Below are positions 1 to 35,416 of a stretch of 35,416 nucleotides of DNA, in pieces. A program made the position numbers and the translations under genes. Under the pieces are notes generated by a model. That model worked only from the letters and a program-made list of their open reading frames with translations, ran no database searches and was not told the origin of the DNA. Position 1 is the first letter of the stretch; each line of letters begins with the position of its first letter. The DNA is from an uncultured Lentisphaerota bacterium (GTDB lineage Bacteria > Verrucomicrobiota > Kiritimatiellia > CAIQIC01): the NCBI GenBank assembly GCA_903889245.1, contig CAISWQ010000122.1, positions 1-35,416 of the forward strand, in the 5' to 3' direction.

Positions 1-27
1 CGGCTCGCGAGTACGCTCGCCCTCCCG
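1..27. repeat. Copy of the 27-nt arm of the composite inverted repeat
   Basis: Matches 6669-6695 with a single difference. It lies just upstream of the first gene, suggesting that a similar element is cut by the window edge. Confidence 0.85.
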
Positions 28-50
28 CGAGGCGCGTAGCGCCGGCCTGC

Positions 51-64
51 GATGTTCGATGTTC
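51..64. repeat. Heptamer duplicated at the start codon of the first gene
   Basis: GATGTTC occurs twice in tandem, giving ATGs at 52 and 59 in different frames. Its reverse complement is the unit of the tandem repeat at 6875-6909. Confidence 0.8.
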
Positions 65-2839
65 TCCCTGGTGATCACGCTGCTTGTCGGCGGGGCGCGC
101 GGCGCGGAGCCCTCGTGGCGCGAGCAGGTCGAGGCGGACTGGCTGCGGCAGGACGCGAAGCGCACCGTCCCGGCGCTGACCAAGGAATCCGACGCGGCGG
201 GTGGCGTCGATGGCGTCAAGGATGGCAAGTGGGGCTTCCACACCGAGAACGAAACGGACCCGTGGTGGCAGGTGGATCTCCAGCAACCGGTGAAGCTAGG
301 CAAGATCATCCTCTTCAACCGCTGCGACCTGGCCGCGCGCAACGCGCACATCCTCGTGCTGGTCTCCGACGACGGCAAAATTTTCCGACAGGTCTATCAA
401 CACAACGGCACGGTTTTCTACGGCTTTACCGATGGCAAGCCGCTGGGGGTGGAACTCAAAGACATCACCGCGCGCTTTGTCCGGCTGGCGTTGCACGGGC
501 AAAGTTATTTCCATCTCGACGAGGTGGAAATTTATCCGGCGGGCGACGCGCACAACGTCGCGCTCCATAAGCCGGCGACACAGAGCAGCACGAGCCAATG
601 GTCGGTCAACCATGTGTCAGCAACGCAACCCTATCCGGTCGCGCTGGTGGTCGAGCGTGGCTTGAAACTGGCGGAGAGCCAGCGGCGGCTGGGCGCGGCG
701 GTGGACAAGCCAGTCGCGGCGCTGCGCCAGGTCGCGGAGGAATTGAAAACCGCGACGACGGCGGAGGCGCGGCGCGCCTTGTATTTCCGCGCCCGTTGGA
801 CCGTGCGCGAAATGGCGCTGGCGAATCCGCTGCTGAAGTTCGATGAGCTGCTGTTCGTGAAGCGCGCGCCGGGCATTTTCCCGCACATGTCCGACCAGCA
901 TTACGGCTGGTGGTCGCGTCCCGGTGGCGGCGTCTGCGTTGTTTCTGGCTTCAAGACCGGCGTGCCGCAGGTCCGTCGTTTGACCGCCGACATGCCGGAG
1001 GGCAGCTTCACGACGCCGGAACTTTCGTTCGATGGGAAGAAAATCCTGTTCGCCTACTGCCGCTACCATCCCACCCTCGCCGACGAAAAGCGCAAGAGCG
1101 ACAAGGCCAACGTGCCGGCCGACGCGTTCTACCACGTCTTCGTGATGAACCGCGACGGCTCGGACCGCCGCCAGTTGACGCACGGCAAGTACGAGGACTT
1201 CGACGCGCGCTGGCTGCCGGATGGCGGCATCGTCTTCCTCTCGACGCGCAAGGGACTCGCGCCACAGGTGACCGCCGCCTATTCCGACTCGACGCGCACG
1301 ACCGCCGATCTGCCGGACAGCTATGTGCGCTGCGGCGGCGATGCCTATCGGCCGGTGCCGGTCTTCACGCTGCACGCGATGGATGCCGACGGCCGCAACA
1401 TCCGCCCGCTCTCTGCGTTCGAGAATTTCGAGTGGACGCCCTCGGTCGCCAGCGATGGGCGCATCCTCTATACGCGCTGGGACTACATTGACCGCTTCAA
1501 CGGCCACTTCTTCAGCCTCTGGTCGGCGAATCCCGACGGCACGAATCCGCAGCTCGTCTACGGCAACTACACCGTGCGGCCGCAGGTTAAGTTCGAGGCG
1601 CGCAGCGTGCCCGGCTCGTCGAAGCTCGTCATCACCGCCGGCGCGCATCACTCGATCACCGGTGGCGCGCTGGCGCTGCTCGACCGCAACCGCGGCACCG
1701 AGGAGGCCGCGCCGCTCACGCCGCTGACACCCGACGTGTGCTGGCCGGAAACCGGCGGCTGGCCGGAGCACTACTACGCGAACCCGTGGCCGCTCTCGGA
1801 GGAATATTTCCTGACTGCGTGGTCCGCCGCCAAGCTGCCGCCGCACTGCCGCGTGGACGACTCCGCGCGCAATCCGCCGAACGCGATGGGCCTCTACCTG
1901 CTCGACGCCTTCGGCAACCAGGAACTGCTCTACCGCGACGACGCGATCACGAGCATGTATCCGCAGCCGCTCGCGGCGCGCGCGCGACCGCCGGTTGTTG
2001 CGCCGCTCGCCAAGTGGGACGGCCCGCAGGAAGGCAGCTTCCTCGTGCAGGATGTCTATCGCGGCCTCGCCGGCGTGCCGCGCGGCACGATCAAGAGCCT
2101 GCGCCTCGTCGCGATGCCACCGAAGGTCCAGCCCAACATGAATTCGCCGAAGCTCGGCATCTCCAAGGAAGATCCCGGCAAGTACATCCTCGGCACCGTG
2201 CCGGTCGAGGCCGACGGCTCCGTGTTCGTGCGCGTGCCCTCCGGCGTGCCGCTGTTCTTCCAGGCGCTCGACGGCGCGGGCCTCGCGGTGCAGACGATGC
2301 GTTCGCTGACCTACTCGATGCCCGGCCAGACGCTCGCGTGCATCGGCTGCCACGAGGAGCGCGAGTTCGCGCCCGCCACCGGCCAGCCCGTGCTGGCCAC
2401 CCTGCGGCCGCCCTCGAAGATTACGCCCGGCCCAAGCGGCTCGTGGCCGCTGCGCTTCGATCAGCTCGTGCAGCCGGCGCTCGACCGCGGTTGCGTGCGC
2501 TGTCACCAGCCCGGCGGCGCGGCGGCCAAGCTCGACCTCACGCCGGCCAAGGCCTACGACACGCTACTCGCGTGCAGTGGCGGCAACCTCCACAAGCTCG
2601 CCTTCGAGCGCGACCGCTCCATCGCCGGCGCGTGCGTCGCCGCCAACAGCAAGCTGTGGCAGATGCTCGCCGCCGGCCATCACCACGTGAAGCTCACCGC
2701 CGATGACCGCGCGCGGTTTGCGACGTGGCTCGACACCTACGCTCACCGCCTCGGCCACTACAGCGACGAACAGGAACAAATCCTCGCCGCGCTGCGTATC
2801 CGCTGGGCTCACCTCTTGAACACGGAGATCAAACCATGA
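59..2839 (+). CDS. Secreted discoidin / beta-propeller / diheme protein, hydrazine synthase alpha-like
   Basis: 926 aa. A short hydrophobic start (MFSLVITLLVGGARGAE) reads as a Sec signal. Residues about 45-165 look like an F5/8 type C (discoidin) domain, with WWQVDL and a closing YFHLDEVEIYP. Residues about 275-720 carry WD40/TolB-like propeller blades (SFDGKKILFAYCRY, MNRDGSDRRQLTHG, LPDGGIVFLSTR). Two CxxCH haem c motifs follow at C761-H765 and C812-H816. This order matches proteins annotated as hydrazine synthase alpha-like in Planctomycetes and Verrucomicrobia; no other anammox gene is present, so hydrazine synthesis is not implied. The substrate is unknown. The start is uncertain: ATG59 and the alternative ATG52 (other frame) both sit in a duplicated heptamer (51-64), and no Shine-Dalgarno is evident. 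The stop overlaps the next start in ATGA. Confidence 0.88.
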   Translation: MFSLVITLLVGGARGAEPSWREQVEADWLRQDAKRTVPALTKESDAAGGVDGVKDGKWGFHTENETDPWWQVDLQQPVKLGKIILFNRCDLAARNAHILVLVSDDGKIFRQVYQHNGTVFYGFTDGKPLGVELKDITARFVRLALHGQSYFHLDEVEIYPAGDAHNVALHKPATQSSTSQWSVNHVSATQPYPVALVVERGLKLAESQRRLGAAVDKPVAALRQVAEELKTATTAEARRALYFRARWTVREMALANPLLKFDELLFVKRAPGIFPHMSDQHYGWWSRPGGGVCVVSGFKTGVPQVRRLTADMPEGSFTTPELSFDGKKILFAYCRYHPTLADEKRKSDKANVPADAFYHVFVMNRDGSDRRQLTHGKYEDFDARWLPDGGIVFLSTRKGLAPQVTAAYSDSTRTTADLPDSYVRCGGDAYRPVPVFTLHAMDADGRNIRPLSAFENFEWTPSVASDGRILYTRWDYIDRFNGHFFSLWSANPDGTNPQLVYGNYTVRPQVKFEARSVPGSSKLVITAGAHHSITGGALALLDRNRGTEEAAPLTPLTPDVCWPETGGWPEHYYANPWPLSEEYFLTAWSAAKLPPHCRVDDSARNPPNAMGLYLLDAFGNQELLYRDDAITSMYPQPLAARARPPVVAPLAKWDGPQEGSFLVQDVYRGLAGVPRGTIKSLRLVAMPPKVQPNMNSPKLGISKEDPGKYILGTVPVEADGSVFVRVPSGVPLFFQALDGAGLAVQTMRSLTYSMPGQTLACIGCHEEREFAPATGQPVLATLRPPSKITPGPSGSWPLRFDQLVQPALDRGCVRCHQPGGAAAKLDLTPAKAYDTLLACSGGNLHKLAFERDRSIAGACVAANSKLWQMLAAGHHHVKLTADDRARFATWLDTYAHRLGHYSDEQEQILAALRIRWAHLLNTEIKP

Positions 2840-5800
2840 TTCGCATTCCAAGGATTGGAAACCCACCACCTCATTTTCCCCAAGGCTTGGAAAAAGCAGC
2901 ACTGTCTTTTTCCAAGGCTTGGAAAACCACTCTCACCGCGCTGCTGCTCGCCGCCACCTCGCACGCCGCGGCGCCGACGCCGGAGCAAACCACGGCGCTG
3001 CGGCTGGCGATCGAAGACCTCTCGAAATCTTTTCCGGAGAAGTACACGCGCGGTGCGGAATTTTTACAGCGATTGGGCGCCGCCACCAACGAGACCGCAT
3101 TCGCCGCGCTCCAGCGCGAGGCGCTGCTCGCCAATCCGTTGCTGGATTTCGACAAGCTGCTGCTCGTCCGCCGCGGCCAAGCCCATCCCCAAGCCGCCGA
3201 CGACAAGACGAAGAAGAAGAAAAAGCCGCGCGGCCAGCTCGGTCTGCCGGCGAACTGGCAGGGCAATTCGTCGCTGCCGAAGCAGGGCTTCGATGACGAG
3301 ATCGCGGTGCTCTCGCCGGTGCGGCCGGACGGGAAATTGACGACGCTCTACGCGCCGCCGCGCGATGTCTTCGTCGGCGACCTGAACCTGAACTGGGACG
3401 GGCAGCGGCTGCTGTTCTCCTCCGTCGCCAGCAACAACACGTGGCAGGTGTTCGAGATCGGCGTGGATGGCCAGGGCCTGCGGCAGGTGACGCCGGACGA
3501 AGACAAGGACGTGGACAACTATAACGCCTGCTATCTGCCCGACGGCGCGCTGCTGTTCAGCTCGACCGCGACCTTCCTCGGCGTGCCGTGCGTGTTCGGC
3601 AGTTCCTACATCGCGAACCTCTACCGCCTCGAAACCAACGGCGCGATCCGGCAGGTGACGTTCGAGCAGGAGCACGACTGGCATCCGCATGTGCTGCCGG
3701 ACGGGCGCGTGCTCTATGCGCGCTGGGAATACACCGACGCCTCGCACTCGAACTCGCGGATGCTCTTCCACATGAATCCCGACGGCACCGACCAGCGGAT
3801 GTACCGCGGCAGCGGCTCGTGGTTCCCCGGTTCGCTTTTCTACGCGAAGGCCGTGCCCGGCCATCCCGGCCGCGTCGTCGGCATCGCCAGCGGCCACCAT
3901 GGCGTGGCGCGCCTCGGCCGGCTGATGATCTTCGAGACGCCGGAAGGCCGCGCCGATGGCAACGGCATCGAGCAGGAAATCCCCGGCCGTGGCAAGGCGG
4001 TGGACCCGATCGTGCGCGACCAGTTGATCCACGGCTACCCGCAGTTCCTCATGCCGCAGCCCCTGAACGACAAGTACTTTCTGGTGTCCTGCAAACCCGA
4101 CACCGTCGCGCCGTGGGGCATCTATCTCGTGGACGTCTTCGACAACATGACGCTGATCAAGGAACTGCCGGGCGAGGCGCTCTTCGAGCCGATTCCGCTG
4201 CGCGCCACCGAGCGGCCGCCGGTGATTCCGTCGCGCGTGGACCTGACCAAGAGCGAAGCGACCGTACACATCCACGACCTCCACGAAGGCCCCGGCCTCG
4301 CAGGTGTGCCGCGCGGGGTGGTGAAGGCGCTGCGCATCGTCGGCTATGAATTTTCGCGGCGTGGCAACGGCGGGCTCTACGGCACGATCGGCAGCGACGG
4401 CCCGTGGGACATGCGCCGCGTGCTCGGCACCGTGCCGGTGCAACCCGATGGCTCGGTGAAATTCCAGATGCCGGCGAACACACCGCTGATGTTCCAGCCG
4501 CTCGACGAAAAGGGCCAGGCGCTGCAACTGATGCGGACATGGATCACCGGCATGCCGGGCGAGACGATTTCGTGCGCGGGTTGCCACGAGGATCCGGGCG
4601 TCGCGCCGATGCGCCGCGCGAGCAAGGCCTCGCAGGCCGCGCCGGAAAAGATCAAGCCGTGGTACGGCCCGGAGCGCGGCTTCAGCTTCGTCCGCGAGGT
4701 GCAGCCCGTGCTCAACAAGTATTGCATCGGCTGTCACAACGAAAACCATGCGCTCGATTTCTCCGGCAACAAGCCGCTGATCGGCTGGTCCACGCAGATG
4801 GCAGGCAACTGGCGCTCCGGCGGCCAGTTCACGCTGGCCTACTGGCAGTTGCAGCGCTATGTCCGCCGGCCGGGTATCGAGGGCGACCGCGGCCTGTTCA
4901 CGCCGCTCGAATTCCACTTCAGCACGACGGAACTCGGTCAACTGCTGCGCAAAGGCCACCACGGCGTGCAGCTCGACGCCGAAGCCTACAGCCGCCTCGT
5001 GACGTGGGCCGACGAGAACGCGCCGTTCCACGGACGCTGGAGCGACGTACCCGGCATCAACACCAACGCGATGCTCGCGATGAACCAGCGCCTGCTGGAG
5101 TTGCGCCGCAAGTACGCGCCGATGGGCCCGCACGAGGATCCCGAAGTCATGCCGGAGGTGCCGAAGTTCGACCAGACGCCGGTCAAACCGAACGAAAACC
5201 TGAAACCTGAAACTGGAAACCTGAAACTCTCAGGCTGGCCCTTCAGCGCCGAAGAAGCCGCGCGCCTGCAAAAGCAAAGCACGCCCGGCGGTGGCGAACC
5301 GCTGCGCATGCTGCCGCTGGTCAAACCGGTGGACACGCCCCCGCCGCCGGTGAAGGCGAAGTTCGTCCGCGTCTGGGCCGGCCCGGCCAAGTGGCTCCAA
5401 ATTGCCGAGGCGGAAATTTTCTCGTCGGGCCGCAACGTCGCGCGCGGCCGGCCCGCGAAGCAGTCGAGCCTGTATGGCACCGGCTGGGAGGCCTCGAACG
5501 CCCTCGATGGCGATCCGCACGGCCGCGCCACGCACACAAAGAACGGCGAGCACGAGTGGTGGGAAGTCGAACTCGCCGATGAATGCCTCATCGACAAGCT
5601 CGTGTTCTGGCCGCGGCCCGGCGTCTGCGTGGCGCGACTGGCCGAGGCGAAGGTCGAACTCATGGATGCCAATCGCAAGGTCGTCTGGGAGTGTGTCACG
5701 CCCAAAACCATCGGCGAGAAGGTCATCCTTTCCACCGGCGTGCCGGTGAGCAATTCCGACCTCGCGGTCGCATGGATTCCCGCCGGCGAATTCCTGATGG

Positions 5801-6561
5801 GCAGCGCCGAGGGCCAGGCCGACGAACGGCCGGTCCACGCGCAGAAAATCGCCAAGGGCTTCTGGATGTCCCGCTGCGAGATCACCAACGAGCAGTTCAA
5901 ACAATTCGACCCGCAGCACAGCAGCGGCGCGGAAGACCGCCACGGCTATCAGTTCGGCATCACCGGCTATCCGCTCGACGAGCCGGACCAACCGGTCGTG
6001 CGCGTCTCGCAAGCGGAGGCGCTCGCCTACTGCCGCTGGCTCTCGCAGAAACTCGGCAAGCGCGTCACGCTCCCGACCGAGGCGCAGTGGGAGTGGGCGT
6101 GCCGCGCCGGCAGCGCGACGCCGCTGTGGTACGGCGGGCTCGACGCCGACTTTGCCAAGTGCGCCAACCTCGGCGACGCGATGCTCGCGAACTTCTCCGG
6201 CAATCCCTACCAGCAGGACTGGCGCACCGCCGCGCACAAAAACCCGAACAAGTTCGACAACTGGATCCCGCAGGATGCGCGCTGCAACGACGGCGGCTTC
6301 GTCACCGAGCCCGCCGGCAAGTACACGCCGAATCCCTGGGGCCTGTGCGACCTGCACGGCAACGCCGCCGAGTGGACGCTTTCCGCTTATCGCCCGTATC
6401 CCGAACACTCCGTGGCCGAGGGCGAGAAGGTCGTACGCGGCGGCTCGTGGGCTGACCGGCCGTTCCACGCCACCTCCAGCTTCCGCCTGCCCTATCAGCC
6501 GTGGCAGCGCGTCCACAACGTCGGCTTCCGCGTGCTCATCGAGGACGCGCCCGAAAAATGA
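2836..6561 (+). CDS. Secreted diheme propeller protein with discoidin and SUMF1-like C-terminal domains
   Basis: 1241 aa from ATG2836, which overlaps the upstream stop (ATGA) and has GGAG 8 nt before it. The first ~30 codons are three palindromic repeats read in frame (IPRIGN, FPQGLEK, FSKAWK), followed by the hydrophobic core LTALLLAATSHAAA, so the repeat supplies the n-region of the signal peptide. Propeller blades occupy about residues 150-560. CxxCH motifs are at C580-H584 and C630-H634. A discoidin-like domain lies at about 840-960 and a SUMF1/FGE-sulfatase-fold domain at about 977-1238 (WIPAGEFLMGS, LPTEAQWEWACRAG, GNAAEWTLS, VVRGGSW). The segment after RGGSW lacks the catalytic cysteine pair of true formylglycine-generating enzymes, so activity of that kind is unlikely. 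Codons for about residues 789-797 are a 7-bp tandem repeat. It is a paralogue of the upstream gene and is probably periplasmic. Substrate unknown. Confidence 0.88.
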   Translation: MIRIPRIGNPPPHFPQGLEKAALSFSKAWKTTLTALLLAATSHAAAPTPEQTTALRLAIEDLSKSFPEKYTRGAEFLQRLGAATNETAFAALQREALLANPLLDFDKLLLVRRGQAHPQAADDKTKKKKKPRGQLGLPANWQGNSSLPKQGFDDEIAVLSPVRPDGKLTTLYAPPRDVFVGDLNLNWDGQRLLFSSVASNNTWQVFEIGVDGQGLRQVTPDEDKDVDNYNACYLPDGALLFSSTATFLGVPCVFGSSYIANLYRLETNGAIRQVTFEQEHDWHPHVLPDGRVLYARWEYTDASHSNSRMLFHMNPDGTDQRMYRGSGSWFPGSLFYAKAVPGHPGRVVGIASGHHGVARLGRLMIFETPEGRADGNGIEQEIPGRGKAVDPIVRDQLIHGYPQFLMPQPLNDKYFLVSCKPDTVAPWGIYLVDVFDNMTLIKELPGEALFEPIPLRATERPPVIPSRVDLTKSEATVHIHDLHEGPGLAGVPRGVVKALRIVGYEFSRRGNGGLYGTIGSDGPWDMRRVLGTVPVQPDGSVKFQMPANTPLMFQPLDEKGQALQLMRTWITGMPGETISCAGCHEDPGVAPMRRASKASQAAPEKIKPWYGPERGFSFVREVQPVLNKYCIGCHNENHALDFSGNKPLIGWSTQMAGNWRSGGQFTLAYWQLQRYVRRPGIEGDRGLFTPLEFHFSTTELGQLLRKGHHGVQLDAEAYSRLVTWADENAPFHGRWSDVPGINTNAMLAMNQRLLELRRKYAPMGPHEDPEVMPEVPKFDQTPVKPNENLKPETGNLKLSGWPFSAEEAARLQKQSTPGGGEPLRMLPLVKPVDTPPPPVKAKFVRVWAGPAKWLQIAEAEIFSSGRNVARGRPAKQSSLYGTGWEASNALDGDPHGRATHTKNGEHEWWEVELADECLIDKLVFWPRPGVCVARLAEAKVELMDANRKVVWECVTPKTIGEKVILSTGVPVSNSDLAVAWIPAGEFLMGSAEGQADERPVHAQKIAKGFWMSRCEITNEQFKQFDPQHSSGAEDRHGYQFGITGYPLDEPDQPVVRVSQAEALAYCRWLSQKLGKRVTLPTEAQWEWACRAGSATPLWYGGLDADFAKCANLGDAMLANFSGNPYQQDWRTAAHKNPNKFDNWIPQDARCNDGGFVTEPAGKYTPNPWGLCDLHGNAAEWTLSAYRPYPEHSVAEGEKVVRGGSWADRPFHATSSFRLPYQPWQRVHNVGFRVLIEDAPEK
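2846..2926. repeat. Palindromic array 1 (3 units), translated
   Basis: Palindromes centred at 2853, 2885 and 2917 (spacings 32, 32). The second has one arm mismatch. All lie inside the leader of the 2836-6561 gene. Confidence 0.95.
5199..5226 (+). repeat. 7-bp tandem repeat inside a coding region
   Basis: Four units of CCTGAAA (third unit CTGGAAA), encoding part of the linker between the cytochrome and discoidin domains. Confidence 0.88.
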
Positions 6562-6585
6562 TCGCCAACGAAAACCATGTCCGTT

Positions 6586-6695
6586 CGGGAGGGCGAGCGT
6601 ACCCGCGAGCCGTCTGTAGCGGCGACCTGTGGTCGCCGACGGCGGTCATAGACCGCCGCTACAACAAGCGGCTCGCTAGTACGCTCGCCCTCCCG
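6586..6695. repeat. Composite inverted repeat (MITE-like), 110 bp
   Basis: Outer 27-nt arms (6586-6612 and 6669-6695) are inverted with two mismatches. Inside are TGTAGC/GCTACA arms and two hairpins with 3-nt loops, GGCGACC-TGT-GGTCGCC (6621-6637) and GGCGGTC-ATA-GACCGCC (6641-6657). The right arm recurs with one mismatch at window positions 1-27. Confidence 0.9.
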
Positions 6696-6703
6696 CGCGC
6701 ATG

Positions 6704-6846
6704 TTCCAAGCCCTGGAAAATTTTCCGTGAGATTTTCCAAGCCTTGGAAAATTCCGCGCGGAAATTTCCAAGCCTTGGAAAACTTGGCGGTGAAATTTTC
6801 CAATGCCTGGAAAAAGCGCCAGCTCCACTATCCAAAGCTTGGAAAA
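6704..6846. repeat. Palindromic array 2 (5 units)
   Basis: Centres at 6711, 6742, 6773, 6805 and 6837 (spacings 31, 31, 32, 32). The spacers between units are unrelated in sequence. It is the longest array in the window. Confidence 0.96.
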
Positions 6847-6874
6847 CTTTACGCCGGCGGGGGGCCGATGGCGG

Positions 6875-6909
6875 CGAACATCGAACACCGAACATCCAAC
6901 ATCGAACAT
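6875..6909. repeat. 7-bp tandem repeat, five units
   Basis: Units CGAACAT, CGAACAC, CGAACAT, CCAACAT, CGAACAT in an intergenic region. Confidence 0.9.
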
Positions 6910-6930
6910 CTAAGTTTGATTGACTGGGAG

Positions 6931-6985
6931 GGGCGGTGTCCCACCGCCCGACAACACTCTTGTGGGCGGGAGCTACAGCTCCCGC
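6931..6985. repeat. Two adjacent hairpins upstream of the Gfo/Idh/MocA gene
   Basis: GGGCGGTG-TCC-CACCGCCC (6931-6949) and GCGGGAGCT-AC-AGCTCCCGC (6966-6985). The very short loops match the other hairpins in the window. Confidence 0.85.
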
Positions 6986-7020
6986 GAACCTGAACCCCAA
7001 CCTCACCTGAAAGGAAAACC

Positions 7021-8118
7021 ATGAACACAACACGACGGGATTTTGTTCGTCTGGCGGCGCTGGCCTCGGCCGGCGCGGCGGTGGCGCCGCGGGTCTTTGC
7101 GCAGGCGGCGGCACCGGCGGTCACGCTCGCGCTGGTCGGCGGCGCGCACATCCATACGCCCGGCTACCTCGAGCACATCAAGACCACGCCGGGCCTCAAG
7201 CTCAAGAGCGTCTGGGACCACGACGCGGCACGCGCCGCCAAACGCGCGGAAAGCTGCGGCGCAAAGGCCGTCAAGAACCTCGACGAGATCTGGGGTGACC
7301 GCGAGGTCGCCGGCGTCATCATCTGCTCCGAGACGAACCGGCATCGCGAGCTGGTGACCGCGGCCGCGGCGGCGAAGAAGCCGATGTTCGTCGAGAAGCC
7401 GCTCGGCATCGCCACCGCCGACGCGGGCGCGATGGCCGAGGCCATCGAGAAATCCGGCGCTTTTTTCACCACCGGTTATTATCAGCGCGGCGTCGCGGCG
7501 CACCGCTTCCTCAAGGAGCAGATCGCGAAGGGCAGCTTCGGCAAAATTACGCGCGCCCGCTGCTCCAACTGCCACGACGGCGCGCTCGCCGGCCTCTTCG
7601 ATGGCGAGTTCCGCTGGATGGCCGACCCGCAGCAGGCGGGCGGCGGCGGGTTCGCCGACCTCGGCACGCACGTGCTCGATCTGTTGATGTGGTTCTTCGG
7701 CGACCTCGACTCCGTCACCGCCGATGTCAAAAGCGTCACCGGCAAATTTGCGCCCGATTGCGAGGAGAGCGGCGAAGCGCTGTTGAAGTTCAAGAACGGC
7801 GTCACCGCCACCTTCGCCGCCGGCTGGGTGGACGTGGAGAATCCGGTGACGACGCTGATCAGCGGCACCGAGGGGCACGCGATGATTTACCGCGGCCAGC
7901 TCTTCTTCAAGAGCGCCAAAGTCGAGGGCGCCGATGGAATGCGCGCGTGGAAGAAACTACCGGAGAGTTTGCCGAGCCCGCTCGACCAGTTCCTCGAGGC
8001 CGTCGGCGGCAAGGCCGGCCCCGGCGCGGTCCCCGCGCGCGAGGCCGCCGCCTGCGTCGGCACGATGGAGACGCTCCTGCGCGCCGCCCGCGAGCACACG
8101 TGGCTCAAGCCGGCGTGA
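7021..8118 (+). CDS. Gfo/Idh/MocA-family oxidoreductase, Tat-exported
   Basis: 365 aa. The N-terminus (TTRRDFVRLAALASAGAAV) has a twin-arginine motif and hydrophobic h-region, so export of the folded, cofactor-loaded protein is expected. A Rossmann-type N-terminal domain begins at VTLALVGGAHIHTPGY. The family motif EKPLG is at about residues 125-129, and the C-terminal alpha/beta domain contains ADLGTHVLDLLMWFFG. The family carries out NAD(P)-dependent oxidation or reduction of sugars and cyclitols; the substrate cannot be read from sequence. AAAGGA precedes the ATG. It is monocistronic: repeats precede it and hairpins separate it from a convergent rhamnose operon, so a sugar-related role is plausible. 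Confidence 0.93.
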   Translation: MNTTRRDFVRLAALASAGAAVAPRVFAQAAAPAVTLALVGGAHIHTPGYLEHIKTTPGLKLKSVWDHDAARAAKRAESCGAKAVKNLDEIWGDREVAGVIICSETNRHRELVTAAAAAKKPMFVEKPLGIATADAGAMAEAIEKSGAFFTTGYYQRGVAAHRFLKEQIAKGSFGKITRARCSNCHDGALAGLFDGEFRWMADPQQAGGGGFADLGTHVLDLLMWFFGDLDSVTADVKSVTGKFAPDCEESGEALLKFKNGVTATFAAGWVDVENPVTTLISGTEGHAMIYRGQLFFKSAKVEGADGMRAWKKLPESLPSPLDQFLEAVGGKAGPGAVPAREAAACVGTMETLLRAAREHTWLKPA

Positions 8119-8132
8119 GACAACACCCTGGC

Positions 8133-8190
8133 GGCGCTGCGACGCAGCGCCCTCCAGTGTTATTCTGGAGGGCGGCGGGCCTCCGCCGCC
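8133..8190. repeat. Three nested hairpins between convergent genes
   Basis: Stems at 8133-8151 (9 bp, 1-nt centre), 8150-8172 (CCCTCCAG/CTGGAGGG) and 8171-8190 (8 bp, 4-nt loop). They share the CTGGAGGGCGGCG block with 18537-18561. They could act as a bidirectional terminator for the flanking convergent genes, but there is no T-tract. Confidence 0.75.
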
Positions 8191-8247
8191 GATCCATGAT
8201 CCAGCGTTCTTAATTCTCCCGGCGGTCGAGCCGACTCCACTGCACCC

Positions 8248-8586
8248 TCACTCGCAGTGGAAGACTTCCTCGGCGCTGGCCCACCACTCGCCGGCGGCGC
8301 AGTCGGGCAACGGCTGCTGGCAGGGCTTGCAGACCGCCCACCAGCGCTGCGTTTCGGCATCGGCCGCCATCTTGGTCATGTCGCCGGCGAAGTCGCTGCC
8401 GGTGTACTCGAAGTAGCTGAACAGATAGAAATTCCCATCCGGCATTTTCCGCAGGTAGATCGAGTAGTTCTGGATGTGGCACTGCCTGATCATCTTCAAC
8501 ACGCCGGGCCAGACGGCGGCGTGCAGGCGTTTGTATTCGTCGAGCTTCTCCGGCTTGACGCCGATGATGGATCCGTAGCGTTGCAT
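8248..8586 (-). CDS. rhaM: L-rhamnose mutarotase
   Basis: 112 aa, the usual size of L-rhamnose mutarotases, which interconvert alpha and beta anomers of L-rhamnose. The motif EYKRLHAAVWPGV places a histidine at position 22, the position of the catalytic His of E. coli RhaM. IYLRKMPDGNFYLFSYFEY, TQRWW and the closing EVFH also follow the family. TAAAGGAGGA lies directly upstream and overlaps the stop codon of the preceding gene, 11 bp away, so it is the second gene of an operon with the pectate-lyase-fold protein. No signal peptide; cytoplasmic. Confidence 0.95.
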   Translation of the reverse strand: MQRYGSIIGVKPEKLDEYKRLHAAVWPGVLKMIRQCHIQNYSIYLRKMPDGNFYLFSYFEYTGSDFAGDMTKMAADAETQRWWAVCKPCQQPLPDCAAGEWWASAEEVFHCE

Positions 8587-8597
8587 GTCGTCCTCCT

Positions 8598-10868
8598 TTA
8601 TTCAGCCGGTGAGCCGCGCTGATAGAGCACGGGTCGCTCCAGCGGCGGGAACTTGAACTCCACGCCGCCGGTCGGGCGCTCGATCAGCATGTGCCACAGG
8701 CGCGGATCGGTGCTGCCCTCCCAATGGCTCAAGCTCTTGGAGCCGATCTTTGTCGGGCCGTCCACGCCGTTGGCAAAAAGAAAATTCGGCGTTCGTTCGA
8801 ATACAAACAGCGCGGCGCCCTCGCGCCCCTTGCCGTTACCGCCGTGGCCAAACACGCGGATGTGGTCGCAGTCGCTGATCGCGAGCATCGGCTTGTTGCC
8901 CTCATACTTGGTGCCGAAGAAGCTGACGTGCTGCGCGCCGCGCAGTTCGCTGCTCACCTGCTGCACGCTGTACTGATAGAAGCGCAGTGGCCCCGGCGTG
9001 TGCTCGATCAGCGGCCGGGCGGCCGCGTCGCGGAAGTTGTACCAGTTGCCGCCGCCGTGGCCGCTGATGAGCACCGGCGCGGGTTGGAGGGTAGCGGTGC
9101 CATGGATTTCCACGCTGCGGAAGATCGAGCGGCCGCCACAACGCCAGTGCAGCGACTGCGCGCCCAACACCTGGCGCGGATTGTAGAGCCCCAGGAAAGC
9201 CAACACGGTTTCGGCGTTTGCCGCATCCGCGGTGCGCACGAGCGGCGCGGGATGCGCGGCGTCGGCAAAGGCGCCGGTTGGCGACGGAAGCAGGAGCGAA
9301 ATGGTCTGCCCGACGCCGATCAGTTTCGTCCGCGGCTTCAATTCCAGCGTACGCGAGAGCAGATAGCAACCCTTGGGCAGGAAGACGATTTCGTGCGCGT
9401 CCACGGCGCGCTGGAGCGCGGCGGTGTCGTCGGCGCGGCCGTCGCCTTTCGCGTGGAAGGGCGCGTCCTTGACGTTCACCGCGCCGCGCGCCTCGAAGCT
9501 GGGGAACTGCACCGACCACAGATGCTGCGCCTGCAAACCGGCGGGCGGCGCTGCGTCCGGCTTCGTCACACACACCGTCGCGACGGGCTGGCCCTCCACA
9601 TAGACCGGGTAGCGATAGGCGCGTTGCTGATTCTCCTGCGGCCTGCCCGGCGCGGCGAACTGACGCACGTGCAGCCAGCCCCGCGGATGCCCCGCCAGCT
9701 CCAGCTTCTGTTCCGCGTCGGCGAAAATTTTCGTCGCGTTGCGCACAAAGACGTTGTCGAGATAGGCGCCGCGATCCGTCGCCACGACCACGCGTTCCGG
9801 CTGCGCCAGCGCCGCGCCGGCGAATTCGATCTCGCCATCCACCAGCGTCAGCGCGCCGTGATTGGCCTGCAGGCCCTTGCCGACCTGGATCAGCGGACCG
9901 GCGCAGCGGTCGGCAAAAATCTTCAGGCCGACCGCGACGAGCGTCTGCCGGCTCGTGCTGCGGATCGCGGCCTCGGTCTGGCTGCGCAACGTGAAACCGG
10001 TGATCACCGGCGTGGGCTGCGTGCCGGACATATAGCCGGTGAAGTCGAGCCCGACGCGGCCGCCGACCACCGTCACACCCGCGCTGCTGCCGCCGGAGCC
10101 GATGCCGCCCTGGATGCCGGTCAGGCCGTGCGTCGCATCAATCGTGCAGTCCTCGATGGCCGAGCCTTCCGCCGCCTGATGCCGCAGCGCGACCGCGCCG
10201 GGGTTGCCCTCGCCGATGACAATATCCAGATTCGCCAAGACCTGGTTCATACCGATGTTGGGCTGCTCGACCTCCGGCGGCAGGCCGTCGCCGACGCGAT
10301 CCGCCGTGGTTGGGTTCAGGTAGCCGCGCGACCAGAAGTGGACAAAGATTTTCGGCTTGGCCGGGTCGCCGAAGCCGGCGGCGCGCGGCGCGAGCACGAG
10401 GCGCGGCCGCTGTGCGCCCGCGCGCGAACCGACGAGCATGATGGGAAACCGATTGCCGCCGAAGGTGCGGCCGTTCGTCCGCTGATAGAGCTGCTGCACG
10501 CAGGTCAACGTGTCCGAGAACAGATAGGTGCCCGGCGGAAAAAAGGAAGCCATCTGGTGATCACGGGCGAACAATACGGCCGCTTGAATGGCCTTGGTCG
10601 AGTCGCGCTGGCCCGTCGGGTCGGCGCGGAACGGACCGGCGGTCACATCCACGTAGCCAAGCGCGGCCAGCTTCTGGTTTGCCAGTTCCGACGGGACGGC
10701 GAGGTTGAGCAGATCCGGGAACGGCTCGCGGATCGTCGGGTGCGTGTACTGGAGATAGTTCTCGCCGCCGTTCTTCTGCTTGGCGGCCGGCGCCGACTGC
10801 GCGGCCAGTCCACAACCCAGCAGCAGGCACAAGGCCAGGGCCGATTTCCATCCGAAGTAAATTTTCAT
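8598..10868 (-). CDS. Secreted pectate-lyase-superfamily beta-helix protein, two-domain (GH55/rhamnogalacturonase-like)
   Basis: 756 aa from ATG10868, chosen because it begins a clear Sec signal (MKIYFGWKSALALCLLLGC, then GLAAQSA); an upstream ATG at 10937 would only add repeat-derived residues. Two pectate_lyase_3-type starts are visible: FRADPTGQRDSTKAIQAA at about residues 71-90 and HAKGDGRADDTAALQRA at about residues 465-485. This gives the twin right-handed beta-helix layout seen in GH55-like and rhamnogalacturonan-acting proteins. An aspartate-rich catalytic pair cannot be assigned with confidence. It is first in an operon with L-rhamnose mutarotase, which suggests action on a rhamnose-containing polymer. 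The alternative is a structural or binding beta-helix. Confidence 0.88.
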   Translation of the reverse strand: MKIYFGWKSALALCLLLGCGLAAQSAPAAKQKNGGENYLQYTHPTIREPFPDLLNLAVPSELANQKLAALGYVDVTAGPFRADPTGQRDSTKAIQAAVLFARDHQMASFFPPGTYLFSDTLTCVQQLYQRTNGRTFGGNRFPIMLVGSRAGAQRPRLVLAPRAAGFGDPAKPKIFVHFWSRGYLNPTTADRVGDGLPPEVEQPNIGMNQVLANLDIVIGEGNPGAVALRHQAAEGSAIEDCTIDATHGLTGIQGGIGSGGSSAGVTVVGGRVGLDFTGYMSGTQPTPVITGFTLRSQTEAAIRSTSRQTLVAVGLKIFADRCAGPLIQVGKGLQANHGALTLVDGEIEFAGAALAQPERVVVATDRGAYLDNVFVRNATKIFADAEQKLELAGHPRGWLHVRQFAAPGRPQENQQRAYRYPVYVEGQPVATVCVTKPDAAPPAGLQAQHLWSVQFPSFEARGAVNVKDAPFHAKGDGRADDTAALQRAVDAHEIVFLPKGCYLLSRTLELKPRTKLIGVGQTISLLLPSPTGAFADAAHPAPLVRTADAANAETVLAFLGLYNPRQVLGAQSLHWRCGGRSIFRSVEIHGTATLQPAPVLISGHGGGNWYNFRDAAARPLIEHTPGPLRFYQYSVQQVSSELRGAQHVSFFGTKYEGNKPMLAISDCDHIRVFGHGGNGKGREGAALFVFERTPNFLFANGVDGPTKIGSKSLSHWEGSTDPRLWHMLIERPTGGVEFKFPPLERPVLYQRGSPAE

Positions 10869-10903
10869 TGTCACCACGTTTTGATTCCAGTCGTCGCGCC
10901 AAC

Positions 10904-11089
10904 TTTTCCAAGGCTTGATGGCACCGCCAAAAGTCACAGCAGACGCCGCGTGAGGTCACGCGGCCTACAAAACCACAAAAAAGACCGCTGTTTCAAATGT
11001 TGGCCGGGTCTCCGACCCGGCGAATCAGACTTTTGTCGGCGCCATCCAAGGCTTGGAAATTTTGCTCTCTCTTTTTCCAAACCTTGGAA
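10904..11089. repeat. Palindromic array 3 (2 units plus a solitary degenerate unit)
   Basis: Centres at 11051 and 11082 (spacing 31), and a half-decayed unit centred at 10913 just upstream of the pectate-lyase-fold gene. A bipartite hairpin lies between them. Confidence 0.88.
10941..11023. repeat. Bipartite hairpin element, copy 1
   Basis: Hairpin GCCGCGTGAGGTCACGCGGC (10945-10964) and hairpin GCCGGGTC-TCC-GACCCGGC (11003-11021), joined by about 38 nt. Confidence 0.9.
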
Positions 11090-11119
11090 CTCACGCCGCC
11101 AAACGGTTGGCCATACGCC

Positions 11120-11716
11120 TTATTGTTTCCCCGCGCGCCAAGCTCGCCAGGCCGGGGCCAGCAACAGCCACGCGCCCCAGAGGGAGAGCAGGACCCAGAT
11201 GGTCGCGTGCGGCCCGATCTTGCGGCCCTCCGGTTTCCACGGCAACGGCAGGCGCAGCCATTCGTCGTACCACCAGTCCGGGAAAATGGCGACCTTGGGC
11301 ACCCACGGAATCAGCCAAGGGAAATGCCCGTGCGACACCAGATCGAAGAGCAGGTGCGCCAGTGCGCCCACCGCCAGGCTCATCACCACGGTGCGCCACG
11401 AACCAGCCGCCGTCACCAGAGCGGCCACCCCGCTGTTCCAAGCGGTGGCGAGAAAACCGCCGCTCTTCACCGGCGTCAAGCGCCGCGCGGTCCGACAGAC
11501 CAGATGACGCACCAGCAAGCCCAGCGGCAGGCCGAGCAGAGCGACTCCCAGCAGCGAGTGGCCGAGACCCTGACCGAAGTGGCCGCGACAAATTCCGATG
11601 AGGCCATCCACGAGATCGGGCAGCGCCGCACCCACACACAGCGCCGCCACCTCGAAGTGCCCGGGCCAGCGCCGCCACAACGGCGCGACGAAACCCTGGT
11701 GCGCTGGAAAAGTCAT
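11120..11716 (-). CDS. DUF457/DUF4184-like integral membrane protein (putative metal-dependent hydrolase)
   Basis: 198 aa. The ATG at 11716 overlaps the stop of the DUF4838 gene (ATGA), indicating translational coupling. The protein is mostly hydrophobic, with about five membrane segments. Polar motifs recall YdjM-like membrane-bound metal-dependent hydrolases: ALPDLVD (about 31-37), GHSLLGVAL (52-60) and LAHLLFDLVSHGHFPW (119-134), with repeated His and Asp residues. The function of this family is poorly defined. It is last in a four-gene operon. Confidence 0.82.
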   Translation of the reverse strand: MTFPAHQGFVAPLWRRWPGHFEVAALCVGAALPDLVDGLIGICRGHFGQGLGHSLLGVALLGLPLGLLVRHLVCRTARRLTPVKSGGFLATAWNSGVAALVTAAGSWRTVVMSLAVGALAHLLFDLVSHGHFPWLIPWVPKVAIFPDWWYDEWLRLPLPWKPEGRKIGPHATIWVLLSLWGAWLLLAPAWRAWRAGKQ

Positions 11717-14517
11717 CGGCACGGCAGCTTGTCCTTCTTCACCAGCTCGCGCGGGAGCAACAGCGCGTCGGGCGCGGCAGCGAGTACGTTGGGCGCGTTG
11801 AAAAACCAGAGCTGGCTGTGCGCGCGCGGCGAGAAGCCCCATACCTGCCCATCGGCGCCGGCAGGCACGCCGATGCTCACGACCTCGTCGTCCTGCGTCA
11901 CCTTGGCGATGACCTTGCCATCCGGGCCGAGCACGCTGTGCGGCCCGCCGTTCCAGAAATACTGCAACTCGCGTGTGCCCTTCGGCACATAAAAAAACAT
12001 CGCCTGCATCTGGCCCAGCGAGATGACCCGGCCGCCGCGTTTGTTCAGCAGCGTCGCGGCGCGGCCCGGCTCGACCTTGAACCGCCAGCCCGCGCCAGAA
12101 TCGTTGCCCTCGAAGAAATAGGTGCCGGCGCGCGGCACCGGCATGACCAGTTTGTGCGCCGCGCCATCCTGCGGCAGCGTGCCCGAAGCCACCACGTTGC
12201 TGCCGCCATCGCGCAGCCACCAGCGCGCCGCCGCGCGGTCGCGATACCACGCGATGACACCCGTGGTGAACTCTGCCTCAAGGGCCTCGCCGGCGCGGCT
12301 GTGCAGCGCGTAGGTCATCGCCCGCTGATAGGACTGGAGGCTCACGACGGGCTTCTGGTTGGTGAACGCGACCGGCACGAGGTCGCTGGAAAAATTCTGT
12401 TCCACTGCCGGCGTCGGCTGGAAGTATTCCAAGCCCTCACGGAACCATTGCGCCGTTTCCTCGCGCGTCACCGGCGTCTCGACCTGCCACGGCTTGGGCG
12501 TCTTGTCGTTGCGCAGCCAGTCGGGCTCGTCGAATTTCTTGGCGGCATCGCCGGCGAGCGAAGAACGCATCGCGGCCCAGTGGTTCATGTATTCATAGCG
12601 TGTGCGGTAGGCCAGCGTGAGAATGTCCACCGTAAGCTGCTTCTGCCGCGCCTTGTCCTTCTCGTGATCAAGCAGCCAGCGCAGGTGGACGTAGCGCAGG
12701 TAATGCTTGAGCTGGTCGAGCCGCGCGAGCACGTCGGGCCGGGCTTGCGCCAACCGCGTCGCCTCCCCGATGTCGCGCAATGCTTCGCCAATGAAACCGC
12801 GGCTGACCAGTGGCGCGCCATCCGGCGCGACGCGCTCGTAGTAGCGTCGCACTGCGGGCGCGGCGGGACCGAAGGCCTTGTCATAGAAATCCGCGAGCAG
12901 CGCCGGCACGTCCGCCGCCGGGTTCCAGAGCAGCTTGTTCGCGATGTAGTAGCCGCGCCCGTGGACGCCCCAGTTGTTGCCGCTCTCGGCGTCGAAACTG
13001 GTCGCGCCCGCCTTGAGGTAGCGGTCGAGCATCAGCTTCGTCCGCGTGAGGTTCGCGCCGTTGCCGCCGGGCAGCCGGTCGAAGTCCCAGAGCCAGACCG
13101 AGAAATATTCGTAGAAGCCCAGCCGCGCACAGGCCTTGGGCCACAGCTCCAGCAACTCGTCGTGCGTGTAACGTCCGCGGATGAAGCCCGCCGTGAGCTG
13201 CACGTAGACGTTCGGCTCCAGCTTGAACGACGGCGGCTCGCTGTGCTGGTTATAGGCGAGGCAGCCGACCATCTTGCCCGGATGTTGCTCCGCGACCGCC
13301 CGCGCCACGCTGTTGACCAGCGAGAAGACGCGGTCCGACACGCTGCCGAGCTTCGCGCAGTCTGCGCACTCGCACTGGCCGTCGCCATCGGAGCATTCCA
13401 TCGAGACCATTTCGCGGTCGGGATACTTCTCGAAGAAGCGCAACGCCCACCCGGCGGCCAGCCGCCGCACGTCTGGATTGCTCACGCACAACTGCTCGCC
13501 TCCGCGCTGGCCCTTCACCAGCGCCAGATATTCAGGATGCGCGGCGAACGCCGTCTTGTTGTCCGCGATGATCGCCTGCCACGCGTGCCCGGCATAGACG
13601 CGAAACGAACTTGCCATCAGGTTGTGCCGCGCCCACGCCTCATAGTCCTGCTGCGCGCTCCCGCCGCGCGGGTGGCCCTTGTCATGAAAAGCGCCGTAGC
13701 CATACCAGATCCGCCGCGCGAGGATGCGCGGCCGCTCGGCGACGTCGAGCGACACGCGCAAATTTTTCTCCGCCGGGATCACGGTCCATTCCGGCGCCGG
13801 GAAAAACCAGCGGCAGCCCAGTTCCTCCAGCAGCCGGAACGCCGCGTGTGAAGCACCCAGGTCCGTCGCCCCGATCAACCGCAAACGCTGCCGCTCGCTG
13901 CGGATGATGAACGCCTCGCGGCCATCAAAGGTGTTGCGGATTTCCAGTGCCTTGGCCAGCGCCGGGTCGGGGAACTCCGCCAGCGAACCGAGCACGATCC
14001 CGCACGAGCCATCGCCGGGCTGCACCGTGAACTGCGCGCCGCTGATGCGGCCGAGATAATCCGCCAATTCCGCCGCCACCACCTGCGTTGCGGCGGAGGC
14101 GTTCGTCGCGATGATGACCGGCTGCAGCGCCGCGCCCTCGCTGGCGAGCCGCGTCGTCGCCGCCCAGCTCGAATGCAAAATGAGGCCGTAGCCAACCAGC
14201 CTTTTCCAGGACCGCGGAGAACGGCCGTTGCCCTTGATCGGAATCCGGGGAGCGCACGCGCCCTCGGACAGGAGAGAAATCCAAGGCTTGGAAAATTTCG
14301 GGACGATTTTTCCAAGCCTTGGAAAAAACACGGCTGACTTTTTCCAACCCTTGGAAAAATCGGCCCTGTGACTTTCCAATCCTTGGAAAGGATAAACGTC
14401 AATCCCGCCGGGTCGGAGACCCGGCCTACAGATAATTCCAACGGATTCTATGCGGCTGGCTGTAGGCCGCGTGACCGCACGCGGCGTCTTCCAACTTGTG
14501 AAAAATAGCTGGCTCAT
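11713..14517 (-). CDS. DUF4838-domain protein, putative secreted glycoside hydrolase
   Basis: 934 aa if ATG14517 is used; this ATG overlaps the previous stop (ATGA) but lacks a clear Shine-Dalgarno. The first ~100 codons are then a bipartite hairpin plus four palindromic repeats read without a stop. A shorter protein starting at a non-ATG codon near 14200 is possible: WKRLVGYGLILHSSWAATT would be a compact signal peptide. An N-terminal alpha-glucuronidase/GH20-like accessory fold follows (IATNASAATQVVAAELADYL; GSCGIVLGS). The DUF4838 body includes ECSDGDGQCECADC, AYNQHSEPPS and FYEYFSVWLWDFDRLPGG. DUF4838 proteins accompany polysaccharide-degradation genes, but the reaction is unknown. A C-terminal beta-sandwich is likely. 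The gene is certain; the start is not. Confidence 0.86.
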   Translation of the reverse strand: MSQLFFTSWKTPRAVTRPTASRIESVGIICRPGLRPGGIDVYPFQGLESHRADFSKGWKKSAVFFPRLGKIVPKFSKPWISLLSEGACAPRIPIKGNGRSPRSWKRLVGYGLILHSSWAATTRLASEGAALQPVIIATNASAATQVVAAELADYLGRISGAQFTVQPGDGSCGIVLGSLAEFPDPALAKALEIRNTFDGREAFIIRSERQRLRLIGATDLGASHAAFRLLEELGCRWFFPAPEWTVIPAEKNLRVSLDVAERPRILARRIWYGYGAFHDKGHPRGGSAQQDYEAWARHNLMASSFRVYAGHAWQAIIADNKTAFAAHPEYLALVKGQRGGEQLCVSNPDVRRLAAGWALRFFEKYPDREMVSMECSDGDGQCECADCAKLGSVSDRVFSLVNSVARAVAEQHPGKMVGCLAYNQHSEPPSFKLEPNVYVQLTAGFIRGRYTHDELLELWPKACARLGFYEYFSVWLWDFDRLPGGNGANLTRTKLMLDRYLKAGATSFDAESGNNWGVHGRGYYIANKLLWNPAADVPALLADFYDKAFGPAAPAVRRYYERVAPDGAPLVSRGFIGEALRDIGEATRLAQARPDVLARLDQLKHYLRYVHLRWLLDHEKDKARQKQLTVDILTLAYRTRYEYMNHWAAMRSSLAGDAAKKFDEPDWLRNDKTPKPWQVETPVTREETAQWFREGLEYFQPTPAVEQNFSSDLVPVAFTNQKPVVSLQSYQRAMTYALHSRAGEALEAEFTTGVIAWYRDRAAARWWLRDGGSNVVASGTLPQDGAAHKLVMPVPRAGTYFFEGNDSGAGWRFKVEPGRAATLLNKRGGRVISLGQMQAMFFYVPKGTRELQYFWNGGPHSVLGPDGKVIAKVTQDDEVVSIGVPAGADGQVWGFSPRAHSQLWFFNAPNVLAAAPDALLLPRELVKKDKLPCR
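14279..14389. repeat. Palindromic array 4 (4 units)
   Basis: Centres at 14286, 14317, 14349 and 14381 (spacings 31, 32, 32). It lies in the open leader of the DUF4838 gene. Confidence 0.95.
14407..14487. repeat. Bipartite hairpin element, copy 2 (inverted)
   Basis: GCCGGGTC-GGA-GACCCGGC (14407-14425) and GCCGCGTG-ACCG-CACGCGGC (14466-14485), in the opposite orientation to copies 1 and 3. It lies at the 5' end of the DUF4838 frame. Confidence 0.9.
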
Positions 14518-17135
14518 TGGGTGACTGCGGCCGGCAGAATCACGTCGGCTTTGCGTGCGGCAGGCTCCACGTTCCACTTGGCGAGCTTCCCGTTGCGGAC
14601 TTTGCCGGTGACGACCGTTTGCAGCGGCGCATGGAGCTTGAAGTCGCAGTCCCAGTCGCGTGGCCACGCGGGCAGCAGGTAAATTTTCCGGCCGTCGGTT
14701 TGCAGCAGCAGCGACTGCACGCCCTTGAGCAGCACGCTGCCGTGGTCCTGGTCGGGCGTCCAGTCGTAGTTCGGCCCCCAGAACGCGGGGAAGCGCTCCT
14801 TCGGGTCGTGACGCTTGGCGCGGTTGACGATATTGCGGCGCGCCTCGTCGGTCAGGCCGAGGTAGGCCATGAACAGATCGTCCTGCCGCCAGCCGCGGTC
14901 GCCCTTGTCCCAGCGATGGCGCAGCGCCTCGAGGCCCCGCTCGATGTTCGGCTTGCCGAGCGCGATCAAGCGGAACGGGAAGACGGCGTAGAGTTCGGGG
15001 TTCTCGCAGTTATGTTTCATGCCAAAGGTAGTGGCGGGCGCGAGCGCCTGCTTGCCTTCCACCTCGCGCACCGGCAGCGCCGGGAGTTTGGCGCGGAATT
15101 TTTCGAGGAACGCGCGCTCGGTCGCGGGCGTCTCCGGCATGGCGAGCAGGCGTTCGCTGACGGCGATGCAGCCGGCGACCTCCGGCAGCGCGTTGGTGCA
15201 TTGCCACCACGTCTCGACCGCCTGGGAGGGATACATGAAAAGCCTGCCGTCGCTGCCGGTCTGGTAGTGCTGGTCGAAGAAGGTCAGGATTTCGCGGCAG
15301 AACGGCTGCGCGGTTTTTTCGAGGAACGCGCGATCCTGCGTGTGGTCGCAGTAGTCGAGCAGGAACCAGCACAGCTCCAGGCCGCCGACCCACTCCCATT
15401 TGTGATAACGGCTCTCCTGAAGCTTGTCCTCGCGCTGTTCGAACGGCGTCCAGCCGTAGGTCTCGCTGAACATCGGCCCCCAGAAGTAGATGCACTCCGG
15501 GTAATAGGCGCCCGCGTGGCCGCAGTAGAGCCTCGTCCGATACTTGCAGAGCGGCAGGAGTTCCTCGGCGTACATCTTGAACAGCGGCTGCATCATCTCG
15601 AAATCGCCCGCCGCGCACATCGGGAAGTAGGGCAGCCGCGTGTTCTGCCACCAATAGCCGGGGCCCCAACGGCGATAGTCGTGGTCGCTCTTCTCATCCG
15701 GCGCGACGGTGAAGAGCGTGCCGTTGAATTTGATCGGATAGGCGCCGCGCCCGGCGCAGGCGGAGATGAACCGCTGGAGCGCGTACATCTGGCTGACGTG
15801 CGCGGCCTCGTCGGCGACCGCCGGCGCGGTCGAGTCGGCAAGCTGTTTGCCGTTGATGGAAATTTTCCAGCCGGTGGCGTCGGCCGTAGCCACGATGTGC
15901 GCCCACTGGCCCGCGGGCAGCGCGTTTTTGAAGTTGAGCTGCGTATGGCCGGAAATCAGGCGCAGGGAATTTCCGGGGTGGGCATCGAGCAGGAAGCCAT
16001 CGGCGCCGCCCGGCGTGATCTTGTCGAAGATGCGTCCGGTCTCACGCGCCGCCGGTTTGACCTCCGCCTCCAAGGTGAAGCAGCCGGTGAAATTGGTCGG
16101 CACCCGCACGTTGCGGATTTCGCCCTTGAACTTGCTGCCGCCGTGCTGGTCCTTGCCGACGAGGAGCGGCAGCTTGTTGAGCGGCACCACACTCTCGGCG
16201 GCGGCGGGCGCGGCGTTGGTGTTTTTCGTCGCGCAAATCCAACTGCGGTTCCAGAACTCCGCCCACCACTTTTTGTGCGCCGCGAAATCCGGCGCGCCCG
16301 CGCACTGGCTCGTCTGCTCAATGGCCGCGAGCCATTGCGCCGGCGTCGCCGGATGCTGCGTGAGTACGGTGATGGCGAACCCGCGCGCCGACTTCAGATG
16401 CGTATCATCCAACTGCTCGCCCTGTGCCGCCGTGACGAGCGCACCGAAGGTGCGGTGTAGCAGCGGATCGGTTTGCTTCCAACCGGTCATGCCCTGAATC
16501 TTCGCCGTGATTGCCGGCCCGACGGACTTGAGGTTGTGGTGAAACCAGCCGATGCGGTTTTTCTGCCCGGTCAGCACCGTGTCTGGCTCGACGAACATCG
16601 GCTCCTCTTTTTGTCCCGGCTTTTTGCGGTTCAGCATCACGTCGCTGCATTCGAGGCGCGCGAGCTCCGCGCGGTTGGTCCGCCACAGCGCGATCTCCGC
16701 CGTCGCCGGCAGATCGGTGGTGACGTGGATGACCGGCTGGTTGGCGTCCACCCAGACGCGAATGGTGGATTGCGAATTGTGGATTGCGGATTGAAGCAGA
16801 ACGGAGCCGGTCTCCAAGTCGAGCTTTTGCCGGAAATTTTTCGCGAAAGTATCCGGCGCGAAGCGGATGACGACCTCGCCCACCTTGACCAGCCGCGCGT
16901 TGTCGTCCCACGCGTCGGTCTTGCTGATGAGCAGATGGAGCGTGCCATCGCCCAGCGCCCAGACGTTCAACCCGATATCGCCGTTGCCCAGCGGCATCGA
17001 GCCGTGGCAGTTCGTGCTCGGCGAAGTCCACGTCACGTTGTAGTTGGGCCGTTGCGTGGCGCAGCCGCACATGGTCAGCAACACACCCAGCCATAGCAGG
17101 CCGGCAGGTGGACGCAGGTTAAAACCGGTGGTCAT
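14514..17135 (-). CDS. DUF5703/GH95-like six-hairpin glycosidase with LamG-like insertion, probable lipoprotein
   Basis: 873 aa. AAGGAG precedes ATG17135; the stop of the metallophosphoesterase lies 15 bp upstream. The leader LLWLGVLLTMCGCATQRP resembles a lipobox. An N-terminal beta-sandwich (HGSMPLGNGDIGLNVW) is typical of GH95/DUF5703 proteins. Residues about 317-430 look like a concanavalin/LamG module inserted mid-protein (FTLEAEVKPAARETGRIFDK, GQWAHIVATADATGWKISIN). An (alpha/alpha)6-type region follows (RRWGPGYWWQNTRLPYFPM; GAYYPECIYFWG; TWWQCTNALPEVAGCIAVSE) and then a beta-sandwich end. GH95 enzymes are mainly alpha-L-fucosidases or galactosidases; the specificity here is unknown. 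Residues about 114-124 are encoded by a 7-bp tandem repeat (QSAIHNSQST). The gene is coupled to the DUF4838 gene. Confidence 0.85.
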   Translation of the reverse strand: MTTGFNLRPPAGLLWLGVLLTMCGCATQRPNYNVTWTSPSTNCHGSMPLGNGDIGLNVWALGDGTLHLLISKTDAWDDNARLVKVGEVVIRFAPDTFAKNFRQKLDLETGSVLLQSAIHNSQSTIRVWVDANQPVIHVTTDLPATAEIALWRTNRAELARLECSDVMLNRKKPGQKEEPMFVEPDTVLTGQKNRIGWFHHNLKSVGPAITAKIQGMTGWKQTDPLLHRTFGALVTAAQGEQLDDTHLKSARGFAITVLTQHPATPAQWLAAIEQTSQCAGAPDFAAHKKWWAEFWNRSWICATKNTNAAPAAAESVVPLNKLPLLVGKDQHGGSKFKGEIRNVRVPTNFTGCFTLEAEVKPAARETGRIFDKITPGGADGFLLDAHPGNSLRLISGHTQLNFKNALPAGQWAHIVATADATGWKISINGKQLADSTAPAVADEAAHVSQMYALQRFISACAGRGAYPIKFNGTLFTVAPDEKSDHDYRRWGPGYWWQNTRLPYFPMCAAGDFEMMQPLFKMYAEELLPLCKYRTRLYCGHAGAYYPECIYFWGPMFSETYGWTPFEQREDKLQESRYHKWEWVGGLELCWFLLDYCDHTQDRAFLEKTAQPFCREILTFFDQHYQTGSDGRLFMYPSQAVETWWQCTNALPEVAGCIAVSERLLAMPETPATERAFLEKFRAKLPALPVREVEGKQALAPATTFGMKHNCENPELYAVFPFRLIALGKPNIERGLEALRHRWDKGDRGWRQDDLFMAYLGLTDEARRNIVNRAKRHDPKERFPAFWGPNYDWTPDQDHGSVLLKGVQSLLLQTDGRKIYLLPAWPRDWDCDFKLHAPLQTVVTGKVRNGKLAKWNVEPAARKADVILPAAVTQ
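16766..16793 (-). repeat. 7-bp tandem repeat inside a coding region
   Basis: Four units of TGGATTG/CGAATTG type on the plus strand, read in the minus-strand glycosidase as part of QSAIHNSQST. Confidence 0.88.
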
Positions 17136-17150
17136 GATGCTCCTTGTTGT

Positions 17151-18158
17151 TCACTTGAATTTGCGTTCCAGCGGGCAGCGCCAGCTCCAGGTGCCATCCC
17201 ACGCGCGTTGCAGCTTCTTGTCGGGCCCCCGCGTCTCCTTCAGGTTCTTGGCGTAGTAGCCGGCACGCAGCCGGTCGCTGGTGATCTGGATGACGAAGAA
17301 GCCGATATCGGTGTGGCCGTCGTTGATGCAATCCCACGGCTTCGTGGCGCCCTCGGGCGCCCACGTGCGCACACCCGTGCCGGTGTGGCCGTAGAGGTAG
17401 AGGATGATGTTGTAGGCCTTGGCGGCGTCATACACCTCCTGCCAGTCCTCCTTGACCCACCAATCGGTGTCGAAGCCGCAGTGGCTCATCAGCACCACCG
17501 GCCGACCGCTCCGGCCGACCCGCGCCGCGAGGTCCTGCTTGAGAAAACTCAACGCGAGCTGCGGATCGTGCCAGACCGGCGAATACTTCACGCCCGTGCG
17601 CTGCCGGTCGGCGGGATAGAGGTTGAGCTGGACGAAATGCACATCGTCCCAATCCCACGAATAGTGCAGGCCGTTGGCGGAGAGGTTGGAAATCAGGCCC
17701 TTTTGCTGGCGGAGCAGGTTGCGCTGCCTGATCTGGCCCTGCGAACTGAAACCCTGCTTCTCCTGGCCCTCCGGCGGACCATCGTGGTTGCCCCAGCCCT
17801 CGAAGACTGGGTACTTCAGCAGGCCATCGGTGCCATCGAGCCCGAAATCCGCCATGAACAGCCTGTACTGCTCCGCGCTGATCTTGCGCCCCGGCAGACC
17901 GTGATCGCCGTCGTCAATCAGGTCGCCCAGCGCGACCACGCCGCGCGGCTTGGCGATCGCCCCGCCGCCGAGCTTGTCGGGCCACGCGACCGTGGTGATG
18001 CGGTTCATCTGCTCGATCGTGGCGCGGTTCAGCTCGTTGTGGTGCCCCAGCTTGTGATCCGGCTGCCGGTAATGGCTGTCGGAGGTGGAGAGGAATGTTA
18101 CGTCGCGGGCCGGGGCGCTCCCCGCCAGCAGCAGCAGGACCAGCAGCAGATGTTTCAT
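17151..18158 (-). CDS. Secreted calcineurin-like metallophosphoesterase
   Basis: 335 aa from ATG18158, chosen because it starts a good signal peptide (MKHLLLVLLLLAGSAPARD); ATG18176 would add six residues. Metallophosphoesterase motifs occur in order: STSDSH (DxH), VALGDLIDDGD (GDxxDxG), GWGNHD (GNHD), LMSHCGFD and LYLYGHTGTG. The last replaces the usual GHxH second histidine with Gly, a deviation from the canonical metal site. The protein is probably periplasmic or extracellular; the substrate is unknown. It is first in a four-gene operon, with a promoter-like site at 18189-18217. Confidence 0.88.
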   Translation of the reverse strand: MKHLLLVLLLLAGSAPARDVTFLSTSDSHYRQPDHKLGHHNELNRATIEQMNRITTVAWPDKLGGGAIAKPRGVVALGDLIDDGDHGLPGRKISAEQYRLFMADFGLDGTDGLLKYPVFEGWGNHDGPPEGQEKQGFSSQGQIRQRNLLRQQKGLISNLSANGLHYSWDWDDVHFVQLNLYPADRQRTGVKYSPVWHDPQLALSFLKQDLAARVGRSGRPVVLMSHCGFDTDWWVKEDWQEVYDAAKAYNIILYLYGHTGTGVRTWAPEGATKPWDCINDGHTDIGFFVIQITSDRLRAGYYAKNLKETRGPDKKLQRAWDGTWSWRCPLERKFK

Positions 18159-18188
18159 GGCGCAGCTCGCAATCAAACAGCGCAGCGC

Positions 18189-18217
18189 TCATAGCCGACC
18201 GCTCCGGCGCCCGTCAA
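18189..18217 (-). promoter_or_regulatory. Promoter-like site for the metallophosphoesterase operon
   Basis: Minus strand CTTGACG, 17 bp, CTATGA followed by GCGC, about 30 bp upstream of the start. It resembles the first half of the modules at 19716, 21168 and 26519. Confidence 0.5.
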
Positions 18218-18416
18218 GCCGCAAGCGCTCAAGACCACTCCAGCAGAAGATCTTTTTTGAACAGCGAAGGCGGGAAGTAGCGAAGCTAATGATTCTGGTG
18301 TTTGTTCGCTTCGCCCTGCTCTAGTCGTCTGCAACAAAAAATCCGTGTCCATCCGCGCAAGCTGTGGGTCCCACACTGCTGCCTTCGCGCCTTCCCTGTT
18401 TTCTTCTCCGGGCCGG

Positions 18417-18497
18417 TTTTCCAAGGCTCGGAAAATTTTCCGCGAAAGTTTCCAATCCTTGGAAAAAACCACCCCGTGGTTTTCCAAGGATTGGAAA
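18417..18497. repeat. Palindromic array 5 (3 units)
   Basis: Centres at 18426, 18457 and 18489 (spacings 31, 32). The first unit has one mismatch. Confidence 0.95.
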
Positions 18498-18536
18498 CAG
18501 CACCGCCGAGGCCGCGCCCTCCCGCTCCCGCCCGTG

Positions 18537-18561
18537 CTGGAGGGCGGCGCGTTGCGCCGCC
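18537..18561. repeat. CTGGAGGG hairpin downstream of rhaT
   Basis: CTGGAG followed by the hairpin GGCGGCGC-GTT-GCGCCGCC (18543-18561), related to 8150-8190. It could serve as a terminator for rhaT. Confidence 0.7.
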
Positions 18562-18582
18562 GGGCTTTTCCGCGGTCCGGCG

Positions 18583-19641
18583 CTACAGGCCGCCGAGGTA
18601 ATTTCCGCAGGTCAACAGGATCACCGCGCCGATGAGCACGAGCAGCGCGATGGCGATCGTGCGGTGCGTCAGGCGGCGGCACTGCCGCCATTCGCGCAGG
18701 AGGATGCCGACGAGGTTGCTGATCAGCACGAGCATGATCATGTGGATCGCCCAGCTCGTGAATTTGTAGGTGCCCATGCGGACGTGGCCCAGGTTGTAGA
18801 AGAAGAACTGCCCGTACCAGAACAGGCCGGTGACCAGCGCCATCGCCCAATTGACCGGCAGACTGGCCTTTTCCGCGCCCGCGGGCAGCTCGATCAATTC
18901 ACCGAGCGTGCGGTGGCGCGCGTGCAGCCAGAGGCAGTAGATGGCCGTCGTCAGGAACGCGCCGGTGTTGGAGAAGATGTAAACGACGTTGCCGCGCCAG
19001 ACGCCCGCGCCGTGCGCGGTGGCCACATCGGCAATCGGTTCGCCCGCCTCGAGCGCGAAGCCATAGACGGCGGAAAGCACGCCGGCGAGCAGCGAGAGCA
19101 GCAGGCCCTTCATCAGCGAGAACTGGCCGCCCGCCTGCTGCGCGCTCAAGTCGCGCTCCTTCAGGCGGCCGGCCCACCCGGCGGCGGCGATGCCGAGCGC
19201 GCCGACGACGATGCCGGCGATGATCCACTCCGCGCCGGTCTTCGAGAGCGTCGCCACGAGCGTGCCCTTGACCAGCGGCGGGATCAGCGTGCCGAGCACG
19301 CTCGAGAGGCCGACGGCGATCGCGTAGGTCAGCGAGAAGCCGATGTAGCGGATGGAGATGCCGAACGCGGTGCCGCCGATGCCGTAGGCTGCGCCAAGCC
19401 CGAACGAGAGCAGCATCGCGTCCTTCGGCGCCTCGCGCAGGACGGCGACGAGGTCCGGGATGGTCAGCCACGCGCCGAGCAGCGGCAGCAGGAACCAGCA
19501 GAACGAGGCCTGCGTCAGCCAGTAGCTCTGCCACGACCAGCCACGCACGCGCTTTTCCGGCGTGTAACACGTCGCCGCGAACGTCGCGCCGACCGCATGG
19601 AAGGCCACGCCGAGGATGGGATGGGGTGTGATGGGGTTCAT
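18583..19641 (-). CDS. rhaT: L-rhamnose/H+ symporter
   Basis: 352 aa, close to E. coli RhaT in length and alignable from memory over the whole protein. It has a hydrophobic profile compatible with about ten membrane segments. Diagnostic stretches include FHAVGATFAATCYTPEKRV with WSWQSYW, GAAYGIGGTAFGISIRYIG, AGRLKERD and FFYNLGHVRMGTYKFTSWA. It imports L-rhamnose across the inner membrane with protons. It is monocistronic, downstream of a conserved promoter-like module at 19716-19777. Together with the mutarotase it indicates rhamnose use. Confidence 0.95.
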   Translation of the reverse strand: MNPITPHPILGVAFHAVGATFAATCYTPEKRVRGWSWQSYWLTQASFCWFLLPLLGAWLTIPDLVAVLREAPKDAMLLSFGLGAAYGIGGTAFGISIRYIGFSLTYAIAVGLSSVLGTLIPPLVKGTLVATLSKTGAEWIIAGIVVGALGIAAAGWAGRLKERDLSAQQAGGQFSLMKGLLLSLLAGVLSAVYGFALEAGEPIADVATAHGAGVWRGNVVYIFSNTGAFLTTAIYCLWLHARHRTLGELIELPAGAEKASLPVNWAMALVTGLFWYGQFFFYNLGHVRMGTYKFTSWAIHMIMLVLISNLVGILLREWRQCRRLTHRTIAIALLVLIGAVILLTCGNYLGGL

Positions 19642-19715
19642 ATTCGTGATGCCCGCTTTTCTTGCAACACTCCGTCTATGAGCAGTGTCCCGCGCTCTTG
19701 TTGGGTGCTGCTTTT

Positions 19716-19777
19716 CGACCGGAAATGGATTATGGGAAACATAGGCGCATCATTGTCGGATCAACGACAAAGTCAAG
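19716..19777 (-). promoter_or_regulatory. Conserved promoter-like module B (rhaT)
   Basis: Minus strand: CTTGACT, 16 bp, AATGAT then GCGC, 23 nt, CGGTCG. It lies about 75-135 bp upstream of rhaT. The -35/-10 spacing is identical to modules A and C. Confidence 0.65.
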
Positions 19778-19806
19778 TATGGCCGCAGATGGGGGCAAAA
19801 CTTTGA

Positions 19807-21069
19807 TCACCGCGCTCTCCGCCACTTCCGGGCCGCAGTGCAGCGCATGAGGAGCAAGCCCAGCCCAACCAACACAGCAGAGGACGGTTCCGGCACCTGT
19901 GTCACATAGATGCCAAACTCGCCGGGACCGGTGACGGCGCGAAAGCATAGCAAGCCGTTGGCCATCTGATTATCGGCCAAACCGAGGGCCTGCGAGTCGC
20001 GCAGCGGTATCTTGCCTTCGTCAATGACGGTGTCCAAATCAGCCACCTTGAGCAGTTGCAGACCCCGCGCAAGGTAAATGCCGCTGTTGTTCGCGTCGTC
20101 ATCGGCGCGGAAGGCGATGGCCCCGCTCTCGTCGAGCGAAAGCCCCGGGTGGATGAGCGTGAAGTGGGCCTCCGGGCGTCCAGGCACCGGCGTGCCTTGC
20201 TTCGCCACCGTGCTCCATTGACTGCCGTCCCAAAAACGAATGGACTGGAAACTGTTTTGATCCGATTCGGCCAGCACCGCCATTTGTCCGGCGTCATTGA
20301 CCTCGGGCTGGCCGAAAGCGGAATAGGGCGTATCGCTGCCCGGGTCAATGTCGGTGTTGTCCAACACCGCGCGCAACTCGCCGGCAGCGTTGGCCTGATA
20401 AATCCCAAGCCGCCGGCCAGCGCCCTCCACCATGTTGTTGCCCGTAAAGGTCACGCCGCCTGCGCTGGCGACCGCAAATTCCAGCGCTTGGAACGTGGTT
20501 CCGCTGCCGCCCGGCACAGGAGTCTCGAAGTTCGCCACAGTCGCCAACCCGGAGGCCGTGTACTTGTAGATACCTTCGGCGGGCAAACTCACATTGGCCC
20601 GGAACGCCATACCCCAACTGCTAAGACTGAATTCGTTGAAGACTTGAAAGTTGCCACCGCCGCCGGGCAGCGGCATGGTGGTGTCGGCAATGCGCAGCAG
20701 GCTGCTCCCGGCCTCATAGAGACCCTGCACCGTGGCCGACTGCCCCTCCAAGCCCACGACGCCCTGATAGACGTGCGGCCGGGCGAAGGAGGTGAACGTT
20801 TCGTTGGTGCCCGGCAGGAGCGTGTTCCAGTCGGCCACCGTCACCAAGGTGCCGCCGGTGCCGCCAAACACACCCACGTGTCCATCGGCATCGGCGCCGT
20901 TGAAATACACGCGCTGGCCATCGGTGACGGGGTAGCCCATAAAATCGAAGTTGCCCGTCCCACCCGGTACCGGAGTGGCGGTCGAGGCGACGCGCGTGAA
21001 CGTGAATTGCGCCATCGCCGGAAGCAGGGGCGTGAAGCCGATGACGGTCACGAGGGCCAGGAATTTCAC
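19807..21069 (-). CDS. PEP-CTERM sorting-domain protein with repeated blade-like units
   Basis: 420 aa if GTG21069 is the start. That choice gives the signal peptide VKFLALVTVIGFTPLLPAMA; the only upstream ATG (21195) lies inside the promoter-like module and encodes no signal. About five degenerate units repeat the pattern TPVPGG(T/S)G-x-F ... VxFxGxx ... GIY, resembling a DUF7453-type propeller. The C-terminus has VPEPSS, a hydrophobic helix and a basic end (KWRRAR): a textbook PEP-CTERM signal cleaved by an exosortase, which must be encoded elsewhere. It is probably a surface or extracellular-matrix protein of unknown function. Confidence 0.8.
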   Translation of the reverse strand: MKFLALVTVIGFTPLLPAMAQFTFTRVASTATPVPGGTGNFDFMGYPVTDGQRVYFNGADADGHVGVFGGTGGTLVTVADWNTLLPGTNETFTSFARPHVYQGVVGLEGQSATVQGLYEAGSSLLRIADTTMPLPGGGGNFQVFNEFSLSSWGMAFRANVSLPAEGIYKYTASGLATVANFETPVPGGSGTTFQALEFAVASAGGVTFTGNNMVEGAGRRLGIYQANAAGELRAVLDNTDIDPGSDTPYSAFGQPEVNDAGQMAVLAESDQNSFQSIRFWDGSQWSTVAKQGTPVPGRPEAHFTLIHPGLSLDESGAIAFRADDDANNSGIYLARGLQLLKVADLDTVIDEGKIPLRDSQALGLADNQMANGLLCFRAVTGPGEFGIYVTQVPEPSSAVLVGLGLLLMRCTAARKWRRAR

Positions 21070-21167
21070 TTTCAGGCCACCGGCAACGAGCCGCTGATCC
21101 AATCTCCGTGTGCCAGGAGCCTGACAGGAAATTACTTTGGCGTGCCCGCCACAGACGCGCGCTGTTG

Positions 21168-21230
21168 TCACCGCTCTATGGCCCTGAAAAAGCATGTGCG
21201 CATTTTCATCCGGCGCAGCGGAAGGTCAAG
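21168..21230 (-). promoter_or_regulatory. Conserved promoter-like module C (PEP-CTERM gene)
   Basis: Minus strand: CTTGACC, 16 bp, GAAAAT then GCGC, 24 nt, CGGTGA. It lies 93 bp after the IS91-like stop and about 100-160 bp before GTG21069. Confidence 0.62.
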
Positions 21231-21321
21231 GCCCATTTTCGAGCAAAGCGGACGCAAACATGGACAGGCGGCGGTTGCTGGAGGCAGGGCGGCAAGACCG
21301 CTACGCCACCGCTTCAAGCAT

Positions 21322-21640
21322 TCAGTCATAAACGGGTTCGGGGTCGGGTTGATCGTAGTCCGGGAAGGCCTGCTCATCCGCAGCGGAAGCTTGGTCGTTA
21401 GATTCCGCGTCCTCCTGCGGAGGATCGTAGCACGGTTCGTAGACCGTGCCGCCGGGAGGCGGGCCGCGCGCCGGCGGTTCTTCCCAGAGTCCCAAATGTC
21501 GGAGAATCTTCGTTATGACTACCGGATCTTTGAGCACTGCAATTTTCGCCATCTCGGTGCCGCAACGCGGACAAATCAGCGGGTCAACCTCCCAGACGCG
21601 CTTGATCAGTTCCCGCCACGTCGCGGACGCCACAGGTCGC
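21322..21640 (-). mobile_element. IS91-like transposase 3' remnant, copy 1
   Basis: Encodes the last ~105 residues of an IS91-family transposase, including the CPRC half zinc motif and the acidic tail ending in PVYD. It shares a nearly identical 121-bp block (21351-21471) with 26707-26827. The 5' part of the transposase is missing and its place is taken by sulfatase sequence. The identification rests on recognising the family C-terminus. Confidence 0.78.
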
Positions 21641-22227
21641 AGGGCCGGCGTGGTTAACGGCTCGGGTTTCCCATTTCGCTCCAGAAGCGTTTGGTAGGTT
21701 TGGAAAGCGTCCTTGGCGGGGCCATACTTCTCACAGAAGTAGTCGTGGCCCCCGTTGATGAAGCCGAAGAATTCGTCGAAGCCGCGCCGGTTCGGATGAA
21801 ACATTGGCACATCGCCAAGATGCCATTTGCCGATGCAGGCCGTGCGATAACCCGCGGCCTTGAGGTGGTCAGCGAGCGTCTTCTCGGTCAACGGTAACCC
21901 GCACACACCCGTATGATCGTCATCCGGCCAGTTGATTTCATGTCCGAAGCGCGACTGCGACCGTCCGGTGATCAACCCGGCCCGCGACGGCGAACACATG
22001 GCCGCCGAGACATAACCGCTGGTGCAACGGATGCCGTTTTTTGCCAGCGAGTCAATGTGCGGTGTTTGGATGTCCTGGCAGCCTTGGCAACTCAAGTCGT
22101 AGTAGCCTTGATCATCAGAGAGCAGCACGAGAATGTTCGGCTTCGTGATCTTCGGCGCATCGGCAGCGTACAGCGCAGCCAGCGGTGCCAGCAGCAGGGG
22201 GGCGAGGAGTGTGCGCGCGGATTTCAT
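21322..22227 (-). CDS. Truncated sulfatase fused in frame to an IS91-like transposase C-terminus
   Basis: 301 aa. A Sec signal (MKSARTLLAPLLLAPLAAL) and the N-terminal part of a type I sulfatase are clear: NILVLLSDDQGYYD, the formylglycine-site motif C78-S-P-S-R, TGRSQSRFG and ACIGKWHLG. At about residue 197 the sequence switches to LRPVASATWRELIKRVWEVD, PLICPRCGTEM and ILRHLGLWEEPPARGPPPG, the C-terminus of IS91-family (Y2) transposases, through to the stop. Family sulfatases are about 450-550 aa, so more than half of the enzyme, including later metal ligands, is lost. It is probably a pseudogene that still has an open frame. It lies 22 bp downstream of the GH127-FAD gene, likely co-transcribed. 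Confidence 0.88.
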   Translation of the reverse strand: MKSARTLLAPLLLAPLAALYAADAPKITKPNILVLLSDDQGYYDLSCQGCQDIQTPHIDSLAKNGIRCTSGYVSAAMCSPSRAGLITGRSQSRFGHEINWPDDDHTGVCGLPLTEKTLADHLKAAGYRTACIGKWHLGDVPMFHPNRRGFDEFFGFINGGHDYFCEKYGPAKDAFQTYQTLLERNGKPEPLTTPALRPVASATWRELIKRVWEVDPLICPRCGTEMAKIAVLKDPVVITKILRHLGLWEEPPARGPPPGGTVYEPCYDPPQEDAESNDQASAADEQAFPDYDQPDPEPVYD

Positions 22228-22249
22228 GGCTGTGTTTGCTCTTTGGCCT

Positions 22250-25200
22250 TCAAGGCGCTTCTGACACCTTGGTTTGGGGCGGAAGCGAAAGCACCTGCTT
22301 GGTCGCCAGTAGCCTAGACAGCAGGGTCTTCACGTCAATGTCCTGCACCGCAACGTCGGCGCGAAGGGCGGCGACGGCGGCAATCCCGGAGGCGTGTCCG
22401 AGCGACATGTATACCGGCTCCATACGGATCGAGCCGTAGGCTACGTGCGTTGCGGACAGGCAGACTGGGACCAGCAGGTTCTCGCATTGCGCCCTCTGCG
22501 GCGTGATCGAGCGGTACGGGATTTGGTACGGCTTGCTCTTCACGTCGAAGTTGCCCTCGTCGGTGACATTGCCTTCGGGCGTGACGAGACGCTGATAGGC
22601 GTGCGAGTCGAGAATGAACGAACCCATGGCGATGGCATCGGACTTGGTGAGGTCTTCCTGACAATCCTGTTGACGCATGACGTAACGGCCGATCATCCGG
22701 CGTGCTTCGCGTACATAGAGCGCGTAGGGCCAGTGGCCGTTGTCGGCGAATTCGTCGCGACAGAGTCCCCAGCCGTTGGTTTCCTTGCGCAGTTGCTCCG
22801 GGACGCGTTCGTCATGGCCGAGGAACCAGAGCAGGCCCTGAACGTAGTCAATATGATCCTGCCAGATCCGAGCGCGCGTGGCTTCATCGCCTTCAGGATA
22901 ATCCGTGCTGCCGCCCCAATAGTCGGTGCTGAAGATCAGGCCGGAAGCGTTGATCTCGCTCTTGCCGCCGGGAATCCAGCCGATATAGACGATGCGCGGA
23001 AACTTGATGCCGGGATAGTGGCGGATGAGTTCCAACAGCAAACCATAGCGCTCGGGGTAATAGTTCTTCGGCTTTGGAAAAGGCACCATGTTGTCTTTGT
23101 TACGCGTGATGACGACGCGGAAGTTGTAGCTTTGAACAAGTGTGTCTCCGGAGCCCAGCGCAGGCCAAGGTTTGTCGGTGATTCCCCAATAAAGTTTCCC
23201 TGTCGCGTCGCGCGCAGGCAACTCGCAGGGGGTGCCGTGGATGTAATCGGTGCCCGGCTTGGTCATGAACTCCAGGGTTCGTGGTCGCAGCGCCGCGGGA
23301 AGGAAGCCGGCGAGCGACTCGCCATATTCATCGCGCCCTTCGCGGCCAACCGTGTATTTGACGCCGGCACGAGCCATCAGATCGCCCTCATAGGTCGCGT
23401 CCACGAACATTTTGCCGCGATAGGTCGTGCCGTCCTTGGTGGTGAGCGACATGATCCGGTGGTTTTCGACCGTCACCGATTGCATGGACTGTTTTATGAC
23501 GACCTTGACACCGGCCTCAACGATCATCTCGTGGAACGTCTTCTCGGCGACATGCGGCTCGACTTTCCAGAACTCGAATGGCGTGGCGGTTTTCTTCGGG
23601 TCATTGTATTTGGCGTCAGCGCGTGTGAAAAACTCGCGCGCGATGCCGCCGATTGTTGTTGGGTCGCCCGTGTCCGTGCTGGAAAGACCGCCGGACACCA
23701 TCCCACCGATGTGGGCGCTCGGCTCGATTACGGCGACCGAAGCTCCCTCGCGCGCAGCAGCGATGGCCGCCGTGATTCCAGCCGGAGTGCCGCCGTAAAT
23801 GACCAGATCGTAAGCGGCCTGTTCCCGTGCGGCGTGGGAAGGATTCTCGGTCGGCGCCGCTTTGAGGTCAGCGATCATCAGGATGGCGCTATCACTGGCG
23901 GTGACGCGCAGAGAGGCGTGCAGGTTCAGGCGTCCGGCGAACAGGGCGTTCGGACAATCGAACGTGGCGATTTTCCAGCCGTTCACGGTCTCGATCTTGG
24001 TCGGCTTCACCGATGCATAAGGCGCAGTCACGGAGTCGTAGTGGAGCACGGGGGCGGAGTCGCAGCGGTACTTCATGGTGATGCGGACACTTTTCCGCGT
24101 TAGCGCAGCTTTGCCCTTGGTGGTGAAGCCAAAGTACACGTACCGTGCGCGGGCATCCTTGGTCTTGACGACCGGAACGCCATCCACGATGTCGCGGTCC
24201 GCTGCCGCGTCGCCATATTTGTCATAATCATCCATGACCAGCGGACGCACGCCATGCGTTTCGGCCTCGTCGCCCAGAATCGCCATGATCGCTTCCGCGC
24301 GCTTGAAGCCGATGAATGGCGCGGCCAGCGACTTGAGCGTCTCCGTGGACTTGGCGTCTTGACCGGCATCTTTGAAAACCTTGGCCATGCCCAGACGCAG
24401 CCGCTCGTGATAGGCAGACACCGCGCTGTCGGTGATGAATTTCGCGAAGCCCTGCTCGATCTTGCCGGTCTGCTCGCCCGCTTTGTAGGCGTCCATCTCG
24501 CGAAGGAGATCGAGCGTTTGGTTCTCCACATCCATTCCTCTTTGTCGGTCGCTGTCCTTGGCGAGAATCGGCCAGTAGATGCCGTAGCGCTCGCTCGTGA
24601 CCGAATAGAAGGGCTGGAAAGAAATATTGAACGGCTGCCCTTCCGTCTGAAAATGCAGCGGCTTGCCGGCAACGGGCTTCAGCCATGAAAGGTTGTCCGG
24701 ACTGTCAGCGAGGAAGTAGTACGCCTTCTTCATCCTCTCGGAATCCGGCTGCGGGTCGGCGGCGCGAGCCGTCATGAAGGCCCGCTCGTTTGGTCTGTCC
24801 ACGATGCCCGCCAGGATGACCGGCCCGTAAGCGATGGCCACCTGCTGCGGGTCATCGGGAAGCGGGATCGAACGCAGCGACATCGGGAACTTCACCGAAA
24901 CCTCGTCGCCCGTTTTCCACGAACCATCCACGACGATGAATCCGTTCTCGGTTTTCATCGGAACAGCTTTGCCATTCACGCTGACCGCGACGCCTTGTCC
25001 CGCCCACGACGGCTGGAGAATCCGCAGCGACAACTTGCCGGAGCCGGACTTCACCACAAAATTCACGACCTCGTCTTCCGGGTACTTCGTCTCGATCGCC
25101 AGTTGGAAATTCTTTTCCTTCCAGTCGAGAACGCACGGGATGAACTGGTTGATGTAGAGCGCGTCGTCGGTGCGGAAGAAGACACTGTCGCCCAGCTTGG

Positions 25201-26407
25201 AGAAATTCTCCATGCCGGTGCCGTAGCAACACCACATGGATTTGTCGGGGAAGCCATACCAGCGGTGATAACCGGTCGCCATCGGCACATAGTATTCGAG
25301 CTGTCCCGGCTCCGGGCCTTCCGTGCCGAGAATGCCATTGAGATGCGCGCGGTTGTAATAGTCCGCGTAACGCGAATCGCCGGTCGCCATGAAAAGTTTC
25401 CGCGACAGCCGCAGCAGGTTGTGGGTCTTGCAGGTTTCGTGCGTGGTCAGGGACATGATGCCCGCCAGCTTGCCGGCTTCGCCCCAGTTCTCGCCCGGAC
25501 CGGTCGTACCACCAGTGGCCCAACCACGATCCACCACCACGCGATCCCAGAAATATTTCGCCAGCTCCAGATAGCGCGCTTCGCCCATCAGCTCGTAGCG
25601 CCGCATCGCTCCGAGGACGAGCGGGATGTGCGTGTTCCCGTGGCGGCCGGTAAGGTTGTCCTTCTGGTTGGCCAGATCATCGAGGAACAAAGTCTGTTCC
25701 ATATTGATCGCCAGTTCCTTGATCTTCTCCTCTTTCGTCAGCGCGTAGATGTCCCACAACGACTCCACGATTCCGCCCGCTTCGTACTTGGACACGTGCA
25801 ATTCCAGCAATTGCTGATGCGTGAACTTTTCGTTTCGCACCACAAGATACAGGGCCAGCTTCTTCGCAACATCCAAGGCCTGCGCGTTGCCACATTCCTC
25901 GTATTGCGCGACCAATCCGGCGAGCGTTTTGTGGATGGTGTAATACGGAATGGCTCCCCGCTTCCCTTGTTCCAAGGTGTCGAAAAACGAATCCGGGAAC
26001 GCTCCCACATAGCCGCGCGGATTCGCTGCCTGACACTTCGCCAGATCCGCCACCATCAGCTCGCCCCGCTCCTTGAACCGGCTGTCCCCGGTGCTCGCGT
26101 ACATCATCGCCAGCGCCGAGAGATAGTGCCCGCCAACCACATGCCCGCGCAACCCGGCCTTCGCATTTTCCCAGCCTTCGTAGGACGCACCCCGCGCCGG
26201 CAGACCCGCCGTCACGCGAAAACAATGCAGCAGGCGATCCGGCTCCAAGCTCAGCAAATACTCCCCATCCCGCTTCTGCGCATCCAGCCAGACGCTCGGC
26301 GTCAACCGCACCTCGTTGCGGGGAAACGGTTCGATCGGCAGCAAACCGGCTTGCGCCGCCGGCGACGCGAACAGCAGGGCGCAGAGGATAACAAAAAAGT
26401 TTTTCAT
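22250..26407 (-). CDS. GH127 beta-L-arabinofuranosidase fused to FAD-dependent oxidoreductase
   Basis: 1385 aa with a Sec signal (MKNFFVILCALLFASPAAQA); AAGGACG precedes the ATG. Residues about 25-560 are GH127 (DUF1680): E324-T-C326 and the pair C393-C394 match the Glu-x-Cys ... Cys-Cys zinc/nucleophile set of beta-L-arabinofuranosidase HypBA1. Residues about 560-860 have no clear assignment; the last part (YVYFGFTTKGKAALTRKS onward) resembles a carbohydrate-binding beta-sandwich. Residues about 863-1370 are an FAD_oxidored (PF12831-like) domain, with the dinucleotide loop GGTPAGITAAIAAA from G872, IGGMVSGGLSSTD and FVDATYEGDLMARAG. A Sec signal on an FAD-binding protein is unusual, since most exported flavoproteins use Tat. 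First gene of an operon with the sulfatase; a promoter-like module lies at 26519-26581. Confidence 0.9.
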   Translation of the reverse strand: MKNFFVILCALLFASPAAQAGLLPIEPFPRNEVRLTPSVWLDAQKRDGEYLLSLEPDRLLHCFRVTAGLPARGASYEGWENAKAGLRGHVVGGHYLSALAMMYASTGDSRFKERGELMVADLAKCQAANPRGYVGAFPDSFFDTLEQGKRGAIPYYTIHKTLAGLVAQYEECGNAQALDVAKKLALYLVVRNEKFTHQQLLELHVSKYEAGGIVESLWDIYALTKEEKIKELAINMEQTLFLDDLANQKDNLTGRHGNTHIPLVLGAMRRYELMGEARYLELAKYFWDRVVVDRGWATGGTTGPGENWGEAGKLAGIMSLTTHETCKTHNLLRLSRKLFMATGDSRYADYYNRAHLNGILGTEGPEPGQLEYYVPMATGYHRWYGFPDKSMWCCYGTGMENFSKLGDSVFFRTDDALYINQFIPCVLDWKEKNFQLAIETKYPEDEVVNFVVKSGSGKLSLRILQPSWAGQGVAVSVNGKAVPMKTENGFIVVDGSWKTGDEVSVKFPMSLRSIPLPDDPQQVAIAYGPVILAGIVDRPNERAFMTARAADPQPDSERMKKAYYFLADSPDNLSWLKPVAGKPLHFQTEGQPFNISFQPFYSVTSERYGIYWPILAKDSDRQRGMDVENQTLDLLREMDAYKAGEQTGKIEQGFAKFITDSAVSAYHERLRLGMAKVFKDAGQDAKSTETLKSLAAPFIGFKRAEAIMAILGDEAETHGVRPLVMDDYDKYGDAAADRDIVDGVPVVKTKDARARYVYFGFTTKGKAALTRKSVRITMKYRCDSAPVLHYDSVTAPYASVKPTKIETVNGWKIATFDCPNALFAGRLNLHASLRVTASDSAILMIADLKAAPTENPSHAAREQAAYDLVIYGGTPAGITAAIAAAREGASVAVIEPSAHIGGMVSGGLSSTDTGDPTTIGGIAREFFTRADAKYNDPKKTATPFEFWKVEPHVAEKTFHEMIVEAGVKVVIKQSMQSVTVENHRIMSLTTKDGTTYRGKMFVDATYEGDLMARAGVKYTVGREGRDEYGESLAGFLPAALRPRTLEFMTKPGTDYIHGTPCELPARDATGKLYWGITDKPWPALGSGDTLVQSYNFRVVITRNKDNMVPFPKPKNYYPERYGLLLELIRHYPGIKFPRIVYIGWIPGGKSEINASGLIFSTDYWGGSTDYPEGDEATRARIWQDHIDYVQGLLWFLGHDERVPEQLRKETNGWGLCRDEFADNGHWPYALYVREARRMIGRYVMRQQDCQEDLTKSDAIAMGSFILDSHAYQRLVTPEGNVTDEGNFDVKSKPYQIPYRSITPQRAQCENLLVPVCLSATHVAYGSIRMEPVYMSLGHASGIAAVAALRADVAVQDIDVKTLLSRLLATKQVLSLPPQTKVSEAP

Positions 26408-26489
26408 ACTCGTCCTTTCATGTCTCGATCAGTTCCAATCATTTGATAATCTCACGCCCAAATTCTCCAACCAGATAAGAATTTGGTTG

Positions 26490-26517
26490 GGCGCGCCCAC
26501 CGGGGGCGCGCCGTTTT
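26490..26517 (+). terminator. Plus-strand intrinsic terminator-like hairpin
   Basis: GGCGCGCC stem pair around a 7-nt middle, followed on the plus strand by GTTTTT. No plus-strand gene lies upstream, so it would stop antisense transcription entering module A; on the minus strand it would be a stable hairpin in the GH127-FAD leader RNA. Confidence 0.5.
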
Positions 26518-26518
26518 T

Positions 26519-26581
26519 CGACCGCAGGATGACGCTGAAAAATCACAAGCGCATTCTTGCGAGCCACACTGCCAAGTCAAG
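26519..26581 (-). promoter_or_regulatory. Conserved promoter-like module A (GH127-FAD operon)
   Basis: Minus strand: CTTGACT, 16 bp, AAGAAT then GCGC, 24 nt, CGGTCG. It lies about 97 bp after the stop of IS91-like tail copy 2 and about 110-175 bp upstream of ATG26407. Confidence 0.65.
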
Positions 26582-26677
26582 ACCAGTTTCATAACGAATT
26601 TCTGCGTGTGCGAGTGTGTACGGAGGATGCCCGGCAGGCAGGACAAGTCGGGTGCGCGGCGTCTCGCCGCGGCGGGA

Positions 26678-26830
26678 TCAATCGTAAACGGGGCCGGGAT
26701 CGTACCGATCGTAGTCCGGGAAGGCCTGCTCATCCGCGACGGAAGCTTGGTCGTTAGATTCCGCGTCCTCCTGCGGAGGATCGTAGCACGGTTCGTAGAC
26801 CGTGCCGCCGGGGGGCGGGCCGCGCGCGCG
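26678..26830 (-). mobile_element. IS91-like transposase 3' remnant, copy 2
   Basis: Encodes only the last ~50 residues (ARGPPPGGTVYEPC through PGPVYD, stop TGA). The block 26707-26827 is nearly identical to 21351-21471 and in the same orientation. No start or upstream frame remains. Confidence 0.8.
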
Positions 26831-26911
26831 TTTTCCAAACATTGGAAAAGAACACAGCCAAAGTTCCAAGGATTGGAAACAGTCGCGCTGATTTTTTCCA
26901 AGGCTTGGAAA
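26831..26911. repeat. Palindromic array 6 (3 units)
   Basis: Centres at 26840, 26871 and 26903 (spacings 31, 32). It begins right where the IS91-like remnant ends. Confidence 0.95.
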
Positions 26912-26920
26912 GTCTCGGAC

Positions 26921-26987
26921 GCCGCGTGAGGTCACGCAACCTACAACAGAACGCCGCTGTTCCTTTGTAGGTCGGGTCACCGACCCG
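26921..26987. repeat. Bipartite hairpin element, copy 3
   Basis: A partly decayed first hairpin (GCGTGA-GG-TCACGC, 26924-26937) and a second, CGGGTC-ACC-GACCCG (26973-26987). Confidence 0.88.
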
Positions 26988-27037
26988 GCGGGATTGGTGA
27001 TCGCAAGGAATGTCATGCGAAAGAGAAGCCGGGACCT

Positions 27038-28249
27038 TCATGGCATTCCTTTCTCCTCGAACTCGCCGAGCGCGAGCGGGTAGTTGCCGTATTCGCGGAC
27101 GAGCTTGATGATGTAATCGTAGGTGTGGCCGGAGACGCTGCTGCTGACGGAGTGGTCGGACTGGAAGATGTAGCCGCCGCCCTTGGCCGCGTTCAGCTTG
27201 CGCAGCACCTCGCGGCGGATCGCGGCGCGATCGCCGGTCTCCCAGATCTGGATGTCGCTGTTGCCGCAGATGCCGAGGCGCTGGCCGTACTGGCGGCGCA
27301 GTTCGACAGCGTCGAGGCCGGCTTTGACCTCGAGCGGGTTGTAGGCGTCGAGGCCCATCTCAAGGTAGTCGGGCAGGATCGCCTTCACGTTGCCGCAGCC
27401 GTGGTAGATCACCGGCAGGCCGTGGGCGTGGGCGAGCGCGATCATCTGCGCGACCCACGGTTTGAAATAGGCGCGCCAGTAATCCGGCGCCATGAACGTG
27501 CATTGCTTGAACGCCACGTCGCCCCAGATCACGAAGCCATCGAGCAGCCCCGCGCCCGCGGCAAGCTCGGCCTTCGCCAGCTCCAGATAAAACGCGCCGA
27601 GCCGGTTAATCACCGCGCCCATTGCCTCTGGTTCCTCGCCCATCCAGATCATCGCGTTCTCCTGCCCGATCAGGCGCGTCAGGCATTCGCTCGCCTCGAT
27701 GATGCTGCCATACACGGGGAAATCCGGGCGTAGCGATTTGACCGTCTCGATCCACGGCGGCGTGTTGCGCTGGAAGCCATCGCCGACGCCGGCGATCTGG
27801 TTATCGCCCGCCGCCAAGAAACGCCGCGGATCGGTCGGCGAGTCGAACTCGACGCGCTGGAGTTTTTCGAACGTGTCGATTTCCCACGCGCGCATCTCCG
27901 GCATCGGATAGGAAAAGTGCTTGTGCATCACCGCGCCGAAGCCGGTCCTCACGACGACCTCCTCGGCGGTTTCCTTCAGCGTCTCGAACGGCCGAATCCA
28001 CGGATCGAAATTCGCCACGGTGACAATCCAGTCGAGGTCGTAGTAGTAGTAGGGATTCGCATCGGCGGGCAAACCGAGCTCCTGCCGCCAGCGGTTGATG
28101 AAGCCGCCCCAGAAAAAATCGCTGACCGGTACGCGGTCGGGCTCCTTGTGCCGCAGCGCCTTGTTCATCCGCTCCAGCTTGCGCAGGGTGTTCGCCTTGC
28201 GCCCGCTGACGTCCGCCGCCTTGCCGATGGTATCGAACATGCCACTCAT
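27038..28249 (-). CDS. Uroporphyrinogen decarboxylase-family protein (non-haem, methyltransferase-like)
   Basis: 403 aa. AGGAG, overlapping the stop of the upstream gene, lies 8 nt before ATG28249. The URO-D fold is recognisable from HKEPDRVPVSDFFWGG, GAGLLDGFVIWGDVAF, PVIYHGCGNVKAILPDYLEMG, DAYNPLEVKAGLD and LGICGNSDIQIW. The haem-pathway residues of true HemE near the N-terminus are absent. HGCG (H283, C285) resembles the HxCG zinc motif of MtaA/MtbA-type corrinoid methyltransferases; a further Cys (C328) lies where UroD has QGN. It is fourth in a glycan-degradation operon, so demethylation of a methylated sugar or related compound is possible but unproven. Cytoplasmic. Confidence 0.88.
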   Translation of the reverse strand: MSGMFDTIGKAADVSGRKANTLRKLERMNKALRHKEPDRVPVSDFFWGGFINRWRQELGLPADANPYYYYDLDWIVTVANFDPWIRPFETLKETAEEVVVRTGFGAVMHKHFSYPMPEMRAWEIDTFEKLQRVEFDSPTDPRRFLAAGDNQIAGVGDGFQRNTPPWIETVKSLRPDFPVYGSIIEASECLTRLIGQENAMIWMGEEPEAMGAVINRLGAFYLELAKAELAAGAGLLDGFVIWGDVAFKQCTFMAPDYWRAYFKPWVAQMIALAHAHGLPVIYHGCGNVKAILPDYLEMGLDAYNPLEVKAGLDAVELRRQYGQRLGICGNSDIQIWETGDRAAIRREVLRKLNAAKGGGYIFQSDHSVSSSVSGHTYDYIIKLVREYGNYPLALGEFEEKGMP

Positions 28250-28260
28250 GGTTGGTGCTC

Positions 28261-30381
28261 CTATGCTTCCACTTCCAGACAGATGACTTCGCTGACCGGC
28301 ACGCGGGCGAGCGTGACCTCGACGCCGCCGCGCTCGGCGCGCACGCGCAGCTTCTCCCCGGCGATCAACGCGCGGGCAGCGGCGACCTTCAGCGGCAGGT
28401 TCAGGCGCACGGTCGCATCGGTCAGGGCAATCGGGTCCTCATGGAATTCCGGGTGCGGCGGCGCCTTGCGCACCGGCGAGTAGTTGATGACGTGAATGAG
28501 ATAGCGTTTCTGCGCCGCCTGCTGTGTGAGGGTGATCTCCGTCGAGAGCGGCGCGTTGCTGCTGATCAGACGCTGCGGCAGCACCTCGCCGAGGACTTTC
28601 TCGAACGCGGCGCGATAGACCCAGTAGCCGTTGCGGTAATAGCTTTGGCCGATCGGGAACGCGATCAGGCCGACGCGCCCGCTGCGCGCGAGCGCGGTGT
28701 AGTCGGTGACGTGATCGAACGGCGTCTGCTTGTGGCTGGTGAAGTGCTCGGCGGTGCGCTGGAACTTCGGCTCGCCCAGCGCCGCCAGCGAGGTGGCCGC
28801 GCCCGCCGCCTTCCACTGCGACGCGCCCTCATAGAGCGCGTATTCATAGTCAGGAATGTCGCCGGTGAACTTCACCCGCGGCACGAGGTAGGCGGGCTTG
28901 AACGGCGAGGCGCCGGCATAAGTCAGGCCGTAGCGCTCGAGCCAGCTCGCCGTGGCACCCGCGGCGAGACCCGCCTCGTGGCAGGCGAGCACCGCCCCAC
29001 CCTGCGCGATGAACGCGTGCAGGCGTGCGACCGTCGTGGCGTCGGGCCGGAAACCATCGGGCAGCACGACGAGACCGTAGCGTTCCCACTCCTGGCCGGG
29101 CTCGACAACGTCGAATTGCAGCCGCGACTCCAGCAGCAGCTTGGTCAGGCCGTAGAGATATTCATCGCGTAGCCGGTCGAATGGCACGGCGGGGATCAGC
29201 AGCGCGGCCTCGGTCACCGGCGCCGCGCCTTCGAGATAGGGCTCCAGCGCCTTGATACGTCCATAGGATTTTCCGATGACGTGATAGACCGCCGGATCGA
29301 GGCGGCCGGTCGGTGGCATCTGGTCGCCGATGTCGCAACGCGCGGCGTTGGCGACGATGCTCGCCAACTCCACGTCGAGCTGCTGCGGCAGCTTCAGCCC
29401 GCCGAAGTCGGCCCACGAAGTGACGAAGCGGCCGGTCATGCCGTTGACGGGCAGGCCGAACGTGCGCTGATAGCGCATCTGCATCGGCGCGTAGAAGTAG
29501 CCCCAGCCCGCGCCGGTCGGCAGCGCCTCGATATCGATGTTATCGAGCAACGCCGCGCGCTGGCTCACGCACGCGAGGCCGATGTCGTTGAAGTCCACCT
29601 GACAGCCCGGCCGCGTCGCGCGCACGAGTTCGCGCATACGCTTGTGCCAGTCGAGGAAGAGCTGGTTCTTGTGGGCGCGCTGCGCCTCGGCATCCTTCGG
29701 GTCCTTTCCGGCGGCCACGAGCTGCTTTTTACATTCCGGGCAATAGCACTCGGGCGCGATCGGCTCGGCCATGTCGAACCACGCGCCGTCGAGCTCATAG
29801 CGGCCGACGAACTCGCGCGTGTGTTCGTCCATCAGCTTGCAGAACGGCTCATGTGCGAGACAGAGCGCGGTCCAGCCCGGCGTCTGCCCAGCCTTGGGCA
29901 GATAGTTCGAGCCATCGCGCTTGATGACGAGCCAGTCCTTGTGCGTGCTGGCGAGGTGATGATCCCACGTGGTGCAGTAATAGGCATAGACGGCGATCTT
30001 GCGTGCGCGGCACGCCTTGACCTGCTCGCCGAGCAGATCGAACGCGAGCCCCGGATGCACGGGGCCGTACTTGCTTGGGTAATAGAACAGACCATGCATG
30101 TCCTTGGCGAACACGACGACGGAGTCCACGTTGCCCGCCAGCAGCCGGTCGCCGAACTCATCGGCGTTGAACTTTTCCCCGATCCTGCCGATGTGGCGCG
30201 TGTTGTGGAAATCGAGATGGATCTTCCGCCACGGCCGTCGCGGCAGCGCGGCGAAGCGCGGATCAATCCACGTCTTCAGCGCCGGCGGCGCTTCCGCCGC
30301 GCCGAGCGGCAGCGCGTGCGCCGCCGCGACCCCCACGGCCAGCGCGCCGAGAAATTCACGACGATTCAGATTGGTATGCAT
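28261..30381 (-). CDS. Tat-exported GHL6/GH42-like putative glycosidase
   Basis: 706 aa. ATG30381 is preferred over ATG30387 because GGAG lies 8 nt before it and only 2 nt before the other. The twin-arginine leader is LNRREFLGALAVGVAAAH. A (beta/alpha)8-type N-terminal domain of the GHL6/alpha-L-fucosidase-like class follows: KIHLDFHNTRHIG, VVVFAKDMHGLFYYPSKYG, VYAYYCTTWDHH, ELDGAWFDMAEPIAPECYCPEC. The second half resembles a beta-galactosidase trimerisation (flavodoxin-like) domain: YGLVVLPDGFRPDATTVARL then AFIAQGGAVLACHEAG. The acid/base and nucleophile cannot be fixed; D in WFDM and E in MAEP are candidates. Third in the GH127 operon. Substrate unknown. Confidence 0.84.
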   Translation of the reverse strand: MHTNLNRREFLGALAVGVAAAHALPLGAAEAPPALKTWIDPRFAALPRRPWRKIHLDFHNTRHIGRIGEKFNADEFGDRLLAGNVDSVVVFAKDMHGLFYYPSKYGPVHPGLAFDLLGEQVKACRARKIAVYAYYCTTWDHHLASTHKDWLVIKRDGSNYLPKAGQTPGWTALCLAHEPFCKLMDEHTREFVGRYELDGAWFDMAEPIAPECYCPECKKQLVAAGKDPKDAEAQRAHKNQLFLDWHKRMRELVRATRPGCQVDFNDIGLACVSQRAALLDNIDIEALPTGAGWGYFYAPMQMRYQRTFGLPVNGMTGRFVTSWADFGGLKLPQQLDVELASIVANAARCDIGDQMPPTGRLDPAVYHVIGKSYGRIKALEPYLEGAAPVTEAALLIPAVPFDRLRDEYLYGLTKLLLESRLQFDVVEPGQEWERYGLVVLPDGFRPDATTVARLHAFIAQGGAVLACHEAGLAAGATASWLERYGLTYAGASPFKPAYLVPRVKFTGDIPDYEYALYEGASQWKAAGAATSLAALGEPKFQRTAEHFTSHKQTPFDHVTDYTALARSGRVGLIAFPIGQSYYRNGYWVYRAAFEKVLGEVLPQRLISSNAPLSTEITLTQQAAQKRYLIHVINYSPVRKAPPHPEFHEDPIALTDATVRLNLPLKVAAARALIAGEKLRVRAERGGVEVTLARVPVSEVICLEVEA

Positions 30382-30383
30382 GG

Positions 30384-32495
30384 TCATTTCTCCTGGGGTT
30401 GCTGCGGACGAACCAGCGGTAACCAGACCTTCATCAACGCTGGGCCGCGATTGGCCCAGGCAAAATAAGGGATGAGCGTGATCCCGACGCCGCCCTGCAA
30501 ATCCGGCGGGCCGGCAGCCGGCGGCAACGCGCGATATAACACGTCCGGCCCGCTGGCCAGCGAGACCGGCAACAGGCCATCAGGATGCTGCTGCAAAAAG
30601 GCGGCGCAGCCTTGCGGTGCAAGCGCCTGGCCGGCCAGGACCGTGACGCCGCCCAGAAAATCCTTTTCATGCCGGGGCGTGAACACCGCGTTGGCAGGGA
30701 GGCACAGACCGGCCTTCCACACTTGCTCGCCCTGCGCATCGCGCGGCACTTCCCAACAATAGACCACCGGCCCGCGCCGGACAGCCACACAGCCGCGGCA
30801 ATCCTCAACAGCGGGATGCGCAGTAACCAGCCGTGGCTCCAGCGGCAGGTCCAGTTCCACCACATCGCCCGCCATCCAGACGCGCCGCAGGGTAGCGTAG
30901 GTACCGGGCTTGGCAGCCGCGCCGCTATCCACACCGTTGATTTTCAGCGCCGCGTGTTCCGCCCAACCGGGGATGCGCAGATTCAAGCTGCAGGGCCGCG
31001 AGGGCGCCTGCGTGATGGTGAGCTTCACATGGCCGTCCCACGGATAAGCGGTCTGTTGCGTCAGCGCCACCGGCGCGCCGTCCGGCAATTTCGTGCACAG
31101 CGTATTGCCGCCGTAGAGATGGACCCACACCGCCTCCGGCGCAACGCTGTAGGCCCAGCGGCCCAACCCCGCGAGGGTGCGCGCGACTTGCGGCGGGCAG
31201 CAGTAGCACGTGTGCAGGAACCAGCGCGACGCGGTGAAGTGCTTGGTCGGCCAGCCGGACTGGCCGCTCCATTCGAGCGGATTGGCGTAGAAGAAACCGC
31301 GGCCATCAGCGGCAACGGCCGAGAGTGCGCTGTTATAGAGCACGGTCTCCACCACATCGGCATACCGCGCATCACCGGTGATCTGGAGCAGCCGCCAGTT
31401 CCACATCGCGTTGCCGATGTCGGCGCAGGTCTCGTTATAGGCCGTGCGGTTGGGCAGCTGATAGTCGGCGCCGAAGGCCTCGTGCACCTCGTCGCCGCGC
31501 GTGGATTGACCGGTGGGCAGGGCGCACGCGCCACCGGTGATGTAGGTGCGCCGGCCCGCCGCGTTGCGCCAGATATTTCCCAGCGCCGCCAGCAACGCCG
31601 GCTCGCCGGTTTCCATATAGAGATCCGCCGCGCCGCACCAAAGATAAGTGCCGCAGACGGCGTGGCCGACTGCCTGCGACTCCGTGCGCAGCGGCACGCG
31701 ATCCTGCGAAAGGTCGGTGCCGCCCTGATGCCGGCGGTCGTGGCCCTCCGCCGCCGTGGCGGGCGACGAGCCGCGCATGGTGATGAACACATCGGCCAGT
31801 TCCAGATAGCGGCGCTCGCCCGTCACGCGATAAAGCTCCACCAGCGCCATCATCTGCGCGGGATTGAAGTCCATGCGCGCCAGCGCCGGCGGGCGCGGCG
31901 CAAACACCGTGTAGAGATAATCGGCCGTCTTCCGGGCCACGTTCAGATACGTGTCCTTGCCGGTCGCTTGCTTGTGCGCGCACGCCGCCGAGATCAGATG
32001 GCCCATGTTGTAGAGCGCGTGATGCTGCACCTTCTCCCAGCGTTGTTTTTTCGGATTGAGCTGGATGTTCGTCGAGAGATAGCCATCGGGCGCCTGGGCC
32101 TTGACGATGATCGCAATCCACTCATCCATTTTCCGATCCAGCGCGGGGTCCTTGGTGACGGCGTACAGGTGGGCCAGGGCCTCGAGCCACTTGTGGCAAT
32201 CGCCATCGCTCCAATCGGTACCGCGATAGTCCCCCTGCTCCAGCCCGGCGGCGATTTTGAAATTGATGAGCTGCTCCGAATTGCTGGCGTTAAGCAAAGC
32301 GGCCTCTATGCTCGGCAACATCGCCCGCCGGCACAGCTCGAACTTCTCCGCCCAGAAGCCCCCGGTCCACCGCACAGCCGCCGCCTCGACGCCGCGCATC
32401 TTCGCATGCGGGCTAACCGCGGCCGGGTCGCTCGCGCCACAAAGCACGACCGCCGCCAGCGGCCCAACCAGCCACGACACCACCATGTGCTTCAT
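30384..32495 (-). CDS. GH127 beta-L-arabinofuranosidase family protein
   Basis: 703 aa. AAGGAG lies 6 nt before ATG32495, which overlaps the upstream stop (ATGA). Signal peptide (VVSWLVGPLAAVVLCGAS). DUF1680/GH127 (alpha/alpha)6 barrel: RWTGGFWAEKFELCRRAMLP, QAPDGYLSTNIQL, HALYNMGHLI, NETCADIGNAMWNWRLL. The active-site set is present: E355-T-C357 and C432-C433, spacing close to HypBA1 (338/340/417/418). Beta-sandwich C-terminus. Family role: release of beta-L-arabinofuranose by a zinc-thiolate mechanism. Second in a four-gene operon; the stop overlaps the next gene region. Confidence 0.93.
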   Translation of the reverse strand: MKHMVVSWLVGPLAAVVLCGASDPAAVSPHAKMRGVEAAAVRWTGGFWAEKFELCRRAMLPSIEAALLNASNSEQLINFKIAAGLEQGDYRGTDWSDGDCHKWLEALAHLYAVTKDPALDRKMDEWIAIIVKAQAPDGYLSTNIQLNPKKQRWEKVQHHALYNMGHLISAACAHKQATGKDTYLNVARKTADYLYTVFAPRPPALARMDFNPAQMMALVELYRVTGERRYLELADVFITMRGSSPATAAEGHDRRHQGGTDLSQDRVPLRTESQAVGHAVCGTYLWCGAADLYMETGEPALLAALGNIWRNAAGRRTYITGGACALPTGQSTRGDEVHEAFGADYQLPNRTAYNETCADIGNAMWNWRLLQITGDARYADVVETVLYNSALSAVAADGRGFFYANPLEWSGQSGWPTKHFTASRWFLHTCYCCPPQVARTLAGLGRWAYSVAPEAVWVHLYGGNTLCTKLPDGAPVALTQQTAYPWDGHVKLTITQAPSRPCSLNLRIPGWAEHAALKINGVDSGAAAKPGTYATLRRVWMAGDVVELDLPLEPRLVTAHPAVEDCRGCVAVRRGPVVYCWEVPRDAQGEQVWKAGLCLPANAVFTPRHEKDFLGGVTVLAGQALAPQGCAAFLQQHPDGLLPVSLASGPDVLYRALPPAAGPPDLQGGVGITLIPYFAWANRGPALMKVWLPLVRPQQPQEK

Positions 32496-34309
32496 GGCAG
32501 CTCCTTCGCGGAGCCGGCGAACAGTTCATCAGCCACCGCGCCGCTGAAATCGCGCAGGCGGAAATAGGTCGCCTTGCCGGCGGGGTCGGGAAACTCGGTC
32601 AAGGTGAGTTCATAATCGGCTTTCGCGCCCAGGCCGAAGCCGGGCTTCCACGCCTGGACGCGACAGCCGAGGCCATCGGGCCGGACAGCGGCATGAGGAA
32701 CCGGCGCCGTGAGCGAGGCGGGATTGAGCGCGATATAGCCGAGCTCGGTGCCGTCGAGTTTGGCGAGCGCCGGATTTTGCGCCGGGTCGAGGCAGAAGAC
32801 CAGCGGTCCGCGCAGCACCGCGACGCGCCCGGCCTGCCGCTGGCGGCCCTTGACCAGCCGCCACTGCATCGGCAGATCGAGCGCGACCTGATCGCCCGCG
32901 AGCCACTTACGCCGTAACTCGAAAAACGTCCCCGGCTGCACGGCGTCAGCAACCGGCTGGCCGTTGACGGCTACGCGGGCCTGCGCGGCCCACGCGGGAA
33001 TGCGCAGCCGCAGCGTGAACACCGCCGGCTGCTCCAGTTCGACGCCGATGCGGATGCGCCCGGTGTTCGGATAATCCGTCTCCTGCCGCAGCGTCACCGG
33101 TTTTCCATCGAGCTTCACCGTCGCCTGCGCCGGCGTGTAGAGGTTCACCGTGACGCCATCGGCCGCGCGGTAGAAGACGAAGGTGGGCAGCTCGGCGATG
33201 ATGCGGCGGAAGTTGCACGGGCAGCAGTAGGTGTCGGTCTTCCAATAGACGCGCTCGCCCTCCAGCGGCGCGAAGTAGCGCAGGCGGCGGCCGTCCGGCG
33301 ACTGCGAGGCGAACAGCGCATTGAAAAGCGTGCGCTCCATCACATCGCCAAGGCGCGCCTCGGCGTTCAGGCGGAGCAAGCTGTCAAGGACGCGCAACTG
33401 GTAGGCCAGCGCGCAGGCCTCGCCGACATCGCCGCGCGCGTCCTGGTCGGCGGTCCAGATTTCGCACTGCCCCGCGCTGCCGGTGATGAGGGCTCCGTCG
33501 TGGTGCGTCATGAAGTCGAGCGCGCGCTGCGCCGGGCGCAGCAGGCCCGCGTCCGGCTGCAGGCGCTGCAGTTCCAGTTGCGCGAGGCTGCGCGCCAGAT
33601 AGGCATAGACGTGGCCCTCGATGCCCTTGCGCCGGCCGATCACGATGCCGAGGTCCCAGTCCGGCAGCGCGCGCGTCCGCGTGACGAAATCGAGGTAGGC
33701 CCACTCGCCGGTGGCGCGATGCAGCGCCAGCAGCGTGCGCTCGATGCCGGTGAAGGCGACGTGCGGCGCCACCTCGGCCCCGACACCCCAGTCCGGCGGC
33801 AGCAACGACCAGTTCTTGATGAGATAGTCCGCCGCCTTGCGCGCGGCGGCGAGGGCCTCCGCGTCGCCGAAGAACTGGTGATCCGCCAGCAGCGCCCAGA
33901 TCACATAGCCCAGTTCGTGCACATCCCACAGCGTCTTGATCCGCTTCGCCGGCGGGAGCGTGCCGATATACCCATCGGCCCCCTGCGCCTTGATGATGGC
34001 GGCGATGAAGTGCTGGCGCAGCGCCTCCACCCGTGGGTCGCCCGTGTAGGCCGCGAACCGCACCGTGGCATCCACCGTCTTGCCGAGCCCGATGTATGCG
34101 CCCTTGCGCGGCTCCTCGGTGAACGGCCGGAGAAAATCGCGGTCGGCGTCGAGCTGGAGCAGGTTGTTGGTGACCGTGATGGCGATGCGCCGCCCGATCT
34201 CGCCGCCCACCCTGACCTCGCGCAGATCCAGCGGCGACAGCACATCGCCGGCGCCGGCCGGCAGCGCCGCCAGCAGCAGCGCACTCAAGAGGATGGTTCC
34301 CAATTTCAT
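32492..34309 (-). CDS. GH127-like glycoside hydrolase
   Basis: 605 aa. ATG34309 has AAAGG upstream and starts the signal peptide LGTILLSALLLAALPAGAG; the open frame extends to 34726 only through three palindromic repeats and is not used. GH127 features are AQGADGYIGTLPPAKR, WDVHELGYVIWALL, the E297-A-C299 pair and YC362-C363PCNFRR. The barrel is followed by a beta-sandwich (FTLRLRIPAWAAQARVAVNG). It is more divergent than the next gene: Glu-Ala-Cys instead of Glu-Thr-Cys, with shorter spacing. First gene of the four-gene operon; a palindromic array lies 30-110 bp upstream. Confidence 0.9.
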   Translation of the reverse strand: MKLGTILLSALLLAALPAGAGDVLSPLDLREVRVGGEIGRRIAITVTNNLLQLDADRDFLRPFTEEPRKGAYIGLGKTVDATVRFAAYTGDPRVEALRQHFIAAIIKAQGADGYIGTLPPAKRIKTLWDVHELGYVIWALLADHQFFGDAEALAAARKAADYLIKNWSLLPPDWGVGAEVAPHVAFTGIERTLLALHRATGEWAYLDFVTRTRALPDWDLGIVIGRRKGIEGHVYAYLARSLAQLELQRLQPDAGLLRPAQRALDFMTHHDGALITGSAGQCEIWTADQDARGDVGEACALAYQLRVLDSLLRLNAEARLGDVMERTLFNALFASQSPDGRRLRYFAPLEGERVYWKTDTYCCPCNFRRIIAELPTFVFYRAADGVTVNLYTPAQATVKLDGKPVTLRQETDYPNTGRIRIGVELEQPAVFTLRLRIPAWAAQARVAVNGQPVADAVQPGTFFELRRKWLAGDQVALDLPMQWRLVKGRQRQAGRVAVLRGPLVFCLDPAQNPALAKLDGTELGYIALNPASLTAPVPHAAVRPDGLGCRVQAWKPGFGLGAKADYELTLTEFPDPAGKATYFRLRDFSGAVADELFAGSAKELP

Positions 34310-34340
34310 GGCAGACCTTTGATCGGCATGTTGCCAGCAG

Positions 34341-34417
34341 TTCCAAGGATTGGAAAGCCCGAAGCCTGTTTTTTCCAAGGCTTGGAAAATTTCGCGCCCG
34401 TTTTTCCAAGCCTTGGA
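34341..34417. repeat. Palindromic array 7 (3 units)
   Basis: Centres at 34348, 34380 and 34411 (spacings 32, 31). It lies between the divergent GH127 operon and DUF6498 gene. Confidence 0.95.
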
Positions 34418-34443
34418 CACCCACGCCACAACCCCACTGCGCG

Positions 34444-34472
34444 CTTGACCCGCCATGGGCAGCGACCTAGCC
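34444..34472 (+). promoter_or_regulatory. Possible promoter of the DUF6498-like gene
   Basis: TTGACC, 17 bp, TAGCCT, about 30 bp before ATG34502. The -10 match is poor. Confidence 0.3.
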
Positions 34473-34501
34473 TGCCGCCAGCGTGCGGGTGATGGGGAAC
34501 T

Positions 34502-35113
34502 ATGCTGCTGCCAACCATACGCCGGATGGATCTCTCGACGTGGTATCTGCTCGCCACGAACATGATCACCATCGCCGTGGCGCTGCACCAGCATTGGCGC
34601 TACTCCGAACTGCTGTGGATCTACTGGTGCCAGAGTTTGGTGATCGGCGTCTTCGCCGGTTGCCGCGCCGGCCTGCTGCACCGGTTCACCACCCGGGGCC
34701 TCGATGCAAACGGCAACTACGCCCACCCCACCCAGTCAACCAAAGTGAGTACGGTCATCTTCTTTGCCTTCATCTATGGCATCGCCCATCTCATCTACCT
34801 TGTGTTTCTTTTGGGCATGGCCGCCGACCTCTCGCGGGCGGATGTGCCGGGGATGCTCGCGTGCGTGGGCCTGTTTGCGGCAAACCACTTCTTCTCGTTC
34901 CTCCAGAAGCACCGGCAGGACGTCACACAAATACCCAGCATTGATGGCATCCTCGGCTTTGCCTTTCTCCGCATCCTGCCGATGCACCTCACCCTCATCA
35001 TCGGCGGACAATTCCGCAACCGCGCCGTGGGGTTTCTGGTCTGCTTCCTCGTCCTGAAAACCCTCCTCGATGTCCTGATGCACCGCGCCGAACGCCGCCG
35101 GATGGAAGCTTGA
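34502..35113 (+). CDS. DUF6498-like integral membrane protein
   Basis: 203 aa with about five hydrophobic segments (WYLLATNMITIAVAL; SLVIGVFAGC; VIFFAFIYGIAHLIYLVFLL; MLACVGLFAANHFF; RAVGFLVCFLVLKTLLDVL). The pattern ELLWIYWCQS and the late ILPMHLTLIIGG fit DUF6498 membrane proteins, whose function is unknown. The start could be ATG34502 or ATG34526. A TTGACC/TAGCCT pair with 17 bp spacing at 34444-34472 could be its promoter. It is the only plus-strand gene in the right half, divergent from the GH127 operon. Confidence 0.82.
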   Translation: MLLPTIRRMDLSTWYLLATNMITIAVALHQHWRYSELLWIYWCQSLVIGVFAGCRAGLLHRFTTRGLDANGNYAHPTQSTKVSTVIFFAFIYGIAHLIYLVFLLGMAADLSRADVPGMLACVGLFAANHFFSFLQKHRQDVTQIPSIDGILGFAFLRILPMHLTLIIGGQFRNRAVGFLVCFLVLKTLLDVLMHRAERRRMEA

Positions 35114-35416
35114 ACAAAAGCGAACGAAGCAACGAAGAAGAAGGTCACCCACTCTCTCATCGCTATCGGTATCGGCTCGCAATCGCTAGCGCTCTTCGCG
35201 TCACGCCGAGGCCCATCCCGAAGGCGTGCCTGATCTGTCACTGTTCCAAGGCTTGGGAAAATCGGCACAAATTTCCCCAAGGGTTGGAAAACCTGCCGGG
35301 ACCTGTTTCCAATCCCCCTCTGTGCCTATGAAAGTGAGACACTTTGTTGACAGGAATATAGAGGGCGGGAAAAGGCTAGCGGATGCAGACGGAAACAGGA
35401 ATGACAGAGGCGGCAG
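35114..35416. other. Terminal non-coding stretch
   Basis: No gene is supported. It contains a purine-rich segment like 18257-18290, palindromic array 8, a different palindrome at 35331-35345 and a TTGACA at 35347-35352. An ATG at 35328 opens a frame that runs off the window edge, but nothing supports it as a gene. Confidence 0.7.
35244..35320. repeat. Palindromic array 8 (3 units, decayed)
   Basis: Centres at 35251, 35282 and about 35314 (spacings 31, 32). The last keeps only its left arm, yet sits at the expected distance. Confidence 0.85.

Follow-up and report, generated by a model that had tools for sequence, protein, structure and literature searches.

Several families of short repeated DNA resemble the palindromic arrays described here in some respects. 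Rickettsia palindromic elements (RPEs; Ogata et al. 2000, 2002, as cited in PMC10969869) are mobile insertions of ~150 bp that encode a conserved peptide. They share with the present arrays palindromic DNA that lies in frame within unrelated protein-coding genes and also between genes; here, by contrast, the palindromes are short, have a fixed three-turn pitch and unrelated spacers, are evenly distributed, and appear to have been gained largely by substitution in the tested genes. HIP1 of cyanobacteria, the highly iterated 8-bp GCGATCGC tied to methyltransferases (PMC4390886), is likewise a very frequent, genome-wide palindrome, whereas the element here is 15–19 bp, of odd length and set in phased arrays. 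REP/BIME elements are clustered, high-copy extragenic palindromes (PMC3733652); unlike those associated with RAYT, the present arrays are tagless, show no RAYT association, are phased at 31–32 bp and are conserved within genes. The mitochondria of Nematomorpha also embed inverted repeats in protein-coding genes (PMC6649704); these are perfect and reach 284 bp, and their architecture and the organism are unrelated to ours. Uptake sequences (USS/DUS) have a high copy number, a non-coding preference and an accumulation by point change in tolerant coding regions in common with the arrays, but are non-palindromic and not evenly spaced (PMC1939737).

The closest architectural parallel is found in the Lrp/AsnC (FFRP) family. 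The sites of Ss-LrpB are semi-palindromes in regular one-face clusters, two or three turns apart centre-to-centre, on which the DNA is wrapped (PMC2995911). Lrp/AsnC clusters, with palindromes of ~13–15 bp and two- or three-turn phasing, thus resemble the 15-bp core and 31–32 bp pitch seen both in the genus studied here and class-wide, although the Lrp sites described so far are degenerate and much less numerous and the Lrp/AsnC domain (PF01037) also occurs in array-free genomes. A search of PubMed Central open-access text with the motif gave three matches, each in an unrelated paper, and no description of these arrays was found among Verrucomicrobia/Kiritimatiellae repeats in the open-access literature, which is weak evidence.

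A three-copy array at a gene junction

The window, the whole stretch of 35,416 nucleotides analysed, is contig C122 of the 5.26-Mb genome, in 125 contigs, of a lake bacterium (G000). Among its named relatives, lake MAGs labelled uncultured Lentisphaerae stand nearest, and Kiritimatiellae are more distant. Nearly all of the sequence compared came from metagenome assemblies. At positions 59–6561, two neighbouring genes encode large exported proteins whose middle domain is hydrazine-synthase-alpha-like (Table 1); paralogues of this family are numerous both in this genome and in relatives. The Pfam domains of gene 2 comprise an HZS_alpha middle domain, F5/8 type C and FGE-sulfatase/SUMF1.

The TGA of gene 1 (2837–2839) overlaps ATG2836, from which an open frame runs through the array and TTLTALLLAATSHA to 6561. 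The array consists of three near-copies of TTTTCCAAGGCTTGGAAAA, starting at 2846, 2878 and 2910 in steps of 32 bp. The palindrome contains no stop codon in any frame (the frames give FSKAWK, FPRLGK and FQGLE), and because 32 is not divisible by three, each copy is read in another frame. Residues 1–30 as read from ATG2836 include AALSFSK and IGNPPPHFPQGLEK. The sequence and its translation bear out the original prediction that ATG2836 overlaps the upstream stop with a GGAG 8 nt before it, that three palindromes lie in frame between this ATG and the hydrophobic core, and that the array would supply n-region residues, copy 3 reading as (F)SKAWK directly 5' of TTLTALLLAATSHA.

The gene 2 orthologues in two congeners, G002 and G003, are 83–85% identical to it, with the alignment starting only at residue 31–32. 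Their leaders, MKFIRSLSAALLLTATAHA and MKCILPLFAALLLAATAHA, are short, begin at another ATG and carry no array; the orthologues read MKFIRSLSAALLL and MKCILPLFAALLL there. The C-terminus of gene 1 is 78–79% identical to a G002/G003 gene that precedes a paralogue there: in both congeners a gene 2 paralogue stands between the orthologues of genes 1 and 2. The window lacks this paralogue, and genes 1 and 2 abut. No array was found at the orthologous junction of G002/G003. The G002 junction reads GCAGCACCCGCACCATGATG, and its gene 1 likewise ends in CCATGATG, but GGAG is absent.

On the basis of the synteny and of the G002 gene 1 end, ATG2836 derives from the 3' end of gene 1 and not from the ancestral start of gene 2. 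We infer that the paralogue was lost in the window rather than gained in the relatives; with it missing, the native start of gene 2 was probably lost as well and the ATG at the gene 1 stop, which presumably now serves gene 2, was recruited. The simplest history would thus comprise loss of the spacer and of the native start (MKFI/MKCI), an array at the junction, and the ATG overlapping the gene 1 stop as the new start, so that the array between this ATG and the signal-peptide core would be translated as ~26 extra n-region codons. Compared with the orthologues, the leader here is longer and the array has been added as a segment, not formed by in-place substitution; the synteny points to a rearrangement over a clean insertion. 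The array-free congener leaders and the differing synteny support, for this locus, the proposal that an intergenic repeat has turned coding. That proposal had named a repeat-free orthologous leader from the same ATG as counter-evidence; the orthologues initiate at a different ATG, so no such leader was found.

Table 1 Features of the window, with array matches outside the junction given in order of position.
Feature	Position	Strand	Remarks
Gene 1	59..2839	+	926 aa; HZS_alpha middle domain and F5/8 type C domain (ORF, Pfam)
GGAG, candidate Shine-Dalgarno	2824..2827	+	8 nt 5' of ATG2836; absent at homologous G002 junction
Gene 2	2836..6561	+	1241 aa from ATG2836; predicted exported multidomain protein (ORF, Pfam)
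Palindrome copy 1 TTCCAAGGATTGGAA	2846..2860		Translated (I)PRIG(N); 1 mismatch to TTCCAAGNCTTGGAA
Palindrome copy 2 CCCCAAGGCTTGGAA	2878..2892		Translated PQGLE; 2 mismatches to TTCCAAGNCTTGGAA
Predicted RNA hairpin, copies 2 and 3	2880..2922	+	Fold of 2840-2930: -29.3 kcal/mol, z -4.27
TTG, alternative in-frame start	2887..2889	+	Inside copy 2; no usable Shine-Dalgarno seen; pick of codon-score gene finder
Palindrome copy 3 TTCCAAGGCTTGGAA	2910..2924		Translated (F)SKAWK; 0 mismatches to TTCCAAGNCTTGGAA
Signal-peptide core and likely cleavage region TTLTALLLAATSHA	2926..2967	+	Residues 31-44; common to orthologues
Array, five copies, intergenic	6704..6844		3' of gene 2; spacing 31-32 bp
Array, two copies	11044..11089		Palindrome matches
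Array, four copies	14279..14388		Palindrome matches
Array, three copies	18419..18496		Palindrome matches
Array, three copies	26833..26910		Palindrome matches
Array, three copies	34341..34418		Palindrome matches
Array, two copies, second weak	35244..35289		Palindrome matches

Layout of the arrays along the chromosome and across the class

Exact matches to TTCCAAGGMTTGGAA number 510 forward and 549 reverse genome-wide (~1,060), and the reversed control pattern gives 0. Within the 35-kb window there are 45 strand-matches at ≤2 mismatches, against 0.05 expected in shuffles. The further genome statistics rest on 1.24 Mb, about a quarter of G000, with a GC content of 65%. This part holds 609 sites at ≤2 mismatches, and neighbouring sites lie 31 bp (n = 196) or 32 bp (n = 123) apart with almost no other value. 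They form ~258 arrays, mostly of 2–4 copies; for the whole chromosome we estimate a thousand-odd. The spacers differ between arrays and share only A/T beside the palindromes and G/C at mid-spacer.

Sites are far denser between genes (1.64/kb) than within them (0.058/kb). Nevertheless, 65 of the 258 arrays were called wholly inside genes, with open frames, a fraction that is approximate because the gene calls come from a simple codon-score finder. Successive arrays in the 1.24 Mb are over-dispersed, with a mean distance of 5.1 kb and a CV of 0.64; two null models that honour the intergenic preference gave 1.12 ± 0.07 and 0.91 ± 0.06 (lowest of 300: 0.77), these even-spacing tests depending on the same crude gene calls. 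The median distance to the next array was 2.6 kb for in-gene arrays against 1.5 kb for random genic positions, as if in-gene arrays were gap-fillers in the layout. As an independent replicate, the congener G001 has 32-bp spacing, a CV of 0.64 against 0.90 ± 0.07, and 44 of its 138 arrays inside genes. The array at the junction belongs to a quasi-regular, helically phased series that spans the chromosome and has many members within genes, which goes beyond the original prediction.

Pairs of TCCAA-N3-TTGGA at 30–32 bp were found in 44 of 96 relatives, with 0 for the reversed control. Across 15 genomes outside the genus, 788 pairs are spaced anywhere between 16 and 46 bp, and 748 of them fall at 30–32 bp. 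The outer half-sites and the pitch are constant across lineages, whereas the central bases vary (TGA/TCA in G007, GGT in G064). Family f19 (G075; contigs C56, C58, C66 and C83) has additional spacings that approximate whole helical turns (22, 42, 52 and 63 bp), though in small numbers. In family f18 (G054, G064) the spacers are alike, unlike those of the window's genus, and the arrays resemble homogenised 31-bp tandem repeats. The sister genus (G004, G005) has almost no paired arrays though several neighbours have them, and one orthologous-looking array is left in each genome (C131:3171 and C392:9390). Since a close genus (g2) has almost no arrays, they are not essential to the family. A search for another palindrome of the same pitch, in 80 kb each of five supposedly array-free genomes, saw none; this is a weak test, as two of the genomes (G006 and G031) hold 36 and 45 paired sites under a looser motif.

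Arrays inside genes

Among multi-copy in-gene arrays, 21 of 47 lie in the first 50 codons, where 6.9 are expected (start calls being uncertain). Several of these N-terminal arrays form the n- or h-region of a signal peptide, so the junction is one case of a recurring outcome. At G000:C38:138652, five palindromes before LLPLALLAAGLAVAA make up the n-region of a predicted signal peptide, MMNQQPFQTLE...FSKPWKLLPLALLAAGLAVAA, and G002 retains part of it. At three other G000 loci (C33:8323, C65:38976 and C65:43912) the array translation is itself the hydrophobic stretch (FPIIGTLAVLFFQGLE and similar). In three sulfatase-like genes of the same genome (C65:60653, C38:87860 and C38:120564) a two-copy array immediately follows a Tat-like leader (RRDFL...).

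Orthologue tests of in-gene arrays covered five genes whose flanks were usable. The AroB, CinA, HemW, phosphodiesterase-like and glycoside-hydrolase-like genes have deep in-gene arrays at the same sites in congeners; in the sister genus the arrays are absent from the same five genes, with little or no length change, and outgroups lack them without a matching 16-codon deletion. Orthologues in more distant genomes are also array-free: CinA agrees in length to within one residue, for AroB the difference is ~7 residues in most, and HemW has a variable loop there. The simplest reading is that these arrays were gained in the window's genus by substitution.

Synonymous codon usage shows that the DNA itself is conserved. 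Congeners use the same synonymous codon as G000 at 122 of 136 positions (90%) in the palindromes and at 833 of 1270 (66%) outside them (p = 9e-10, from cells that are not independent and codon counts that pool related genomes and take in a few codons of one further N-terminal array). The corresponding counts for the sister genus are 13/34 in the palindromes and 289/507 outside. Arrays that evolved inside ordinary genes suggest candidate protein-binding sites that the genes accommodate.

Origin of the arrays and a candidate binding protein

We consider it probable that the chromosome-wide 7+1+7 palindrome arrays are sites for a dimeric protein with an organising or global regulatory role, selected at the DNA level, and that the junction array came to be translated after replacement of a start codon. 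This draws on the array statistics, the DNA-level conservation in genes, the in-place origin in the tested genes, the array-free orthologous leaders and the difference in synteny; protein binding and an architectural role would follow from these sequence patterns. The 15-bp palindromes, paired or multiple, three helical turns (31–32 bp) apart and recurring roughly every 3–5 kb, would allow cooperative docking of a dimeric protein on a single DNA face, and an odd-length palindrome every three turns fits such binding. The bound protein may help to organise the chromosome or act as a global regulator. For chromosome-organising sites of the parS/matS kind, to which an architectural protein would bind specifically, the over-dispersion and the DNA-level conservation are indirect support. 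Selection would act on the sites as DNA, mainly between genes; where arrays fall in genes, the protein sequence would adapt, which it can do because the palindrome is stop-free in every frame. Translation of an array is then best read as collateral of a DNA site.

Two alternatives concern the junction itself. Translation could begin at TTG2887, the only other in-frame ATG/GTG/TTG start 5' of the hydrophobic core, or further downstream, leaving most of the array as 5' leader. The codon-score gene finder prefers TTG2887, yet this codon lies in copy 2 without a usable Shine-Dalgarno, whereas ATG2836 is preceded at 8 nt by the GGAG that the homologous G002 junction lacks, and copy 3 would be translated even then; we regard such a start as unlikely. 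The array had also been proposed to control translation of the second gene; an mRNA hairpin just past the start codon could do so by tuning the expression of gene 2 or its coupling. Copies 2 and 3 do give a stable predicted hairpin (2880–2922, z -4.3), but the fold leaves GGAG and ATG2836 largely unpaired and therefore lends no support to this role. Any two palindrome copies pair likewise, and the hairpin simply follows from having two copies with inverted symmetry. Moreover, such an array occurs at hundreds of unrelated places, between convergent genes and deep within genes. Local translational control is accordingly very unlikely.

The remaining alternatives concern the series as a whole, and none accounts for as much of the evidence as the DNA-site reading. 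A selfish RPE-type palindrome, inserted in frame and tolerated, would agree with in-frame palindromes in many genes that are open in all frames (the 65 of 258 arrays in genes are translated in host proteins), with the N-terminal enrichment of 21/47 over 6.9 and with the junction segment, which is an addition relative to the orthologues. The five tested genes show no matching insertion, however: congeners share the sites, outgroups align with small length differences, and an empty site of element length was seen in none of AroB, CinA, HemW, the PDE-like and the GH-like gene. Spacers that vary while the spacing is fixed, over-dispersion and synonymous conservation would also be unexpected for inert insertions, which leaves this origin distinctly improbable. 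A DNA uptake or self-recognition sequence built up by molecular drive through natural transformation has slim prospects: such sequences are known to reach high copy numbers, to favour intergenic DNA, to occur in tolerant coding regions and to arise by point substitution, but they are non-palindromic and reported not to be evenly spaced (PMC1939737). Nor are they typically paired and helically phased. Mobilisation by a RAYT/Y1 transposase, as for REP-like extragenic palindromes, would explain high-copy intergenic palindromes, and most of these genomes have Y1_Tnp genes. Yet the array-richest genome, that of the window, has two weak Y1_Tnp matches and array-free genomes have many, no head tag is conserved and the architecture is fixed at 31–32 bp, so that we give this origin hardly any credence. 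Across genomes, RAYT/Y1 transposases did not correlate with array numbers. RPE-type insertion, REP/RAYT mobility and a hairpin switch thus fit worse than DNA sites for a dimeric protein, and transposase mobility, an uptake sequence and an RNA switch explain less.

For the protein that would bind these sites, the Lrp family is the best architectural model, because its members bind semi-palindromes at two- or three-turn spacing and wrap DNA. PF01037 is present in 88 of 96 genomes, array-free ones included. All 8 Lrp-less genomes lack arrays (p ~0.03, from only two families), but so do many Lrp-bearing genomes. The Lrp/AsnC gene of G000 (C71) has no array in its vicinity. Neither presence nor proximity to the gene nor the HTH sequence discriminated in favour of Lrp/AsnC as the binder.

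More tentatively, and with somewhat less than even confidence, we propose that the arrays belong to a previously undescribed chromosome-architecture system of Kiritimatiellae, in which hundreds to >1,000 cooperative, three-turn-phased arrays, a few kilobases apart and under strong selection, may have reshaped core enzymes such as AroB and HemW and occasionally been captured as signal-peptide n-regions. If true, this would be a clear natural case of a DNA-level signal dictating amino-acid sequence across many unrelated proteins, would offer a concrete route from non-coding repeat DNA to a signal-peptide n-region, and, in a class of which most members are uncultured, would give a lead to a candidate global DNA-binding protein.
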